A stretch of 64,000 nucleotides of DNA from Adlercreutzia sp. ZJ176 (GTDB lineage Bacteria > Actinomycetota > Coriobacteriia > Coriobacteriales > Eggerthellaceae), in NCBI RefSeq assembly GCF_011038975.1, contig NZ_JAAKEC010000011.1, forward strand, positions 1 through 64,000. The letters run 5' to 3'. The notes beneath the pieces were generated by a model. That model did not search any database and was not told the DNA's origin. It worked only from the letters and a program-made list of their open reading frames with translations. Position numbers and translations under genes: made by a program. Positions 1 through 64,000 of the stretch are shown here, in pieces (the stretch's first letter is position 1; the number at the start of each line of letters is the position of its first letter).

Positions 1-519
1 CTTGATCTACGCCGCGCTGTTGCGCAAGAAGGTAGTGATGCCCCTGGCCTACCTGTGCTCGTAGGGCACTAAAAATCGAACCTTCAAAAATCAGCCCTAT
101 CAAGGGCGTAGGTCGTTGTACCCAAAAACGGGTTTGAACAGGTGTTTTAGTTGTCAAAGATACGTTCAATTAAGAGTGTTTTGCCTGATGGCGAGTTGAT
201 TATTGCGGTTTACTACCTAACATTTTGCCTAGAACCGGGAGGCGTGGCACTTCCCAACTACAACGAGTAGGCCGCACATGGCGGATCCTCCGATCTCTCG
301 GAGGCGATGCGCTTGTTCTAGGTTTTTAAGGTTCGACATCACTTTTTTTGAAATACCCCTGTAAGGGGCTTGGGTAGGTGCGCCCTAAAATCAGGCTAAT
401 TTGGCAGAACCTCCATCGACTTTACTGTGTTTTACATTCATCATCGCAGATCAGGCTAAGCTTTTGCTCGAATCGTCCACACTAAATCCTGGATACCCCA
501 AGTTTGCAGGACCAGCGAC
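1..519. other. decayed non-coding region at window edge
   Basis: No complete gene is seen. The first 63 bases are open in frame 2 and stop at 61-63, so they may be the last 20 codons of a gene outside the window. Bases 151-270 are an open 39-codon stretch ending in TAG (residues include CLEPGGVALPNYNE) with no convincing start or ribosome site; it reads like a protein fragment that I do not recognise. A perfect 7-bp stem with a 4-base loop lies at 287-304. The mix of fragments, and repeat copy A at 480-505, suggest old mobile-element damage beside the glycan locus. Confidence 0.4.
480..505 (+). repeat. 26-bp degenerate repeat, copy A
   Basis: Begins CACTAAATCC and continues with GGATACCC. 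It matches copy B at 2184-2209 in 22 of 26 positions and in the same orientation. Copy A abuts the ORF6N-like fragment that starts at 520, so it marks a junction. It could be the end of an insertion sequence or a small non-autonomous element; no transposase is recognisable between the copies. Confidence 0.5.
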
Positions 520-672
520 TTTCATGACAGGTTTCTGGTCATCGACGACGAAACCGTCTACCATATCGGTGCCTCTCTCAAGGATGCCGGGAAAAAGACT
601 TTTGCTCTAGCACTCCTTAATGACGATGAAATAAAAGGGGCGCTTTTGAGTAAGCTTGAAGAGGAGTTCTGA
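520..672 (+). pseudogene. C-terminal fragment of an ORF6N-type protein
   Basis: The frame reads FHDRFLVIDDETVYHIGAS, then LKDAGKKTFALALL, and ends LSKLEEEF before TGA at 670-672. This HDRF(L/I)-x-D ... YHxGASLKDAGKK pattern is what I know from the C-terminal part of ORF6N-domain proteins found in prophages and toxin-rich accessory regions. The N-terminal DNA-binding domain is absent: upstream the frame runs straight into repeat copy A. There is no start codon or ribosome site at the junction, so it is a remnant. The family call rests on memory of the motif, not on a search. Confidence 0.5.
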
Positions 673-1004
673 TCTGGTGTAGCGCATCGAAAGCGTTAAT
701 CCCTTACTTATAATCCCAGCAAGCCGTCGTGTTTGGGATATGTGGTGGTAGCATTAAATGCGGACATTCTTTCGGTTCGACGGGAGTTCAACCGGCTTGG
801 CAGGCGTTGCCGCGTTTCCTAATGCGGCAATTCGACATAGCGCTATATGCTGTGACAGCTTTGACCTCCCATCTTGGGTTTGTTGATAAGATGTTTGCCA
901 CAGTAGGGCTTTGATGCCACTGTGCTTGTTGATGAAAAACCTCCGAAGTTTTGTAAGGGTCGGCCCTACCGTGGCTGGTCCCTAGTGTTTATGGTGTGGT
1001 TTCC
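673..1004. other. intergenic region downstream of wecB
   Basis: No supportable gene. A 61-codon open frame at 729-914 (plus strand) contains ALTSHLGFVDKMFATVGL, faintly like the start of an IS1380-type transposase, but this is too weak to call. No clear terminator with a U-run follows the wecB stop on the minus strand. Confidence 0.35.
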
Positions 1005-2102
1005 TTACAGCTCATTCGCCAGAACGTCGGCTATTCGCTCGCTTGCGTGCCCATCGCCGTAGGGATTGGATGCATGCGACATCGACTCGTAAGCGGTGTG
1101 GTCGTCCAACATAAGCGAGAACTCTCGGTAGATGGTCGTCTCCTCGGTGCCGACCAGGCGCAGCGTGCCTGCCGCCACGCCCTCGGGGCGCTCGGTGGTG
1201 TCGCGCATGACGAGCACGGGCTTGCCGAGCGAGGGCGCCTCCTCCTGGATGCCGCCCGAGTCCGTGAGAATGAGATACGACCGAGCCATGAAGTTATGAA
1301 AGTCAACCACCTCGAGCGGGTCGATGATGCGCAGGCGGTCGAAGCCATCGAGTTCCTCGTGGGCGGCCTTCCGTACCTGCGGGTTCATGTGGATCGGGTA
1401 GACGGCCTTGGTGTCCGGACGTTCCTCCATGACGCGACGAATGGCACGAAACATGCAGTGCATGGGTTCGCCAAGGTTCTCGCGGCGGTGCGCCGTTATG
1501 AGGATGAGACGGCTCCCGACAGCCCAATCGAGCTCAGGGTGGAAGTAACTATCGCGCACCGTCGTATGCAACGCATCGATGCCAGTGTTGCCAGTCACCC
1601 AAATACGATCAGCTGGTTTGCACTCATCAAGCAGATTTTTTTTAGATGCCTCCGTTGGCGCAAAATACCAGTGACTCACTACGTCAACAGCCTGCCGATT
1701 GAACTCCTCCGGCCAAGGAGATTGGAGGTTGTGGGTGCGGAGGCCCGCCTCCACATGCCCCACAGGAATCTGCAGGTAGAAGCAAGCCAAGGCCGCCGCA
1801 AAACTCGTCGTCGTGTCGCCGTGTACAAGCACGCCATCGGGACGCTCAGCTTCCAACACCTCCTTGAGATTCAGCAACACGTTGCAAGTCACGTCAAAGA
1901 GCGTCTGACCAGGTTTCATGATCGCCAAGTCGTAATCTGGCACGACATCGAAGACCCGCAACACCTGATCGAGCATTTCTCGATGTTGACCCGTTACACA
2001 GACAACAGTTTCGAACTTCTCAGATCTTCCCTTTAGCTCGTTCACGAGAGGACACATTTTGATTGCTTCCGGTCGCGTACCAAATACCAGCATCATTTTC
2101 AT
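1005..2102 (-). CDS. wecB: UDP-N-acetylglucosamine 2-epimerase (non-hydrolysing)
   Basis: Converts UDP-GlcNAc to UDP-ManNAc in the cytoplasm, the first step to UDP-ManNAcA. It has about 365 residues, the usual length. The N-terminus carries VFGTRPEAIKM, then HGDTTTS near residue 95, HVEAGLRT near 115, PEEFNRQ near 130 and HRRENLG near 208, which hold the Asp, two Glu and His known to be catalytic in the family, and DSGGIQEEAPSLGKPVLVMR near the C-terminus. I place the start at 2102 because an AAGGA motif lies 8 bases upstream; an ATG at 2108 is too close to it. It is the last gene of the minus-strand glycan locus, while its pathway partner wecC lies 11 kb upstream at the other end, so the pair brackets the variable cassette. 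Confidence 0.93.
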   Translation of the reverse strand: MKMMLVFGTRPEAIKMCPLVNELKGRSEKFETVVCVTGQHREMLDQVLRVFDVVPDYDLAIMKPGQTLFDVTCNVLLNLKEVLEAERPDGVLVHGDTTTSFAAALACFYLQIPVGHVEAGLRTHNLQSPWPEEFNRQAVDVVSHWYFAPTEASKKNLLDECKPADRIWVTGNTGIDALHTTVRDSYFHPELDWAVGSRLILITAHRRENLGEPMHCMFRAIRRVMEERPDTKAVYPIHMNPQVRKAAHEELDGFDRLRIIDPLEVVDFHNFMARSYLILTDSGGIQEEAPSLGKPVLVMRDTTERPEGVAAGTLRLVGTEETTIYREFSLMLDDHTAYESMSHASNPYGDGHASERIADVLANEL

Positions 2103-2183
2103 TGTCATTTTCCTTTTACAATACCGCTAGGTTCTTTGATTTCCACTATGAGAGCAAATCGGGCATCTCAAAAAACCAGCGCC

Positions 2184-2209
2184 CACTAAATCCGGGATAC
2201 CCTAAACTT
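2184..2209 (+). repeat. 26-bp degenerate repeat, copy B
   Basis: Same element as 480-505 (22 of 26 identical, same orientation). It sits in the 130-bp gap between wecB and the GT2 gene, so copies A and B bracket wecB. This could mean that wecB was carried or moved between two element ends. Confidence 0.5.
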
Positions 2210-2228
2210 CGAACCGCCATTCTGCAGA

Positions 2229-3197
2229 TTAGAACTTTGAGCCGATAAGCTTAGCCGCTGCCCACGACGAGGGAACGACTCGGCCAAAAAGAAGCGCCTT
2301 GGCCAAACCATGATTCTCTATAAGAATTGGCTTGAGGTATATATTATTGAGATAATCCATCGAACGCAGCTCGTCACATGCCAAACGATACTCGGATAAG
2401 TTGTTGTTTCGTGCGGATATTAATGCGAGTTGCAGCAGAGAATAGATCACGCGATAATCAAAATAAGAGGACCATTCGCTATCCAGGCCAAACTCTTTCG
2501 AAATTACTCTTTGAGCCTTTGTGAGAAGCACATTGTCCCTGTATTTTTCTACGCTGGCATACGACGAACTCATAGAGACATGGCCAACGCGATAAAAGTA
2601 GAGCTGATCATCTACGGTCGTGATTCTCTCTGCCATCGCAAGCAACAGAGAGCAAGATCCATCGCTACATCGTTCAAGCATGCCCGAAAAGTTAGCTGCT
2701 CGTAGGTAATCCTTTTTGAAAAGCTTATTCCAAAGCTGCGTATTGCGCTCTACTGTATGAGGAGTCGCCTGCCCATCAATCCGTCTGAACCATTTCTTCT
2801 TTCGGGGTGTTTCTGCTGGGAAAAAGACATAGTCACAAAGGACAATCTGCGCATTTGTTTTCCTCGCTTTATCAATTAGAACTTTATACATTGCGGGCTG
2901 GACATAATCGTCCGAATCGACCCATCCGATATACTCTCCCCTTGCATGCTTTAGCCCCTCAATACGAGCTTGCGCCAAACCAACACCCGGGCCATCAACA
3001 AGAAAGAAGTTCTCGTAGCACTCGCAAAACCGACTCGCAATTGATCTCGTGCCATCAGTTGACGCGTCATCGACAAGCAAAACCTCGTAGACGAATCCCC
3101 TACTGTCGAGATTCACGAGGGACTGGAGGCATTCGCCGATGTAACGTTCCGTGTTCTTCGCGGGAACAATAATTGATATGTCCACTTTTGATTCCAT
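2229..3197 (-). CDS. glycosyltransferase family 2
   Basis: Inverting GT-A fold glycosyltransferase of about 322 residues that probably adds one sugar to the lipid-linked glycan on the inner face of the membrane. Near the N-terminus it has ISIIVPAKNTERYIGEC, then VLLVDDASTDGT (nucleotide-sugar binding Asp) and YIGWVDSDDYVQPAM (the DXD metal site) about 100 residues in. The frame is open further upstream, but the start at 3197 has an AGAGGG ribosome site and gives the normal GT2 N-terminus. Codons are clearly AT-richer than in the flanking chromosome, as in the other genes of the cassette core. Donor and acceptor cannot be read from sequence. Confidence 0.88.
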   Translation of the reverse strand: MESKVDISIIVPAKNTERYIGECLQSLVNLDSRGFVYEVLLVDDASTDGTRSIASRFCECYENFFLVDGPGVGLAQARIEGLKHARGEYIGWVDSDDYVQPAMYKVLIDKARKTNAQIVLCDYVFFPAETPRKKKWFRRIDGQATPHTVERNTQLWNKLFKKDYLRAANFSGMLERCSDGSCSLLLAMAERITTVDDQLYFYRVGHVSMSSSYASVEKYRDNVLLTKAQRVISKEFGLDSEWSSYFDYRVIYSLLQLALISARNNNLSEYRLACDELRSMDYLNNIYLKPILIENHGLAKALLFGRVVPSSWAAAKLIGSKF

Positions 3198-3270
3198 AGA
3201 AGATAACCCTCTCAGTTCGCTATTCGATATTCGACCACTCTTGCCGGAACGCCAACCGCTACCGTTGTTT

Positions 3271-4308
3271 TCAAGGTTTTCTACCAACTTTTTGACTAGA
3301 ACCAAAACCATCCTTCTCGGCACTGCCGAGATGCGATTCCCGATTCACAAGTTGCACCTGACTGGTAATTACCGCAGATTCCAAGTCGTTTAGAACGATT
3401 CGAGTAAACTCGCTTGAACCGCTTCCGTTCAATAATTCGGAGTCTAAAAAAAACTCATGCCTTCTAATGAAACGTTCGTCGCGTAAATAGTCGAGAACCG
3501 GCGCATCTACGCCTGATTTGACAATGTTGTCGTACATGAAAGCCTTAAGGAACGCATCCGAGAAGCGATTGAGCATTACGTCTGTCATCGGCGGGATGAC
3601 CAGAGCGGGCTTGGCGCCGATTACCCTAATTTGCTCTACGATCTCGCGAAGGTACTTCCGATTGACTTCGAACTCTGATGCCATTCTTTCTGCTGGCGCA
3701 GCATCTTTCAGATTCTCCAGGCCGAAGTTCCTACACCATGCCTGCTCCATGCAAAGTGCTTCTTCTTCCCGCTCTTCTTCACTCGTGCACTGACGAACTG
3801 GCGTCGTCACGGAAGCATCCCTCACAACAGAGAGCAAAGCCCTTTTCGATGACAGAACGGGCAACATACGCTCCTGAAGCGCAATCAGAGGGCTGTATTC
3901 CCTGATGTCCTCACGAGGCAGAAAATGGTAATACATTCGGTTGTTCTGCCCCGGGTAGTGAACCACAGCAAACAATAGCGGGGCAATGGCAACGATCACG
4001 ATGGCGCCAGTCGCGAATCTGTCCGAATACCGGCGAAGTATCGCAAGATCGTACGAAAGGGTCTGCGACTTGAGCGCGAAGTTGAAGCCTTTGACCCTCG
4101 CAGCCTGGTAGTCGAACGCTTCGCGCGCATGCGCGGAGCCGAGATTGGCCACGGTCAGCTCCCTCGGCACCTCTTCGATGTATTTCTCCAGCTGCAAGAC
4201 CTTGAGCTTCCAGTGGTTCGTTCCGAGGTATCTCACATTCGCCACAAAGACGCACGCGACGAGAGCCATCGCGACGATTAAAACGACTAGCAGCGCATCA
4301 ACGAGCAT
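3271..4308 (-). CDS. membrane-anchored SGNH-like / DltD-like protein
   Basis: A 345-residue protein with an N-terminal membrane segment (VDALLVVLIVAMALVACVFV) and probably a second one near residue 125 (GAIVIVAIAPLLFAVV). Between them is VANLGSAHAREAFDY, which resembles the GS-S/A-H block of DltD and AlgJ-type SGNH-like proteins that act on surface-polymer acylation. A conserved-looking PALVIPPMTDV lies in the C-terminal half. The start at 4308 has a GGAGGCGAG ribosome site 4 bases away and overlaps the SDR gene by 22 bp, so the two are translationally coupled. A role in adding or moving an acyl or similar substituent on the glycan is inference. No MBOAT partner is seen in the window. Confidence 0.5.
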   Translation of the reverse strand: MLVDALLVVLIVAMALVACVFVANVRYLGTNHWKLKVLQLEKYIEEVPRELTVANLGSAHAREAFDYQAARVKGFNFALKSQTLSYDLAILRRYSDRFATGAIVIVAIAPLLFAVVHYPGQNNRMYYHFLPREDIREYSPLIALQERMLPVLSSKRALLSVVRDASVTTPVRQCTSEEEREEEALCMEQAWCRNFGLENLKDAAPAERMASEFEVNRKYLREIVEQIRVIGAKPALVIPPMTDVMLNRFSDAFLKAFMYDNIVKSGVDAPVLDYLRDERFIRRHEFFLDSELLNGSGSSEFTRIVLNDLESAVITSQVQLVNRESHLGSAEKDGFGSSQKVGRKP

Positions 4309-5093
4309 GACTCGCCTCCGTCCAATGCAATGACCTGACCCGTCATATGGCGAGCTGCAGACGAAACGAGCCACACAGAAAGATCGGCGATTTCCTCGAC
4401 AACGGCCATCCTTTCGTCAGACGCTGGTGGATACCCCAGCTCGCTTTCCGAGGATCTCCCATTGATAGGAGTAGCAACGGGTCCAGGCGCTATGGCATTC
4501 ACCGTAACTCCCTTCCCGAGTAATTCCTTGCCAAGACCCTCCGTCAAGCCGCATATCCCGTGCTTGGAAGCCGCATAACATGACCATGCGCCCATAAGTC
4601 CCGTGTTCGAAGCAATGTTGATCACAGATGCCTCTATCTTCCTCTCGATGGCTCGCCTACAGAACTCCTGGGTTACAAAGAAAGTCCCTTTGAGATTCGA
4701 GTCAAGCACCTCATCCCATTTCTCCTCTGAGCAATCAAGGAACGAGGCGTACCTGTACACCCCGGCGCTGTTGACCAAAATGCTGGGGGGATCCAACGAA
4801 AACGCGTCCTCCATAACGCGCGCAATGGCTGCTCGATCTCGAACGTCTAGCTGATGTGCGACAAATCCCCTCTCGCCCAACTCTGCGAGCTTCGAGGCGT
4901 TTCTTCCTGTCACATGCACGACCGCTCCCTCGTCGCTGAATCTTTCGACAATCGCCAGGCCAATTCCGCTCGTCGCGCCGGTTACAAGTGCAGACCGCCC
5001 TTGTAACCTCGCGTCTGCTGAGAGAACATTGACGTTTGCATAGACGGGCTGCTTTGCCAACACGTCTTTAACCTTTTTCAGTATTTCAATCAT
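4287..5093 (-). CDS. short-chain dehydrogenase/reductase (SDR)
   Basis: NAD(P)-dependent oxidoreductase of 268 residues with a Rossmann fold. The cofactor loop TGATSGIG is near residue 40, NSAGVY near 115, and the catalytic Tyr-Lys pair in YAASKHG near 175; NAIAPGPVATP follows, as in classical SDRs. The start overlaps the flippase stop by 4 bp (ATGA) and its own end overlaps the SGNH-like gene, so it lies inside a coupled operon. A glycan-locus SDR may reduce a keto-sugar or make a glycan substituent; the substrate is unknown. An N-terminal extension of about 30 residues precedes the Rossmann motif. Confidence 0.85.
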   Translation of the reverse strand: MIEILKKVKDVLAKQPVYANVNVLSADARLQGRSALVTGATSGIGLAIVERFSDEGAVVHVTGRNASKLAELGERGFVAHQLDVRDRAAIARVMEDAFSLDPPSILVNSAGVYRYASFLDCSEEKWDEVLDSNLKGTFFVTQEFCRRAIERKIEASVINIASNTGLMGAWSCYAASKHGICGLTEGLGKELLGKGVTVNAIAPGPVATPINGRSSESELGYPPASDERMAVVEEIADLSVWLVSSAARHMTGQVIALDGGESCSLMRC

Positions 5094-6547
5094 AGAGCCC
5101 TTCTGTCCAGTATCGTCGATAGCAGCTTCCTCGCCAGCCTGACCAAATCAAAAGCCTTAACGACGCCGATCAGTAGAACGGAACTCGCAAGGAGCTTCAG
5201 CGCCACCGAATCGGCCATAAATGACAGCGCCATCCAGGCGACGAGAAGCACCCACACAACACCGACCCTCACGTTGAAGAGCATGCCCATGTCGAACGCG
5301 CCTTGAAAATAGAGCACAGCGAGCATGAACGTGAGCATGATGGCATAGCCCGCAAGAACAGCGCATGCCAAGCCGACAGCGCCGAGACTCAAGAGTGCAA
5401 CCGTGCAAAAGATGGTCGCTATCGCCCAGATCAGGTTGCCCATGAAGGCTGTCCACATCTTCTGCCTTTGGATCACTTTTCGATTGACCCCATTGAGATA
5501 TGATCCGACCACGCACGAAGCCATGAGCGCTGTCATGCAGTCGGAGAAGCTCGTTGCGTCATATGTTTCGCCGTACAGAACAGTCAGCACACCAGAAAAC
5601 GGAGCGATGAGTGCAGATATCATTATTGCAACGATCCACTCAGTTAACATGCTGAGCCTCTCGATGCTTTCATCCGAATCCTTGGCGGCAATAAGAATAG
5701 GAAGCATCGCGTTTCCGAACGCGCCAAGAACGGTGGTGACCATCGTTCTCCACTGGAAGGCAGCAGAGTAGAGGCCGTACTCGGCATAACCTGCGGGCAA
5801 GTTGATAAGAAGGACGCCGCAGACCCAGTTCACCGGACCGACTAGAACGCCCGCAAGCATCGTCGGCAGAGCGAAGGAGCCCAGCAGTCGCAGCTCGCTT
5901 TTCGCACCTTTAAGATCGAGCCTTAAACTAAAGCGCCTCAGCTCCCTCCTAACAGAAACCCAGTACACCAGGTTAGTGACCACGGCAACAATAGCAAGTG
6001 CCACGATGTAGCCGTCCACTCCCCAGAGAGTAGCCGCAACGGGACAGAATATGATGTTCGCCATCCCTGAAACGATGTCAACCGTCATCACCTGTCGAAA
6101 GCGCTCCAAACCAACGAGTGTTCCCCGCTGGATTCCGTTATACGTGGAAAACGCGAGCGTTACTGCAGCTACTCTTAAGTAGGGGGCCATCGACGAGGAC
6201 CCGAGCTGGGATTGCGCGATCGTATCCGCCGCCGCGAAAAGAATGACAGCAAAGGACACGGATGACACAAACCCTACAGCAGCCGACATGCCGAGTATTC
6301 GATTGAGGCGATCTTTGTCGCTGTCTCTTAGCTCAGCAGCAAAGCGGGTCGTCAGAACCCCCAGCCCCAAAGCAGCCATGGCTGCAAACACCGCTGTGGT
6401 ATTGACCACTATGCTTGCCTGACCATAAAGTGTTGCGCCCAAGATGCGGGAGGCAAGCACCTGTGCTATGAAAGCAGCTCCTTTACTCGCGCAAAGCCCG
6501 GCTATATTGTAGCCAAGTGCAGAGCCTATTCGCGCAATGCCCCCCAT
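5090..6547 (-). CDS. wzx: Wzx-type polysaccharide flippase
   Basis: MOP-superfamily exporter of 485 residues that would flip the undecaprenyl-linked repeat unit across the membrane. About 12-14 hydrophobic segments are visible, starting with YNIAGLCASKGAAFIAQVLA and continuing in pairs to a C-terminal LLASSVLLIGVVKAFDLV. The N-terminal block resembles the typical Wzx N-terminus. It pairs with the Wzy-like polymerase at 11016-12212, which supports a Wzy-dependent assembly route. It is coupled to the SDR by a 4-bp overlap and lies 4 bp after the Fe-S gene. Confidence 0.85.
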   Translation of the reverse strand: MGGIARIGSALGYNIAGLCASKGAAFIAQVLASRILGATLYGQASIVVNTTAVFAAMAALGLGVLTTRFAAELRDSDKDRLNRILGMSAAVGFVSSVSFAVILFAAADTIAQSQLGSSSMAPYLRVAAVTLAFSTYNGIQRGTLVGLERFRQVMTVDIVSGMANIIFCPVAATLWGVDGYIVALAIVAVVTNLVYWVSVRRELRRFSLRLDLKGAKSELRLLGSFALPTMLAGVLVGPVNWVCGVLLINLPAGYAEYGLYSAAFQWRTMVTTVLGAFGNAMLPILIAAKDSDESIERLSMLTEWIVAIMISALIAPFSGVLTVLYGETYDATSFSDCMTALMASCVVGSYLNGVNRKVIQRQKMWTAFMGNLIWAIATIFCTVALLSLGAVGLACAVLAGYAIMLTFMLAVLYFQGAFDMGMLFNVRVGVVWVLLVAWMALSFMADSVALKLLASSVLLIGVVKAFDLVRLARKLLSTILDRRAL

Positions 6548-6551
6548 AGAG

Positions 6552-7736
6552 TTAAACGCACCCCTTGCTCAAGAGCTTGCGAATCAGCCTCTTCGCCCTC
6601 AAAAGGAATGAATCAGAGGCGTTTCTTCGAATGGCGTAGTCGAAACCATGAGCCGCAAGATCGGCGTAGAAGCTCTCAGAGCGCGAGTCAAGCTTCACGC
6701 AGCGAGTCAAAGCGTTCATGTTGGCGGGTGTCAGCGCTTGCTCAAAGGGCACCTCATTCCAGACGAGTCGAGATGCGGCATCCTCGAACAGTCCAACTCC
6801 TCGCGTCGTGTTAACGAACACAACGGAGACGCCATGTGAGGTATCGATGTCAGGAAGGACCCTTTCAACGCCCCAGAAATCTCCCAGGGTCACGTCACTG
6901 CCGTGAGGCGTGCCCTTGAAGCGGCAACGCTCGCAGCATTCGCGTACGTAGAGAGGGTGGACGATGTATCCCCGCATGAACCCGTCGGTGTCTCTATCCT
7001 CGCGATAAACGCTTCCGTCGTCGAAGTCGACCCTCGTCGAGAATTGATTCCAGCTGATCTCTTTGTTCTTGAACCAAACCTTCGCCACACGGCTACCAGC
7101 GTTTCTCTCCAATGATTCGAGATACTTGCGATAGACAAGGGGCGAGTTGCACCCTAGACAAAGGAAATCAACGGTAAAGAGGTTCGCTGGATCGCCAACT
7201 AGCGTCTTCAATGCGGCTATCTCACACGGAGCTGCAGCGTACAAAACCTTGCGCCCAGCATCAAGAAGGCGCTTCGCTTCCAGATAGGTTTCTTTCTTGT
7301 CGCTTTGGGCATACTTCGACTGCCGAAGCCGCGGAAGATCACCTATATCCTCGACAAGTATATGGGCTATCTGGTTGTCCTTGTCGTACGCCGCACCGAA
7401 TACCGCTCCTCCTTCGAGAAGTACCTCGGTTGCAAGCTCGGTGAACAAACCCCCCGAGGTGCTTAGGTAACGAGTATCTTCATTTCTTGAATATGCAGCA
7501 TATGTGTGCATAACTGGCGTCAGGGCCGAGTCTGGCGATGATGACAAGACGGGGCATGACTGCACGCACTTTCCACACGAGACGCACGCGTTCTCGTCAA
7601 CACAAGGGCAGAGGAAGCCCTTCTTATCCGGTTGCATGGAAACCGCATTCGTCGGACAGATGCTGTGGCAGGCCGTGCATCCTGTGCAATCCGTCGCATT
7701 TACCGTCTTTCCCACATGCGGTCTTCTCAATCCCAC
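6552..7736 (-). CDS. Fe-S F420-hydrogenase beta-subunit-like protein of glycan loci
   Basis: A 394-residue protein with two N-terminal [4Fe-4S] ferredoxin motifs ([16 protein letters not shown] and [14 protein letters not shown]) followed by the coenzyme F420 hydrogenase/dehydrogenase beta-subunit N- and C-terminal domains. Proteins with this layout are regularly encoded next to polysaccharide pyruvyl transferases, as here, but I know of no established reaction for them. A reductive step on a sugar or substituent is inference. The start is GTG at 7736, with AAGGAGGG 6 bases away, and overlaps the acyltransferase stop by 10 bp. A hydrogenase role is unlikely given the setting. Confidence 0.82.
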
Positions 7737-8362
7737 CAGACACCCTCCTTAATTACCTTTGCAGGGATGCCTGCGACCAACGAGTTGGGCGGTATGTCTT
7801 TGGTAACAAGTGCCCCCGCTGCGACTATCGATCCTTCACCGACGGTAACGCCCTTGAGAATAGTCGATCGAGTTCCGATCCATACATGATCGCCTATTAC
7901 AACCGGTCTTGCAGCGACCGGTTGGCCGCAAATCGAATGATGATCGGAATCCATAATCGTCACGTCATGTGAAATGGCGACCTCTTTCCCTATGTTTATC
8001 GATTTGGCGCAACGAATCTTGCAGCTCGAGTTGATGTAGCCGCTTCCGAGGGTGAGCTCGCCTCCCGGAAACACAACGACATCGGCATCATAGAAAAATG
8101 AGAAGCTACCAAGCGCTCTCACCCTCGCTCCTTTGTCCAATCTGATAGTGGACTTTCTCTCACCTCGGCTGACGCAATTGGTATTGATGAATAGCCTCGC
8201 TCCTTCGTTAACTCGAAGCTCTGCCCCTCGCGCCATGCGAATTCGAGACCCCGCAAAAGGTATGACAACACCTTTTGCGGCCGGGTTCATGCATAAGCGC
8301 AGGACGCTTAGGTACGCGATGCGCAGCGCCATATGAACTTTTCTATTGAGGCCTTTCAGCAT
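7727..8362 (-). CDS. hexapeptide-repeat acyltransferase (LbH family)
   Basis: A 211-residue left-handed beta-helix acyltransferase, probably O-acetylating a sugar of the glycan with acetyl-CoA. Hexapeptide repeats run from about residue 60 to 195, and the conserved region [13 protein letters not shown] (catalytic His) is followed by [21 protein letters not shown] and [20 protein letters not shown], the signature of WbbJ/LacA-type enzymes. The N-terminal 60 residues are a basic, partly helical extension. The gene sits 16 bp after the pyruvyl transferase gene and overlaps the next gene. Confidence 0.87.
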
Positions 8363-8378
8363 GCCTAACCCCAGCTTT

Positions 8379-9680
8379 CTACTGCCGAGCAGAATTTGTC
8401 TTTTGACTCAGAAGAACATGTTCCAGCTGCTTAAAACCGCTAGTCGTTTTCAGCGTTGATCTAATGTCTAATATCCGAGCAACAAGCTGCTCGTGAACCT
8501 TGGTCGATTCCCCCTGAAGCTCAACGAGTTTGCCGGGCAGCTTCTCATCAGCTTCGGTTAACGGGAGCGCCCAGCGATCCGATCCGTAAACGAACTCGCA
8601 CATCCCCTGCGCCTTCTGGCTGTAGGAGAGCAAGATGGTCGGAACGCCCTCGCACATGGCGTTCACGGCGCAGTGCATGCGCGCGGCAACCACGAGGCAA
8701 CACCGACGCAGCTGACGTTTAGCATCCAAAAAACCAGTGGGCTCAATCACTTTGGCACGCCCACGGTGAAAGTCATCCATGGCGTTGTATACTCTCCTCA
8801 GGAACACAGAATCATTGTCACCCGGATTGGGAGACAGTACGTGCGGAACTAGCAACGCAGGCATACTCACCTGATCCATAAGGCACTGCACCAACATCGC
8901 TAACCGCAAGATGTCAGCATCTGACACGGCTCCATTAATCTCTCGCAAGGACAGTGGACTTAAATTCACGCCCAAGTACTCGGCGTGCACCCAGCCATTA
9001 CCTGCGCCCTCATCTTCTACAAAGAAAGCAGGATCGGGTAAAAGGCACACATTATTGGAGACACCTATTGATTCCAAATAAGTCATGCTGCGCCTCTCAC
9101 GACAACATATGAGATCCACATCGCATAAGTGATTCGAATAGTAGTTTACAGCCGGCATCCAGTCTCCAAAAGGGCCCACGGAAGCACCGACCACCATCTC
9201 GGAGATGCCACGTTCCTGTGCCAACTCCCCTATACGTACAAGCTTATTGAAATACGGATAGCGACGCCGTAATCGCAAATAAGCCGGGATGGTGTAAATG
9301 TCACCCCCGATAGACACAAGCACGTCCGTACCGTCCAGCACGACCCCGTAGTTCTCACGTGTCGAGTCGAAAGGAATGCATAGCGTCCTAGCCACTCTAT
9401 TGAGCACACGCAGCAGCATACTCCTGCGTCCAGCTCTTAGCTGCACCACTTCAATGCCTAGGTCAGCAACTTGTCGCACGTCATCCCGCGCTCTAGGCGA
9501 AAAGTATCTCACCCTCGCATTGGGGTAAACTTCGCGCAACATACGAGTTGTTCCTCGCACAATAGCCTCACACCCGTAGTTGTACAGACCCCCTATGCCG
9601 TAAAGAGAGAATACAGGTTGTTCCGGCCTAACGGCGGCGCTCTCAAATAATTTGTGAGTAGTTTTCCTGTCTTGGGGCAT
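8379..9680 (-). CDS. polysaccharide pyruvyl transferase family protein
   Basis: A 433-residue member of the CsaB-like PS_pyruv_trans family, which add a pyruvate ketal to a hexose or hexosamine of surface polymers using phosphoenolpyruvate. [19 protein letters not shown] at the N-terminus is the family's GNxGxE-like entry motif. [20 protein letters not shown] near residue 350 is the conserved C-terminal block with Arg-x-His. Start chosen at ATG 9680, 7 bases after a GAGG motif; a GTG at 9686 overlaps it. The neighbouring Fe-S/F420-like gene is its usual companion. Confidence 0.85.
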
Positions 9681-9686
9681 TTGCAC

Positions 9687-9759
9687 ACCTCAGCTCTCTA
9701 TAAAATGAGGCCACCTATATGCGGCCCCTATAAAATATATAGTATTAAATATGGTTTTG
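9687..9759. other. AT-rich gap inside the glycan operon
   Basis: A 73-bp spacer rich in A and T (CTATAAAATATATAG at about 9729-9743) between two minus-strand genes. On the minus strand it could hold a weak internal promoter, but no good hexamer pair is seen. Confidence 0.3.
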
Positions 9760-10929
9760 TTATCTTTTACGCTCAGCAAGCCGTGCCTCAACCGTCTTCA
9801 AGATATCGCCCATAAGGGCAAACATGTCAACAGAATCGTAATAAGCCCTGGAGGCAGCAGACATCGTTAAATAATTAGAGTCAATGGCTGAAATAGCTTG
9901 CGCTATCGCTTTGGCGTCAAAGGATGATACAGTCTTTCCGCAGCCCCATATGTCAAAGATATAATTGAGGTTCGGGTTTGCGTTTGAGAGCATAGGAATA
10001 CCAAATTTGGCATATTCAAACGTCTTGTTAGGGGCGCAAAATAGAGGATTGAGCGGCGAGAGGTGTCCCCTGAAGGGAAAATAGGAGAGGACACCTATAT
10101 AGGCGTTACTCGTAACCTCAAGGTGCCTCGGTGCTTGAACGTAGGGAATATGAATGTATCGATCACTTACTTGATTCTCAAGAGGGTCTTCTATACCCAT
10201 TGTCGCAAAAACGAATTCGCCACCGAGAAGCTCCACTGCTTCTAAGTAGGGCTTCAAGGGGCGCTCTCGGTGTGTGATGCCCTGATAAAGTACTATCTTT
10301 TGACCCGCAACAGCATCCATAACGGAACGGGCAGCGTAGTCACTTATGGCCTGGGACCTCTCCAAAGAACCGTTGTCAACAGGTTTGTTGGGAAGCACAA
10401 GGGGTAAATCTTTGAGGTTCCACCATGCCTGCGTGATATGAGCACGGGTACGCTCGGGCACAATAACAGCCAAGGACGAGTTACCTATGGCCTCGGCGTC
10501 CATTGCGGGAAATCTATGTCCAAGCCGATAACTCAAGCATTCTGCCAACTCCATGACGTGAAAAACGTAGTTCCGGCGAAGGATCTCTCGACCAAGAAAC
10601 TTCATAGAGAGGTCAGCGGATACCCAAATAAGCGTGGTTTTGGACGAATAGCTTGCATCAATGAGCCGCCAAAGCTCGCCCTTGAGACGGACGACATCCA
10701 ATAATTTGGATACGATAGGCTCTTTGCCAGAGTAAGGCGAAGAGAGCAGAGATATGCTTACCCCAGAGGGTAAAGATGCCGCATAGTCAGCTTCTGGGTG
10801 GTCTCTCGTCGAGATGAGACAGACATCAACACCGGCAGAGTCAAGTAATCTGGCCACATTCAAGACAGGGGGAAAGGCAATCACATCACCGATATGGACA
10901 ATTATTACGTTTGTTATAGAGCGACTCAA
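9760..10929 (-). CDS. glycosyltransferase, GT-B fold
   Basis: A 389-residue protein that looks like a GT4-type retaining glycosyltransferase: an N-terminal Rossmann-like half beginning VIIVHIGDVIAFPPVLNVAR, and a C-terminal half with IVLYQGITHRERPLKPYLEA, then NKTFEYAKFGIPML near residue 315, which corresponds to the E-x7-E region binding the nucleotide sugar. The start is TTG at 10929, supported by GAGGAGG 8 bases upstream. The sugar is unknown. Codon use is AT-rich like its cassette neighbours. Confidence 0.75.
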   Translation of the reverse strand: MSRSITNVIIVHIGDVIAFPPVLNVARLLDSAGVDVCLISTRDHPEADYAASLPSGVSISLLSSPYSGKEPIVSKLLDVVRLKGELWRLIDASYSSKTTLIWVSADLSMKFLGREILRRNYVFHVMELAECLSYRLGHRFPAMDAEAIGNSSLAVIVPERTRAHITQAWWNLKDLPLVLPNKPVDNGSLERSQAISDYAARSVMDAVAGQKIVLYQGITHRERPLKPYLEAVELLGGEFVFATMGIEDPLENQVSDRYIHIPYVQAPRHLEVTSNAYIGVLSYFPFRGHLSPLNPLFCAPNKTFEYAKFGIPMLSNANPNLNYIFDIWGCGKTVSSFDAKAIAQAISAIDSNYLTMSAASRAYYDSVDMFALMGDILKTVEARLAERKR

Positions 10930-11015
10930 GAGCGTTCCTCCTCGTTACATTGAGACATATCGATGGCCTTTCCATCCGTAGCCAGGGCGGATCCCCATAA
11001 CAAGCCAAACCCCCT

Positions 11016-12212
11016 TTACAGAGCGCCCTGTTTATCTCGCATCAAAACACTTGCCTCGGAGGCGGTATTTCCCATGGCAACGAAAAGCCAGAGCATTAGC
11101 GCAACGTTGACGGTGTTTTGAATCATCGTTACCTCAAAGCAACCAAGAACGAGAAGCATGATAAGAGAGCAAAAGGCAACTCGTTTGACTTTCGACTCCT
11201 TGCCATCGGAGAACACAAGGGACCATAATCGAGCCAGAATACCTACGAAAAGAGCAAACCCTACTATCCCTCCCTGAAACAGTATGGTCAGATATGTGTT
11301 ATGAAAAGACAGGCCGACTCCATCAGTTCCATTGATGACGCCAACGGAAACACGAGAATTAAGTCCATTTCCCAGCACAGGGTTCTCGCTGATTGCGGAA
11401 AACACCTGATCCCAGATGATATTTCTCCCTGAGAAGAAATTCGAACCGAAATAGTCTCGGGAAAACTGATTTATTTCATATCCTAAAACTGTACCGTACA
11501 ACGAAACGTACACAAGAGGCACCGCAATTGAAAAGAAAATGATTGAACAGAATACTCCCCAACAAACCAGTCGACGGCGGATTAGAAAGCCATAGCCCCA
11601 ATAGGCAAGCAAACCAGCTGCACAACATATTGCAGAGGCCCTATCTCCAATGAGAATAAATAGAACTACGAATGAGGCGCAAAGCACGAATCGTCTCTCG
11701 CACTCCAACAGCAGTACGCAAAATACCGCTAGAAGTGTTTTGTAGATTGTCATACTAAATACAGATTCAAACATTCTTATATGCGCATCACCACCTCCTG
11801 CAACGACAATTGCAAGAACAAATGGAGAAAGAAGCAAGCATAAAGCTAGTAACCATTTCCTAAAAGAACGAACGATAACGCTCTCGTAACCAACGGCGAC
11901 CATCCCTAGCAAAAACAAGTACGCCACGATTTCCACTGCAAAAGTCCGTATCGCAAGACCGCTTGGGTCCTTCGCAAGTTCAAAAAGGTTCCAGAGGCAA
12001 GTCCCAATTACGAGAAACAGAAGAATTGAATCGAGCTTCTTTCCCGTTCGAATGAGATACCCATAAACCATTAGCACACAAGCAATTAGACAAGCGTAAC
12101 CTAAGGCAACGAAAACCATATTGTCAAACAGATACACTAGACCCAGCGTCAAGGCACCTGGAATCGCACTCAGATACAGTGTTTTCTCTTCGTTTCTAGC
12201 TATTTTTCCCAT
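11016..12212 (-). CDS. wzy: Wzy/O-antigen ligase-like polymerase
   Basis: A roughly 398-residue membrane protein with about ten to twelve hydrophobic segments. It includes a charged extracytoplasmic stretch, FFSGRNIIWDQVFSAISENP, and then GNGLNSRVSVGVIN and FHNTYLTILFQGGIVGFALF, the pattern of the Wzy_C/O-antigen polymerase family. It would polymerise flipped repeat units outside the membrane. The start is uncertain: 12212 follows AGAGAG and overlaps the preceding gene by 17 bp; 12242 is the alternative. Low sequence conservation is normal for Wzy. Confidence 0.75.
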   Translation of the reverse strand: MGKIARNEEKTLYLSAIPGALTLGLVYLFDNMVFVALGYACLIACVLMVYGYLIRTGKKLDSILLFLVIGTCLWNLFELAKDPSGLAIRTFAVEIVAYLFLLGMVAVGYESVIVRSFRKWLLALCLLLSPFVLAIVVAGGGDAHIRMFESVFSMTIYKTLLAVFCVLLLECERRFVLCASFVVLFILIGDRASAICCAAGLLAYWGYGFLIRRRLVCWGVFCSIIFFSIAVPLVYVSLYGTVLGYEINQFSRDYFGSNFFSGRNIIWDQVFSAISENPVLGNGLNSRVSVGVINGTDGVGLSFHNTYLTILFQGGIVGFALFVGILARLWSLVFSDGKESKVKRVAFCSLIMLLVLGCFEVTMIQNTVNVALMLWLFVAMGNTASEASVLMRDKQGAL

Positions 12213-13302
12213 TCGCAAGCTCTCTAAGCAAGGAAATCTCAACTTTAACGGTATTCTCTTCAGAAAATGTGAGGTTCTTATCCGTGCTCATTTCGACAGC
12301 TTCACAAAGCGCTCTACCTTTTCTCAAGTTTAATGCCAAGCTGTCTGTGTCTAAAAGTAAAACGTTAGAGAACGATGAGAGCATCTCGCGACATATCTCG
12401 ATATCGGAGGTGATAACTGGAATGCCGTAAGTAGCTAGCTCGCATGCCATGACACCCTGTGTATCCTGCCTCGTCGGCATCAATGCAAATCTAGATCTGT
12501 TAACATACTTGAGCATTTCCTCATGTGAAAGAGTCCTGTCAATTAAAGTCATGTTTTTCGGGAGTTCGTTATATTTGAAATAGTCTCCTTTTCCAATCAG
12601 CAAGAATTTCATGTTCTGATTGAGAACTGCAGCCTCTACTACAACGTCAATGCAGTACTTTGGCGAATCAAAACTTGAACGTATGGTTATAAAATCAAAT
12701 TCCTTGTCACATTTCTCGTCATATGAGTACGTCAGAAAGACCTTACCTATCCCATTGGGAATAACACGAATATCCAGTCCTTTGGCATCCGCACCGCGAA
12801 GCACGTACTTACAAAACGAATTGAGCATCCACTGGCTAACCATTACACAAGTAGTTTTATCTGCGTAATCGGAAATAAATCTCCGCCAACACTTCAATTT
12901 GAATAGATCATAGACATCCTGAACGGTTATGCGCCTCAGCCGATTCCTCGCGAAGGGAAACTCGGGAGGATAGCAATCATTTATGCGAAGAAATTCGTGG
13001 CCGTGTCCAAAAAGCACAAGGTGAGATATTTCATCAATATATCGTCGCAGTAGACGAAAATGCTTCCGTATATTAGGTGCATGAGCTATCACAATATCAA
13101 ATGTTTGAATAAGGTCACTGGTTACATTTCGTTCAGGAATCACATCTATCCCATCAATCCTGTACTCATTTTTGGCAGAGAAATTGAGTACAGTAACCTG
13201 AATTCCATGGTCTCTGTAAGTGACATTGCGCACATGTACATACATGAGACTTTTTCCGCCAGCCGGATCAGGATATGTGGTTGCCAGAACGAGTACCCTC
13301 AT
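12196..13302 (-). CDS. glycosyltransferase family 4
   Basis: GT-B glycosyltransferase of about 368 residues. The N-terminus MRVLVLATTYPDPAGG is typical of GT4, with an N-terminal acceptor-binding half and a C-terminal donor half containing FLLIGKGDY, then MPTRQDTQGVMACELATYGI, where the Glu-x7-Glu motif is partly replaced (QGVMACELATYGIPVI). It probably extends the lipid-linked repeat unit. An ATG 9 bases further out (13311) is possible; neither start has a strong ribosome site. Strongly AT-rich for this genome. Confidence 0.82.
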   Translation of the reverse strand: MRVLVLATTYPDPAGGKSLMYVHVRNVTYRDHGIQVTVLNFSAKNEYRIDGIDVIPERNVTSDLIQTFDIVIAHAPNIRKHFRLLRRYIDEISHLVLFGHGHEFLRINDCYPPEFPFARNRLRRITVQDVYDLFKLKCWRRFISDYADKTTCVMVSQWMLNSFCKYVLRGADAKGLDIRVIPNGIGKVFLTYSYDEKCDKEFDFITIRSSFDSPKYCIDVVVEAAVLNQNMKFLLIGKGDYFKYNELPKNMTLIDRTLSHEEMLKYVNRSRFALMPTRQDTQGVMACELATYGIPVITSDIEICREMLSSFSNVLLLDTDSLALNLRKGRALCEAVEMSTDKNLTFSEENTVKVEISLLRELANGKNS

Positions 13303-13315
13303 TGATAACATAAAC

Positions 13316-14533
13316 TCACAGCTTCCAGACGTTCTCGCCGTCGCCCATGACGTCGCGCGGGTCTACCAAGACGCAATCGCCGAACGCCTCGGGCCTTCCC
13401 TTCACCTGACTGTGGCCGACCATGACGATCACCATCTCCAGGCCGTCCAGGAACTCCTCCATGGAGTGCACCTGGTTCGGGACCTCGTCGCGCTCGACCC
13501 AGGGATCGTAGACCTTGACGGCATGCCCGCAGAGGTGCTCCTCCATGGACTCCAGCATCTGGAGCGTCGGAGACTCGCGCACGTCGTCCACGTCCTCCTT
13601 GTAGGTTAGCCCATAGATCCCGACCTTCGAGGGGTCGGTTATGCCGTTCTCTGCCATGGCCTCATGTGCGCGGCGCAGGACGTAATCGGGCATGGAGGCG
13701 TTGGTCTGGAGCGCCAGGCGGATGAGGCTCGCAGTCTCGGGGTAGTCGCCCACGAGGAACCAGGGGTCCACTGGGATGCAGTGGCCGCCAACGCCAGGGC
13801 CTGGCTGGAGAATGTTGACGCGCGGATGCTTGTTGGCAATCCGTATCACCTCATGCACGTCCATGCCTCCCACGCGGCATACCTTCGCCAGCTCGTTGGC
13901 GAAGGCAATGTTGACGGCGCGGAAGGTGTTCTCCACCACCTTGGTCATCTCAGCGGTGCGGATGTCGGTGACGGCGATCTCGCCCTGGCAGAAGCTGGCG
14001 TACAGCTCGGCCACGCGCCCGCCCACCTCAGGGTCATCAGCGCCGATGGTTCGGTTGTTGTGCAGCAGCTCGTGGACCATGTTGCCGGGGATGATGCGCT
14101 CGGGGGCGTGGACGAGCGCCACGTCCCCGCGGCCCGCCTCGATCAAGAGAGGACGCACGAAACGATCTATCGTACCCGGGGAGATTGTGGATTCGACCAC
14201 CATTACTGCGTTCTCGGGAGCTACCTCCAGAACCGTCCTGCAAGCGGCGACCACATAGCCAGGGTCGATCTTCTTGCTGACCTTGTCGTAGGGGGTGGGC
14301 ACCGAAACGATATACGTGTCGCACACCGGATACTCGGTAGTGAATCTGATACCAGCCTTGAGCGCCTCGGCGAACAGCTCGTCCAGGCCCTCCTCCTTAA
14401 AGGTGGTGCGACCGGCATTGAGCGTTGCCACGAGTTCCTCGTTGTAGTCCGTACCCACCACCTCGACGCCGTGAGAGGCCATCATAAGGGCAGTGGGCAG
14501 CCCGATGTAGCCAAGACCGATTACATTAACCAT
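13316..14533 (-). CDS. wecC: UDP-N-acetyl-D-mannosamine dehydrogenase
   Basis: Oxidises UDP-ManNAc twice to UDP-ManNAcA with NAD. The N-terminus VNVIGLGYIGLPTALMMA is the Rossmann loop; ESTISPGTIDRF and the active-site stretch GPGVGGHCIPVDPWF with the catalytic Cys near residue 255 are clear, and a C-terminal UDP-binding domain holds GLTYKEDVDDVRESP. About 405 residues, the usual size. I choose ATG 14533 because GGAAGGA lies 9 bases upstream; ATGs at 14551 and 14542 lack a ribosome site. With wecB at 1005 it indicates ManNAcA in the glycan. The gene is GC-rich, unlike the cassette genes that follow it. Confidence 0.93.
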   Translation of the reverse strand: MVNVIGLGYIGLPTALMMASHGVEVVGTDYNEELVATLNAGRTTFKEEGLDELFAEALKAGIRFTTEYPVCDTYIVSVPTPYDKVSKKIDPGYVVAACRTVLEVAPENAVMVVESTISPGTIDRFVRPLLIEAGRGDVALVHAPERIIPGNMVHELLHNNRTIGADDPEVGGRVAELYASFCQGEIAVTDIRTAEMTKVVENTFRAVNIAFANELAKVCRVGGMDVHEVIRIANKHPRVNILQPGPGVGGHCIPVDPWFLVGDYPETASLIRLALQTNASMPDYVLRRAHEAMAENGITDPSKVGIYGLTYKEDVDDVRESPTLQMLESMEEHLCGHAVKVYDPWVERDEVPNQVHSMEEFLDGLEMVIVMVGHSQVKGRPEAFGDCVLVDPRDVMGDGENVWKL

Positions 14534-14720
14534 CGTCTTCATTCCTTCCATTTATGGATATGCGATATGAGATCAACCTGTCGTGGCCCGTCAGGACGAT
14601 TGACTGCGCAGCATCACAGACAAAACCGAGCCAGTCGGAATATCGAGATCGTTTAGCTTTCCTGGTTGTGAAGTTGTGTCTCATAACTTCCGTATTGTTC
14701 GAAGGTTGAGCAGGGCCTTG

Positions 14721-15899
14721 CTAAGCATGCCGCGCCGCCAACCTCCCGACCTCCTGCGCGAACGTCTCCGCGAACCGCTGGCGCGAGTGGTTCGCGACCA
14801 CCCACGCCGAAGCGGCAGCCCTCTCCTCGTCTGAGAACCGGCGCCCCATCAGCCGATCGAAGGCAGCCAGCAGCGCGGCGGGATCCTCTGGCGCAGCGTG
14901 CACGCCGAGCCCGCATTCGTCCAGCAGGTCAGCCGCGTCACCCTCGGCGGCGAGCAGCACCGGGCACGAGCACCCGAGCGCCTCGTACATCTTGGTGGGG
15001 ATGCTGTCTCGCAGGCGAGAGCTCACCAGTGGAACATAGGCAAGCGTCGCATGGCGCAGCACAGTGAAAACACTTCTCTCATCAACGGCTCCGCAGAACT
15101 CCACGTTGGAAAGGCCCTCGACAAGAACCCTCTCCCTAAGCTTCGCCTCATCCGCTCCCTTCCCGAAGATCAAGAATCGCACGCCCGAACGTGTCTTCGC
15201 GATGTCCAGTAGCGTGCCGAGCCCTTGAGCGAGGCCGATGTTGCCCACATAGGCGCACACCGGGCCGTCATCAAGGCGCAGGCGCTCCACGAGAGAGGGA
15301 TCGTCTTCGTTCTCCAGGAACGACTCGTCGATCCCGTTAGGGACGAGGACCACCCGGGCGTTCGGCACCCGGGCGTTCAACTTCTCGACCTTGCCAGGAG
15401 AAACAGAAGTCACGAGGTCGGCAGCGGCGTACGCCTTTCGGGCGACGCGCTCGAAGAAACGACCGTAGAGGCTGCCCGGCACGAAGCTGCCCATCTCATA
15501 AGCCACGTCCGGCCATATATCCCGAACGTCCAGAACGAGCTTCGCCCGCTTCCTCTTGGCTATCCACACAGCGGAGGATGCGAACAGGAGCGGTGGCAGC
15601 GTGCAGACAACGGCGTCGAAGCCCCCGAGTCCATCAGCAGCCCTCACCGCCTCTCGCGCCCCGCCGAAGTTGTTGCGAAGACGGTTCACGAGTGTCTTCT
15701 CCACGAGGGGAAAGGTCTCGAAGAACGTAACGTATTCCGGAGGCGTGTAGCCCTCGGGCGCACCGATCAGGCTGTCACTCGACGCGAGTACGCGCACATC
15801 GTGGCCAGCGCCGCGCAAGACGTTCGCGAACACCACGCTGCGGTTGGCGCACGCCGTCCTGGCAGGACGATAGGTATCCGCGAGGTAGAGGATCCTCAT
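14721..15899 (-). CDS. WbuB-like glycosyltransferase (GT4)
   Basis: A 392-residue GT4 enzyme whose N-terminus MRILYLADTYRPARTACANR and middle (LVLDVRDIWPDVAYEMG) match the WbuB-type family, which adds an amino-deoxyhexose such as FucNAc to an undecaprenyl-linked sugar. The C-terminal half has AYVGNIGLAQGLGTLLDIA and then PTKMYEALGCSCPVLL, the nucleotide-sugar site. It overlaps the sugar transferase stop by 4 bp, so it probably acts second in repeat-unit assembly. The exact donor is inference. Confidence 0.85.
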   Translation of the reverse strand: MRILYLADTYRPARTACANRSVVFANVLRGAGHDVRVLASSDSLIGAPEGYTPPEYVTFFETFPLVEKTLVNRLRNNFGGAREAVRAADGLGGFDAVVCTLPPLLFASSAVWIAKRKRAKLVLDVRDIWPDVAYEMGSFVPGSLYGRFFERVARKAYAAADLVTSVSPGKVEKLNARVPNARVVLVPNGIDESFLENEDDPSLVERLRLDDGPVCAYVGNIGLAQGLGTLLDIAKTRSGVRFLIFGKGADEAKLRERVLVEGLSNVEFCGAVDERSVFTVLRHATLAYVPLVSSRLRDSIPTKMYEALGCSCPVLLAAEGDAADLLDECGLGVHAAPEDPAALLAAFDRLMGRRFSDEERAAASAWVVANHSRQRFAETFAQEVGRLAARHA

Positions 15900-16771
15900 C
15901 GCGCCCCCTCGTGGGTAAAGAGCACGCGTATTGTCTTCCAGATGATCGACCAGTCCATCACAATCGACCGGTGCTTGACGTACTCCAGGTCGTAGAGCGC
16001 CTTCTCCTCGGGGATGAGGTCGTAACCGCCGTTCACCTGGGCCAGGCCCGTGATGCCGGGCTTGACTACCATGCGCTGGGAGAAGCCGCGGATATACTTC
16101 TCGAACTCATCGTAGAACACCTTGCGCTCGGGGCGCGGGCCTATGAGGGAGAGATCACCCTTCACCACCGACCAGAACTGGGGCAGCTCGTCCAGCCGGT
16201 TGGCCCTGATCTTCTTTCCTATGGGGGTGACGCGGGGGTCGTCTCCCTCGGCCCACTGTGCTCCGCGCTCCTCGGCGTCGACGTACATGCTGCGGAACTT
16301 GACGATGGTTATGGGCCTGCCGTTAAGGCCCAGGCGCTCCTGCCTGTAGAAGACGGGGCCAGGTGAGTCCCTCTTGATCTTGCAGGCGATGACGGCCATG
16401 GGGATGGCGCACACGACCAGCGCACAGGAGCAGCTCACTATGTCGAAGACGCGCTTAACGAAGCGGTACAGATGGCGCTTGGGCAGCTTGTCCGGGTCGA
16501 TTCTCTCGAGTTCGACCACCTTGGACGTGTCAACGAGCTTGGCGACCGTCTCGACTACGGCGGGGTCAACCTCGTCGTTGTAGTTGGCGCGGGGCAAGAT
16601 GCCTCCCGCATGCCGTCGCTCTGCAGTGCCAGAGTAGGCAACCCCACCGCCCCCGGTGACTAAACCAGCTTGGCCATCAAACCTATCATCAAAAGGTGGT
16701 TGTGCGATCTCGAAGCCGATGATCCCAGGCCGCTTGGCCGAGGCGGAGCTCCTTTCGTCAACGATCATCAT
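15896..16771 (-). CDS. polyprenyl-phosphate sugar-1-phosphate transferase
   Basis: Initiating enzyme of glycan assembly: transfers a sugar-1-phosphate to undecaprenyl phosphate. The catalytic WcaJ/RfbP domain begins at about residue 102 (YRFVKRVFDIVSCSCALVV, a membrane re-entrant helix). SPGPVFYRQERLGLNGRPI, KFRSMYVDAEE, RANRLDELPQFW and SLIGPRPER follow, with the catalytic Asp-Glu in the RxxRxDELPQ block. A roughly 100-residue N-terminal region of low conservation precedes it instead of the four-helix domain of large family members. It overlaps both neighbours by 4 bp. The upstream gene is a broken copy of the same family. Confidence 0.9.
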   Translation of the reverse strand: MMIVDERSSASAKRPGIIGFEIAQPPFDDRFDGQAGLVTGGGGVAYSGTAERRHAGGILPRANYNDEVDPAVVETVAKLVDTSKVVELERIDPDKLPKRHLYRFVKRVFDIVSCSCALVVCAIPMAVIACKIKRDSPGPVFYRQERLGLNGRPITIVKFRSMYVDAEERGAQWAEGDDPRVTPIGKKIRANRLDELPQFWSVVKGDLSLIGPRPERKVFYDEFEKYIRGFSQRMVVKPGITGLAQVNGGYDLIPEEKALYDLEYVKHRSIVMDWSIIWKTIRVLFTHEGAR

Positions 16772-17265
16772 ACAAACGCCGCAGCTGACGTGGTAGGCAC
16801 AACGAAGCCGCGTCCCTTTCTACCGAATGCGCATTTGGGTTTTCTCGAAACCAGCTTGTTTCCATTGCCTAGCTGGGCTTTCAGGGTGTTCAGCGAGCAA
16901 CTTCCGAAGCTGTGCCTAATTATGACTTGTTCGTCGCGCTCCTGCGCGTAGATCACGGGGCCCGGGGACTCCGACTTGACCTTGACCGCCATCGCGGCCA
17001 TGGGCAGGGCGAGCAAGGCGAGCGCCAGCCCGCACGCGCACACGTCGAACGCCCTCTTGACGAATCGGTACCCGAGCCCGCCCGCGACCTCGGGCTCCTC
17101 GAGCACCAGCACGTCGTCGCCAGGCAGGAGCCTCTCCAGCACGTCGGCGGGGATGCCCCTCTCGCGGAGAGCAGGCTCGTGCTTGCCGGCCGCGTCCACC
17201 GCGGCCGCGGCCCTGCGGGCCCCGGGCGTGACGTAAGCGTCCTCTAGCTGCGCATCAAAGCTCAC
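16768..17265 (-). pseudogene. truncated polyprenyl-phosphate sugar transferase
   Basis: About 165 codons. Residues 75-120 read FVKRAFDVCACGLALALLAL, then SPGPVIYAQER, the same membrane helix and first motif as the intact transferase downstream. After YAQERD the sequence turns into unrelated residues (HSFGSCSLNTLKAQLGNGNK onward) and stops; the catalytic blocks are missing. The junction lies near 16935. In another minus frame the foreign part reads QLRKLLAEHPESPARQW, which may be the remains of an inserted gene. The start is GTG 17265, with GGGGAGGG 7 bases upstream. Translation may be kept because it couples to the intact gene. Confidence 0.75.
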
Positions 17266-17287
17266 GCGCAGACCCTCCCCTCTCGCT

Positions 17288-17301
17288 GGGTCAATTGACC
17301 C
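17288..17301. promoter_or_regulatory. 14-bp perfect palindrome GGGTCAATTGACCC
   Basis: Lies in the 104-bp gap between the first NusG-like gene and the truncated sugar transferase, 22 bp from the latter's start. On the minus strand a consensus TTGACA lies at 17330-17335, but no -10 hexamer is correctly spaced. The palindrome could be a small operator for an internal promoter. Function is not shown by sequence. Confidence 0.35.
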
Positions 17302-17369
17302 AGTTTCACCAAGGAACACCTTGTCCGGTTGTCAACGCTTTTCTGCAATCTTGTCTTTCTCGTGCTTCG

Positions 17370-18053
17370 TCATTCTGGGAGAATGCCCAGGCCAACGGTG
17401 GTCTTTATCTTCATGGGACCCACGTGGAACTCCAGGAAGGCCAGGCTGTCGGAACGCCTCACCTTCGTGATACGACCCTCGTAGCCTTTGAGCGGGCCCT
17501 GCGTCACCTCGAGCGCATCGCCGACCTTGCGGCCGAAGCTCATGGGGACCACGCGGTCGCCGCGTCTCGTGTTGGCCTCCAGCCATGTGCGCTCGTAGGC
17601 GCTCAGGGGAACGTACGTCTGACCAGCCTTGACCACGCGGCAGAAGCCGCCCACGCGCCGCAGGCACTGCGCCAGCTTGGCAGGGTCGTTGGCGACGGCG
17701 ATCAGGTAGCCCGGCATGAGCGCACGCTCGACGTCGCGCCACTCACCGCGCATCTTCTTCTGCGTGCGGTAACGGGGTGCGAAGCACTCGTCGAGCTTCA
17801 GGAGCTCGGACCGGCTGTCAGCGCCGTCAGGCTCGCTCATTTCGCTTGAGTTGCCTGCTAGCAGAGCGCCAGCAGTATCGCCAGCGTTGTCGGGGCCAGC
17901 AGTTTCGCCGCAGCCATCCACGTCATTCGCGCTGTTTACTCCGTCGTCTTCGGCCAGCTCACTTGCCTCAGCGTACGCAGCCGTTATCAGCCGCACCATC
18001 TTGCGCTCTTGGCCGGACATGACCTGCACCGGATACCAGTCGAGTTGGGACAT
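17370..18053 (-). CDS. specialised NusG-like antitermination factor 1
   Basis: A 227-residue NusG paralogue at the head of the glycan operon. The N-terminal NGN domain starts LDWYPVQVMSGQERKMVRLI, is interrupted at about residues 27-85 by an acidic, low-complexity insert (GDTAGALLAGNSSEMSEPDG), and resumes with CFAPRYRTQKKMRGEWRDVE and LMPGYLIAVANDP. The C-terminal KOW motif is GDALEVTQGPLKGYEGRITK. Family members of the UpxY, LoaP and RfaH kind load on RNA polymerase at their own operon and suppress early termination. The start ATG 18053 has AAGGAG 10 bases upstream. The gene is separated from the next NusG gene by a terminator and has its own structured leader. Confidence 0.87.
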   Translation of the reverse strand: MSQLDWYPVQVMSGQERKMVRLITAAYAEASELAEDDGVNSANDVDGCGETAGPDNAGDTAGALLAGNSSEMSEPDGADSRSELLKLDECFAPRYRTQKKMRGEWRDVERALMPGYLIAVANDPAKLAQCLRRVGGFCRVVKAGQTYVPLSAYERTWLEANTRRGDRVVPMSFGRKVGDALEVTQGPLKGYEGRITKVRRSDSLAFLEFHVGPMKIKTTVGLGILPE

Positions 18054-18267
18054 GGCTTCGCCGCTCCTTCCTTCGAAGGTCTCAAAACCCCCTGGCAGAG
18101 CGCGGCTTCGCCGCTCCCCTCGCCAGGGGTCAGACCGCTCGCAGGCACGGCTTCGTCGTGGTCGCTTCGGCCTTGGTCAGACGTATCGTTCCCGCACCCG
18201 CGAGCCCTCTATGGAAGGAGCTGCCCGCAAAGCTTCTCGGGAGTATGTGGGTTGCGAGGTCGCCGCC
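18054..18267 (-). promoter_or_regulatory. structured leader with attenuator hairpin before NusG-like 1
   Basis: On the minus strand an 8-bp stem (CCCCTGGC / GCCAGGGG at 18122-18129 and 18089-18096) encloses a second stem-loop and is followed by GGTTTTGAG, so it can act as an intrinsic terminator. The sequence GGAGCGGCGAAGCC occurs twice: inside this hairpin (18104-18117) and again over the ribosome site (18054-18067). The partner GCCGCGCTC at 18098-18106 could pair with either copy, so the leader could switch between termination or ribosome-site masking and expression. Pairings are read from sequence; the switch is inference. Confidence 0.5.
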
Positions 18268-18323
18268 AAAAAAGGCAGCTTCCTGCGGCGGAGGCGCGCT
18301 CGCGCTCCCGCCGCAGGAAGCTG
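18263..18323 (-). terminator. intrinsic terminator after NusG-like 2
   Basis: Perfect 16-bp stem (arms 18308-18323 and 18276-18291, CAGCTTCCTGCGGCGG) with a 16-base loop, followed on the minus strand by CCTTTTTTGG. It lies 20 bp after the stop of the NusG-like gene at 18343 and separates the first two NusG genes from the glycan genes. Confidence 0.88.
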
Positions 18324-18342
18324 ACATGCGCCAGCCTTCCCT

Positions 18343-18930
18343 CTATGTCGTCGTTGCCGCTGTCGCGCCCGCCGCAGCTCGCGAGCTGGTCATCGTTGTC
18401 GTTGCCGCGCCCCTAGCGTCCCGCCGGCATCGCACGCGCAGGCCCATGCGGGCCTCCACCTCTCGCCCGGCCACGCTCATGCGCACGTAGGCGCGCTTGC
18501 CGCGATGGCTCACGCGGCGGATCAGGCCCTCGCGGCCACAAAGCGGCCCGCTTGTCACCGTGACCTCGCCGCCCGGGCCGACGAGTCCCTCCGAGAAGCC
18601 GACCACGCGGCGTCCTGGACGCGTGAGCGCGCAGAGGAGCGCGACCTCGGCCTCGCCCATCTCGGCGGCGCCGGGCCGCGAGGCGAGCACCTCGTCGACG
18701 CCACGCGCATGCCGCAAAGCCGCCCGCACCTCGCGTCGCCCGGGCGCCACGGCCACGACGACGCCGGGGATCAGGGGCTCCGCGCCCTCGACCACCTCGC
18801 CGCCGCGCACCGCGCGCGTCACCGCACTCGGCACGAACAGCTCCTCGAGCCCGTCAGCTACAGCCGTGTCCCGCAGAAGGGACAGCGCTTCCCACTCACG
18901 ACCCCGCCTCACGTTGATCGCGAACCACAT
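18343..18930 (-). CDS. specialised NusG-like protein 2
   Basis: A 195-residue NusG paralogue. The N-terminus WFAINVRRGREWEALSLLRD is the NGN beta-strand and helix; EPLIPGVVVAVAP corresponds to the LxPGYV strand; GGEVTVTSGPLCGREGLIRR is the KOW motif. The C-terminal 20 residues are a Thr/Ala-rich tail (AATTTMTSSRAAAGAT). Start chosen at ATG 18930, where AGGGGTGATC gives a ribosome site and the NGN domain begins at once. It follows NusG-like 3 after 11 bp and is closed by the terminator at 18263-18323. Divergent from its neighbours, so probably of separate specificity. Confidence 0.8.
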   Translation of the reverse strand: MWFAINVRRGREWEALSLLRDTAVADGLEELFVPSAVTRAVRGGEVVEGAEPLIPGVVVAVAPGRREVRAALRHARGVDEVLASRPGAAEMGEAEVALLCALTRPGRRVVGFSEGLVGPGGEVTVTSGPLCGREGLIRRVSHRGKRAYVRMSVAGREVEARMGLRVRCRRDARGAATTTMTSSRAAAGATAATTT

Positions 18931-18941
18931 GCCGATCACCC

Positions 18942-19529
18942 CTAGCTCTTGAAGGGAACGTCTAAGGGCACAAGCTCGGTGAACCCGCGGCCGCCGTCGC
19001 CCACCCGCACCGCGCAGCGGCGCTTGTGACGGTCGACCTTGCTCACGCGCGCCTCCTGGCCTACCAAAGGGCCGCTCTGCACGCGCAGCTGACCGCCCGC
19101 GATCACCGCAGTGCTGTTGCGCAGCACGCGCTCGCCGTCGAGGGCGGCCTCGAACCACGCCTGCGCCTCGGACGACAGCGGCGTCGGGCGCAGGCTGCGC
19201 CCGCCGGCGACCTCGGCCGGGAAGCTCAAGCGGGATATGGAGCGCGCCAACGCGCGCCCGTCACGCGACACGGCGACGAAGTAGCCCTTGTACATCGGCG
19301 CGGACTCGAGACGCCAGATGCCGCCGCGCTTGAACCAGCGCTCCTTGCGCATCACGAAGGCATCGTCGATCAGCTCGGGTGAAACGGTGCCGCGCACCTT
19401 CTCACACGTGGACGCCTCGCGGCCCTCAGGCACGTGCACGAGGTACCAGCGCGCGCATCCGCGCAGGTCATCGCCCGCATGAACGCCGCCCAGAAGCCTC
19501 TCGGCAGCAACGGCCTCGCTCGTGCCCAA
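18942..19529 (-). CDS. specialised NusG-like protein 3
   Basis: A 195-residue NusG paralogue and the first gene transcribed. After a 25-residue lead, ARWYLVHVPEGREASTCEKV opens the NGN domain; MRKERWFKRGGIWRLESAPM and YKGYFVAVSRDGRALA complete it; LRVQSGPLVGQEARVSKVDR is the KOW motif. The start is TTG 19529, nine bases after GGAGG. With the two following genes it forms an array of three different NusG family members; the housekeeping nusG must be elsewhere, as no secE or rplK is near. Confidence 0.8.
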   Translation of the reverse strand: MGTSEAVAAERLLGGVHAGDDLRGCARWYLVHVPEGREASTCEKVRGTVSPELIDDAFVMRKERWFKRGGIWRLESAPMYKGYFVAVSRDGRALARSISRLSFPAEVAGGRSLRPTPLSSEAQAWFEAALDGERVLRNSTAVIAGGQLRVQSGPLVGQEARVSKVDRHKRRCAVRVGDGGRGFTELVPLDVPFKS

Positions 19530-19593
19530 CCCGCTTCACCTCCGTCTCGCAGCAAGGACGCCGACGCGAGGAGGAGCCCCCTCAGGCCGACGT

Positions 19594-19617
19594 CGTCAAA
19601 ACGTACACGTTTTGACG
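19594..19617. promoter_or_regulatory. 24-bp palindrome, possible operator of the NusG array
   Basis: CGTCAAAACGT and ACGTTTTGACG are perfect 11-bp arms with a 2-base centre. It lies 65 bp upstream of the TTG start of NusG-like 3 and downstream of a possible minus-strand promoter near 19709, so a dimeric regulator bound here could block the array. In RNA it could also form a hairpin, but no U-run follows. Confidence 0.45.
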
Positions 19618-19824
19618 AAGGCCCTCTGCAGGACGATATTTCGGCGCGAAAAAGCGCGCGTTCGTTGAAACGGCAGGTAATTTGCCACGTGTTGCCAGAT
19701 GGAATGGGTATAATAGGCGAGCGTTAAGCGTTATGAGAACGTGTACTTTTTGTGAGCGCGCATGCTGTGCTTGGTGGCTGTTGGCGCTTTGTGCGCAGCT
19801 GCGGGCGCTTCGTGCTTGGGGCCA

Positions 19825-19870
19825 GATCCTTCGACTTCGCGCCCTTCGGGCGCTCCGCTCAGGATGACAC
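19825..19870. repeat. REP-like sequence with GCGCCC-TTC-GGGCGC hairpin
   Basis: Contains GATCCTTCGACTTCGCGCCC, a 6-bp perfect stem at 19839-19853 and then CGCTCAGGATGACAC. Sequences of the form CCTTCGACT...CGCTCAGGATGACA recur between genes in many bacterial genomes, so this is probably one copy of a dispersed intergenic repeat. A second GGAATGACAC follows at 19891. Confidence 0.4.
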
Positions 19871-19904
19871 GGAAAACGGGTGCTTTATTCGGAATGACAC
19901 GGGA

Positions 19905-19944
19905 AAGAAAAAGGGGGCCTGCGACGTTTTTCGTCGCAGGCCCC
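19905..19944 (-). terminator. intrinsic terminator after radical SAM gene
   Basis: Perfect 13-bp stem GGGGCCTGCGACG (19914-19926 with 19932-19944), 5-base loop, followed on the minus strand by CTTTTTCTTTCCC. It lies 40 bp after the stop at 19984 and ends the mreB-to-radical-SAM transcription unit. Confidence 0.9.
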
Positions 19945-19983
19945 TTGTCGCATTATGGCTGGCCCCTGCTGTAGGTTCAGGCC

Positions 19984-21876
19984 TTACCGCTCCTCTATGC
20001 TGAGGGATAGGCGGGGGGCGGCGAGGTGGTTGTCTACGCCTACTGCTTGGCAGGCGCCGCAGCCGGTGCACTTCTCGAAGGTGCAGTCGGGCGTGGTCTG
20101 ACCGCGCTCGGCGCGCTTTCGCTCGAGCGCCAGAAAGCGCGTCGACACGCCGCACGAGATGTGCGCCCAGGGCATCACGTAGCTCGGGTCAAAGGCGGCC
20201 TGCGCGACGCGCTCGGGGTCGAGCCCCAGCTCAGCGGCCGCATCGCGCCACGCCTGCTCGCAGAAGAGCTCCGTCCACGCGTCGAAGCGCGCGCCGCGCC
20301 GCCAGGCGCCCTCCACCAAATCGGCCACCTCGCGCCCGCCGCGGCTCATGACCGCCTCCACGAAGCTCGTCTCGGGGTCGTGGTAGCGCACGTCGACGGC
20401 CTTGTACTTCACCGAGCGCTTGAGGATGCCCACGCGCCGCAGCGTCTCCTCGGGCGAGATCTGCCCGTCCCACTGGAACGGCGTCTGCGCCTTCGGCACG
20501 AACACCGCGCACGACACGCTCACGCGCACGCTGCCGCGCTGCTCGGGCGGCACGGCGGCCTTCGCGCGGTCGTACGCGCGGCTGGCCAGGCTCGCGATCC
20601 CCTTGATGTCGTCGTCGGTCTCGGTGGGCAGCCCGATCATGAAGTAGAGCTTGCAGCGCCGCCAGCCCGCCGCGAAGGCGGCGTCGATGGCGCCGAAGAG
20701 ATCCTCCTCGGTGACGTTCTTGTTGATCACGTCGCGCAGGCGCTGCGTGCCCGCCTCAGGCGCGAACGTGAGGCCGCCCTTCTTCTGCCCGGCCACGAGG
20801 CCCGCCATCTCCACGCCGAACGAGTCGAGGCGCTGCGAGGGCACCGACACGCGGATGCCGCGGCCCGCGCACGCCGCGTTCACGCGCGTGAGGATGTCGG
20901 CGATCTGCGAGTGGTCGGTCGAGGAGAGCGAGGTCAGGCTCACCTCGTCGTACCCCGTCTCGTCGAGGCCGCGCACCACCGCGTCCACGATGCTGTCAGC
21001 CGGCCGCTCGCGCACGGGGCGGTACATCATGCCCGCCTGGCAGAAGCGGCACCCGCGCGCGCAGCCGCGCAGCACCTCCACGTTGAGGCGGTCGTGCACC
21101 ACCTCGGTGTAGGGCACCACCGTGGGCTCCCACGCGCTCGACGCGGCGAAGCCGGCGAACACGCGCTTGTCGACGCGCGCGGGCACGCCCTCATCGAGCG
21201 GCTCCGCCCAGCTGCCCGCCTCCTGCGCCTCCGCTTCGCTTCTCCAGCGGTACAGCGACGGCACGTAGGTGCCGGGGACCTGCGAGAGCGCGCGCAGGAT
21301 CTCGGCGCGCGAGGCGCCGGCGGCGCGCAGCTCGCGCGTGAGCAGCAGAAGCTCGGGAACCGCCTCCTCGCCCTCGCCCACCGAGATCACGTCGAAGAAC
21401 GGCGCGTAGGGCTCGGGGTTGTAGGCGCAGGGGCCGCCGCCGAACACGAACGGGTCGTCCTCGGCGCGGTCCGCCGCGCGCACGGGCAGGCCCGCGAGGT
21501 CGATCACCTCGAGCACGTTGGTGGCGGCGAGCTCGTGGGGCAGCGTGATGCCGATCACGTCGAACTCGACAAGCGGCGCGCAGCTCTCGAGCGAGAACAG
21601 CGGCAGGCCCTCCTCGCGCATGATCCCGATGAGGTCGATCGCAGGCAGAAACGCGCGCTCGGCCATGAGGTGATCGGCGGCGTTCACCGCGTTCACGAGG
21701 ATGCGCACGGCCTGATTCGCCTGCCCGAGCTCGTAGGTGTCGGGATACACCATGCAGAAGGCGAAGTCGGCGCCCTGCTTGTAGGTGCAGCCCCACTCGT
21801 GGTTCAGGTAGCGCGCCGGGCGCTCGACGCGCGCGAGCAGCGGCTCGAGGCGCGGCCACAGATCGGTTCTGAGCAT
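19984..21876 (-). CDS. B12-binding-domain radical SAM protein (TIGR03960 family)
   Basis: A 630-residue protein with an N-terminal cobalamin-binding-like domain (TYELGQANQAVRILVNAVNA, then FDVIGITLPHELAATNVLEV) and a radical SAM core with the cluster motif in EVLRGCARGCRFCQAGMMYR at about residue 275. A C-terminal region with CTFEKCTGCGACQAVGV may hold a second Fe-S site. In the families I know, a TIGR03936-type partner may follow and encode DUF2344; here the gene ends before it and a terminator follows. Substrate unknown. It is the last gene of the rod-shape unit, 12 bp after the DUF697-like gene. Confidence 0.85.
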   Translation of the reverse strand: MLRTDLWPRLEPLLARVERPARYLNHEWGCTYKQGADFAFCMVYPDTYELGQANQAVRILVNAVNAADHLMAERAFLPAIDLIGIMREEGLPLFSLESCAPLVEFDVIGITLPHELAATNVLEVIDLAGLPVRAADRAEDDPFVFGGGPCAYNPEPYAPFFDVISVGEGEEAVPELLLLTRELRAAGASRAEILRALSQVPGTYVPSLYRWRSEAEAQEAGSWAEPLDEGVPARVDKRVFAGFAASSAWEPTVVPYTEVVHDRLNVEVLRGCARGCRFCQAGMMYRPVRERPADSIVDAVVRGLDETGYDEVSLTSLSSTDHSQIADILTRVNAACAGRGIRVSVPSQRLDSFGVEMAGLVAGQKKGGLTFAPEAGTQRLRDVINKNVTEEDLFGAIDAAFAAGWRRCKLYFMIGLPTETDDDIKGIASLASRAYDRAKAAVPPEQRGSVRVSVSCAVFVPKAQTPFQWDGQISPEETLRRVGILKRSVKYKAVDVRYHDPETSFVEAVMSRGGREVADLVEGAWRRGARFDAWTELFCEQAWRDAAAELGLDPERVAQAAFDPSYVMPWAHISCGVSTRFLALERKRAERGQTTPDCTFEKCTGCGACQAVGVDNHLAAPRLSLSIEER

Positions 21877-21888
21877 GGGACCCCTTCG

Positions 21889-23010
21889 CTACTGCGCGCG
21901 CAGGCGGGCGAACGCCGCCTGGGCCGCGTCCTTCGCCACCCCGAGCGCGCGCTGCCCCGCCGGCGTGGCCGCAGCGGCGCTAGCCACGTCGACGGCCTCG
22001 TCGCGCGCCTTCTGCACCACGCTCGCGAAGCCCACGATGTCGCCGCCGGCCTCGAAGTACTCGATGGCCGCGCGCCCCATGGCGACCGTGCCCGCGTACC
22101 CCACGCCTGCGCGCACGGCCCAGCCGAGCACGGGGACGGCGCCGGCCACGCTGCGCGCCACGTTGCGGCAGAAAAACGCGCCGCCCACCACGGCGGCGAG
22201 CTCCTTGATGCGCTCGCCGTTGAGGGGGCAGCCGTAGGCCGCGGCGATCTGCAGCAGCATCTTGGCCTGGTTGAGCGTCATGACGGGCATGTCGGCGCCG
22301 GGGATGATGAGCACGAGGCCCACCGCGCCGTTCTGCAGCGCCGTGGCGTTCACCGCGTCGATGGACAGCGGGCGGCGCACGAAGGGGAAGGCCAGCGCGA
22401 AGGCGAGCTTCTTCTGGGAGCACGCCGCGATGATCCACTCGCCCATGCGGCGGTCGAGCGCGGAGGCGGCCTCGTCGTCGAGCTCGTAGGGCTCCGCGGC
22501 GGCAGCGGCGTCCGGACCCGCGGCGCCCTCCGGGCTGGCAGCACCCGCGCCCTCGCCCGCAGCGCGCAGCCCCACGCGCGCGGCCAGCTTGCCCGCCACC
22601 TCGCCGACGCGCGACGACGCGCGCACGGGCGACACGACGTCGCCCTCGGGGATCGGCGCGCCGAACGCCTCGGCCATATCGCGCACGAGGCTCGGCATGG
22701 TGGTCGCCACCATCACGGGGATGCCCGCCTCGCGCAGGCGGGCGGCCTGCGCCCCTATGAAGTCGGAGGTGCCCGCCACGATGACCGCCATGTCGTCGGC
22801 CTCGTAGGGCACCACGGGGCGCTCGTCGAGGTAGCTGATGGTCACGCGCGTGTGCCGCCCCGCGCTCGCGAACGCCGAGCGCACGTGCCCCACCACGTCG
22901 CCCGGGGCGGTGTCGTCGATAAAAACCGACACCGCCAGCGGCGTCTTCGTGGCCGTCTCTATGTCAGTCGCCGCCTTGATCACGGCGGGAATGTCAACGG
23001 GCAGTTGCAT
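21889..23010 (-). CDS. DUF697/YcjF-like membrane-associated protein
   Basis: About 373 residues. The N-terminal 140 residues look like a small P-loop-less alpha/beta domain (MAVIVAGTSDFIGAQAARLR). An Ala/Gly/Glu-rich linker at about 165-190 follows, then a C-terminal half rich in hydrophobic helices (VNATALQNGAVGLVLIIPGA, QIAAAYGCPLNGERIKELAA) that matches the DUF697 pattern found in GTPase-linked YcjF-type proteins. The start at ATG 23010 has a perfect GGGAGG site 7 bases away and overlaps rodA by 17 bp; an ATG 30 bases upstream lacks one. Function unknown; placement suggests a cell-envelope role. Confidence 0.65.
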   Translation of the reverse strand: MQLPVDIPAVIKAATDIETATKTPLAVSVFIDDTAPGDVVGHVRSAFASAGRHTRVTISYLDERPVVPYEADDMAVIVAGTSDFIGAQAARLREAGIPVMVATTMPSLVRDMAEAFGAPIPEGDVVSPVRASSRVGEVAGKLAARVGLRAAGEGAGAASPEGAAGPDAAAAAEPYELDDEAASALDRRMGEWIIAACSQKKLAFALAFPFVRRPLSIDAVNATALQNGAVGLVLIIPGADMPVMTLNQAKMLLQIAAAYGCPLNGERIKELAAVVGGAFFCRNVARSVAGAVPVLGWAVRAGVGYAGTVAMGRAAIEYFEAGGDIVGFASVVQKARDEAVDVASAAAATPAGQRALGVAKDAAQAAFARLRAQ

Positions 23011-24226
23011 AGTTGCCTCCCTTCCCGAGGGCGCTCTCATGGGACCACACCGAGCCGATGAGCCCCAGCATCACAAAGTTCACCACCATGAACGACGAGC
23101 CGTAGCTCACGAACGGCAGCGGGATGCCCGTGATGGGCATGAGCCCGCAGCACATGCCCACGTTCTCCAGGATCTGGAACAGCCACATGCCCACGATGGC
23201 GCACACCACCAGCATGCCGAAGAGGTTGTCGCAGTTCCGCGCTATGGACAAGCTTACCAGAATGAGCGCGACGTAGAGGGCGAGCAGGGCCATCGCGCCC
23301 ACGAAGCCCGTCTCCTCCGCGAGCACGCAGAAGATGAAGTCGGTGGGCGCCTCGGGCAGAAAGCCCATGGTCGACTGGCTGCCGCTCAGAAGCCCCTTGC
23401 CGAAGAGCCCGCCCGAGCCGATGGCGATCTTAGCCTGCGCGAGGTTGTAGCCCTCGTCGGTCATGTTCGCGCCGTCCTGGTCGAGGAACACGAGCAGGCG
23501 GTTGCGCTGGTACTGCTTGAGCAGGCGGTACTCCCACTCACCCGAGTCGGTCTGGTACTTCAGCACCTCGTCGACCGCGAACACGCAGGCCACTGCCGCG
23601 ATGCCGGCCGCCAGCGTGATGAGCAGGTACTTCCGCTTGGCCCCGCCCATCACGAGCACCGTGCCCGAGATGAACAAATACACCAGGCCCGTGCCCAGAT
23701 CGGGCTGAGTCATGATGCACAGAAACGGGATGGACAGAAGGCCGAGCACCTTCAGGTACTCGCGCGCGTCGTCGAGCGTGCCGCCGTAGCGCGCCACGAG
23801 GCTCGCCGCGAACAGCACCACCGTGACCTTCGCGAACTCGCCAGGCTGCACCTGCATGCCGATGTTGATCCACGAGGTGGCGCCCATGGTGGTCACGCCG
23901 ATCACCGGCAGGTGCGGCGAGAGGATGAGCACCACGTTCACCACGAGGAAGGCCGTGGTCATGTTCGCGAGCTTGCGGTAGTCGAAGCGCCACACGAGCG
24001 CCATGAGGATGAGGCCCGCCGCCACGCCGCCAAGCTGCTTGGCGAAGCTGTAGTCGGCGTCGGTCTCCACCGCCGACCAGCAGATGACGAGGCCGAACGT
24101 GACGAGCACCGCGACGATCGCCACGAAGGGGACGTTCACCCACCGCAGAAGCCCCGTCTGCGGGCGGGCGGCGGAGCGCTTCACGTCAGGCGTGCGCAGC
24201 GCGTCGATCTGGGGAAGTCGTGCCAT
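22994..24226 (-). CDS. rodA: rod-shape SEDS peptidoglycan polymerase RodA
   Basis: A 410-residue SEDS glycosyltransferase that polymerises lipid II for side-wall growth together with PBP2, encoded just upstream. About ten membrane segments are visible, and family motifs include GATSWINIGMQVQPGEFAKV, IMTQPDLGTGLVYLFISG, FLPEAPTDFIFCVLAEETGF and ITGIPLPFVSYGSSFM. A GGGAGGGAG ribosome site precedes the ATG. The pairing with mrdA identifies it as RodA rather than FtsW. Confidence 0.95.
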   Translation of the reverse strand: MARLPQIDALRTPDVKRSAARPQTGLLRWVNVPFVAIVAVLVTFGLVICWSAVETDADYSFAKQLGGVAAGLILMALVWRFDYRKLANMTTAFLVVNVVLILSPHLPVIGVTTMGATSWINIGMQVQPGEFAKVTVVLFAASLVARYGGTLDDAREYLKVLGLLSIPFLCIMTQPDLGTGLVYLFISGTVLVMGGAKRKYLLITLAAGIAAVACVFAVDEVLKYQTDSGEWEYRLLKQYQRNRLLVFLDQDGANMTDEGYNLAQAKIAIGSGGLFGKGLLSGSQSTMGFLPEAPTDFIFCVLAEETGFVGAMALLALYVALILVSLSIARNCDNLFGMLVVCAIVGMWLFQILENVGMCCGLMPITGIPLPFVSYGSSFMVVNFVMLGLIGSVWSHESALGKGGNYATAR

Positions 24227-24241
24227 AGTTCGCTCCCTCCC

Positions 24242-26407
24242 CTAGTCCGTGCGGCCCGTGCTGCCGGTGAACTCCACCGCGACGGACTTGCCCGTCGAGC
24301 CGGCCACGCGCTTGACCTCGCCCGCCTCGCCCGCCTCGGCCCGCATGAGCGCGCCGAGCACCGCCGCCACGATGGGGCCCGCGGTGTCGGAGCCGCCGCC
24401 GCCCTGCTCGATGATGCAGGTGGCCACGTAGTGCGGGTCGTCGTAGGGCGCGTACGCCGCGAACCACGCGTCGTCGGGGCGGTCGGTGTGCTCGGCCGTG
24501 CCCGACTTGCCCGCCGCGTTGAGGCCCTGCTCGTTGAACACGCGCGCCGAGCCCGCGTTGTCGGTGATCACCGCGCGCAGCGCGTCGCGCACGTAGGCCA
24601 GATGGTCCTCGTTCACGTCAGGCTCCGAGACCACCTCCGCCGACGCCTTCACCACGGCGTCGTCCTGGGCGTTGCGCACCTCCTTCAACAGGTGCGGGCG
24701 CATGATCTTGCCCGTGGCGATGCCGCCGTAGGCGCAGGCCATCTGCAGGGGCGTGACGAGCACGTCGCCCTGGCCGATGATCATGTTGGTGTAGTCGCCG
24801 CCGCGCCACGCCGCCTCGGAGGGCACGTTGCGCCACTGCTCGGCCTTCCACGCCGGCGTGGGGATGCGCCCCGCGAGCTCGCCGTCGAGGTCGACGCCGG
24901 TGGTCTTGCCGAAGTTGTACTTGGCCAGGTAGTCCTGGAGCGCCGTCTCCGACAGCTCGCCCGTGCCGTTCGGGCCGTGGTCGTAGAACGCCTTCGCGAT
25001 CTCGTAGAACACCACGTCGCACGAGTGCACGATGCCCCCGCGCAAATCGAGCGTGCCGTGCCCGGTGAGCAGCCAGCACTTCTGCACGTCGCCCGAGCCG
25101 AAGCCGTCCCACGAGCCGCTGCACGCCCACGTGCTCGTCTTCGTGGCGAACCCGTGGTGCAGGCCCGCCATGGAGGTGAACGCCTTGTAGGTCGACGCAG
25201 CCGCGTACTGCCCGGCCACGGAGCGGTTGGTGAGCGGCGAGTGCGACTCCTCGGTGGTGTAGAGGTCCCAGATGTCCTGGGAGATGCCGCCGGTGAAGTT
25301 CGCCGGGTCGAACGTGGGGTAGCTCGCCATCACCATGACCGAGCCGTCGCGCACGTCCATGGCCACCACCGAGCCGGCCACGCCGCTGCCCGTGCCGATG
25401 TCGCCTTTGGGCGCGATGGTGGAGGCCAGAAGCGAGTCGGCCACGTACTGGGCCGCCGCGTTGATGGTGAGGTGCACGTCGGAGCCCTTCGAGGGCTGCG
25501 TCTCGCTCACGACGTCCTCCACGTTGCCCTCCGCGTCCACCATCACCTTGCGCTGGCCGTGGTCGCCCGAGAGCACGTTGTCGTAGTACGCCTCGACGCC
25601 CGACAGGCCCACGGTGTCGGTGGCCTTGATGGTGCGCCCGTCGATGGACGTCTCGAGCAGGTCCTCGGTCGGCGCGCCCGTGTAGCCGAGCGCGTGCGCG
25701 CACAGGGCGCCGAAGGGGTACTCGCGCACGGTGCGCGACTCCACCGACACGCCGGGGAAGGCGTCGGCGTGCTCGGAGATGAAGGCCACGTCGCGCAGGC
25801 GCACGTCGTCAGCCACCACGCGCTGGCTCTGCGCGCCCGCCGTGGTGTCGCTGATGCGCTTGCGCACGATGTTCGCGGGCAGGCCGAGCACGGCCGACAG
25901 GCGGCGCACCACGTCGTTGTCGTCGATCACGTCGGGGTCGGCCAGGACCGTCTGGCTCGCGCGGTTGGTCACGAGCGCCACCCCCGTGGAATCGTAGACG
26001 CACCCGCGCGGCGCGGGGGTGGACACGGTGGCGTAGAGGTTCTCCTCGGCGTCGGAGGCGTACTGCTCGCCCGACATGACCTGCATGCCCCACAAACGCG
26101 TGGCGAGCGCGGCGAAGATGCCAGCGGAGAGCACGCCGAGGCCCACGAAGCGGCTCGAGAGCGAGTCGCTCGGCTTCTTCGCGGCGGCGGTGTCGGTGGA
26201 CACGTGCACGTCGCCGGCGAGCGCGGACTTCGCGCCCGACTGCTTCTCGAAGGGAGACGAGCCCACGCCGACGGTGTCGAGCTGGGCCACCTTCTTGCCC
26301 GATCCCGCCTTCGGCGTGGCGCTTCGGGCGCGCACCACGAGCACGGCGATGACGACGGCGATGACGACGAGCGCGGCGACGACGGCCGCGATGATGGCTG
26401 TGAGCAT
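24242..26407 (-). CDS. mrdA: penicillin-binding protein 2 (elongasome transpeptidase)
   Basis: A class B PBP of about 721 residues that cross-links peptidoglycan during elongation. It has an N-terminal membrane segment (LTAIIAAVVAALVVIAVVIA), a basic and polar stretch of some 70 residues, a second hydrophobic segment (VGLGVLSAGIFAALATRLW), a dimerisation domain starting at about residue 140, and a transpeptidase domain with AAASTYKAFTS (SxxK serine), HSCDVVFYE (SxD) and NAAGKSGTAEH (KSGT). Two hydrophobic segments with a linker are unusual; the first may be an extension. The start is ATG 26407, 8 bases from GAGGAG. The gene is followed by rodA after 15 bp. Confidence 0.94.
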   Translation of the reverse strand: MLTAIIAAVVAALVVIAVVIAVLVVRARSATPKAGSGKKVAQLDTVGVGSSPFEKQSGAKSALAGDVHVSTDTAAAKKPSDSLSSRFVGLGVLSAGIFAALATRLWGMQVMSGEQYASDAEENLYATVSTPAPRGCVYDSTGVALVTNRASQTVLADPDVIDDNDVVRRLSAVLGLPANIVRKRISDTTAGAQSQRVVADDVRLRDVAFISEHADAFPGVSVESRTVREYPFGALCAHALGYTGAPTEDLLETSIDGRTIKATDTVGLSGVEAYYDNVLSGDHGQRKVMVDAEGNVEDVVSETQPSKGSDVHLTINAAAQYVADSLLASTIAPKGDIGTGSGVAGSVVAMDVRDGSVMVMASYPTFDPANFTGGISQDIWDLYTTEESHSPLTNRSVAGQYAAASTYKAFTSMAGLHHGFATKTSTWACSGSWDGFGSGDVQKCWLLTGHGTLDLRGGIVHSCDVVFYEIAKAFYDHGPNGTGELSETALQDYLAKYNFGKTTGVDLDGELAGRIPTPAWKAEQWRNVPSEAAWRGGDYTNMIIGQGDVLVTPLQMACAYGGIATGKIMRPHLLKEVRNAQDDAVVKASAEVVSEPDVNEDHLAYVRDALRAVITDNAGSARVFNEQGLNAAGKSGTAEHTDRPDDAWFAAYAPYDDPHYVATCIIEQGGGGSDTAGPIVAAVLGALMRAEAGEAGEVKRVAGSTGKSVAVEFTGSTGRTD

Positions 26408-26423
26408 TCCGCGCACCTCCTCG

Positions 26424-26945
26424 CTAGATCATCGTGGGCGTCTTGGGCTGCTGCGGTCCGCGGCGGGCGATGAAGCGCACGACGAGCGGGAACATCACCA
26501 GCCCGATGACGGCGTCGTAGAGCGCGCACGGCAGGCCGCGGTAGACGAGCGCGTCGAGCAGGCTCACGTCCATGCCGCACACCATGAGCAGCACGCCGTA
26601 GAGCAGCTCGACCGCAAGCGACGAGACGAGCAGCATCAAAAGCGGCATGAACAGGGTGCCGTTGTCCACGAGCGCCGAGGCGCGGGAGAGCAGAAACGTT
26701 GCCAGAACGAGAAGAAGCGCGCACGCCCCCACCGGGCCGCCGCCGATGAGGTCGAACAGAAGGCCCAGCACGAACGGCATGACGAGCCCGCACGACTGCG
26801 CGCGCGTCACGGCGACCACGAGCGCGTAGGCCAGCATGAAGTTCGGCACCGCCGCGAACAGCGCGATGTGGGGCGCCACGACGACCTGCAGCAGCACGGC
26901 TATGACCGCGCCTATGCCCGTGGCTATGCGCTCGCCGTTGTCCAT
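26424..26945 (-). CDS. mreD: rod-shape-determining protein MreD
   Basis: A 173-residue, very hydrophobic protein with five or six membrane segments (LQVVVAPHIALFAAVPNFML, CALLLVLATFLLSRASALV), the size and pattern of MreD. It connects MreC and the elongasome in the membrane. ATG 26945 is one base after the mreC stop, with GGAGG 11 bases upstream, so it is translationally coupled. Identification rests on the mreB-mreC-mreD-mrdA-rodA order as well as on the hydrophobic profile. Confidence 0.9.
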   Translation of the reverse strand: MDNGERIATGIGAVIAVLLQVVVAPHIALFAAVPNFMLAYALVVAVTRAQSCGLVMPFVLGLLFDLIGGGPVGACALLLVLATFLLSRASALVDNGTLFMPLLMLLVSSLAVELLYGVLLMVCGMDVSLLDALVYRGLPCALYDAVIGLVMFPLVVRFIARRGPQQPKTPTMI

Positions 26946-26946
26946 G

Positions 26947-27816
26947 CTACTGCCCACCTCCCCCGTTGTCCGAGCGGTCGGACGCGGCGCTCTTCACCAC
27001 GATGACCTCCTCGAAGGAGGTGGCCTGCTCGTTCGGCGACACGATCACGCGCCGCGTGCCGTCGTTGGCGTTGCCGTCCACGCGCACGATGGTGCCGATG
27101 AGCAGGCCGCGCGTGTAGCTTCCGCCCAAGCCGCTCGTGAGCACCACGTCGCCCACGGAAAGCGTCACGTCGGCGTCGACGTTCTCCAGGTACAGCAGGC
27201 CCGCCAGAGACCCGCGCACCACGCCCTCGGCGCGCGAGGACTGCACCATGGCGGCCGCGCCCGACTGCGGGTCGGTGAGCAGGCGCACCTCGGCGGAGCC
27301 CGGGCTCGCCGACACCACCTGGCCGACCACGCCCGAAGGCCCCATCACGGTGAGGCCCGGCTCCACGCCGTCGGACGTGCCCACGTCGATGGTCACGCGC
27401 TGGTTCCACGCGTCGGTGGAGCGCCCGATCACGCGCCCCGACACGCCGTCGACCTGGTACTTGTCCTTGAGCTCGAGCAGGCCGCTCAAGCGCTCGGCCT
27501 CGAGGCGGTACTCCTCGGCCTGCGTGACGAGCTCGGTGAGCTCGGCGTTGCGCTCGCGCAGGGCCGTCAGCGTCTCCTCGGAGGCCGTGGCGTCGGCCAC
27601 CGCCGCAGCCGCGCCCTCCCCTGCCGCGCCGACCGCCGTGCCCGCCGCCTTGAACGGCGCGGCGGCTCCCGCGAACGCGCTCTGCACCGCGTGCAGGGGC
27701 CCGTCGGCGCCTTCGCGCGCGTAGATCGTCATGCACGCGATGGAGACGACCACGAGCACGACGAGAAGCACCCGCGTGGCGGATGCTGATCCTCTGTCTT
27801 GGAAGTTCAACGCCAT
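26947..27816 (-). CDS. mreC: rod-shape-determining protein MreC
   Basis: A 289-residue bitopic protein with one N-terminal membrane segment (VLLVVLVVVSIACMTIYA), a coiled coil at about residues 70-110 (TALRERNAELTELVTQAEEY) and the two MreC beta-barrels (VDGVSGRVIGRSTDAWNQRV, DGVEPGLTVMGPSGVVGQV). It scaffolds the elongasome outside the membrane. It lies 16 bp downstream of mreB and directly before mreD. Confidence 0.95.
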   Translation of the reverse strand: MALNFQDRGSASATRVLLVVLVVVSIACMTIYAREGADGPLHAVQSAFAGAAAPFKAAGTAVGAAGEGAAAAVADATASEETLTALRERNAELTELVTQAEEYRLEAERLSGLLELKDKYQVDGVSGRVIGRSTDAWNQRVTIDVGTSDGVEPGLTVMGPSGVVGQVVSASPGSAEVRLLTDPQSGAAAMVQSSRAEGVVRGSLAGLLYLENVDADVTLSVGDVVLTSGLGGSYTRGLLIGTIVRVDGNANDGTRRVIVSPNEQATSFEEVIVVKSAASDRSDNGGGGQ

Positions 27817-27832
27817 GCGGAGACGTGGAGCC

Positions 27833-28888
27833 CTATTTGGAGCGCATGAGCGTCTGGCGCAGCGCCGTGGGCGTCTCGAGCACCTTCAGGCAGCCCGACA
27901 CCACGTTGGTGAGCGCCGTCTCGGACACCCACACGGGGATCTCGAGCTTGTCGGTGAGATAGCGGTCGAGGCCCGACAGCAGGCCGCCGCCGCCCGTGAG
28001 CAGGATGCCGTTCTGGATGATGTCCGAGGCCAGGTCGGGGTTGGTGGTCTTGAACGTGTCCTTGATGTGGATGACCATCTCCTCGATGGGCGCCTGCAGG
28101 GCCGCGCGCACGTCCTCCGACTGGATGGTGACCTCCTTGGGCTGTTCGGTGTAGACGTCCTGGCCCGAGATGATCATGTCGCGCTCGCGCCCGTCCTCGA
28201 ACGGCAGGATGGAGCCGATCTTGATCTTGATGATCTCGGCCGTGCGCTCGCCGATCTTGATGCCGAGCAGGTCGCGCAGGTGCATGGCGATGGCCTCGTC
28301 GAGGCGGTTGCCCGCCAGGCGCAGCGAGCTCGAGGTGACGATGCCGCCGAGCGAGATGACGGCCACCTCCGTGGTGCCGCCGCCGATGTCGACGACCATC
28401 GAGCCCGTCGGCTCGGTGACGGGCAGATCAGCGCCCATCGCGGCCGCCATGGGCTCCTCGATGAGGTAGGCCTGGCGCGCACCGGCCTGGATGGCCGCCT
28501 CGAACACCGCGCGCTTCTCCACCGAGGTGGCGCCGCACGGGATGCAGATGACGATGCGGGGCTTGGGCTGCCAGGGGTACTTGCGCTCGGACGCCTTGTT
28601 GATGAACGCGGAGAGCATGGCCTCCGTGACGTCGTAGTCGGCGATCACGCCGTCCTTCAGCGGATGCTCCGCCGAGAACGCGTCGGGCGTGTGGTTGATC
28701 ATGTTCTTGGCCTCATGGCCCACGGCGAGCACGCGGTGCGTGCTCTTCTCTATGGCGACGACCGAGGGCTCGTTGATGACGATGCCCTCGCCCGTGATGG
28801 CGACAAGCGTGTTGGCGGTGCCGAGGTCGATGGCCATGTCGGCGGACATCTGACCGGTCAGACTCGAGAACGCATCTAAGAAGGACAT
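27833..28888 (-). CDS. mreB: rod-shape actin homologue MreB
   Basis: A 351-residue actin-like ATPase that guides side-wall synthesis. Phosphate 1 is MAIDLGTANTLVAITGEGIV, phosphate 2 is GSMVVDIGGGTTEVAVIS, and GILLTGGGGLLSGLDRYL is the adenosine site near residue 285. It is first in the mreBCD-mrdA-rodA operon. A TATGAT at 28935-28940 on the minus strand is a candidate -10. Confidence 0.97.
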   Translation of the reverse strand: MSFLDAFSSLTGQMSADMAIDLGTANTLVAITGEGIVINEPSVVAIEKSTHRVLAVGHEAKNMINHTPDAFSAEHPLKDGVIADYDVTEAMLSAFINKASERKYPWQPKPRIVICIPCGATSVEKRAVFEAAIQAGARQAYLIEEPMAAAMGADLPVTEPTGSMVVDIGGGTTEVAVISLGGIVTSSSLRLAGNRLDEAIAMHLRDLLGIKIGERTAEIIKIKIGSILPFEDGRERDMIISGQDVYTEQPKEVTIQSEDVRAALQAPIEEMVIHIKDTFKTTNPDLASDIIQNGILLTGGGGLLSGLDRYLTDKLEIPVWVSETALTNVVSGCLKVLETPTALRQTLMRSK

Positions 28889-28934
28889 GCGAAATTACCC
28901 TTCTGATTGGGTCGTACAGATAGACCAAAATTCT

Positions 28935-28940
28935 ATCATA
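28935..28940 (-). promoter_or_regulatory. candidate -10 of the mreB operon
   Basis: TATGAT on the minus strand, 46 bp before the mreB start, in the only AT-rich patch of the 212-bp gap. The -35 is not clear (TTTTCG at 16 bp is the best). Confidence 0.35.
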
Positions 28941-29100
28941 GCGCCCCAACCGCAGGCGAAAATCCACAGGGGGAACAATCCTCGGGCAGGCACGGGGCGC
29001 GCCCCTCACGCGCGCCCGGAAGCGCCCCGCCGGCCATGCGACGCGATCGGCCGAATCCTCGGACGCACCCGCCGACGCGGCGGCGCCCGCGCTCCCCTCC

Positions 29101-30399
29101 CTAGTGGACGCTGCAGCTCAGGCAGGGGTCATAGGCGCGCACGAGCTTCTCCACCTCGAGCTGGATGACCTCCTCCGACTCGCCGGCCGCGACGAGCTTC
29201 CCGGCGAGCTGGCGCATGTCGGCCTCGAGGTTCGCGATGTTCTGCGCCGTGGGCGTCATGATGCTCGCGCGCACCACGCGCCCCTCCTCGTCGAGCTCGA
29301 GCTCGTGGAACAGCGCGCCACGCGGGGCCTCCGTGAACCCGACGCCGCGGCCCGCGCGCACCTCGAACGCCACCGGCTCGCTTACGCCCTCGAACGCCGC
29401 GCCCGCCGGCTCGGCCAGGCGCCGGCACAGCTTCGCGCACCGCTCGAGCGCGTCCACGATCTCGACCGCCTGCGCCACGTTGTTGGCGAACGGGTTGTAC
29501 TCGGGCGGGCGCAGCCCCGCCTTGGCCGCCGCGAAGCGGGCCGTGCGGGACAGCGCGCCCCACGAGGCGTTGATGCGCGCGAGCGCCGCCGTCATGTAGG
29601 GCGCGCCCGTCGCGCGCACGCGCGCGCAGAACGCCGCCGAGTGCCCCACCGCGTACTCCTCGATGGCCTCGCCGACATGGGCGGCGTCGAACTCCACGCC
29701 GCTGCGCACGAAGCGCGCCGTGTCAGAGTCGATCACCGGGTAGGCGCCCGGCGCCACCATGGCGAGCATGTCGCCCTCGGTCTGCACGTCGACCACATCG
29801 AAGTCGTTGAACAGGTCGACCGCGGCCAGCGCGAAGGGCTGCGCGGCCTCGAGCTTCTCGGCCAGCTCCAAGTACTCGTCAGGCGAGATCTCGTGCGTGA
29901 AGCCGCCCACCACCGCCGTGATGGGGTGGATGGAGCGCCCGCCGACCTTCGTGCACAGCTCGTTGCCGAGCGCCTTCAGCGAGAGCGCCCCGTCGAACAG
30001 CGCCGGGTTGGCGTCGGCCAGCGGGAACACGCTCTTGTGGCCCAGGAAGTCGGGCGCGGCGAACACGAACAGGTGCGTCGCGTGGTTCTGCAGGTAGCTC
30101 CCGTACACCAGAAGCTCGCGCAGCGCGCGCGTGCGGTCGGACACCGCGACGCCGAAGGCCTGCTCGATGGCGCGCAGGTCGGTGACCACGTGGCTCGACG
30201 AGCAGATGCCGCACACGCGCGAGGCGATGTAGGGCACCTCCTCGAAGTAGCGGCCGCGCACCATGCTCTCGAACAGGCGCGCGGGCTCCACCACGGCGAG
30301 CTCGCACGAGGTGACCTCGCCGTCCTCGATGACCAGGCGGATGTCGCCGTGCCCCTCGACGCGGGCGACGTGATCCACGGATATGGCGGTTTTGCTCAT
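29101..30399 (-). CDS. [NiFe] hydrogenase large (alpha) subunit, group 3-like
   Basis: A 432-residue catalytic subunit that binds the NiFe(CN)2CO centre. The first ligand motif is SRVCGICSSSH near residue 62, the second is DPCLSCSVH at the very C-terminus. The group 3 character follows from the four-gene set with an FAD/NAD(P) subunit and a double-cluster beta subunit. Unusually, the stop codon comes right after the His of DPCxxCxxH, so there is no C-terminal peptide for a maturation protease to remove. No hyp genes or protease gene are in the window. It is the last gene of the operon, 49 bp after the small subunit. Confidence 0.92.
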   Translation of the reverse strand: MSKTAISVDHVARVEGHGDIRLVIEDGEVTSCELAVVEPARLFESMVRGRYFEEVPYIASRVCGICSSSHVVTDLRAIEQAFGVAVSDRTRALRELLVYGSYLQNHATHLFVFAAPDFLGHKSVFPLADANPALFDGALSLKALGNELCTKVGGRSIHPITAVVGGFTHEISPDEYLELAEKLEAAQPFALAAVDLFNDFDVVDVQTEGDMLAMVAPGAYPVIDSDTARFVRSGVEFDAAHVGEAIEEYAVGHSAAFCARVRATGAPYMTAALARINASWGALSRTARFAAAKAGLRPPEYNPFANNVAQAVEIVDALERCAKLCRRLAEPAGAAFEGVSEPVAFEVRAGRGVGFTEAPRGALFHELELDEEGRVVRASIMTPTAQNIANLEADMRQLAGKLVAAGESEEVIQLEVEKLVRAYDPCLSCSVH

Positions 30400-30448
30400 A
30401 GCTCAAACGTCCTTCACTCGTGCGGCAGCTGACGTGCGCAGCTGGCAG

Positions 30449-31228
30449 CTAGGCGGAAATGGCGGGGTTTGTCTGGTTGAACATCTCGAGCGCCTCGTCG
30501 AAGCGCGCGACGGGCACGCCCGAGCGCTCGCAGACGCGCCGCGCGGCGGGCACGTTCGCGTCCGGCGAGAGGCCCGCGCACCCGTTGCAGGGGCGGCCCA
30601 GGTTCGGGCAGCGCGCGCCGCAGCCGGAGCGCGTCACCATCCCCAGGCACAGCGTCTCGCGGCCGTAGAAGCAGCCGCGCTCGTTGCGCTTGCACTCGCC
30701 GCACAGCGTCGAGCTGCGGCGGAAGCTGTTCGAGCCGTAGAGCACCTGCTGGAGCACGCGCACGAACTCGAGCGGGTCGACCGGGCAGCACGCCACCTCG
30801 AAGTCGACGTCGATCACCGAGCTCACCGGGCGCGGCGCGCACATGGTGCCGCACGCCTCGGGGACGTGCTCGCCGTACACCTGCACGGGGCGCGTCAGGT
30901 AGCCCTCCGCCGCCATGCCGGGGATGCCCGCCGTGGCGGCGCACGCGCCGATGGTGATGACCGCCGACGCGCGGCGGCGCACCTCGAGCAGCGTGCTCAC
31001 GGCCTCCTCGGTGGTGACGGCGCCCTCGACGACGGCCACGTCGAACTCCTCCGGCATCGGCTCGGAGTGCGTGAGCTGCCAGTAGCGCAGGTCGATCTGC
31101 CCGAGCACGTCGACGAGGTGAGCCTCGGCGTTCGTGATGTTGATCTGGCAGCCGAAGCAGCTCGCAAGCCCCACGAATACCACGCGCGGCATGCGCGCCT
31201 CCTCGGCGCTGTTCGTCAAGTTCTGCAT
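30449..31228 (-). CDS. [NiFe] hydrogenase small (delta) subunit
   Basis: A 259-residue electron-transfer subunit. FVGLASCFGCQINITNAEAH holds the first two cysteines of the proximal cluster, ITIGACAATAGIPGM and CCPVDPLEFVRVL the others. A Cys-rich C-terminal region (CGECKRNERGCFYGRETLCL, GCGARCPNLGRPCNGCAGL) can bind two further [4Fe-4S] clusters. Its ATG follows the stop of the gamma gene directly (TAAATG). No signal peptide is present, so the enzyme is cytoplasmic. Confidence 0.9.
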   Translation of the reverse strand: MQNLTNSAEEARMPRVVFVGLASCFGCQINITNAEAHLVDVLGQIDLRYWQLTHSEPMPEEFDVAVVEGAVTTEEAVSTLLEVRRRASAVITIGACAATAGIPGMAAEGYLTRPVQVYGEHVPEACGTMCAPRPVSSVIDVDFEVACCPVDPLEFVRVLQQVLYGSNSFRRSSTLCGECKRNERGCFYGRETLCLGMVTRSGCGARCPNLGRPCNGCAGLSPDANVPAARRVCERSGVPVARFDEALEMFNQTNPAISA

Positions 31229-32131
31229 TTACATCGACCCCTGAATGTTCTTGGCTTCCCAGTAGTTGAACACGGGCCCGTCGATGCAGCAGTACTGGTG
31301 CCCGATTTGGCAGTGGCCGCACTTGCCCATGCCGCACTTCATGTGCCGCTCGAAGCTCATGTAGATGTGGTCGTAGCTGATGCCCTTCTTGCGCATCTCC
31401 TCGACCACGAACTTGTACATGACCGGAGGCCCGCACACCGCGCCGTACGTGCTCGACGCGTTGACCTCAAGGTGCTCGAAGGGCTTGGTGACCAGGCCCA
31501 CCTCGCCGTCCCACGTCTCGTCGGGATGGTCGACCGTCAAATACAGCTCGAAGTCCTTGCGGTGGCGCCACATCTCGAACTGGTTGCGGAACATCACCTC
31601 GGAGGGGTTCTTCGACCCGTAGATGATGGTGACGCGGCCGAACTCGGAGCGCTCGTCGTGGATGTTGTTGATGAGCGAGCGCAGAGGCGCGATGCCGAGG
31701 CCGCCCGCCACGAGCAGGATGTCATGCCCCTTCATCTGCTCGAAGGGGAACGGGCGCCCGTAGGGCCCGCGGATGCCCACGATGTCGCCGCACTGCATCT
31801 GGTGCAGCCGCTCGGTGAAGGTGCCGGCGCGGCGCACGCACAGCTCGATGAAGCCGCTCTTCGACGGCGAGCTCGTGATGGAGATGGGCGCCTCGCCCAC
31901 GCCGAAGATGGACACCTCCACGAACTGCCCGGGCTCGTGGTGGAACGCGTTGCGGATGCGCTCGTCCACGAGGCGGAACTCGAAGAGCTTCTCGGTGGCG
32001 GTGAGCTCGGTGATGCTCGTGATGCGCGCCGGCCACGGGCGGTACGGGTTCGCGCGCATCATCTCGGCGCCGGTCTGCGGCGCGCCTGAGTCGCGGAAGG
32101 GATGCACGACCACGCTGGTGCTCCTAGGCAT
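31229..32131 (-). CDS. hydrogenase gamma subunit, FAD/NAD(P)-binding
   Basis: A 300-residue flavoprotein reductase of the ferredoxin-NADP reductase superfamily that would exchange electrons with NAD(P)H. The FAD-binding block is FGVGEAPISITSSPSKSGFI with GPYGRPFP; the nucleotide-binding block is ILLVAGGLGIAPLRSLIN and YGAVCGPPVMYKF; the C-terminal [2Fe-2S] site is CGMGKCGHCQIGHQYCC. This layout is that of PyrK-like hydrogenase gamma subunits. It overlaps the beta gene by 8 bp. Confidence 0.9.
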   Translation of the reverse strand: MPRSTSVVVHPFRDSGAPQTGAEMMRANPYRPWPARITSITELTATEKLFEFRLVDERIRNAFHHEPGQFVEVSIFGVGEAPISITSSPSKSGFIELCVRRAGTFTERLHQMQCGDIVGIRGPYGRPFPFEQMKGHDILLVAGGLGIAPLRSLINNIHDERSEFGRVTIIYGSKNPSEVMFRNQFEMWRHRKDFELYLTVDHPDETWDGEVGLVTKPFEHLEVNASSTYGAVCGPPVMYKFVVEEMRKKGISYDHIYMSFERHMKCGMGKCGHCQIGHQYCCIDGPVFNYWEAKNIQGSM

Positions 32132-33158
32132 TCTCGGCCCCCTTCCGCTCGAAGAACTTCAGCACCTCGATGGGCGATATGTCGGCCTTGCAGGCGTACA
32201 CGCAGCGCCCGCACCCCACGCAGAGGTTGCGGTCGTGCGCGGACAGAAAGCCGTTGAGCTTGTGGTACATGCGGTGGCGCACGCGGTTGCGCCCGTCAGC
32301 GCGGAAGTTGTACCCGCCGGCCACCTGCGCGAACTGCGGGCTCGTGCAGGCGTCCCACACGCGCTCGCGCCGCCCGGACTTGCCGTCGGGGTCGAGCGTG
32401 TCGCAGATGTCGAAGCAGTAGCACGTCGGGCACACGCTCGAGCACGCCGTGCACGAGAGGCACCGCCCCCCGAGCTCCTCCCAGAACGGGTCGGAGTGGA
32501 AGGCGTCCATGAGCATGGGGATCTCCTGGATGTCGGGGATGTCGGGGTTGAACGCGGCCTGGCGGCGGCGCGTGGCCTGGCGGAACGCGATGCGGTCCTC
32601 GTCAGTGGCCTCGCGCGGGCTGCACGCGCCCTCGAGGATGTTGGCCGCCTCGACGCTGCCGATGGACACGAGGTAGCGGTCCCCGATGTCCTGCAGGAAC
32701 AGGTCGTAGCCGTTGCGCGCCTCGTCGGAGTCGAGCAGGTGGCAGAAGCACCCCTCAGACGGCATGCAGCTCACGCCCACCACCATGGTGGCCGCCTTGT
32801 GCGCCTCGTAGTAGGGGTCGGGGTAGCGCGCGTCCTCGAACACGCTGTTCAGGCAGTTCAGCGCGTTGATGTCGCAGGCGTGCGCGCCGAAGAGCACGCG
32901 CGGCTTGACGCGCATCTCGAAGTCGCGCACCTCGTTGCCGTCCTTGTCGAACTCGAACAGCGTCTCGCGCGGGGGAAGGTAGTACTTCTTGAGCGACGTG
33001 ATGGTGGTCGGGTAGTCGAGCACGATGTCGTCGAACGACTCGATCACCTCGAAGGCGTAGCTGCGCCCGCTGCGCACAGGCGCCACCACCTCATACGTCT
33101 CCATGAAAGCCGACACCAGCGAGGGAAGCTCGCTCGCATCGATGACTCGATAGAGCAT
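32124..33158 (-). CDS. hydrogenase beta subunit, 4Fe-4S dicluster protein
   Basis: A 344-residue protein with CLSCTACSSVCPTCYCFDI near residue 235 and CVGCGRCVYACKADISPIEV near 315, plus an unusual Cys-rich N-terminal half (LFGAHACDINALNCLNSVF). This is the family of sulfhydrogenase/group 3 beta subunits that relay electrons between the gamma and delta subunits. It is the first gene of the four-gene hydrogenase operon. Confidence 0.9.
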   Translation of the reverse strand: MLYRVIDASELPSLVSAFMETYEVVAPVRSGRSYAFEVIESFDDIVLDYPTTITSLKKYYLPPRETLFEFDKDGNEVRDFEMRVKPRVLFGAHACDINALNCLNSVFEDARYPDPYYEAHKAATMVVGVSCMPSEGCFCHLLDSDEARNGYDLFLQDIGDRYLVSIGSVEAANILEGACSPREATDEDRIAFRQATRRRQAAFNPDIPDIQEIPMLMDAFHSDPFWEELGGRCLSCTACSSVCPTCYCFDICDTLDPDGKSGRRERVWDACTSPQFAQVAGGYNFRADGRNRVRHRMYHKLNGFLSAHDRNLCVGCGRCVYACKADISPIEVLKFFERKGAENA

Positions 33159-33332
33159 ACGCGCGTGTCCTTGTCTCGTCTTGGGGTTGTCGCGTGTGCC
33201 CTATGATAAACCCCGCGCCCGCCTGTGGCCCGTTACATTCTGCCTAGCGGCCAAAACGAAAAGGCCGGCGCCCCAAAAGAGGCCTGATCACCACAGCGAG
33301 AGCACGCCCGCTGGTCGACTCAAGACAGCGAG

Positions 33333-33429
33333 AGGCCCTGAGGCGCCCGCCATTGCCGTGAAAGCGCAGCAAAGCGTACTTCGTACGTGAGCTGCGCTTG
33401 GAGCGGCAAGGGTGGGTGCATCAGGGCCT
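33333..33429. repeat. 97-bp long imperfect palindrome
   Basis: Outer arms AGGCCCTGA and TCAGGGCCT (33333-33341 with 33421-33429) are perfect. Inside, TTGCCG pairs with CGGCAA, AAGCGCAGC with GCTGCGCTT and GCGTAC with GTACGT around a TTC tip. The result is a single long cruciform or RNA hairpin with short internal loops. No U-run follows on either side. It may be a dispersed repeat element or a structured RNA. Confidence 0.55.
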
Positions 33430-33445
33430 CGCAGCGTCAAGCGGT

Positions 33446-33470
33446 CCGCTTGTCCCGTCAGGGCAAGCGG
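33446..33470 (-). terminator. stem-loop after ndk
   Basis: CCGCTTG and CCC pair with GGG and CAAGCGG (33446-33456 with 33461-33470, one bulged base, 4-base loop). It lies 6 bp after the ndk stop. No strong U-run follows on the minus strand, so termination may be weak or Rho-assisted. Confidence 0.45.
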
Positions 33471-33476
33471 AACCTC

Positions 33477-33881
33477 CTACGCGAAGAAGATGCCGATCTC
33501 GCGCTCGGCGGACTCGGGGCTGTCGGAGCCGTGGATCACGTTCTCGTCCATGATCAGGCCGAAGTCACCGCGGATGGTGCCGGGGGCAGCCTCAGCCGGG
33601 TTGGTGGCGCCCATGAGGGAGCGGCACTTGGCGACGGCGCCCTCGCCGGAGATGACCATCTTCACAACCGGACCGGAGGTGATGTAGGAGATGAGGCCCT
33701 CGTAGAACGGCTTGCCCTCGTGCTCGGCGTAGTTGGCCTTCGCCTGCTCGGGGGTGACCATGCCGAGCTCCATGCGCTCGACGGTGAGGCCGGCGCGCTC
33801 GAAGCGGTTGATGATTTCGCCGATGTGGCCGTTGCGCACGCCGTCCGGCTTGATCATGGAGTAGGTCTTCTGGATTGCCAT
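33477..33881 (-). CDS. ndk: nucleoside diphosphate kinase
   Basis: A 134-residue enzyme that passes the gamma phosphate of ATP to nucleoside diphosphates through a phospho-histidine. QKTYSMIKPDGVRNGHIGEI at the N-terminus and the active-site His in MDENVIHGSDSPESAEREIG are intact, and KCRSLMGATNPAEA is conserved. The ribosome site is AAAGGAAA. It appears monocistronic: stem-loops follow it and a 119-bp gap precedes it. Confidence 0.97.
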   Translation of the reverse strand: MAIQKTYSMIKPDGVRNGHIGEIINRFERAGLTVERMELGMVTPEQAKANYAEHEGKPFYEGLISYITSGPVVKMVISGEGAVAKCRSLMGATNPAEAAPGTIRGDFGLIMDENVIHGSDSPESAEREIGIFFA

Positions 33882-33970
33882 GGGTTTCCTTTCGGTCTTG
33901 TCTCTCTATTAGCTGGCGACGCGCGGAGGGGCACTTGGCCCGTCCGGGGCGCCGCCGATGCCCAAACATA

Positions 33971-33997
33971 GGCGCGGCGGCCCGCTGCCGCCGCGCC
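33971..33997 (-). terminator. GC stem-loop after the TPR gene
   Basis: Perfect 11-bp stem GGCGCGGCGGC (33971-33981 with 33987-33997) with a 5-base loop, 4 bp after the stop of the gene at 34001. On the minus strand only CTATGTTTGGG follows, so the U-run is poor. Confidence 0.5.
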
Positions 33998-34000
33998 GCC

Positions 34001-35353
34001 CTAGTTCTGGCTGGGGAAGTACAGCTCCACGTTGGAGATCTTCCAGCCGATCATGTCGCGCACCATGCTCAGGCGGTACGTCACGTCGCCGCCCTGCTCG
34101 GTGGAGGCCGTGACGTACACCTCCGACTCGCTCATGGAGCGGTTCACGCCGTCGACGGTGGCGTCCGCGTCGGTCACCACCGGATCGAGCATGGAGTCGA
34201 TGTCGGCCTCGTCCATGTTCGCGAACAGGCTCGTCTTGGCCGCCTCGGGGTCGGCGAACAGCTGCTTGGCCACGCTCTCCTGCGTGGGATAGCCGTAGCC
34301 CTGGCTGTAGGCGAACACCGCGCCGGCGAACGCCAGCACGAGCACCACGATGAAGGCCACGAGGATCTTGAGTCCCACGTTGCGGCGCTTGCGGTCCTGC
34401 TTGGCCAGGCCGCGCGACCACTGCTCGAGCTCCTCCTCAGAGGCGTTGAAGAAGCGGTCTTCGTCGCCCTGGTAGGCGCCGACGTAGCCCGGGTAGGCGC
34501 CCGCGTTCTGGTCGTACCCCTCGTCGTAGTAGAAGGGGTCGGCGGCGTAGTCGTCCTCGTAGAGAGGGTCGCCGTCAGCCGACACGTCGAGGCCCGAGAT
34601 GTCGGCCAGGTCGAGCACCTGCGTCAGCTCGGAGGTGCCCTGGGCCACCGCGCCTACCGCGCGCTGGTAGTCGACGCTCGCGGAGTCGGACAAAAAGTAC
34701 GTCTTGTCGGCGATGGCGCCCTCGAACGCCTCGACGGCCTTCTCCATCTGGCCGCAGGCCACGTGCGCCTGGCCGAGGCTCGCGAGCAGCTTGTTGCGCG
34801 TGTCGGGGGCCATGTCGAACTGCAGCGCGCTCTCGTAGGAGGCCACCGCGTCGGCGGGGCGGTTGAGCGCCATGAAGCACACGCCCAGGTTGAGGAGCGC
34901 GCGCGTGGGGTCGGGGTTGGCCTCGTCGAGCGCGGCCTCGCGGAAGGCCACGCCCGCCTCGGCGCTCTTGCCGAGCTTCATCAGAGCGCTGCCCATGCCC
35001 ATGTACGCCTTGAACGGCGTGTCGTAGCCGTCGTTGGCCACCGCGGCCTCGAAGCGGCTCACCGCATTCTCGTAGTCGCGCAGCGAGGCGTACGCCATGC
35101 CGAGGTTGCACTCCACCGTGCCGAGCGCGCCGTAGGCCGCGTCAGCCGTGGCCTGCGTGTAGGCTTGGATGGCCTCGGCGGGGTTCTTCAGCTTCACCAG
35201 GCAGTTGCCGATGCGGTGGTACAGAAGGCCCATCTCGCCGGGAGCGAGCGGGGCGCTGGCGTCCTGCAGGCAGTCGGTGAACCCGATGAGCGCGCCTTGG
35301 AAGTCGCGTTGCTGGTATTGGGCGTTAGCTCGATTAAATAGCTCGTTGTTCAC
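34001..35353 (-). CDS. TPR-repeat membrane protein
   Basis: About 450 residues. The N-terminal 240 residues are tetratricopeptide repeats of about 34 residues (ANAQYQQRDFQGALIGFTDC, YHRIGNCLVKLKNPAEAIQA, GMGSALMKLGKSAEAGVAFR). An acidic, Tyr-rich linker follows (DDYAADPFYYDEGYDQNAGA), then a single membrane segment near residue 335 (ILVAFIVVLVLAFAGAVFAY) and a C-terminal outer domain of about 110 residues (DATVDGVNRSMSESEVYV). The TPRs would face the cytoplasm. Partner unknown. GTG start with AGAGGAA 4 bases upstream. Confidence 0.75.
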   Translation of the reverse strand: MNNELFNRANAQYQQRDFQGALIGFTDCLQDASAPLAPGEMGLLYHRIGNCLVKLKNPAEAIQAYTQATADAAYGALGTVECNLGMAYASLRDYENAVSRFEAAVANDGYDTPFKAYMGMGSALMKLGKSAEAGVAFREAALDEANPDPTRALLNLGVCFMALNRPADAVASYESALQFDMAPDTRNKLLASLGQAHVACGQMEKAVEAFEGAIADKTYFLSDSASVDYQRAVGAVAQGTSELTQVLDLADISGLDVSADGDPLYEDDYAADPFYYDEGYDQNAGAYPGYVGAYQGDEDRFFNASEEELEQWSRGLAKQDRKRRNVGLKILVAFIVVLVLAFAGAVFAYSQGYGYPTQESVAKQLFADPEAAKTSLFANMDEADIDSMLDPVVTDADATVDGVNRSMSESEVYVTASTEQGGDVTYRLSMVRDMIGWKISNVELYFPSQN

Positions 35354-35397
35354 TTTGTTCCTCTGATCTTAGTTGACTGTGCCGAAGAGGAGGGTTC

Positions 35398-35925
35398 CTA
35401 CTCGGCTGCGTTCTCGATCACGACGGACTCGATGACGTCGCCCACGCGCAGCTTGCCGATGACGTCGAGGCCCTCGAGGGTCTGGCCGAACACCGTGTAG
35501 CCGTCGTCGAGCATGGGCTGGGCGCCCAGGCAGAAGTAGAACTGCGAGCCCGCGGAGTTCGGGTTGGACGAGCGGGCCATGGCCAGCGTGCCGTCGTTGT
35601 GCTCGTTGTGCGGGTTGGTGGTGAACTCCTCCTTGATGGAGTAGCCCGGGTTGCCGGTGCCGCAGCCGCGGCGCGAGCCCTCGTTGATCACCTGCTCGGG
35701 CGTGAGGTCGCGCGTGGTGGGGCAGCCGCCCTGGATGACGAAGCCCGGCACGTAGCGGTGGAACTTGAGGTTGTCGTAGAAGCCCTTCTGCGCGAGCTCG
35801 ACGAAGTTGCCCACGTGGATGGGGGCGTCCTTGCCAGCCAGCTGCACGCGGATGGTGCCCTTCGACGTGGTGAGCACCGCGATCTCGTCACCGGTGGGCT
35901 GATACGCGGGAGTGTAGAGAGCCAT
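35398..35925 (-). CDS. cyclophilin-type peptidyl-prolyl isomerase
   Basis: A 175-residue cytoplasmic prolyl isomerase. The catalytic fold is marked by KFHRYVPGFVIQGGCPTTRD, then GTLAMARSSNPNSAGSQFYF and LDDGYTVFGQTLEGLDVIGK. An insert relative to short cyclophilins (GSRRGCGTGNPGYSIKEEF) is typical of the bacterial subgroup. No signal peptide. It lies 44 bp after the TPR gene's upstream end, so the two may be transcribed together. Confidence 0.93.
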   Translation of the reverse strand: MALYTPAYQPTGDEIAVLTTSKGTIRVQLAGKDAPIHVGNFVELAQKGFYDNLKFHRYVPGFVIQGGCPTTRDLTPEQVINEGSRRGCGTGNPGYSIKEEFTTNPHNEHNDGTLAMARSSNPNSAGSQFYFCLGAQPMLDDGYTVFGQTLEGLDVIGKLRVGDVIESVVIENAAE

Positions 35926-36079
35926 AGCCTTTCCTCTTCCGTCAGCGGCGCCCGCGCGCCCCGGTCCGCCAGGACCCGCCGCGAACCCGCCGGGGGCCCG
36001 CTGCTGCGCGCATGCGCCATAGAACTATTCACATACGATCAGAAATTCTACCAACAATGGAGGCCAGGCGGGCAAAAAC

Positions 36080-37417
36080 CTAGCAATCTTCACGTGCGAG
36101 GATGCTCGCGGTCTCCACGTGGTAGGTCTGCGGGAAGAGGTCGACAGGGGTGGCCCTCACGAGGCGGTAGCCGCGCTGCTCGAAGAGCGCGACGTCGCGC
36201 GCCCAGGTCAAAGGGTCGCAGCTCACGTACGCCACGCGCGCGGGGCCCGCGGACGCGATCGAGTCCACCACGCCGCGGGCGAGCCCCGCGCGCGGCGGGT
36301 CCACCACGAGCGCGTCGAGCTCGCCGAGCTCGGGCAGCTCGCGCGCGGTGTCGCCGCAGACGGCCTCCACGAACACCTTGTTCGCGTCCGCGTTGCGGCG
36401 CAGGTCGCGCACGGACGAGCCCGCCACCTCGACAGCCACCACGTCGGCGCCCGCCTGCGCGAGCGGGATGGAGAACGTGCCGCCGCCCGCGTACAGGTCA
36501 GCCACGTACATGCCCGGGGAAACCTCGAGCCCCTCCATGACGAGCTTCACGAGCTTCTCGGCCTGGGCGGTGTTCACCTGGAAGAACGACGGCGCGCTCG
36601 TGAGGAAGCGCGCGTCGCACACGCTCTCCTCCCACAGGCCGCGCCCGTCGAGCACTTCCACCTTCTTCACCTTGCGCGCGCTTCCCGGCTCAGCGAGCAC
36701 GCGCACCACCGACGTGGCCTTGACGGCGTCCTTCAGGGTCTTGGCGACCGCAGTGCGCGGGAACGCGCTCGGCGGCGTCCACAGCGCGATCTCGGTGCTC
36801 TTCGTGCGCAGGCTCGCGCGCACCCCCACGCGAAAGATGCCCAGGTCCTGCGAGCCCTGCAGGTAGCGCAGCGCCCCGCGCAGGGCCTTCGGCGCGCGCT
36901 CGATGAAGCGGACGGCGAGCGGGCAGGCGTCGACCGACACCAGGTCGTGCGTGCCCTCGCGGTAGAACCCCAGCGCGAGGCGGCCTGCCGCGTCGGTGCC
37001 GCAGGCGAACTCGAGCTTGTTGCGGTAGCCCCACTGGCGCTTGCTCGGCGCGCACTCCTCCACGAGCTCCTCGGCGCGCCCGGCGTCCACATGGGCCGTG
37101 CGCACGAGCGCGTCGACGACGCAAGCGCGCTTGGCCTCGAGCTGCGCGGCGTAGGTGAGGTGCGCCCACGGGCAGCCCCCGCAGCCGCGCGCGCAGGCGG
37201 GACGGGACTCGCGCGCCCTGGCGGGCTCGAGCACGCGCGTCAGGCGGGCGCGGGCGAAGGAGGGCTTCTCCTCGGTGATCTGGACCTCGACGGTCTCCTG
37301 CGGGACGGCGCCCTCCACGAACACAGTCTTGCCGCTTGCCAGGCGCCCCACCGCCGCCGAGCCGTAGCTCATGCGCTCGATCCGCACCACCTCGCGCAAA
37401 CCCTGCTCTTCCTCCAT
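36080..37417 (-). CDS. 23S rRNA (uracil-C5)-methyltransferase RlmD/RumA family
   Basis: About 445 residues; it methylates a uridine of 23S rRNA using SAM. Domains: N-terminal TRAM (VVRIERMSYGSAAVGRLASG), Fe-S site CARGCGGCPWAH near residue 95, then the Rossmann methyltransferase with VADLYAGGGTFSIPLAQAGA, the VDPPRAGLARGVV loop and the nucleophile Cys in YVSCDPLTWARD. Start ATG 37417 with GAGGGGG 8 bases away; the frame is open 84 bp further up without a ribosome site. Which uridine is modified cannot be told from sequence. Confidence 0.88.
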   Translation of the reverse strand: MEEEQGLREVVRIERMSYGSAAVGRLASGKTVFVEGAVPQETVEVQITEEKPSFARARLTRVLEPARARESRPACARGCGGCPWAHLTYAAQLEAKRACVVDALVRTAHVDAGRAEELVEECAPSKRQWGYRNKLEFACGTDAAGRLALGFYREGTHDLVSVDACPLAVRFIERAPKALRGALRYLQGSQDLGIFRVGVRASLRTKSTEIALWTPPSAFPRTAVAKTLKDAVKATSVVRVLAEPGSARKVKKVEVLDGRGLWEESVCDARFLTSAPSFFQVNTAQAEKLVKLVMEGLEVSPGMYVADLYAGGGTFSIPLAQAGADVVAVEVAGSSVRDLRRNADANKVFVEAVCGDTARELPELGELDALVVDPPRAGLARGVVDSIASAGPARVAYVSCDPLTWARDVALFEQRGYRLVRATPVDLFPQTYHVETASILAREDC

Positions 37418-37563
37418 GAACGCTACCCCCTCGGCTTGTAAGTCGTCGCATTGCCCGACCATTTTATAGCTTCCCGCGCCATTCCCCCGAAAGCACCGCA
37501 ACTCCGCAGAAACAAAACCCCCACGCGCGGCTTGTCCTTATTTTGGCGAACGGGGTTTCTCGC

Positions 37564-37591
37564 TTGCAGCGCACTGCGCATTTGGTAATAT
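37564..37591 (+). promoter_or_regulatory. promoter of tRNA-Arg
   Basis: TTGCAG at 37564-37569 and TAATAT at 37586-37591 with 16-bp spacing. Transcription would start near 37598, about 65 bp before the tRNA. Confidence 0.5.
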
Positions 37592-37664
37592 GGTCGGGTT
37601 CGCTCGCGGAGCAGCGCGAACAGGACGGCTTCGCCATCCGCGCGCCCCGACGCAAGCGACCCCC

Positions 37665-37740
37665 GCCCTCGTAGCTCAGGGGATAGAGCACTTGCCTCCG
37701 GAGCAAGGTGCCGCTGGTTCGAATCCAGTCGAGGGCACCA
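37665..37740 (+). tRNA. tRNA-Arg (CCG)
   Basis: GCCCTCG acceptor arm pairs with CGAGGGC. The D arm is GCTC...GAGC, the anticodon arm CTTGC / GCAAG carries the loop CTCCGGA with anticodon CCG, the T arm is GCTGG-TTCGAAT-CCAGT, and CCA is encoded. It reads CGG codons. A terminator follows 11 bp later. Confidence 0.96.
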
Positions 37741-37750
37741 GGTCATTTCC

Positions 37751-37791
37751 GCAGGCCAGCCGCAAGAAAGCGCGCTGGCCTGCTTGTTTTT
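37751..37791 (+). terminator. intrinsic terminator after tRNA-Arg
   Basis: Perfect 10-bp stem GCAGGCCAGC (37751-37760) with GCTGGCCTGC (37774-37783), 13-base loop, then TTGTTTTT. Confidence 0.92.
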
Positions 37792-37844
37792 GCCCCGCAA
37801 TTATGGAGACGCGTAGCCTAAAAGCAGGGTCATGTTTCTAATCC

Positions 37845-38053
37845 TGGTTGAAACGAGGTCGTTACCGACAACGGCGCTTCTTCATCCACCTCTCAAGTGA
37901 TTCTGGATGAAACAAGGCCGTTATCGGCGATTTCCTGGGAAAAGTGGATGCGAAAGCGCCGTTGTCGGTGGTTTTCGGGGCCCAGAGCACCGATAACGGG
38001 CATTTTCCATCCAGTTTTTCCGAACGATGGATGAAAAGGGGGCGTTGTCGGTG
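37845..38053. repeat. six-copy alternating repeat cluster (about 26-bp unit)
   Basis: Consensus TGGATGAAAA..G.CCGTT(A/G)TCGGTG. Copies on the plus strand start at 37845 (more divergent), 37904, 37945 and 38028; copies on the minus strand are at 37864-37888 and 37988-38013. Neighbouring copies are spaced by about 40-43 bp, and pairs such as 37945/37988 form inverted repeats. The copies at 37945 and 37864 agree at about 22 of 25 positions. Orientation switching rules out a CRISPR array. The cluster covers the 3' part of a small gene (37921-38127). Confidence 0.8.
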
Positions 38054-38127
38054 CTCAGGACTTCGCGCCCTCGGTCGAAATCCTCATCGGTCAGGATGCG
38101 TCCGCCTTTCATCTTGCGCTCCATCAT
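37921..38127 (-). pseudogene. 68-codon chimeric frame: antitoxin-like start fused to repeat
   Basis: A GAGGAG ribosome site 4 bases before ATG 38127 and the opening residues MMERKMKGGRILTDEDFDRG look like the real start of a small gene. ILTDEDFDR-type starts occur in small accessory proteins of this bacterial group, possibly antitoxins. From about residue 25 the frame is made only of repeat units from the cluster at 37845-38053 and ends at 37921. The repeats therefore seem to have replaced or overrun the gene's 3' part. Confidence 0.45.
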
Positions 38128-38205
38128 GGCTCCTCATTACTCGCGCCTGCAGTCATCTTGACTCCTGGCCAGCATACACCATGCCAGCGCGAGCTGATCC
38201 GCCCT

Positions 38206-38598
38206 TTAGTTTTCGCCGGCGTCGAGGAACTTCTTCCTCGTTACGAAGTTCCACACCATGACGACGGCGGTGGCGAAGATCTTGGTGATGAGGTAGCTGA
38301 TGCCGAGCAAGCCCGTCCCCAGCCACATGAGCGCGTCGTTGATGAGCAGGCCGATCACCGACAGCACCACGAAGATGACGAACTCGCGGCGGCGCGACAG
38401 GCCCTCCTTGTGCGTGAACACGTAGCGCATGGACGCGAAGTAGTTGAACGTCACCGACACGATGAACGAGACCGTGGCGCTCACGAGGTAGTTCACGCCG
38501 AAGAGCTCCGTCAGGGCCACCATGAGCCCGTAGTCGATGACGAACGCGATGACGCCCACCACGCCGAACTTCATTATCTGGTCGATGAGCTTTCTCAC
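38206..38598 (-). CDS. GtrA family membrane protein
   Basis: About 130 residues with four membrane segments (IMKFGVVGVIAFVIDYGLMV, YLVSATVSFIVSVTFNYFAS, FVIFVVLSVIGLLINDALMW, SYLITKIFATAVVMVWNFVT), the GtrA pattern. Members are thought to flip or stabilise polyprenyl-phosphate sugars for glycosylation. Start GTG 38598, 6 bases after GAGGAG; a TTG further up has no site. The GtrB-like GT2 at 39615 on the same strand is a likely partner, although repeats and a tRNA separate them. Confidence 0.87.
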   Translation of the reverse strand: MRKLIDQIMKFGVVGVIAFVIDYGLMVALTELFGVNYLVSATVSFIVSVTFNYFASMRYVFTHKEGLSRRREFVIFVVLSVIGLLINDALMWLGTGLLGISYLITKIFATAVVMVWNFVTRKKFLDAGEN

Positions 38599-38649
38599 GC
38601 GCGGCTCCTCTGACGGCAATCGAACGGGTCAGCTGCCTTCGCGCGTCCC

Positions 38650-38870
38650 ACGGCGATCCGCAAAGCGCGAGCGCCGCGCATGCCTGTGGCAGCCTTGCGA
38701 AGCGCCAGCGCCAGACATGCCCGTGGCGGCCCTGCAAGGCGCAAGCCCGCGCATGCCCACAGCGGCCTTGCGAAGCGCCAGCGCCGGACACACCTGTGGC
38801 AGCCTTGCGAAGCGCCAGCGCCGCGCGCACCTGCGGCAGCACGCAAGGCGCAAGCGTCGCATGGCGGAGA
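38650..38870 (+). repeat. 37-bp tandem repeat, about 5.7 units
   Basis: Unit CCTTGCGAAGCGCCAGCGCC followed by a variable (G/A)GACA(C/T) and GTGGCAG. Good units start at about 38692, 38766 and 38803; the units between and at the edges are more divergent (for example CCCTGCAAGGCGCAAGCCCG). No frame is under obvious selection. The array lies between gtrA and tRNA-Glu. Confidence 0.8.
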
Positions 38871-38882
38871 AGAGCGCGTACG

Positions 38883-38907
38883 AAAAAGGCCGATGCGAAC
38901 ATCGGCC
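38883..38907 (-). terminator. intrinsic terminator after tRNA-Glu
   Basis: Perfect 8-bp stem GGCCGATG / CATCGGCC with a 4-base loop (38888-38907), followed on the minus strand by TTTTTCG. Confidence 0.9.
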
Positions 38908-38918
38908 CTCGTCATTCA

Positions 38919-38993
38919 TGGTGCCCCCAACGGGAATCGAACCCGTGTCTCAGCCTTGAAAGGGCCGCGTCCTGACCTCTAGACTATGGGGAC
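38919..38993 (-). tRNA. tRNA-Glu (TTC)
   Basis: On the minus strand: acceptor GTCCCCA with TGGGGGC (one G-U pair), anticodon arm GCC-CTTTCAA-GGC with anticodon TTC, T arm CGGG-TTCGATT-CCCG, encoded CCA at 38919-38921. It reads GAA and GAG. Confidence 0.96.
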
Positions 38994-39614
38994 AAAGCGT
39001 CTTCTCGCGAAAACAGCTGTACCAGTATGCCAGAGAGCGCGCCCGCTTGCAAGCCGAGCACGCGACTTTTTCACGCAAACCGAACGAGAACGCCCTGCGT
39101 ACGGGCTGCCTGCGTGCACGAAGCCGCACAAGCGCCAACCTCGGCGCGGACGGCGGAAAACGCGGCGCAAAGCAAGCGGAACAGGCAAGCACGCATCCTG
39201 CGCAAGGGCGTGCAAGCGCATAAGCGCATCCTACGCAAGGGCGTGCAAAAGCGGGCAAGCACAAACAGCGCAAGGGCGCGTAAACGGGCGCATACGCGCA
39301 TGTGCCTCAGCCGTGTTATGATGCGCCTTGTCAAGGGCGAGACCGCGAACGCCTGAGGAGCGCCTCAGCTGGGAGCTCCCAACCAACGAGGTCTCGCCCT
39401 TTCGCGCGCCATGGCCCCACGGTCCGCTGCCCCGCGCTCGCGCCCCCGTATGCGCAGGCCCGCAAGCCCCACGGTCCGCCGCTCGCGCCCCCGCAAGCCG
39501 CAGGCCGCGATCCCCGCAGGCCCGCAAGCCCCACATTCCCTCAGGCCGCAAGCCTCACAGCAGCCAAGCGCCTTCGCAGGCGCATCCCGCCGTCACGCTT
39601 CCCCTTGCCGCGCC
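38994..39614. other. 620-bp repeat-rich intergenic region
   Basis: No gene is supported. It contains short imperfect tandem repeats: CGCAAGGGCGTGCAA-type units at about 39190-39290, and GCAGGCCCGCAAGCCCCAC-type units at about 39450-39540. Open frames here are Arg/Ala/Pro-rich in every frame and are composition artefacts. The tRNA-Glu promoter should lie just after 38993 on the minus strand, but is not obvious. Confidence 0.5.
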
Positions 39615-40601
39615 CTAGCGGCGGTACACCCGGTACACCTCGAGCTCCCACTGCTTGCGGCTGTTCTTCGCCACCGTGTCCAGGATGAGGCCGGCCGTGA
39701 ACGAGAGCGCGCCGCACAGCACGAACGCCACCGCGAGCAGCGCGGTGGGCATCCTCTCCACCAGGCCCGTGGCCAGGTACTCCAGGATCACCGGCACGCC
39801 CGCCACCAGCCCGAAGAGCACGAGCAAAAGCGCCAGCCACCCGAAGAAGGCCATGGGGCGGCAGTCCTTGAACAGGCTCGCGATGGCCCCGAGCACCTTG
39901 GCGCCATCGGTGAAGGTGGACAGCTTGCTCTCAGACCCCTCGGGGCGGTCGCGGTAGGCGATCGGCACGTCCACCACGCGCCAGCGCTTGTCCACCGCAT
40001 GGATGGAGATCTCCGTCTCGATCTGGAACCCCGACGACATCACCGGCATGGTCTTGACGAACGGGCGCGTGAAGGCGCGGTAGCCCGTCATCACGTCCTC
40101 GAAGGCGAACCCGTAGATGAGCTTGATGAGCCAGCGCACCAGGTCGTTGCCGAAGCCGTGGAAGGCGCGGTCGTTCTCCTCGCCGTAGGAGCCGTTCGAG
40201 AGGCGGTCGCCCACCGTCATGTCGGCCTCGCCCGCGGCCAGAGGCGCCACCAGGTCGGGCGCGGACTCGGCCGGGTAGGTGTCGTCGCCGTCGACCATCA
40301 CGTAGAAGTCGGCCTCCACCTCGCGGAACATCGAGCGCACCACGTTGCCCTTGCCCTGGCGGCTCTCGGTGCGCACGAGCGCCCCGTGCTCGCGAGCGAT
40401 CTGCGCCGTGCCGTCGGTGGAGTTGTTGTCGTAGACGTAGACCTCCGCCTCCGGCATCACGCGCCGGAAGTCGTCGATCACCTTGCCGACGGTCAGCGCC
40501 TCGTTGTAGCAGGGCACGAGCACCGCCACGCCGACGCCGCGCCGCGCCGCCTCGACGCGCGCCGCCGCCCCCTCGCAAGCGGTCAGTGTATCGTTAAGCA
40601 C
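39615..40601 (-). CDS. GtrB/DPM-like glycosyltransferase family 2
   Basis: A 328-residue GT2 that probably charges a polyprenyl phosphate with a sugar. VAVLVPCYNEALTVGKVIDD opens the GT-A fold, VYVYDNNSTDGTAQIA and FYVMVDGDDTYPAES carry the nucleotide and metal-binding Asp residues. Two C-terminal membrane segments follow at about 250-310 (GWLALLLVLFGLVAGVPVIL, ALLAVAFVLCGALSFTAGLI). GTG start with AAGGAG 5 bases upstream. Its likely flippase partner is the GtrA protein at 38206. Sugar and acceptor are unknown. Confidence 0.87.
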   Translation of the reverse strand: MLNDTLTACEGAAARVEAARRGVGVAVLVPCYNEALTVGKVIDDFRRVMPEAEVYVYDNNSTDGTAQIAREHGALVRTESRQGKGNVVRSMFREVEADFYVMVDGDDTYPAESAPDLVAPLAAGEADMTVGDRLSNGSYGEENDRAFHGFGNDLVRWLIKLIYGFAFEDVMTGYRAFTRPFVKTMPVMSSGFQIETEISIHAVDKRWRVVDVPIAYRDRPEGSESKLSTFTDGAKVLGAIASLFKDCRPMAFFGWLALLLVLFGLVAGVPVILEYLATGLVERMPTALLAVAFVLCGALSFTAGLILDTVAKNSRKQWELEVYRVYRR

Positions 40602-40710
40602 GAAAGCTCCTTCGCAAACCTTTTGTCAAGCTCTTGTCAGACTGAGCAGCTATGTTACCAAAGCGGGCGCCCGTTGGGGGCGCAAGGGCGACGGCAGCAT
40701 GCAAAATGCG

Positions 40711-40723
40711 GTATTATAGGCGC
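40711..40723 (+). promoter_or_regulatory. -10 element next to a leaderless start
   Basis: TATTATAGG lies so that its hexamer ends about 8 bases before ATG 40724, and no Shine-Dalgarno sequence precedes the ATG. Transcription would start at or next to the start codon, as for leaderless mRNAs that are common in actinobacteria. The -35 is weak. Confidence 0.45.
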
Positions 40724-42034
40724 ATGGAATCTCAGGAACTCAGCCTCTCAGGCGCATCGAGCGAAACCGAAGCCGACCGCGAGCCCCGCGTGCTCATCGT
40801 GCACGCCTCCGTGGGCTCGGGGCATCGCAGCGCCGCCAACGCCATCGCCCAAGCCATGGAACTCGTGCGCGATGACGCTGCGGAGGCCGCGGCGCTCGGC
40901 ATCGACGTCCCCGAGGACCTGAAGGTTGAGGTGCTCGACGTCCTCGACTTCGGGCGCATCGTGTTCAACGGCGATCGGACCGCCTCCATGTTCACGGGCT
41001 TCACGCGTCCCTACTACGACCTCACCTGGCGCTACACCCTCACCGGGCGGTTTTTGTGGGCAGGCGGCACCGCATGGGCGCGCATCATGTACCCGAAGTT
41101 CACCGAGCACGTGCGCAAGGTGCGCCCGCTCGCCGTCGTGTGCACGCACATCGTGGCCGCCAACGTGGCCGTGAGCGCGCGCATGATCACGGGCCAGTCC
41201 TTCCCCATCGTGTGCGTCCCCACCGACTACGAGGTGGAGGGGATGTGGCCGCACCTGCACGCCGACCTGTTCTGCGTGGCGAACGAGTACATGGCCGAGA
41301 CGCTGCGCCCGCGCCGCGTGCCCGAGGACCGCATCTTCATCTCGGGCATCCCCACGCGCCCGGCCTTCCGCCGCAGCTACGACCGCGCCCAGACGCGCGC
41401 GCAGTTCATGCTGCCGGATGACGCGCACGTGGTGCTCGCGCTCGCCGGCGCGAAGCTGCCGCGGCCCTACGTGCACTTCCGCGAGGCGCTCGACCAGCTC
41501 ATCCCCTACCTGCACACGTTCACGGGCATCCACCTCGTGATCGTGGCGGGAAGCGACGACGAGTACGCGCGCCACGCGCAGCGCCTCGTGGCCGACCACG
41601 GGCTCCCGAACGTCACGGTGCTCGGGTACGTGGAGGAGATGGCCGCGCTCATGGCCGCGAGCGACCTGGTCATCTGCAAGTCAGGCGGCCTCACGGTGAC
41701 CGAGTGCCTCTGCGCGGGCGTCCCCATGATCCTCATGGGGCGCGCCTACGGCCAGGAGAAGGCCAACGTGCGCATGCTCACCGCGGCGGGCGCGGCCCTG
41801 CACGCCACCACGGCGCGCGAGCTCGTGGACACGCTGCGGCACGTGAACGCCTACCCCGAGTCGACGCATGCGATGCTCGTCAACGCGTCGTTTCTGCGCA
41901 AGCCTGACGCGGCGCTCGACATCGCGCGCGCCACGTTCAAGCTCGCCGAGATGGAGCCCTCATCCGACGCGCGGCTGCGCAAGAAGCACTTCCTGCATTT
42001 CTACTGGGGGCGCAAGCCCGCCCACAACCGCTAG
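40724..42034 (+). CDS. MGDG synthase/MurG-like glycosyltransferase (GT28 family)
   Basis: About 436 residues. VLIVHASVGSGHRSAANAIA at the N-terminus is the MGDG synthase/UgtP acceptor-domain motif, followed by PLAVVCTHIVAANVAVSARM and CVPTDYEVEGMWPHLHADLF. The C-terminal donor half has VVLALAGAKLPRPYVHFREA, then SDLVICKSGGLTVTECLCAG, the GGxT(x)nE nucleotide-sugar site. It probably glycosylates diacylglycerol at the inner membrane face to make a membrane glycolipid or lipoteichoic anchor; lipid and sugar are inferred. Start at 40724 (see leaderless promoter). First of three plus-strand genes. Confidence 0.85.
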   Translation: MESQELSLSGASSETEADREPRVLIVHASVGSGHRSAANAIAQAMELVRDDAAEAAALGIDVPEDLKVEVLDVLDFGRIVFNGDRTASMFTGFTRPYYDLTWRYTLTGRFLWAGGTAWARIMYPKFTEHVRKVRPLAVVCTHIVAANVAVSARMITGQSFPIVCVPTDYEVEGMWPHLHADLFCVANEYMAETLRPRRVPEDRIFISGIPTRPAFRRSYDRAQTRAQFMLPDDAHVVLALAGAKLPRPYVHFREALDQLIPYLHTFTGIHLVIVAGSDDEYARHAQRLVADHGLPNVTVLGYVEEMAALMAASDLVICKSGGLTVTECLCAGVPMILMGRAYGQEKANVRMLTAAGAALHATTARELVDTLRHVNAYPESTHAMLVNASFLRKPDAALDIARATFKLAEMEPSSDARLRKKHFLHFYWGRKPAHNR

Positions 42035-42092
42035 CTGACCCGCGCCCGCGCAGACGCGACGCGCGGGCGCCATCGAAAGGAACAACCCGAAC

Positions 42093-43607
<1,515 letters not shown>

Positions 43608-43705
43608 CAATTGAGCGCTCTATTTTCCCCGCTCACCGCCGCATCGCGCGCCTTGCGACGCGGCGCGAGTATCGTGGAGCGCAACAGTTGGGGAAAGGAA
43701 CGTTC

Positions 43706-44140
43706 ATGAAGATTGCCATTGCCTGCGACGGGCTTGCCACCTCGTCGCACGCTGCTCGATGCGACAGCTTCATGTGCTATACCATCGAGCGGGGCATCAT
43801 CGTCGACTGCAGGAACCTGCCGAACAACGGCATCACGAGCCACGAGGGCGCGCGCCTCATCATCGACTTGGGCTTCGACGCCCTCATCACCTCGGGCATC
43901 GACATCGACATGGCCGACGAGCTGTGCGCCGCCGGCGTGGAGGTGGTCGCTGGCGCCACCGGCACCGCACGCGAGGTGGTCCAGTCCTACATCAGCCACA
44001 CGCTCATGGGAGCCGTGCCGTTCTGCCACATGGACGAGGACGAGGAGGCCGAGGAGGACATCGAGGCCGCCTTCGCCGCCCTCGAGGAGAAGATGCAGGC
44101 TGCAGACACCCCAGACGCCCAGGACTCCCCAGGCGCCTAG
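43706..44140 (+). CDS. NifX/NifB C-terminal-like (DUF dinitrogenase Fe-Mo cofactor) protein
   Basis: A 144-residue protein of the NifX/NafY/NifB-C superfamily. [20 protein letters not shown] is the typical opening of the ribonuclease H-like fold; [18 protein letters not shown] and [20 protein letters not shown] follow, and an acidic tail ([20 protein letters not shown]) replaces the usual ending. Small family members outside nitrogen fixers may carry or sense Fe-S or metal clusters; the real function is unknown. GGAAAGGA 7 bases before the start. Terminator follows at 44163. Confidence 0.8.
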
Positions 44141-44162
44141 TCAACGCGCAAGCACATGAAGC

Positions 44163-44203
44163 GGGAGGGCCCCGGTCCATGAGACCGGGGCCCTCCCCTT
44201 TTT
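44163..44203 (+). terminator. intrinsic terminator after NifX-like gene
   Basis: Perfect 15-bp stem GGGAGGGCCCCGGTC (44163-44177 with 44183-44197), 5-base loop, then CTTTTT. Confidence 0.93.
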
Positions 44204-44235
44204 CGAACGAGAGAACCGCCCTGCCGGCCGACGCG

Positions 44236-44269
44236 AAAAAAGGAGCCCCGACCCGAAGGCCGAGGCTCC
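44236..44269 (-). terminator. intrinsic terminator of the infC-rpmI-rplT operon
   Basis: On the minus strand GGAGCCTCGG pairs across a CTTCGGG tip with CGGGGCTCC, followed by TTTTTTCGCG. It lies 38 bp after the rplT stop. Confidence 0.88.
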
Positions 44270-44306
44270 CTTCCCTAAGTCTTCTCCGCCAGCAGCGGCG
44301 AGACGG

Positions 44307-44660
44307 CTACAGGGCCTTCTTCGCGACCTCGACGATCGCGGTGAAGGCGGCCGGGTCGTTCACGGCCATGTCGGCGAGCACCTTGCGGTCGAGCTCGACG
44401 CCGGCCTTCTTGAGGCCGTTCATGAACACGGAGTAGGACAGGCCGTTCAGGCGGGCAGCCGCGTTGATGCGGGTGATCCACAGGCGGCGGATGTCGCGCT
44501 TCTTGTTGCGGCGGTCGCGGTACATGTACTGGAGCGAGTGCTGGACCTGCTCTTTCGCGGCACGATAGGAACGGGATTTCGCGCCGTAGTAACCCTTGGC
44601 ACGATTAAGGACAGTACGACGCTTCTTGCGTGCGTGAACCGAGCGCTTTACACGAGGCAT
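44307..44660 (-). CDS. rplT: 50S ribosomal protein L20
   Basis: A 117-residue, strongly basic protein. [20 protein letters not shown] and [20 protein letters not shown] form the N-terminal rRNA-binding extension, and [20 protein letters not shown] starts the globular domain. L20 is essential for early 50S assembly and in several bacteria binds its own operon leader. Third gene of infC-rpmI-rplT. Confidence 0.98.
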
Positions 44661-44681
44661 TCTTCAATCACTCCTTTTGAA

Positions 44682-44879
44682 CTAGCGAAGACCGAGGTTG
44701 CGAGCCACGACCTTGTTGTCGGCCTTGGCGAGTTCCGTCTCATGGCGGAAGTTACGCTTGCGCTTCTGGCTCTTCTTGGTCATGATGTGGCTCTTGTAGG
44801 CCTTGGCACGCATGATCTTGCCGGAGCCGGTGACGCGGAAACGCTTGGCGGTGCCGCGATGAGTCTTCATCTTGGGCAT
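44682..44879 (-). CDS. rpmI: 50S ribosomal protein L35
   Basis: A 65-residue basic protein starting [20 protein letters not shown] and ending VVARNLGLR, the normal size. The frame is open upstream into infC; the true start is ATG 44879, right after the infC stop. Confidence 0.97.
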
Positions 44880-44880
44880 G

Positions 44881-45444
44881 TTATTCGTCCTTCCCTTCTT
44901 GCTTTTCGTTTTCCTTCTTCTTCCTTGCCGCAGCGGGCAGAGGAGCGATGAGCATGTGCATGTTGCGGCCCTCCATCTTGGGCTGGTTCTCGATGACCGC
45001 AACGTCCTTGAGATCGTCAGCCAGGCGCTCCAGGATGGAAAGACCCTGCTCCGGGTGCGCCATCTCGCGCCCGCGGAACATGATGGTGATCTTCACCTTG
45101 TTGCCGGCGTCGAGGAAACGAAGCACGTGCTTCTTCTTGGTGGTGTAGTCCCCCACGTCGATCTTCGGGCGGAACTTCATTTCCTTGATCTCGATCTTGG
45201 TTTGGTTCTTGCGCGCTTGCTTGGCCTTGATGGCTTGATCGTACTTGAACTTGCCGTAGTCCATGATGCGACACACCGGCGGCTCGGCGTTGGGTGCGAT
45301 CTCCACCAGGTCAAGTCCGGCGCTCTCAGCGATGCGCAGGGCCTGGGACGTGGGGTAGACGCCCATCTGGTTCCCGTCGAAGTCGATCAGACGGCACTCA
45401 CGCACGGTGATCTCGTCGTTGAGCCGGGGCTCTTGAGCAGCTAT
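44881..45444 (-). CDS. infC: translation initiation factor IF-3, probable AUA start
   Basis: About 187 residues. [20 protein letters not shown] starts the N domain; the linker has [20 protein letters not shown]; the C domain follows, ending with a Lys/Glu-rich tail ([17 protein letters not shown]). The only good Shine-Dalgarno sequence, AAGGAGG at 45453-45459, lies 8 bases upstream of ATA (45444-45442), and the protein would begin [14 protein letters not shown] at 45453 overlaps that site and earlier GTGs lack any. A non-AUG start of the AUU/AUC/AUA class is the known means by which IF-3 represses its own synthesis. First gene of the operon. Confidence 0.9.
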
Positions 45445-45607
45445 CGCGCTCACCTCCTTCTGTGCACGTGCACATAAAAGAACCCGCAGGCGCGATGCGT
45501 GCGGGTCGTCGTGATGCTGCCACGCGAGGTGGCTGGTATTCGAACGACCCATCAGCTGCGATCAGCGCCGAAACAGGTGGAGGGAATTCCCTCTCTTGAT
45601 TAAACAG
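45445..45607 (-). promoter_or_regulatory. infC operon leader with attenuator
   Basis: A roughly 160-base untranslated leader. It contains the palindrome GAGGGAATTCCCTC, a GCCAC-CTCGC-GTGGC hairpin (about 45518-45532) and a terminator-type hairpin ACCCGCA / TGCGGGT (45500-45506 with 45482-45488), followed by TTCTTTTATG, 30 bases before the ribosome site. The order fits an attenuator controlled by L20 or IF-3 as known for infC operons elsewhere; the regulator is inference. Confidence 0.6.
45472..45506 (-). terminator. attenuator hairpin in infC leader
   Basis: Seven to eight base-pair stem with an 11-base loop and TTCTTTT on its 3' side. It sits inside the leader, so read-through must be regulated for infC to be made. 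Confidence 0.55.
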
Positions 45608-45614
45608 CCTGAAC

Positions 45615-45643
45615 AGTATAGCGCGCAGCTGATGGATACGCAA
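45615..45643 (-). promoter_or_regulatory. promoter of infC-rpmI-rplT
   Basis: On the minus strand TTGCGT (45643-45638), 17-bp spacer, TATACT (45620-45615). Start point near 45608. The spacer contains CGCAGCTGATGG, an exact inverted copy of CCATCAGCTGCG at 45549-45560 in the leader. Confidence 0.75.
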
Positions 45644-45679
45644 GGGCGAATCTCGTCCTTTTCTTCGGCGCTCACCTAT

Positions 45680-45806
45680 GCCGGCAAGGCGCCGCCGGCG
45701 CGCGGCGGCGCCGGCGAGCCAGGCGGAGCCGCCAGCGAGCCGCCAGCGAGCCAGGCGAGGCAAACGGAGCCGCCAGCGAGCCGCCGCCAGCGAGCCAGGC
45801 GGAGCC
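45680..45806 (+). repeat. CCAGCGAGCC-type short tandem repeats
   Basis: At least five copies of GCCAGCGAGCC with variable AGGCGGAGCC spacers fill the gap between infC and the next gene. No gene is seen. Confidence 0.65.
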
Positions 45807-45807
45807 G

Positions 45808-46953
45808 CTAGGCGTTCACGTAGACGTAGATGGTTCGAATGGTGTCGGCGAGGTTGCCCGTAGCGTTGGCCATGGCGTAGTCGTACGAGAGCACGGCCGA
45901 CCAGGCGTGCGGCGCGCCGTCGATGTCCACCTCGCCGGAGAACGAGCAGTACTCCTTGGTGAGCGTGGTGCCGTCGCTCGCGTAGGTGGAGTACGCCGTC
46001 TTGTCCTCGGGCAGCACCACCGCGCCGTCGGGCACCTGGACGCCCGCCTCGGCGAGCGTCTTCTCGATGATGTGCTCGTTGCGCACGGCGTCGGAGAAGC
46101 TCAGCGAGCCGTAGCCGAGCGACGACGTGGCCGCCGAGTAGCCGGCCTGCACCACCCTGCCCTCCTCGTTGAGGCCCAGGTACACCGTCGGCGTGCCCGA
46201 GCGCGTGTCGGCGGGCTCGGCGGTGAGCGCGATGCGCACGTCCTGCTTCACGGGGTTGCCCTCCTCGTTCACCTCGCGCGTGCTCGACACCTGCGCGCCG
46301 TGCTGCAGGCGCTCGATCGCCTCGTCCTGCGTGAGGCCGAGCAGCGCGGTGAGGTCGGGGACGGTGGTCTTCTTCGCCGTGGCGGTGGAGGCGTCCTTCG
46401 CCGCGGCGTCGCCGTCGATGGCGCTCACCTCCTGCGTGACGTTCTGCGCCTGCTGGGAGGCCGTGGTCTGCACCGCCTGGAGGAGCTGCCAGGCGAGCAC
46501 GCCGCCGACCGCGAGCAGGATGACGAACACGACGATCACGCCGATGAGGATGCGGCGCATGCGCTTCGACTTGCGCAGGTACTCGGGGATCGGCTCGGGC
46601 GCAAGCGCGTCGGGGAGGGGCAGCTCCGGGTCGTCGAACGCGCTCGGGACGGCCGCGGGCTCGGCGGCAGGCCGCGCATGGCGCGCGTGCTTGCCCGCGT
46701 GCCGCGGGGCGGGCGCGGGCTCGGCGGCTTCGACGGGGCCCGCGAAAGCGGCGGAGCCGGCGGGATCGGCGCCTGCGAAGTCGCCTGCTAAGTCGGCGTC
46801 GCCTTGCGGCTCAGGGGTGTCAAACGGGTCGGTGGGTACCGTGCCGTCGAAGTACTCGTCGGCTTCGACGGGCGAGAAGGCCCTCGTCAGACCGATGGCG
46901 TTGCCCTCGCCGTCGTCGAAGAGGTCATGGCTTTCATGGTGGCGTCGCGGCAT
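45808..46953 (-). CDS. bitopic membrane protein with PASTA-like segment
   Basis: A 381-residue protein of unknown function. The N-terminal 130 residues are acidic, then Ala/Pro/Glu/His-rich and probably disordered (AEPAPAPRHAGKHARHARPA). A single membrane segment near residue 140 (ILIGVIVVFVILLAVGGVLAW) has basic residues before it, so the C-terminus is outside. The outer part has KKTTVPDLTALLGLTQDEAI, similar to the start of a PASTA repeat (VPDLxGLTxDEA), and a long beta-rich domain (AYSTYASDGTTLTKEYCSFS). It could sense the cell wall; no kinase domain is present. Confidence 0.6.
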   Translation of the reverse strand: MPRRHHESHDLFDDGEGNAIGLTRAFSPVEADEYFDGTVPTDPFDTPEPQGDADLAGDFAGADPAGSAAFAGPVEAAEPAPAPRHAGKHARHARPAAEPAAVPSAFDDPELPLPDALAPEPIPEYLRKSKRMRRILIGVIVVFVILLAVGGVLAWQLLQAVQTTASQQAQNVTQEVSAIDGDAAAKDASTATAKKTTVPDLTALLGLTQDEAIERLQHGAQVSSTREVNEEGNPVKQDVRIALTAEPADTRSGTPTVYLGLNEEGRVVQAGYSAATSSLGYGSLSFSDAVRNEHIIEKTLAEAGVQVPDGAVVLPEDKTAYSTYASDGTTLTKEYCSFSGEVDIDGAPHAWSAVLSYDYAMANATGNLADTIRTIYVYVNA

Positions 46954-47003
46954 GCGGCATCTCCTATCTCGTGCGGTGCGAAAAGCGAAGGCCCGGCGCG
47001 CGG

Positions 47004-47426
47004 CTAGACCAGAAGGTTCCAGAGGGCGAAGGCCGCGAGGGCGAGCACGGCGAGCGCGATGACGGCCTTCTGCGCCGCGGGCATCTTCGAGCCCTCGATG
47101 TCCTCGAGCGTGGTGGCGCGGTAGCCGTCCTCGCGCGCGGCGGGCGCGGGGGCGGGCTCGGGGGCGGACGCGCTCGCGGGCTCGGGAGCCGGCGTGGCGG
47201 AATCGGGCGCAGGGGCGGGCTCGGGAGCCGGCGCGGCCGCAGGCGCAGGCTCAGGTTCGGGTTCGGGCTCAGCCGCAGCGGCGCGGGCGGGCTGCGCCTG
47301 CGTCCGCGGATCGGCTGCCCGCGCGTGCACGACCTGCGTGCGCGTGGGCGCGGCGCCCGCCTGGATCACCACGTCATCGTCGTCAGGCGTCACCGTGATA
47401 TGCGAAAAGGACGGCTTCTCTGCCAT
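47004..47426 (-). CDS. small tail-anchored protein with Pro/Ala/Glu linker
   Basis: About 140 residues. A short folded-looking start (KPSFSHITVTPDDDDVVIQA) is followed by a long run of alternating Glu/Pro/Ala (about residues 50-105), and then one C-terminal membrane helix (AVIALAVLALAAFALWNLLV) at the very end. I place the start at 47426, with GAGGAAG upstream; an ATG at 47459 overlaps a TATAAT that is more likely the promoter -10 (47457-47462, minus). Function unknown. Confidence 0.6.
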   Translation of the reverse strand: MAEKPSFSHITVTPDDDDVVIQAGAAPTRTQVVHARAADPRTQAQPARAAAAEPEPEPEPAPAAAPAPEPAPAPDSATPAPEPASASAPEPAPAPAAREDGYRATTLEDIEGSKMPAAQKAVIALAVLALAAFALWNLLV

Positions 47427-47486
47427 GGGCGGCTTCTTCCTCTCAAGCGTTTCTGCCATTATAGCCTGAAACGCACGCGTGGCGGG

Positions 47487-50400
47487 CTACTCCCCCAGCA
47501 CCTCCACGATGTCGAAGCCCTCGCGCGAGCGCTCGAGCACCTCCCGGTTGCCCACGGCGCAGACCAGGCGCTGCTGCGCGGCGCGCATGACGGCCTGCCC
47601 GAGCGCGCGCACGTCCGCGGGTGCGGCGGCGAGCACCTCAGCGCGCACGCGCGCCCGGTCGGCAGGCGTGTACTTCGCCAGGAACATGCCGTCCTGCCGG
47701 CGCACGAGCTCACGCGCCTTCAAGGGCGCGTCGAGGCTGGCCACCGTGCTCACCACGTACCCCGCCATCTCGGCTTCCGTCGGCTCGAAGGCGGCCAGCC
47801 ACGCGCCGGCGCCGGCGAAACGCTCGATCGTCTCGTCGACGCGCGGGTCGCGGAACGAGTAGAAGCGCATCGAGCCGGGGCGCGTCATCTGGAAGCCCGC
47901 GCCGTACGCGCCGCCCTTCACGCGCACCTCGTTCCACAGGTAGTCGTACGACAGCGCGCGCGAGGCGAGCAGCCACGTGCCGGAATAGGACTCCTCAAGC
48001 AGGCGGCGATCGTACCCCATGGCCGTGAACGTCACGTCGGTGGGCACCGCGAACGCCTCGTGCCGATCACGCGGCCTCGGCACCTCGAGCGCGCGGGCCG
48101 CAGGCGCAGGCGCGGCCTCCAGCGCGCCGCCACCCGCAGGCACGTCCTCTGACACGTCGCCACCACCGCTCGCAGGCGCGGCCTCCAGCGCGCCGCCACC
48201 CGCAGGCGCATCGCCACCCGCAAGCACGGCCTCCGGCGCGTCGCCGTCACCTGCAAGCGCGCCTGCTCCGCCCGCGCCCCGCGAGGCGCCGGCGGCCCGG
48301 TAGCGGCGCAGGTCCTCGTCGGTCCCCGTGAACGACAGCAGGCAGCCCTCGCCGGCCACGAGGCGGCGCGCCAGCTCGCGCAGCTTCAGCTCGAGCGCGC
48401 CGACGCGCTCGTCGAAGTGGTCGAGCAGGTCCTTCAAGAACAGGTAGAAGTCCATGCCGCCGAGCTGCTCGCGCACGAGCGCCGCAGGCAGGTAGTACGA
48501 CGCCACGCGCGCCATGGCCACGCTGTGCCCCGCCGACGCGAAGCCCTGCTCCATGCCCACGCGCTTCTGCGTGAGGATGTCGCGGATCTTCTCGTGATCG
48601 CTGAAATCCGTCTCGCGCAGGACCTCGTCGGTGATGAGCGCCATGTGCTCGACGTTCTCCGCCAGAGCCGACGAGCTCGCCACGAACTTCGGCATGAACG
48701 CGTCGCGGTCGCGCGCGTCCTCGTGCACCTCGGCGAAGAAGCTCAAGTTCCCCAGCTTGCTCTGGGCCAGCGTGTCGATCTCGGCGGCGGTGTGCTCCCG
48801 CGTGCCGAGCCGCCCGAGCACCATGGCGAGCACCGTGGCGTAGGGCAGCTCCTCGAACGTGAGGCAGCCCAGGTCGAAGTAGCGGTAGGCGTACGCGATG
48901 CCGTGCGTGTGGACGTCGTGGCGCAGGCACGCGTCCGGCGCGCCCTCCTCCAGGTAGAACGCTCCCTCGGACGGCGCCTCGCCGATGTCGGCCACGGACA
49001 GCTGCGGGAGCTTCGCCACGTCCTCGGGGGCGTCGGGCGCCTCCTGCGCGGCGCGCAGGGCGGCCACCTCGCACTCGACGGCGGCGAAGTCGTCGGGCCC
49101 GAAGCCCGCGGCGATGCGCGCGAGGCGCTCGCGGGCATCCGCCTCCTCGTCGCGCTCGCACGGCACGAGCTCCACCTCCGCGAAGTGCGCGTTCTCCAGC
49201 ACGAGCTCGCGCAGGAGCCGCTCGAAGTAGCCCTCGGCGATCTTCGCGCGCAGGCTGGCGAAGGCGCGCTCGTAGCTCAGATACGCCGTGGCCAGGCCGT
49301 CGTCGTAGAGCCAGCCCGCCATGCTCGACATGGCGAGCACCACGCCGTCGGCGTAGCCGAAGTTGCGCTCGCGCATCACGAACTCGGCGTGCGAGAGCGC
49401 CGCCTCGATGAGCGCGTGGTCGAGCGCGCCGTCAGCCAGCGCCCGCGCGCGCTGCTCGACGCAGGCGCGGAACCGCGCGGCCGCCTCGGGGCGCACACCT
49501 TTGAGCTGGATCACGGCGAAGGGCTGCAGCACCCCGTCGGCGAGGTACGCCACCGCGTCGGCCGCGATCCCCGCATCGAGCAGCGCGCGCTTCAGGGGCG
49601 CCTCGTTCGAGCCCATGACGGCGTCGAGCAGGATGTCGACCGCGATCATGCGCTCGCGGTCGGACGCGCGCCCAGCCACGTACCCGAGCGCCATGCCGGC
49701 GTTCTCGGGGGCCGTGGGCATGAGCTTGCGCACGCCCGTGCTCACCACCGGCGCCTGCTCCTCGAGCGGGTTGGCGCGCAGCGCGCCGCGCTCCTCGGCG
49801 GCGAGCGGGGAAAGGTACTCCTCGTCGATGAAGGCGAGGAACGCCTCGAGGTCGAGGTCGCCGTAGAGCATGAGGTAGCTGTTGTCGGGGCGGTAGTGGC
49901 GGCGGTGGCTGTCGAGGAACGCCTCGTAGGTGAGCTCGGGGATGGCGCGCGGCGTGCCGCCCGACTCGAAGCGGTAGGTGGTGTCGGGGAAGAGCTCCGC
50001 CGAGAGCGCGTCGTAGAGCACCGAGTCGGGGTCGGACAGGGCGCCCTTCATCTCGTTGTACACCACGCCGTTGTAGGAGAGCTCCCCGTCGGCAGCCTCG
50101 AGGTGCCAGCCCTCCTGCTCGAAGATGGCGCGCTTCTCGTAGATGGCGGGGTAGAACACCGCGTCGAGGTACACGTCCATGAGGTTCATCAGGTCGCGCT
50201 CGTTGGTGGAGGCCACCGGGTACATCGTCTTGTCGGGGAAGGTCATGGCGTTCAGAAACGTCTGCATCGAGCTCTTGAGCAGGTTGACGAAGGGCTCCTT
50301 CACGGGGAACTTGCGCGACCCGCACAGCACCGAGTGCTCGAGGATGTGAAACACGCCCGTGTCGTCGGCCGCGGGCGTCTTGAAGCTGATGGAGAACGCC

Positions 50401-50549
50401 TTGTTCGCATCGTCATTGCGCAGGTAGAGCAGCTGCGCGCCGCTGGCGGCGTGGCGCATGACGTAGGCGGCGCCCTCGATCTCGGGCAGCTCGTCGGCTG
50501 ACGTGACGGCGAAGCCGTGCCGAACGGCAACGGAAAAGACATCGTTCAT
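47487..50549 (-). CDS. M16C insulinase-type metalloprotease (PreP/Hyp-like)
   Basis: A 1020-residue zinc peptidase. The inverted zinc motif HILEH near residue 68 is followed by the third ligand Glu about 75 residues later in AIFEQEGWHLEAADGELSYN. The four homologous domains of the family are recognisable, including RKFPVKEPFVNLLKSSMQTF and NAMTFPDKTMYPVASTNERD. Family members degrade peptides inside a closed chamber. Between about residues 770 and 835 there is a low-complexity insert of repeated GGGALEAAPA-like units, absent from the family as I know it and probably a surface loop. No signal peptide, so cytoplasmic. Confidence 0.92.
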   Translation of the reverse strand: MNDVFSVAVRHGFAVTSADELPEIEGAAYVMRHAASGAQLLYLRNDDANKAFSISFKTPAADDTGVFHILEHSVLCGSRKFPVKEPFVNLLKSSMQTFLNAMTFPDKTMYPVASTNERDLMNLMDVYLDAVFYPAIYEKRAIFEQEGWHLEAADGELSYNGVVYNEMKGALSDPDSVLYDALSAELFPDTTYRFESGGTPRAIPELTYEAFLDSHRRHYRPDNSYLMLYGDLDLEAFLAFIDEEYLSPLAAEERGALRANPLEEQAPVVSTGVRKLMPTAPENAGMALGYVAGRASDRERMIAVDILLDAVMGSNEAPLKRALLDAGIAADAVAYLADGVLQPFAVIQLKGVRPEAAARFRACVEQRARALADGALDHALIEAALSHAEFVMRERNFGYADGVVLAMSSMAGWLYDDGLATAYLSYERAFASLRAKIAEGYFERLLRELVLENAHFAEVELVPCERDEEADARERLARIAAGFGPDDFAAVECEVAALRAAQEAPDAPEDVAKLPQLSVADIGEAPSEGAFYLEEGAPDACLRHDVHTHGIAYAYRYFDLGCLTFEELPYATVLAMVLGRLGTREHTAAEIDTLAQSKLGNLSFFAEVHEDARDRDAFMPKFVASSSALAENVEHMALITDEVLRETDFSDHEKIRDILTQKRVGMEQGFASAGHSVAMARVASYYLPAALVREQLGGMDFYLFLKDLLDHFDERVGALELKLRELARRLVAGEGCLLSFTGTDEDLRRYRAAGASRGAGGAGALAGDGDAPEAVLAGGDAPAGGGALEAAPASGGGDVSEDVPAGGGALEAAPAPAARALEVPRPRDRHEAFAVPTDVTFTAMGYDRRLLEESYSGTWLLASRALSYDYLWNEVRVKGGAYGAGFQMTRPGSMRFYSFRDPRVDETIERFAGAGAWLAAFEPTEAEMAGYVVSTVASLDAPLKARELVRRQDGMFLAKYTPADRARVRAEVLAAAPADVRALGQAVMRAAQQRLVCAVGNREVLERSREGFDIVEVLGE

Positions 50550-50810
50550 AGTGGCCCAAGCCTTTCAGCTCATCAGGATTATCGCATGACAAGCGCGACG
50601 CCCATCGTCATCGCGCGCTGGTTTCCGCTCCATTCTACCTGCATTTCAGCCCGCGCGTATGCGCGGCTGGCCCCGCTGCCAACTTTCCTCACATGGCGCC
50701 AAGCGGCAACGCGCCAAGCAGCAACGCGCCGAAGGCCCAACCACCCTGCCGTGATGCCGCTCGCCCCCCCTTCGTCCCGCCCGCAGTCAACTCGACACCT
50801 TTTCGCTGGA

Positions 50811-50973
50811 CAAAGTGCGAGAAACGCACAATCTGATACCGCACAGTGGCCTCAAATCAGTTAAAAATAAACCTGAGCTAACGCCGATCAGGCATTTCGC
50901 GAAGGCATTCCGCCATCTCAACGCGCCCGCTCCCTTAATATCGGTATCAGATCGTGCGTTTCTCGCACCTTTG
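50811..50973. mobile_element. 163-bp MITE-like element with 31-bp terminal inverted repeats
   Basis: The left end, starting CAAAGTGCGAGAAACGCAC and ending ATCTGATACCG, is matched by the reverse complement of the right end (50942-50973) with one gap and one mismatch. Each end contains its own short palindrome GTGCG-AGAAA-CGCAC. The interior is AT-richer than the region and carries no gene. No clear target-site duplication; a 14-bp direct repeat begins in the right end. A non-autonomous transposon or a paired regulatory hairpin are both possible. Confidence 0.65.
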
Positions 50974-51304
50974 CAACCGAGTTTCTTGCGCCTTTGCAAC
51001 CGAGAAGGTATCGCGCTCAGTCGATAGCCCCATTTCGCGTGCACCGACGCGCTGCGCCCCCTCGCCGCCCGCGCGCATCCCCGCGCTCGCCACCGCCCGC
51101 GCTCCCCTCGCCACCGCCTGCTTCGCCGCCCGTACGCCTCCCCTTGCCGCCCGGCCCGCTTCGCCGCCCGCGCTCCTCCCCTCGCCCCTCGCCGCCCGCC
51201 CCGCCCTTCCCTAAATGCTACTAAAATTGTGGCATTAGTTTGGAGCCGCGCCAGATATCAGTACGCGCGGGTGGGTTTGCCGTCAACTTTTGCGCGATTG
51301 GGGC

Positions 51305-51310
51305 TACAAT
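51305..51310 (+). promoter_or_regulatory. candidate -10 of sufCB
   Basis: TACAAT about 80 bp before the leader peptide start. No good -35 at 16-18 bp, which would fit a promoter needing an activator. Confidence 0.35.
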
Positions 51311-51390
51311 GTGTCAGTGAAAAACACGTCTTGCGAGGTGCGGGAAGGTGTGCGCCCTGCTCGCCGCCCCCCCGCCTCGCACGAGGAGAG

Positions 51391-51420
51391 ATGGAGTACA
51401 CCCGACCATGCTTGAACTGA
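51391..51420 (+). CDS. nine-residue leader peptide overlapping sufC start
   Basis: ATG 51391 stands right after ACGAGGAGAG and codes MEYTRPCLN before TGA 51418-51420, which lies 10 bases inside sufC. The spacing of GAGGAG to this ATG is short (3 bases) but it is the best ribosome site here; sufC itself has only GGAG 11 bases upstream. Ribosomes ending here could re-initiate at sufC. One codon is Cys, the sulfur donor for Fe-S assembly, so a sensing role is possible but unproven. Confidence 0.4.
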   Translation: MEYTRPCLN

Positions 51421-52178
51421 GAGACCTCGTGTTCGAGGTGCCCACCGAGGAGGGCGCCCCGAAACGCATCATCGACGGCTTGTCGCTGACCATCGGCGAC
51501 GACCGCTTCACCGTGATCACCGGCCCGAACGGCGGCGGCAAGTCCACGCTCGCGAAGCTCATCATGGGCATCGAGCATCCCACGAGCGGCCAGATCCTGT
51601 TCAACGGCGAGGACATCACCGACCTCGGCATCGCCGAGCGCGCCAAGCTCGGCATCGGCTACGGCTTCCAGCAGCCCGCCCGCTTCAAGGGCATGAAGGT
51701 GAAGAAGCTGCTCGACATCGCCGCCGGACGCAAGCTGCCCATGCTCGCCTGCAACGAGTACCTCGCCAAGGTGGGCCTGTGCTCGGCGAGCTACCTCACG
51801 CGCGAAGTGGACAAGTCGCTCTCGGGCGGCGAGGTCAAGCGCATCGAGATCGCCACCATCCTCGCGCGCGACCCGCAGCTCGCCATCTACGACGAGCCCG
51901 AGGCCGGCATCGACCTGTGGAGCTTCGACCGGCTCACCGAGACGTTCCGCGACATCCACGCGGCGCGCGACGGCCGCTCCATCGTCATCATCTCGCACCA
52001 GGAGCGCATCATCCAGCTCGCCGACGAGATCGTCCTTTTGCGCGACGGCCAGGTAGTCGAGATCGGCACGCCTGACGAGCTTCTGCCGAAGCTCGGCTTC
52101 GCAGCCAAGGGCATCGGCGGCTGCCCGCTCACGCAGCCCACCGAGCTGCACCTCACCGAGATTCCCACCACGTGCTAA
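51408..52178 (+). CDS. sufC: Fe-S cluster assembly ATPase SufC
   Basis: A 256-residue ABC ATPase. Walker A is TGPNGGGKSTLAKL near residue 40, the signature is LSGGEVKRIEIA near 143, Walker B is QLAIYDEPEAGID and the H-loop is IIISHQERI. The two-residue GID after the Walker B Glu and the KPGKNG-like gaps are as in SufC. It drives SufB scaffold opening in the cytoplasm. Followed by sufB after 13 bp; no sufS, sufU or sufD is present nearby. Confidence 0.94.
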   Translation: MLELRDLVFEVPTEEGAPKRIIDGLSLTIGDDRFTVITGPNGGGKSTLAKLIMGIEHPTSGQILFNGEDITDLGIAERAKLGIGYGFQQPARFKGMKVKKLLDIAAGRKLPMLACNEYLAKVGLCSASYLTREVDKSLSGGEVKRIEIATILARDPQLAIYDEPEAGIDLWSFDRLTETFRDIHAARDGRSIVIISHQERIIQLADEIVLLRDGQVVEIGTPDELLPKLGFAAKGIGGCPLTQPTELHLTEIPTTC

Positions 52179-52191
52179 AGGAGACGGACCC

Positions 52192-53121
52192 ATGGCAGTA
52201 GACCTTTCCCCCATCGACGAGAGCTTGCTCGCCGAGATAGCCAACCTCCACGGCATGCCGAAGGGCGCCTTCAACATCCGCAAGGACGGCCAGCTCGTCC
52301 AGCGGTCGTCCTCGGCGTTCGTGGAGATCTCCACCAAGACCGACCATCCCGGCATCGACATCCGCGTGAAGCCGGGCACCAAGGGCGAGACCATCTTCAT
52401 CCCCGTCATCGTCACGCAGTCGGGCCTGAAGGACGTGGTGTACAACACGTTCTACATCGGCGAAGACTGCGACGTCAAGATCGTGGCGGGCTGCGGCATC
52501 CACAACGCGAGCCACGAGGCGTCCGAGCACGACGGCATCCACAGCTTCTACCTCGGCAAGAACAGCCGCGTGAGCTACGTGGAGAAGCACTACGGCGAAG
52601 GCGAGGGAACCGGCGAGCGCATCCTGAACCCCACCACCAACGTGTACCAGGAGGAGGGCTCCTTCTGTGAGATGGAGCTGGTGCAGCTGCGCGGCGTCAC
52701 CTCCACGGTGCGCGACACCAACGCCGAGCTGGCCGCAGGCGCGAAGCTCGTGCTTCTGGAGAAGCTGCTCACGCATGACAAGCAGACGGCCGTCTCCAAC
52801 ATGAAGGTGGAGCTCAAGGGCGACGACTCGAGCGTGCAGGTGATCTCGCGCTCGGTGGCCCAGGACGACTCCGTGCAGGTGTTCAACCCGCTCGTGATCG
52901 GCGAGGCGGCCTGCCGCGGGCACGTGCAGTGCGACGCCATCATCATGGGCAACGCGAAGGTGAAGGCCATCCCCGGCATCGAGGCCGCCAGCGAGGACGC
53001 GCTCCTGGTGCACGAGGCCGCCATCGGCAAGATCGCCGGCGACCAGATCGTGAAGCTCATGACGCTCGGGCTCACCGAGGAGGAAGCCGAGCAGGAGATC
53101 TTGGAGGACTTCCTCAACTAG
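52192..53121 (+). CDS. sufB: minimal SufB/SufD-family scaffold protein
   Basis: A 309-residue SufB/D beta-helix protein, much shorter than E. coli SufB (about 495 residues) and lacking its N-terminal domain. DVKIVAGCGIHNASHEASEH, DGIHSFYLGKNSRVSYVEKH, then CRGHVQCDAIIMGNAKVKAI and ALLVHEAAIGKIAGDQIVKL are the conserved core. With sufC alone it matches the ancestral two-gene SufCB (SMS-type) system described in anaerobes. A terminator follows at 53130. Confidence 0.9.
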   Translation: MAVDLSPIDESLLAEIANLHGMPKGAFNIRKDGQLVQRSSSAFVEISTKTDHPGIDIRVKPGTKGETIFIPVIVTQSGLKDVVYNTFYIGEDCDVKIVAGCGIHNASHEASEHDGIHSFYLGKNSRVSYVEKHYGEGEGTGERILNPTTNVYQEEGSFCEMELVQLRGVTSTVRDTNAELAAGAKLVLLEKLLTHDKQTAVSNMKVELKGDDSSVQVISRSVAQDDSVQVFNPLVIGEAACRGHVQCDAIIMGNAKVKAIPGIEAASEDALLVHEAAIGKIAGDQIVKLMTLGLTEEEAEQEILEDFLN

Positions 53122-53129
53122 CAACAGAA

Positions 53130-53170
53130 GGGCCCGCGAACTGGTCGTTCGCGGGCCCTCGTTCGTTTTG
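53130..53170 (+). terminator. intrinsic terminator after sufB
   Basis: Perfect 12-bp stem GGGCCCGCGAAC (53130-53141 with 53147-53158), 5-base loop, then TCGTTCGTTTTG. It may also serve the convergent gene ending at 53186. Confidence 0.88.
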
Positions 53171-53185
53171 CGCTGGTTTGCGCGC

Positions 53186-54154
53186 TTAGGCTGCTGCGGG
53201 AGCCGGCTCCGCCGGTGCGGCGTCGGCAGCGGGTGCAGCGTCAGCAGCCGGAGCCTCGCCTTCGGCGCCCTCGCCCGCAGGCGCCTCAGCGTCGGCGCCC
53301 GTCGCCTTCGCGGACGTAGCGCCTGCCGTGAGCGGCGTGTTCGAGAAGTCGAGCGACTGGCCGAGCCACTTCATCTCGATCACGTCCACCATGCCCTGGT
53401 CAACGAGGGTCTTGAGCGCGTCGGTGATAGTGGTCTGCAGCGCGGTGTTGTCCTTCGCCACGCCCACGCAGTACCCGCTCGGCTTCGCCATGAGCGCGAC
53501 CACCGTGGTGTCGAGCCCCGCGCGATGCGCGGCGTACAGCCCGATGAGCGCGTCAGACGCCACGTACTTCACCTTGCCGGCCTCGAGCTGCGCGAAGGCG
53601 TCGGCGAGGTTGGTCGTGGAGACGAGCGCCTCGTCGCCGAACTCGTTGGAGACGGCCCACGCGCTCTTCGAGGACACCTGCGCGGCCACCTTGGGCTTGG
53701 AGGCGGCGTCAGGCACGCCGGCGTTGCTCGAGGTGAGCGCGAACAGGGCGACGCCCGTGGGCAGGTACTCCTCGGACAGCCAGAAGTTGTTCGTGTCGGA
53801 GCTGTCGATGCCCATGACGATGTCGACCTTGCCCTGCGCGAGCGCTTCCTCAGGGTCAGACCCCACGTCGACGATGGAGAGCTTCAGCCCCAGCTCGTCG
53901 GCAAGCGCAGCCGCGATGTCGACGTCGACGCCGATGATCTTCTCGCTACCCATGCCAGCCAGAGGCGACTTCTCGGTGTTCACGCCCACGCGCAGCGTGT
54001 CGGCCTGGCCGATGGTCGGCGTGGTGACCGTGGCGTCCTTCAACTCAGGCTGGTACGTCGAGCCGCCCGAGCAGCCCGCGAGCACCAGCATCATGCAGAA
54101 AGCCGCAGCGCACAGGACCACGGCATGCAAGCGCTTCCTCACAACATCCTCCAT
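53186..54154 (-). CDS. amino-acid-type substrate-binding lipoprotein (SBP_bac_3)
   Basis: A 322-residue periplasmic-type binding lipoprotein. The signal peptide (HAVVLCAAAFCMMLVLAGC) ends in the lipobox LAGC with the acylated Cys near residue 28. The family-3 solute-binding fold starts LRVGVNTEKSPLAGMGSEKI, with VDVDIAAALADELGLKLSIV and VDIVMGIDSSDTNNFWLSEE. The C-terminal 50 residues are an Ala/Pro/Glu/Asp tail (GEGAEGEAPAADAAPAADAA) absent from ordinary transporters. No permease or ATPase gene is adjacent, so it may serve a distant transporter or act as a sensor. GAGGGCAA precedes the start. Confidence 0.88.
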   Translation of the reverse strand: MEDVVRKRLHAVVLCAAAFCMMLVLAGCSGGSTYQPELKDATVTTPTIGQADTLRVGVNTEKSPLAGMGSEKIIGVDVDIAAALADELGLKLSIVDVGSDPEEALAQGKVDIVMGIDSSDTNNFWLSEEYLPTGVALFALTSSNAGVPDAASKPKVAAQVSSKSAWAVSNEFGDEALVSTTNLADAFAQLEAGKVKYVASDALIGLYAAHRAGLDTTVVALMAKPSGYCVGVAKDNTALQTTITDALKTLVDQGMVDVIEMKWLGQSLDFSNTPLTAGATSAKATGADAEAPAGEGAEGEAPAADAAPAADAAPAEPAPAAA

Positions 54155-54800
54155 TTGCCCTCAGAAGAGGCTCTTCTCCTTCACCTGTCAAACAAGGCTT
54201 CCTTCGACTGACCTAGTCTTTGCCCCCACACTCGCGCACCGGGGCTTCCGCTTGCGCTTAGAACCCTCTCGCCCGCCGCAGCCGAATGCCGCGAAGGTAG
54301 AACGGGCGGTGCGACTTACCCCTAGGATACGCCATGCTCACCGCCCGGGCACGCCCGCTCGGCTTACGTGGATCCTTTCGACCGCATCTGCCATGGACTG
54401 AGGAGCGAGCGCTCCCGCAACTACAGACTCGAAAGAAGCAATTTACTAGTGTAGCAGAAGCGGCGGGCTGTTTTCGCCGAGCGCGCCGCAGAAATACGCC
54501 AGCGAGAGGAAGGAAGCGCAGCGCGCGGGTGCGGGGCTGGTGCACGGGGGCATAGGGCGCGCCGCACGGATGCGGGGCTGGTGCGCGAGGCACGGGGAAC
54601 GAAAACATGCCGACGGCGCGGATGCGGAGCTGGTGCGCGGGTGTAGTGCGCGGGGCACGGGGAACGAAAACGCGCCGATAGCGCGGCGCGAAAAGAGCGG
54701 CGAAGACGCTCTCCTGTGCAGAGACGCGCGCCAAACCGGTGCGGCGGTTCTGCCAGGCTCTCGCCAGAAGCACGGGATACCCCTGCCAGACGGCGCCCCT
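54155..54800. other. 646-bp gap before comF with local repeats
   Basis: No supported gene. Bases 54531-54690 contain three copies of GGATGCGG(G/A)GCTGGTGC and two copies of GGGGCACGGGGAACGAAAAC followed by (A/G)(T/C)GCCGA. The comF frame stays open across this stretch, but the residues are Arg/Gly-rich and not conserved-looking. Confidence 0.45.
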
Positions 54801-55562
54801 ATGCTGGAAGGCATGGCCGCCCTCATGCGCGACATATCCCCCGCCCGCTGCCTGAGCTTCGCATCCGAGGTGCTCACCGAGACGCTCTGGCCGACGCGCT
54901 GCGCCGTATGCGACGCGCCGGGCGAGCTTCTGTGCGACGCGTGCGCCGCGCGCCTGCCCTTCATCGACGCGTGCCTCGCCTGCCCGCGCTGCGGCGCGCC
55001 GTTCGGGCGCGTGCAGTGCACCGAGTGCAACCACGCCCTGCTCGCCCTCAGCGGGCGCGAGCAGATGCCGTTCGATCAGGCCGCAAGCGCGCTTGTGCTC
55101 AACGAAGCCGCGCGGCGCATCGTCACCACCTACAAGGACCGCGGCGAGAGACGCCTCTGCGCGGTGATGGCCGGCGTCATGGCGCGCTACGTGCCGCCTG
55201 AGTGGACGGCCGACCCGGCGCGCACCGCGCTCACCTTCGTCCCCGCCACCGCCGCGGCCGTGCGCAGGCGCGGGTTCGACCATGCCGAGCAGCTCGCGCG
55301 CAGCCTCGCCGCGTTGCTCGACTTGGAGTGCGCGTGCGTCCTCACGCGCCCGCGCAACGCCGACCAGCGCAGCCTCAGCCGAGCGCAGCGCCACGCGAAC
55401 ATGGCGGGGAGTTTTGCCGTGCTGGCAGGCGCCACCCTGCCCGAGCGCGTCATCGTCATCGACGACGTGTGCACCACCGGCGCCACGCTCTACGCCGCCG
55501 CCGACGCCCTGCGCGAGCAGGGCGCCCGCACCCTCCAAGCCCTCACCTTCGCCCGCGCCTAA
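54801..55562 (+). CDS. comF: ComF family phosphoribosyltransferase-like protein
   Basis: About 253 residues. A zinc-ribbon-like N-terminus has CAVCDAPGELLCDACAARL and CLACPRCGAPFGRVQCTECN; the phosphoribosyltransferase domain follows with TALTFVPATAAAVRRRGFDH and the PRPP loop VIVIDDVCTTGATLYAAADA. ComF proteins take part in DNA uptake in competent bacteria and are also kept in others, with a suggested DNA-repair role. The start is uncertain: ATG 54801 is chosen because it begins shortly before the conserved part; no candidate has a good ribosome site. Confidence 0.85.
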   Translation: MLEGMAALMRDISPARCLSFASEVLTETLWPTRCAVCDAPGELLCDACAARLPFIDACLACPRCGAPFGRVQCTECNHALLALSGREQMPFDQAASALVLNEAARRIVTTYKDRGERRLCAVMAGVMARYVPPEWTADPARTALTFVPATAAAVRRRGFDHAEQLARSLAALLDLECACVLTRPRNADQRSLSRAQRHANMAGSFAVLAGATLPERVIVIDDVCTTGATLYAAADALREQGARTLQALTFARA

Positions 55563-55610
55563 CGCAAGCAGAAAGGAAAGGAGCCGCTACGGTTGACCGA
55601 AACTCACACT

Positions 55611-55639
55611 TTAACACATACGATCATATTTGTTATAAT
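55611..55639 (+). promoter_or_regulatory. promoter of hicAB
   Basis: TTAACA (55611-55616), 17-bp spacer, TATAAT (55634-55639). Near-consensus and set in AT-rich DNA, 22 bp before the hicA start, which has AAGGAG. Confidence 0.85.
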
Positions 55640-55660
55640 TAATCTATAAAAGGAGCACCC

Positions 55661-55858
55661 ATGAAAAGCTACTCATCAAGAGAGGTTATCAAGCTTCTAA
55701 GGAAAGACGGGTGGTACGAGGTGGCTGCCATGGGAAGCCACCACCAGTTCAAACATCCCCTGAAGCCAGGGCGTGTGACGGTGAAGCATCCCGACAACGA
55801 CATCCCGCCAAAGACGCTCAGAAGCATTGAGAAGCAGTCAGGGCTGTCGTTTCGGTAG
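55661..55858 (+). CDS. hicA: HicA-type mRNA interferase toxin
   Basis: A 65-residue toxin of the YcfA/HicA family with the double-stranded RNA-binding-like fold. SSREVIKLLRKDGWYEVAAM is helix 1, GSHHQFKHPLKPGRVTVKHP carries the catalytic His in GSHHQF, and PPKTLRSIEKQSGL ends the protein. It cleaves mRNAs when free of HicB. It is 22 bp upstream of hicB, in the usual toxin-first order. Confidence 0.94.
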   Translation: MKSYSSREVIKLLRKDGWYEVAAMGSHHQFKHPLKPGRVTVKHPDNDIPPKTLRSIEKQSGLSFR

Positions 55859-55880
55859 CCTCGGCAGAACAGGAGTGATC

Positions 55881-56282
55881 ATGAAAAAGGTAGACCGTTA
55901 CTTCTTCCCCGCCGTGTTCACCTATGAGGAAGGCTGCGAGATCGCCGTGGAGTTCCCCGATCTGAACGTGGCGACCAGCGGCAGCGACGACGGTGACGCG
56001 CTGCTCTCCGCGCGCGAACTGCTCGGCTGCGTGCTCTTCGGCATGGAGGAGGACGGGGTGGCCATCCCCAACCCCACGCCGCTTCCCAACGTCAAGGTCG
56101 AAGAGGGCGAGCATACCGCGCTCGTCGACGTGTATATGCCCGCGGTGCGCCTCGCGCAGTCGAACAAGGCCGTGAACCGCACGGTTACCCTGCCCGCCTG
56201 GTTGAACTCGCTGGCCGTAGAGCGCGGCGTGAACTTCTCGCAAACCCTCCAAGGAGCCCTGCGCGAGCAGCTGCGAGCTTAG
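55881..56282 (+). CDS. hicB: HicB-type antitoxin
   Basis: A 133-residue antitoxin. The N-terminal domain with YFFPAVFTYEEGCEIAVEFP and LNVATSGSDDGDALLSAREL is the degenerate RNase H-like fold that covers HicA. The C-terminal RTVTLPAWLNSLAVERGVNF is a ribbon-helix-helix DNA-binding domain that would repress the hicA promoter. ATG 55881 follows AGGAGTG. Confidence 0.93.
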   Translation: MKKVDRYFFPAVFTYEEGCEIAVEFPDLNVATSGSDDGDALLSARELLGCVLFGMEEDGVAIPNPTPLPNVKVEEGEHTALVDVYMPAVRLAQSNKAVNRTVTLPAWLNSLAVERGVNFSQTLQGALREQLRA

Positions 56283-56288
56283 ACAGCT

Positions 56289-56410
56289 CACGAAAAGCTC
56301 ATCTGTTCCTCGAAATCAGCCAGTCGCTTGAGCTGGGCGCGCTGCGCGTCGCCGAGGAGGACCGCTTCCTGCCCGCCGAGCGTCGCGTCGAGGAGGTAAC
56401 ACAGCACAGC
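56289..56410 (-). pseudogene. possible 3' gene remnant
   Basis: On the minus strand an open stretch of some 40 codons reads YLLDATLGGQEAVLLGDAQR, then AQLKRLADFEEQMSFS and TGA. Composition and helix pattern look like a real C-terminus, but stops lie just upstream and there is no start. Family not recognised. Confidence 0.3.
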
Positions 56411-56461
56411 CCCTGTTCAGCTTGCCTACATGACAAACGCTTGCGCAATCCGAAACAAGTG

Positions 56462-56491
56462 CTGACGACGCGGGTGCTGGGGTGCTACAAT
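56462..56491 (+). promoter_or_regulatory. promoter of putative antisense RNA
   Basis: CTGACG (56462-56467), 18-bp spacer, TACAAT (56486-56491). Start near 56498. The region from TACAAT to GCCAGCAAAGCCCG is mirrored on the minus strand at 56726-56751. Confidence 0.55.
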
Positions 56492-56497
56492 GCGGGT

Positions 56498-56584
56498 AGC
56501 CAGCAAAGCCCGTGTTGTAAAGCCGGTTACGGGCGGCGCGGGTGATTGGAACAAGAGCGGTAGTTGCCGCTACCGCTCCTTCTC
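56498..56584 (+). ncRNA. putative antisense RNA of a type I toxin-antitoxin module
   Basis: Predicted RNA of about 85 bases, starting at GCCAGCAAAG and ending at the hairpin GAGCGGTAG / CTACCGCTC (56555-56578), followed by CTTCTCCTT. It is transcribed towards the small peptide gene and overlaps its last codon and 3' region, the layout of TxpA/RatA-like modules. No ribosome site or frame suggests that it codes. Existence is predicted only. Confidence 0.5.
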
Positions 56585-56689
56585 CTTACCCTTGTCATCC
56601 GATCGTGAATTGCACTCTTTCCAAACGTCGAGGATGAACTCCCCGATGGCCGCAATGGCGGCCATGATGAAAAGCAGTTTTTCGATCAT
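56570..56689 (-). CDS. 39-residue membrane peptide, putative type I toxin
   Basis: Sequence begins MIEKLLFIMAAIAAIGEFIL and ends DVWKECNSRSDDKGKEKER: one membrane helix and a charged tail, as in small type I toxins. A perfect AAAGGAGGTG ribosome site lies about 9 bases before ATG 56689, strong evidence that it is translated. Its stop codon falls within the terminator hairpin of the opposing RNA. The 5' leader contains GCCAGCAAAGTCCG (56726-56739), which can pair with the mRNA's own 3' region (complement of 56499-56512). It lies beside hicAB. Alternative: a holin-like or regulatory small membrane protein. Confidence 0.6.
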   Translation of the reverse strand: MIEKLLFIMAAIAAIGEFILDVWKECNSRSDDKGKEKER

Positions 56690-56745
56690 AGGCGATCACC
56701 TCCTTTCAGAAGGCGCCGCCCACGTCGGACTTTGCTGGCATGCTG

Positions 56746-56751
56746 ATTGTA
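56746..56751 (-). promoter_or_regulatory. candidate -10 of the small peptide gene
   Basis: TACAAT on the minus strand, 57 bp before the ATG, in a mirror image of the antisense promoter. A TTGACG at 56766-56761 is only 9 bp upstream of it, so the true -35 is unclear. Confidence 0.4.
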
Positions 56752-56838
56752 CGGCGGTACGCGTCAAGCAGACCGTGAATCTTGGGCTATAAAAACTATC
56801 TATCCCGAAGTCCGGTTTCGCGCTTTTCGAATCAGCAT

Positions 56839-56874
56839 GAGCAGGCGGCCCCTTGGCTGAGGGGCCGCCTGCTC
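56839..56874 (-). terminator. stem-loop after giant surface protein gene
   Basis: Perfect 14-bp stem GAGCAGGCGGCCCC (56839-56852 with 56861-56874), 8-base loop, 5 bp after the stop codon. No U-run on the minus strand, so it may end transcription weakly. Confidence 0.55.
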
Positions 56875-56878
56875 ACCG

Positions 56879-59800
56879 CTATCGCACGATGAAGGTGTAG
56901 AACACGTCGTCGTTTTCGCTACCGGCGGCAAAGGAGAACCGCACGCGATAGGTTCCTGGCTTGCCGGGAATCGCTGCGGTGACCGTAGCGGTGGCCATCT
57001 GGGAATTGTCCGCAGAGTCCGATGGCACTGTAACCACCTGAGGATTTTGCGCGCCTGAGGTAGACGAAACAAGAACTGGATCGAACTGCGCCAGAAGGCC
57101 GCTTTGTTTTTCCACCGTCACCGTGAAGGAAGCGGCGTTTGTCGTGCAATTGAATGATACCTCGTGCGACGTACCCGCCTTCAGCATGCGACTATCAGCC
57201 CCTTGACAGGTTACCGTCAAGCTTGGCTGATCGACAGAAGCCACTGTCAACGAGCTGGTTTCCGTATTGCTGCACACGCCGCGCATCATGTTGAGCGTTG
57301 CGAGCGCCGCACCGGGTGTCTCACCCGTCGCACCTGCTCCCGCATCCACCGTACCAGGCGCCTCACCTGCGCAGAGCTTCCATTCGATGCTGTACGTGCT
57401 TTCGGACGCACCCTCAGACAGTCCCTCGAAGGAGAAGGAGTACGCCCCCTTCGCAACGCTCCCATAGGTGCCCAGATTGAACGCCACCGTGTTGCCGTTG
57501 ATCCAGGTGCCGCTGACCTTAATGCTGGAACTCGACGGCGTCAAACTAGCTGACGCGTTAAGCGGAACCTTAAATGCCGAGGCGTCCTTCTTGCTCAACG
57601 TACCGACCAAATACACCGTCGAGTTGGTGAGGCGATCGTCGCCCGCAGGCGCAGTTTTCACCGTGACGTCGGTCGTAGTCGCCCCAATCTCGCCAAGCGT
57701 CACCGTGCTCACTGCGTAGCTCACCTGTGCAGTGGCACCAAAGTCGATGGAATTCGTAGAATCCCCTGCAATCAGCGAGAAAGCAACCGAACCACCCGCC
57801 GGGTTGACGTCCGTATTAAGCTCACCGAAATCGGCGCTGAGCAGGAATGTCTCGCTTTCCCCTATTGCGCGGTCAGTAAACACAGGAGAAGCTGTATCCG
57901 TAGTTCCCATCTTGGTGAACTGCGAGAACTTCACCGTATTCGCGCCCCCGGCAGGAACCGTGTAGTGGTAATATGCGTTTGGTGCAGTATTGGTATTGGG
58001 CTTAGCATTTTCCGCGGCAAGCACTGTAAGGGTAAGGTCAGTACCCTCAGGCAAGAAGCTACCGAACTTCACCTCATAGTCACGACCAGTTACATATGTG
58101 CCCTCGCTTACCAGCTGCGCCGTCCACGCGCCCCGCTGCGAAACCGAAACTTGTTTGTCCACGTAGCCGTTTTCGAAGCCCGTGAACACCCTACCGCTCT
58201 TGATCAACGCCGATCCCGTCGGGTTCACCCAAGCATGAACGGTGAGCGTCTTCGTGCCGTCAGCATCAGCAGCACTCATGTCCTTGGATGTGGTATCCGC
58301 CGAGAGCTGCGTCTTACCATGCAAGCCACTCGGCCAATTAGTATCTGCACGCAAGCCGAGCCGTTTTGAACCGTCTTCATTTGCAATATACCAACAATTG
58401 AATTTACTAGCGTCGCCGCCTTCTGTCGGATTCGTCGGGTCTGCTGGTATGGCGTCATGAACAGCAGGAGTTCCCGCCGTGCCATTGTCGCCATATTGCG
58501 TTTCGGTACGCAGCACAGTGGGCAGTGATTTACCGTTTTCATCTACAAGATTAAGCCTCAAGGTGCCCGTATCATAGGCGATACGGTAATGATCTTGCAC
58601 CAGGTTGCCAGTAATCTGCGGGTTGTTTTCCATGTTTACAAACGTAAAGGTGTTGTTCTGAGCCCCACACGCGCCGATGGTGGTCGCTGTAACGCTACCG
58701 CCGTTGATGGTGACCGTGGAAGCAGTGCTTGGAACAGGTGTTCCGTCGGCCCCTGTGGTCGCAGCGCCGCCGCCATTACTGCCAAGTTTGCCGTTTCCGC
58801 AGTTTGCCGTCACCTTGACCAGAGTCATGTTCCCCTTGGCTACAACGTCGGCGTTACCAGCAGGGTCTCCATCAACTCCTGCAGTAAGAGTTCCTCCCGT
58901 TTGGGCGTAATTTCCATCGCCGGATAGGCCCTTTTGATATGTTATGCCATAGCCGTTTTCGCCGCTTGCATTATCTTTGTCTGGAACGGGTTTGCTCTCA
59001 ACCGTGAGCGTCTTGCCCGCCACAACAGAAGCCGCGTCTGTCACCACCAAGTTGCCGCTCAAAACCATCTTCACATCATCGTTGATAGTCAGCGCCCCAA
59101 TGGTCACGTTTTTCGGGAGCGCTGTCGTACCATCCGTACTCGATACCTGCTCCGGTTGCTGCACCGTAATCGTCTTGCCCTCGCCCAGGCTAGTCACCGT
59201 TAAGGACGGCGGCGTAGCAGGAAGACCCTTTTCCTCCAGTAACAGGTAGTTCAAATGCAAGCTGCCACGGTCATGAACAACTTCAGCCTTGGTACTCGAA
59301 TAAACCTGAGTGACCTTAGACGTCTCAACCTTAATATCGCCATTGGCGACCTCGATAATCTGGGTGCCATCGATGGTCACATCGGAAGCAATATCCTCTA
59401 GCACCATCTGTCCGGTAAAGAGCTTATTGGTTTTACCACTGTTGACGTAGGCAACCTGCACGGTGCTGCTTGTAATTGTATTGGCTTCATCGTCAACATT
59501 GCTCGTGATTGTGGTGACTCCACCATCCGTACCGATCATGGAGACATCACCGAGATCATATTCGTTCTGCAGATATATATTGCAGCCTGCGATGTTCAAC
59601 GTACTTGCTGCGTGAATTGGCTCTTTTACCGGATTATCACTCGTGCCAATCGCACAATTCTTCAAAGACACCAAAGTGCCATCTAGTGCTTTCGCATTAT
59701 GATTTGAGCTTCCTTCGGTTTCCGCAACGACCGTATTAGTCACGCTGACATTCCCCACACCAGCGCCACCGATCCATGCACCTTTGTACTGGCCGGATGC

Positions 59801-62800
59801 GTTCGTGCTTTCCTTTACGGCTATTCGGCTGTTGGTTATTGACACATTGCCGTATGAGTTTGCCCCTTCAGCGGGCGCTTGATTCCCAGAACCAATACCC
59901 GAAGAACTCAACGGAGCATTCAATTCCATCGACACATCAACCTTCTCCAAGGTGATGCCACCGTTCGCAGGATTCGTCTCAATAGCACCAATTGCAGCTC
60001 GATCTGATGTCGGTGCGAGCGTAATGGTCTTGTTTTGTGCGGCATCGCTTGCGTTATAACCACCCGTCAACGTTAGGCTCGTATTTGTCGGTACCAGAAT
60101 ATTCTTTGCCTTAATATTGCCTATCTGTGTCAGGTTGACCTTCGTGGTGGCATCACCTGCACCTGCCAACTGAATTGAATCCTCACTTGTAATGTTCAAG
60201 TTACCCAAACTAATTGTGCGCCCTACAGGGTTTCCTTCGCTATCAGCTTTATTATCGGAGCGCGTGGTCATATCGCCCGAAATCTCTAGCACGTTCGGAG
60301 TTTCGTGGAAGTCGCTATTGTCGCCCGCACACTGCAAGATCTTATAGTCGCCGCGCCACGTAACCTTCGACTCGTATTTGCCCTTCTGCGTAAACCCATC
60401 AGGGAACAACTCGATGGAACCTTCGTCCAAATACAACTCCATGACGTCGTCGTAACTGATGGCCACGTTGCGGGCAGGCATTGCGAACGTATAGTCATTG
60501 CCCACCTTCTGCGCGAACTCATCAAGGCGCTTCGTCTCTATGACCGTACCGCTGTCTGGATCCTTAAACGTTAGCGTAATGAATTCCGCAGGCTGACTTG
60601 AGGGATTCGGCTTAAACGTAACCGTTGAATGATACTTCACATTTGACGAAGTATCGCTCAAGGCGACATCACCGGTCGGAGTCGTATCAGCCGCACCATC
60701 TCCGTAGGTAATGTCCCATTTACCGCCCACAGTCGTATCTTTTTCGAGGGTATACTTTTTCGGCGCATATTCAGCAGAAACTGTTATCATGCCATCGTTC
60801 AGTTCTGCCTCTCTCGCGGCTGAGGTCGAGCCCAAACCATCCAGCGTCAACTGTGTCAGCGACAACGGCGACAAAGCGGCACCAGACGTGCTAGAAGGCG
60901 TATAACTCCAATTTGCTGCTCGGTCATAGCCCTCAAGTGCGAGCGTAGCATCTGTCGACAGTAAATTAGTTCCGTAATTCTGCGTGTCAACGCGGTGATA
61001 GACTCGCACATTCGCGTCGACCCCTGAGCCGATACCGGCGTCGGCCCCTGAGCCGGCACCCTCGCCTGCGCCCAGCGGCTTAAAGTCTTTGGGTGCCGAT
61101 TGCGGCTGAATCAACTTCAGGTCTTCTGCTGGTTCTGGCAAAATCACCCGATAATCAACCTTATATTGAGAAGGGTTCAGCTTCACTGTGACATTCTCTT
61201 GCAGCCACTGGCTCTCCAAGGGGTTTTCCCCCGAGGATGAGCCTGCTTTGGCGAAGGTATATTTAATGACAAAGGAGTATTCTTTCTGTTCGGTCATGAC
61301 CTTTGAATGGTAGAGCGACAGGGTAAGATTCCAGCCCTTCCCTATAGCTTGACTTCCAACATCCCGCTCAGCCCCTGCCGTCACGCTAGCTGTGATGGGA
61401 GACACGTCACCTTTTTCCAACTTCAACTCAAGAGCAACGGTATCATTTGCGGTGTGCTCCACACGGTCGCTCGACGTCCATGTGCTGTCGTACTGATGCG
61501 CCACCATGTCGTCTTTGCTCACCAACTTTAAATCGCCCGTGTAGGCAGAACCAGCCGGATCCGCATTCAGCACCTGATATCTCAGTGTTCCTTCCTGCAT
61601 ACTACCTGGCAACACATAGGAAGCACTGGGTGGATTAGTCGCTGTAGGATCGGCGTTGGCTACCAGCACTTGTTTGATAGTTTGCCGTGCCACATAGGCG
61701 GTATAGACGTTAATGTCATAAGTTTGAGTACTAGTAAACTTATTTTTCCAATCATCAATCTTCTGTTGGAAGATTGCATCGTCGTTCGGATACGCATTTG
61801 CCGAGTTAATATCACTCGAGCCCACGAACCAGCCCACCAAGGCATACCCCTTGCCCGGAGCAGTCAATACTCTGTAGTTTCCCGCCTCGTCGGTTAGGTA
61901 TATTTCGGGATAATTCGTGTACTGGTTCCAAGGATAGGAGTACATGACTTTTTCCCGCATCAAGCCCTCACCGTCTACGTATCGCTCGATGAACACCAAA
62001 GAACGCTCGCGATACACGCCGTACATAGGGATAGTGGTGCCGGTTGGATAGTCGGGCACCTCGAAGGAATCAGAAGACGTCGCACTTACGGTAGCACCCC
62101 GTATGTTATCTTGATATTTTTTGTTCTCAGGCAGGAAGAAAACATCACCGTTGTCGAACATAGTTTTGCTGTTAAGCATGCGCGTGACCGCGCTCGCGTA
62201 TCCGAGATAACAACTCCCTGAATCTGTTCGCGTACTATTGCCCGGGTCAAGTGCAGCAAAGGTCATCCCTAGCAAGAGACGACGTTCATCCTCGTCAGCG
62301 GTGTTGGCATCTGGGTTATGAGCGTACCACTCATTCTTGCTCGGCCAGGTGTTCTCAGGAATAGAGCCTGTAACTTGTTCAGGCCAAGTGTTCGCGCTAA
62401 TGGGCTGTCCTACCATGACACCCGTAATAGTTGCAGTGTCGGGCGACGGATTATTGAACTGCGACTCATATGAATTAAAGCCCGCGTCCTTCACATGGAG
62501 CTCAAGGCTGTAGGTGTTCGGTACCCACTCCGCCTTCAAGCTGAGATCATTGAAACGCGGAACGCAACCGTAGTACTCGGCGATGCTTCCGGTGCCCCCG
62601 GCATCTCCAGTGCCGCCAGCGTCCCCTGAGCCTCCAGCATCTCCGGTGTCGCCAGCGCCCTCGGAACCTCCCGGTTCACTCGTGCTACCGTTTACGCGCT
62701 TCCAGCCTTTGAAGGTATAGCCTTTGCGAGACAAAGTATTGCGATAGTCGTTAGGGACGTACTCCTTGGAGTGCTGCTCATAATAAACGCTCGTAGTGCT

Positions 62801-64000
62801 GATTGCGCAATACTTTTCGTTTCTCTCGCCTGTAGCTTGACCCAGCTTGACATAGTCGTTGTTCTCGGTCAGATTATTGTCGATCTTGCTCTCTTCGACA
62901 TACCCGGCAAGCGCGTTGCCATATGCCGGATTCTCTGACGGCTCATCCGCTTTCCACGTGCCGCCATTCAAATCATACGTGACTTTTACCGGGCTATAAT
63001 TTGCGTACAGCGTTAAAGCCGGTGTGTCGCCTTTCTCGCTGCCCACATAGTTGTCCACCTTCAAGTTCTTCATCACAGCCTGACTCAATTCGTCTTCACT
63101 GGCAACAGTATGACTCACTCCCTCATCGTCAGTGAACTGCCAGTTCTTGAATACGTAGCCTTCTCGCCATGCAGAGGGAAGTGTATCCTTATATACCCTA
63201 CTGCCCGCGCCTTCTGAAGCCTCTTCTTTTATCCAGAAATTATTGTTGTCTGCATCTGGCGCAGTATCGTAAGTCCAGAAATAATCAAGTGTGTTGTTCG
63301 TGGTCGAATTCACGCGCGGAGCAGTTTTATCCGTTGTCACCCATTGATTGCCCGTGTAAGCAGGCTCTTCTTTTGCACCTGTCGCTGCGCTGAACTGAAC
63401 CTGGTAAGTGTTTGGCGTCCATTTGGCATAGAGCGTGGTTTTGCCCTCAATGCGCAAATCCTCCAAAGCCGTAGTGCCAGTAACGGGATCGCCCGTGCAG
63501 TCACTATCTGTGTACCAACCACCAAAAGTGTAACCCGGCGCAGTTGGCTTAATCAGTCCATCGGTAGCAGATGCTCCCGCAAATGCACTTATGTCACCCA
63601 AGGTTTTTGTGATGTTCCCGTATGCACTGACTTGCGAAGCCGTATCGCTACCAGAGTTCATCGGTTTACCTGGCACAAGATTAAACTTCGTGTCATCAGG
63701 ATGTCCCTCAGCGTTTATGTTCTGATTCAAGGTTATCAGAACATTCAACGGGGCCGTACTACTCGATGGCACCTTAAGAACGAGAGCAGTTCCGCCTGTC
63801 ACGTATTCATTTGCCATCTCCGCCGTTACGCGCGTATTGGGAACAACCGTACCTGGCTTTTCCTGTCCAATAGGCTTATCGTTGTAGAAAACCGCCTGAA
63901 TACTCAAGGTGTTGGTGGTGTAATCGGCAAAACGAAGTCCGTTATCCGAAATGATTAGGTCGTCGTAGTCGACTTCCACGGGTTTTTTAAACCTATACCA
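56879..64000 (-). CDS. giant repeat surface protein, N-terminus beyond the window
   Basis: More than 2370 residues; the frame is open to the window edge. The N-terminal third visible here has InlB B-repeat (Flg_new) units: YTFGGWYTDSDCTGDPVTGT with LYAKWTPNTYQVQFS, YVFKNWQFTDDEGV and YTFKGWKRVNGS. A Gly/Asp/Ala/Thr linker of GDAGG(T/S)-type repeats lies near 62580-62670. The middle, about 58.6-60.3 kb, has parallel beta-helix-like blocks (SLGNLNITSEDSIQLAGAGD, NYAQTGGTLTAGVDGDPAGN). The C-terminal part has Ig-like segments ending in DVFYTFIVR, with no sortase motif or membrane anchor. Probably exported adhesin. Less GC-rich than the core genes, which suggests acquisition. Confidence 0.85.
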   Translation of the reverse strand, partial: WYRFKKPVEVDYDDLIISDNGLRFADYTTNTLSIQAVFYNDKPIGQEKPGTVVPNTRVTAEMANEYVTGGTALVLKVPSSSTAPLNVLITLNQNINAEGHPDDTKFNLVPGKPMNSGSDTASQVSAYGNITKTLGDISAFAGASATDGLIKPTAPGYTFGGWYTDSDCTGDPVTGTTALEDLRIEGKTTLYAKWTPNTYQVQFSAATGAKEEPAYTGNQWVTTDKTAPRVNSTTNNTLDYFWTYDTAPDADNNNFWIKEEASEGAGSRVYKDTLPSAWREGYVFKNWQFTDDEGVSHTVASEDELSQAVMKNLKVDNYVGSEKGDTPALTLYANYSPVKVTYDLNGGTWKADEPSENPAYGNALAGYVEESKIDNNLTENNDYVKLGQATGERNEKYCAISTTSVYYEQHSKEYVPNDYRNTLSRKGYTFKGWKRVNGSTSEPGGSEGAGDTGDAGGSGDAGGTGDAGGTGSIAEYYGCVPRFNDLSLKAEWVPNTYSLELHVKDAGFNSYESQFNNPSPDTATITGVMVGQPISANTWPEQVTGSIPENTWPSKNEWYAHNPDANTADEDERRLLLGMTFAALDPGNSTRTDSGSCYLGYASAVTRMLNSKTMFDNGDVFFLPENKKYQDNIRGATVSATSSDSFEVPDYPTGTTIPMYGVYRERSLVFIERYVDGEGLMREKVMYSYPWNQYTNYPEIYLTDEAGNYRVLTAPGKGYALVGWFVGSSDINSANAYPNDDAIFQQKIDDWKNKFTSTQTYDINVYTAYVARQTIKQVLVANADPTATNPPSASYVLPGSMQEGTLRYQVLNADPAGSAYTGDLKLVSKDDMVAHQYDSTWTSSDRVEHTANDTVALELKLEKGDVSPITASVTAGAERDVGSQAIGKGWNLTLSLYHSKVMTEQKEYSFVIKYTFAKAGSSSGENPLESQWLQENVTVKLNPSQYKVDYRVILPEPAEDLKLIQPQSAPKDFKPLGAGEGAGSGADAGIGSGVDANVRVYHRVDTQNYGTNLLSTDATLALEGYDRAANWSYTPSSTSGAALSPLSLTQLTLDGLGSTSAAREAELNDGMITVSAEYAPKKYTLEKDTTVGGKWDITYGDGAADTTPTGDVALSDTSSNVKYHSTVTFKPNPSSQPAEFITLTFKDPDSGTVIETKRLDEFAQKVGNDYTFAMPARNVAISYDDVMELYLDEGSIELFPDGFTQKGKYESKVTWRGDYKILQCAGDNSDFHETPNVLEISGDMTTRSDNKADSEGNPVGRTISLGNLNITSEDSIQLAGAGDATTKVNLTQIGNIKAKNILVPTNTSLTLTGGYNASDAAQNKTITLAPTSDRAAIGAIETNPANGGITLEKVDVSMELNAPLSSSGIGSGNQAPAEGANSYGNVSITNSRIAVKESTNASGQYKGAWIGGAGVGNVSVTNTVVAETEGSSNHNAKALDGTLVSLKNCAIGTSDNPVKEPIHAASTLNIAGCNIYLQNEYDLGDVSMIGTDGGVTTITSNVDDEANTITSSTVQVAYVNSGKTNKLFTGQMVLEDIASDVTIDGTQIIEVANGDIKVETSKVTQVYSSTKAEVVHDRGSLHLNYLLLEEKGLPATPPSLTVTSLGEGKTITVQQPEQVSSTDGTTALPKNVTIGALTINDDVKMVLSGNLVVTDAASVVAGKTLTVESKPVPDKDNASGENGYGITYQKGLSGDGNYAQTGGTLTAGVDGDPAGNADVVAKGNMTLVKVTANCGNGKLGSNGGGAATTGADGTPVPSTASTVTINGGSVTATTIGACGAQNNTFTFVNMENNPQITGNLVQDHYRIAYDTGTLRLNLVDENGKSLPTVLRTETQYGDNGTAGTPAVHDAIPADPTNPTEGGDASKFNCWYIANEDGSKRLGLRADTNWPSGLHGKTQLSADTTSKDMSAADADGTKTLTVHAWVNPTGSALIKSGRVFTGFENGYVDKQVSVSQRGAWTAQLVSEGTYVTGRDYEVKFGSFLPEGTDLTLTVLAAENAKPNTNTAPNAYYHYTVPAGGANTVKFSQFTKMGTTDTASPVFTDRAIGESETFLLSADFGELNTDVNPAGGSVAFSLIAGDSTNSIDFGATAQVSYAVSTVTLGEIGATTTDVTVKTAPAGDDRLTNSTVYLVGTLSKKDASAFKVPLNASASLTPSSSSIKVSGTWINGNTVAFNLGTYGSVAKGAYSFSFEGLSEGASESTYSIEWKLCAGEAPGTVDAGAGATGETPGAALATLNMMRGVCSNTETSSLTVASVDQPSLTVTCQGADSRMLKAGTSHEVSFNCTTNAASFTVTVEKQSGLLAQFDPVLVSSTSGAQNPQVVTVPSDSADNSQMATATVTAAIPGKPGTYRVRFSFAAGSENDDVFYTFIVR

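Follow-up and report, generated by a model that had tools for sequence, protein, structure and literature searches.

The window (the whole 64,000-nt stretch of Adlercreutzia sp. ZJ176 DNA that was analyzed) contains what is probably a type I toxin-antitoxin module, a member of a family that, judging from sequence comparisons, has been found so far only in the Coriobacteriia. The best reading is that this family is new to the Actinomycetota and would combine end closure of the putative toxin mRNA, similar to that of hok and AapA1, with an antisense RNA against the mRNA 3' end, similar to that of TxpA/RatA. The apparent new point is that the 5' end of the antitoxin copies the 5' end of the mRNA, and therefore can compete for the mRNA 3' end. 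The arrangement is more than chance, as the full-length mRNA folds into a closed structure (-116 kcal/mol, z = -7.2), the layout recurs at dozens of loci, and the covariation between its parts is locus-specific. Until the first cyanobacterial case in 2025, type I systems had been reported only from Proteobacteria, Firmicutes, and Tenericutes (PMC12390103). The first-pass annotation of this DNA had considered the module probably new for its bacterial group, and the literature searched here (open-licence papers) holds no description of type I systems in the Coriobacteriia. The family would be a large type I group in the Actinomycetota, present in common gut genera.

The peptide, ribosome site, convergent promoter, and mirrored ends that the first-pass annotation had described were each found where it had placed them. 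The putative toxin gene (56570-56689, - strand) is an open reading frame predicted to encode the 39-aa membrane peptide MIEKLLFIMAAIAAIGEFILDVWKECNSRSDDKGKEKER; it is preceded by the Shine-Dalgarno (SD) region AAAGGAGGTGATC, in which GGAGG (56699-56703, -) lies 9 nt before the ATG. The leader of the peptide mRNA (56691-56723, -) consists of GTGGGCGGCGCC, the anti-SD CCUUC, a loop, the SD AAAGGAGGTGAT, and CGCC, and is predicted to form a hairpin that sequesters the SD. Upstream of the leader are the mRNA 5' arm GCCAGCAAAGTCCG (56726-56739, -) and the peptide promoter, which has a TACAAT -10 box (56746-56751, -) and no good -35. On the opposite strand, the sRNA promoter (56462-56491, +) reads CTGACG-18 nt-TACAAT with a TG one base before the -10, forming the extended -10 TGCTACAAT (56483-56491, +). 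Because a simple consensus scan finds the sRNA promoter and misses the peptide promoter at this locus, the peptide promoter appears to be the weaker one; across the family, a TGn-extended -10 is present in 38 of 68 sRNA promoters versus 29 of 68 peptide promoters.

The predicted antitoxin sRNA (56499 to ~56587, +; covariance model R1, 78.6 bits; folding z = -3.0) comprises a 5' arm, a 5' hairpin, a linker, and a terminator, and its length of ~89 nt corrects an earlier estimate of ~85 bases. The sRNA 5' arm GCCAGCAAAGCCCG (56499-56512, +), the complement of which is the 3' arm of the peptide mRNA, covaries with 56726-56739, and the closing side of the 5' hairpin is ACGGGCGGCGC (56529-56539, +), a motif that recurs in the mRNA leader. 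The intrinsic terminator hairpin at 56555-56578 (+) is followed by a T-rich run (56579-56587) and contains the peptide stop codon (56570-56572, -), confirming the earlier description of a short predicted RNA that ends in such a hairpin. The two arms constitute a 14-nt inverted repeat with a single T/C difference and with TACAAT before each copy; folding and covariation predict a full-length peptide mRNA of at least 241 nt (56499-56739, -) with a 14-bp 5'-3' closing stem. An identical local 5' hairpin with a conserved internal loop (GC-AAA-GYCCG...CGGGC-GGC-GC) can be drawn in both RNAs (56499-56539 and 56712-56739), where it is possibly a metastable fold of the nascent mRNA or a stability element.

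A DNA search identified further copies with the same layout and differing peptides, both in the window's genome (2.72 Mb in 49 contigs; genome G000 of the survey) and in relatives. The family anatomy consists of two convergent -10 boxes with matching 5' arms, an SD hairpin, a membrane peptide of 31-48 aa, and an sRNA terminator lying over the stop codon. The first-pass annotation had proposed searching relatives with the 39-residue sequence and the mirrored ends, and had counted the absence of these ends and of the opposing promoter from homologues against a module; this outcome did not arise. A covariance model of the sRNA half matched 65 of 298 Coriobacteriia genomes, representing 30 of 125 genera, with up to five copies per genome (five in the window's genome), and a separate sequence model of the mRNA leader matched 67 of the 298. 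Hosts that could be named are, among others, Adlercreutzia, Enterorhabdus, Gordonibacter sp. 28C, Collinsella ihumii, C. tanakaei, and Atopobiaceae MAGs; Gordonibacter sp. 28C, which is transformable (PMC9734109), has a single copy (L030/L226). When 396 genomes were drawn from across the phylum, matches were confined to genomes of the window's own order, while exact-pattern matches in other phyla yielded no convincing paired elements among the matches listed. Rfam contained no match to the element at the gathering score, merely chance matches below it. Some family peptides look unrelated to one another (e.g., MLKEILNFVLYGLPAWVAAVASLLPLLLGRRKNK), and the covariance models make the family findable although its peptides are too short and varied for protein searches. 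Tandem elements or extra sRNA halves side by side were observed at four loci (L042, L037, L112, and L081) in Coriobacteriaceae/Atopobiaceae and Eggerthellaceae MAGs.

The evidence for end closure comes from 68 non-redundant paired elements, in each of which the arm of the mRNA was set against that of its own locus's sRNA over 12 positions (816 cells); the mRNA arms were located by a general profile and not by resemblance to the partner arm. The majority of cells (745) were Watson-Crick, followed by those that were G.U-compatible on the mRNA strand (58), then those that were G.U-compatible on the sRNA strand (4), with nine other cells. This amounts to 803 of 816 cells paired; the 13 unpaired cells compare to a mean of 78 when partners were shuffled among loci (minimum 65 of 1000) and to 67 under the assumption that the RNA is the sRNA strand. 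A second count by an independent tool on 63 sequences found 129 both-sided cell changes versus 39 in shuffles. The covariation score of the arms in 63 sequences was 0.393 compared to 0.209 when shuffled, 92% of arm cells were paired in register compared to 30-46% when the arms were slid, and one arm position was U.G in all 63. In a tree of the inner regions, both sides changed together 38 times across nine positions of the arms, in 37 cases to a matched pair, with G.U intermediates. Diverged variants still match across quite different arm sequence (GCCGCGGAATCCGC/GCCGCGGAACCCGC and CCGGCGGTGTCC/CCGGCGGTGCCC), each arm matches its own-locus partner among copies within one genome, including the window's genome, and 66 of 68 family members are predicted to fold with their arms paired. 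The second helix, formed by CGGGCGGCGC and its complement, varies too little for covariation, and its signal was not above that of shuffles.

Since the covariation is both locus-specific and strand-specific, it points to selection on a 5'-3' stem in the peptide mRNA, and not on repeated DNA ends or a protein site common to both. On this comparative evidence, an RNA stem that joins both ends of a peptide mRNA reading through the whole sRNA gene is kept by selection, and the 3' end of this predicted mRNA is shown to be the complement of the first 14-16 nt of the sRNA. The earlier proposal that the mRNA folds its 5' end onto its own 3' end was thus borne out by strong strand-specific covariation, and complementarity of the sRNA to the mRNA 3' end likewise upholds the suggestion of a TxpA/RatA-like antisense RNA. 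It is very improbable that the arms are instead the terminal inverted repeats of a small mobile (MITE-like) element, or a DNA cruciform, with the peptide and promoters as passengers. Inverted ends, several copies per genome, and intergenic positions would suit such an element; however, a 58:4 strand bias of G.U-type differences would not be expected for DNA ends, and neither would a T/C difference that never varies or -10 boxes placed regularly just outside the arms. The plasmid and phage collections contained no DNA match to the element, and the single pattern match in IMG/VR was a chance one, without a -10 and without a partner. Mobile DNA ends were rejected on the strand-specific G.U bias. 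A comparably slim chance is given to the explanation that a single host factor recognizes both 5' arms, as binding sites or stability hairpins, and that they match each other through this recognition in trans. Both RNAs can indeed adopt one and the same 5' hairpin, with an AAA/GGC internal loop, but the arms differ between copies in a genome and match only their own-locus partners, and the matching extends upstream of the hairpin, to about +1.

For the mRNA to include its 3' arm, transcription has to pass the hairpin that the two genes share. In 29 of the 68 elements, the 9 nt after this hairpin on the sRNA strand include at least 5 T; on the mRNA strand this is so in none, and with no such T-run in the family the mRNA would be expected to continue past the hairpin. 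The sRNA terminator stem covaries among relatives. In five Atopobiaceae-type elements (L037, L053, L060, L113, and L169), a strong terminator, placed within the sRNA promoter, follows the 3' arm at a distance of 14-15 nt, and therefore the mRNA should span the 3' arm in these elements. A terminator at this place was rejected as a general feature of the family, with 13 found versus 12.4 expected and most sub-groups having none above chance; because the family-wide count is at chance level, only the five strong terminators of the one sub-group are used as evidence. The sRNA terminator loop (56564-56569 in the window) is mostly of the TGCC or TGCA type family-wide while the stems vary freely, and it is a candidate seed for loop-loop contact.

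The peptide gene is under protein-level selection, as judged from substitution patterns: pN was lower than pS in 61 of 62 homologous peptide pairs (median pN/pS 0.43), and the four closest pairs ranged from 0.02/0.36 to 0.08/0.42, which indicates strong purifying selection. Family peptides have a single hydrophobic stretch and a charged tail. The window peptide belongs to no Pfam or NCBIfam family, and none of 25 family members had a significant match to NCBIfam or Pfam, the best type I toxin model reaching E 0.023 with one member. Fst, Hol_Tox, and the other catalogued type I toxin peptides were rejected as assignments, no curated profile having matched. Peptide selection and RNA covariation by themselves do not imply toxicity, and the peptide could be a small, non-toxic regulatory membrane peptide whose control by a convergent antisense RNA involves identical RNA folding. 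This explanation is considered improbable, since the multiple divergent copies per genome, the patchy spread, the antitoxin-side relics, and the duplicated sRNA fit a toxin better.

The relics are unevenly distributed between the two halves of the element. Of 101 strong sRNA matches, 28 were without a leader match; at least 12 of these had lost the leader and the N-terminal half of the peptide, a few had intact but diverged peptides, and some were at contig ends. Conversely, only 6 of 76 strong leader matches were without an sRNA match, five of which proved to have a diverged sRNA half with matching arms, while the sixth was split by an insertion. One weak leader match (L288) has a peptide without an sRNA half, and at another locus (L230, G049:C5:5607-5834) two tandem sRNA halves, 149 nt apart, face one peptide gene. 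In degraded loci the peptide half is thus typically lost while the sRNA half survives, as would be expected of a harmful peptide and a protective RNA; the support that this gives to the toxin-antitoxin reading is indirect. Among other odd loci, a diverged sRNA half without a peptide gene is found in a 3,632,260-bp genome (L271, G117:C1:3325260-3325880), and another genome of the same genus, G032, carries an intact element (L285). Two further loci in one genome (L284 and L206, G305) are apparently one element split over two contig ends, with CACACTTTTTGAG-type sequence at both break points, which suggests an insertion element inside the peptide gene.

The closed mRNA had been likened to the long-lived, locked mRNA of hok. 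End closure holds up as a structure. The hok-like lock has partial support only: folding does not back the idea that closure blocks translation, which is doubtful, because the SD is predicted to be hidden by a local hairpin and not through end closure. The leader hairpin is conserved, with some covariation, and in folding predictions the median unpaired probability of the SD is 0.21 in the closed form and 0.006 without the 3' end. The SD is therefore predicted to be occluded with or without the 3' end, the removal of which fails to open it; it is slightly more open when the mRNA is closed. Within the toxin-antitoxin reading, it is possible, though rather unlikely, that closure activates the mRNA, with pairing between the leader and the 3' end loosening the SD hairpin, and that the sRNA removes the 3' end and thereby turns translation off. 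The slightly more open SD of the closed form and the identity of the sRNA and mRNA 5' ends are in keeping with this; however, the effect is small and a thermodynamic prediction only, and hok and AapA1 work the opposite way (PMC8167048).

In the mechanism proposed for the toxin-antitoxin module, the peptide would act as a membrane toxin. Its mRNA would be transcribed through the sRNA gene, since the shared hairpin is expected to terminate only the sRNA strand, and then presumably be trimmed to the closing stem, where end-to-end closure should protect both ends while the SD would stay hidden in the leader hairpin until the mRNA is remodelled or processed. The sRNA, which has the stronger promoter, would pair with the mRNA over its 3' third, with the complementary terminator loops as the probable starting point, and its 5' end may displace the mRNA 5' end from the closing stem, because the sRNA pairs perfectly where the mRNA has the invariant U.G. 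The resulting long sRNA-mRNA duplex would probably be an RNase III substrate, and once sRNA synthesis stops, surviving mRNA would be translated. That the antitoxin is a copy of the toxin mRNA 5' end acting by strand displacement, with U.G in the mRNA versus C-G with the sRNA setting the direction, is put forward tentatively, at somewhat less than even chances. If true, strand displacement would be a form of type I control distinct from 5' antisense pairing, SD occlusion, and direct-repeat pairing.

Compared to known systems (features of hok, AapA1, Fst, and TxpA taken from PMC8167048), the Coriobacteriia family shares individual parts with each. As in hok/Sok of the E. coli R1 plasmid, there is a small membrane peptide, pairing between the mRNA 5' and 3' ends, and a full-length mRNA proposed to be inactive; in contrast, the antisense pairing of Sok is with the 5' (mok) region and that of the Coriobacteriia sRNA with the 3' end including the closing arm, the peptide is unrelated, and the SD is hidden locally. 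Membership in the hok/Sok family was rejected because the sRNA is complementary to the 3' end and not to a 5' leader or mok frame. AapA1/IsoA1 of Helicobacter pylori also has a long-distance 5'-3' interaction in the toxin mRNA, but in that system the interaction is what hides the SD, and kissing loops mediate antitoxin binding (PMC8167048); the Coriobacteriia stem instead ties together the two outermost ends, and the sRNA repeats the 5' arm. With TxpA/RatA of Bacillus subtilis, the family shares convergent genes overlapping at their 3' ends and an extensive 3' duplex; however, no mirrored 5' ends are described for TxpA/RatA (PMC8167048), and the Coriobacteriia peptide is unrelated.

The par/Fst system of Enterococcus (RNAI-RNAII) similarly has convergent RNAs that meet at a shared hairpin, repeats at both 5' ends, and a transmembrane peptide of 30-40 aa with a charged tail. 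The Fst repeats are direct, making the 5' ends mutually complementary, whereas the Coriobacteriia repeats are inverted and the 5' ends have the same sequence; in addition, the Fst terminator is bidirectional, while the Coriobacteriia hairpin carries its T-run on just one strand, that of the sRNA. Membership in the Fst/par family was rejected on the inverted repeats and the count of 0/68 for an mRNA-strand T-run. The inverted-repeat design mirrors the Fst design and would offer a clean, testable case of an antitoxin mimicking its target.

The first-pass annotation had also placed the element next to hicAB. A hicA gene does adjoin it (Pfam HicA_toxin, 3e-22), but the following open reading frame, at the hicB position (55881-56282, +), has no Pfam match at 0.001 and is possibly a diverged HicB-type antitoxin. 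Because the flanks examined around the other copies of the element (up to ~1.5 kb) contained no hicAB, it is regarded as an incidental neighbour and not part of the system. Elsewhere in the window, a raiA RNA is located at 54199-54437 (-; Rfam RF03072, 145 bits), and an open frame at 56879-63979 (-) of 2366 aa, rich in GYTFGGWYTD-like repeats, likely encodes a large surface protein.
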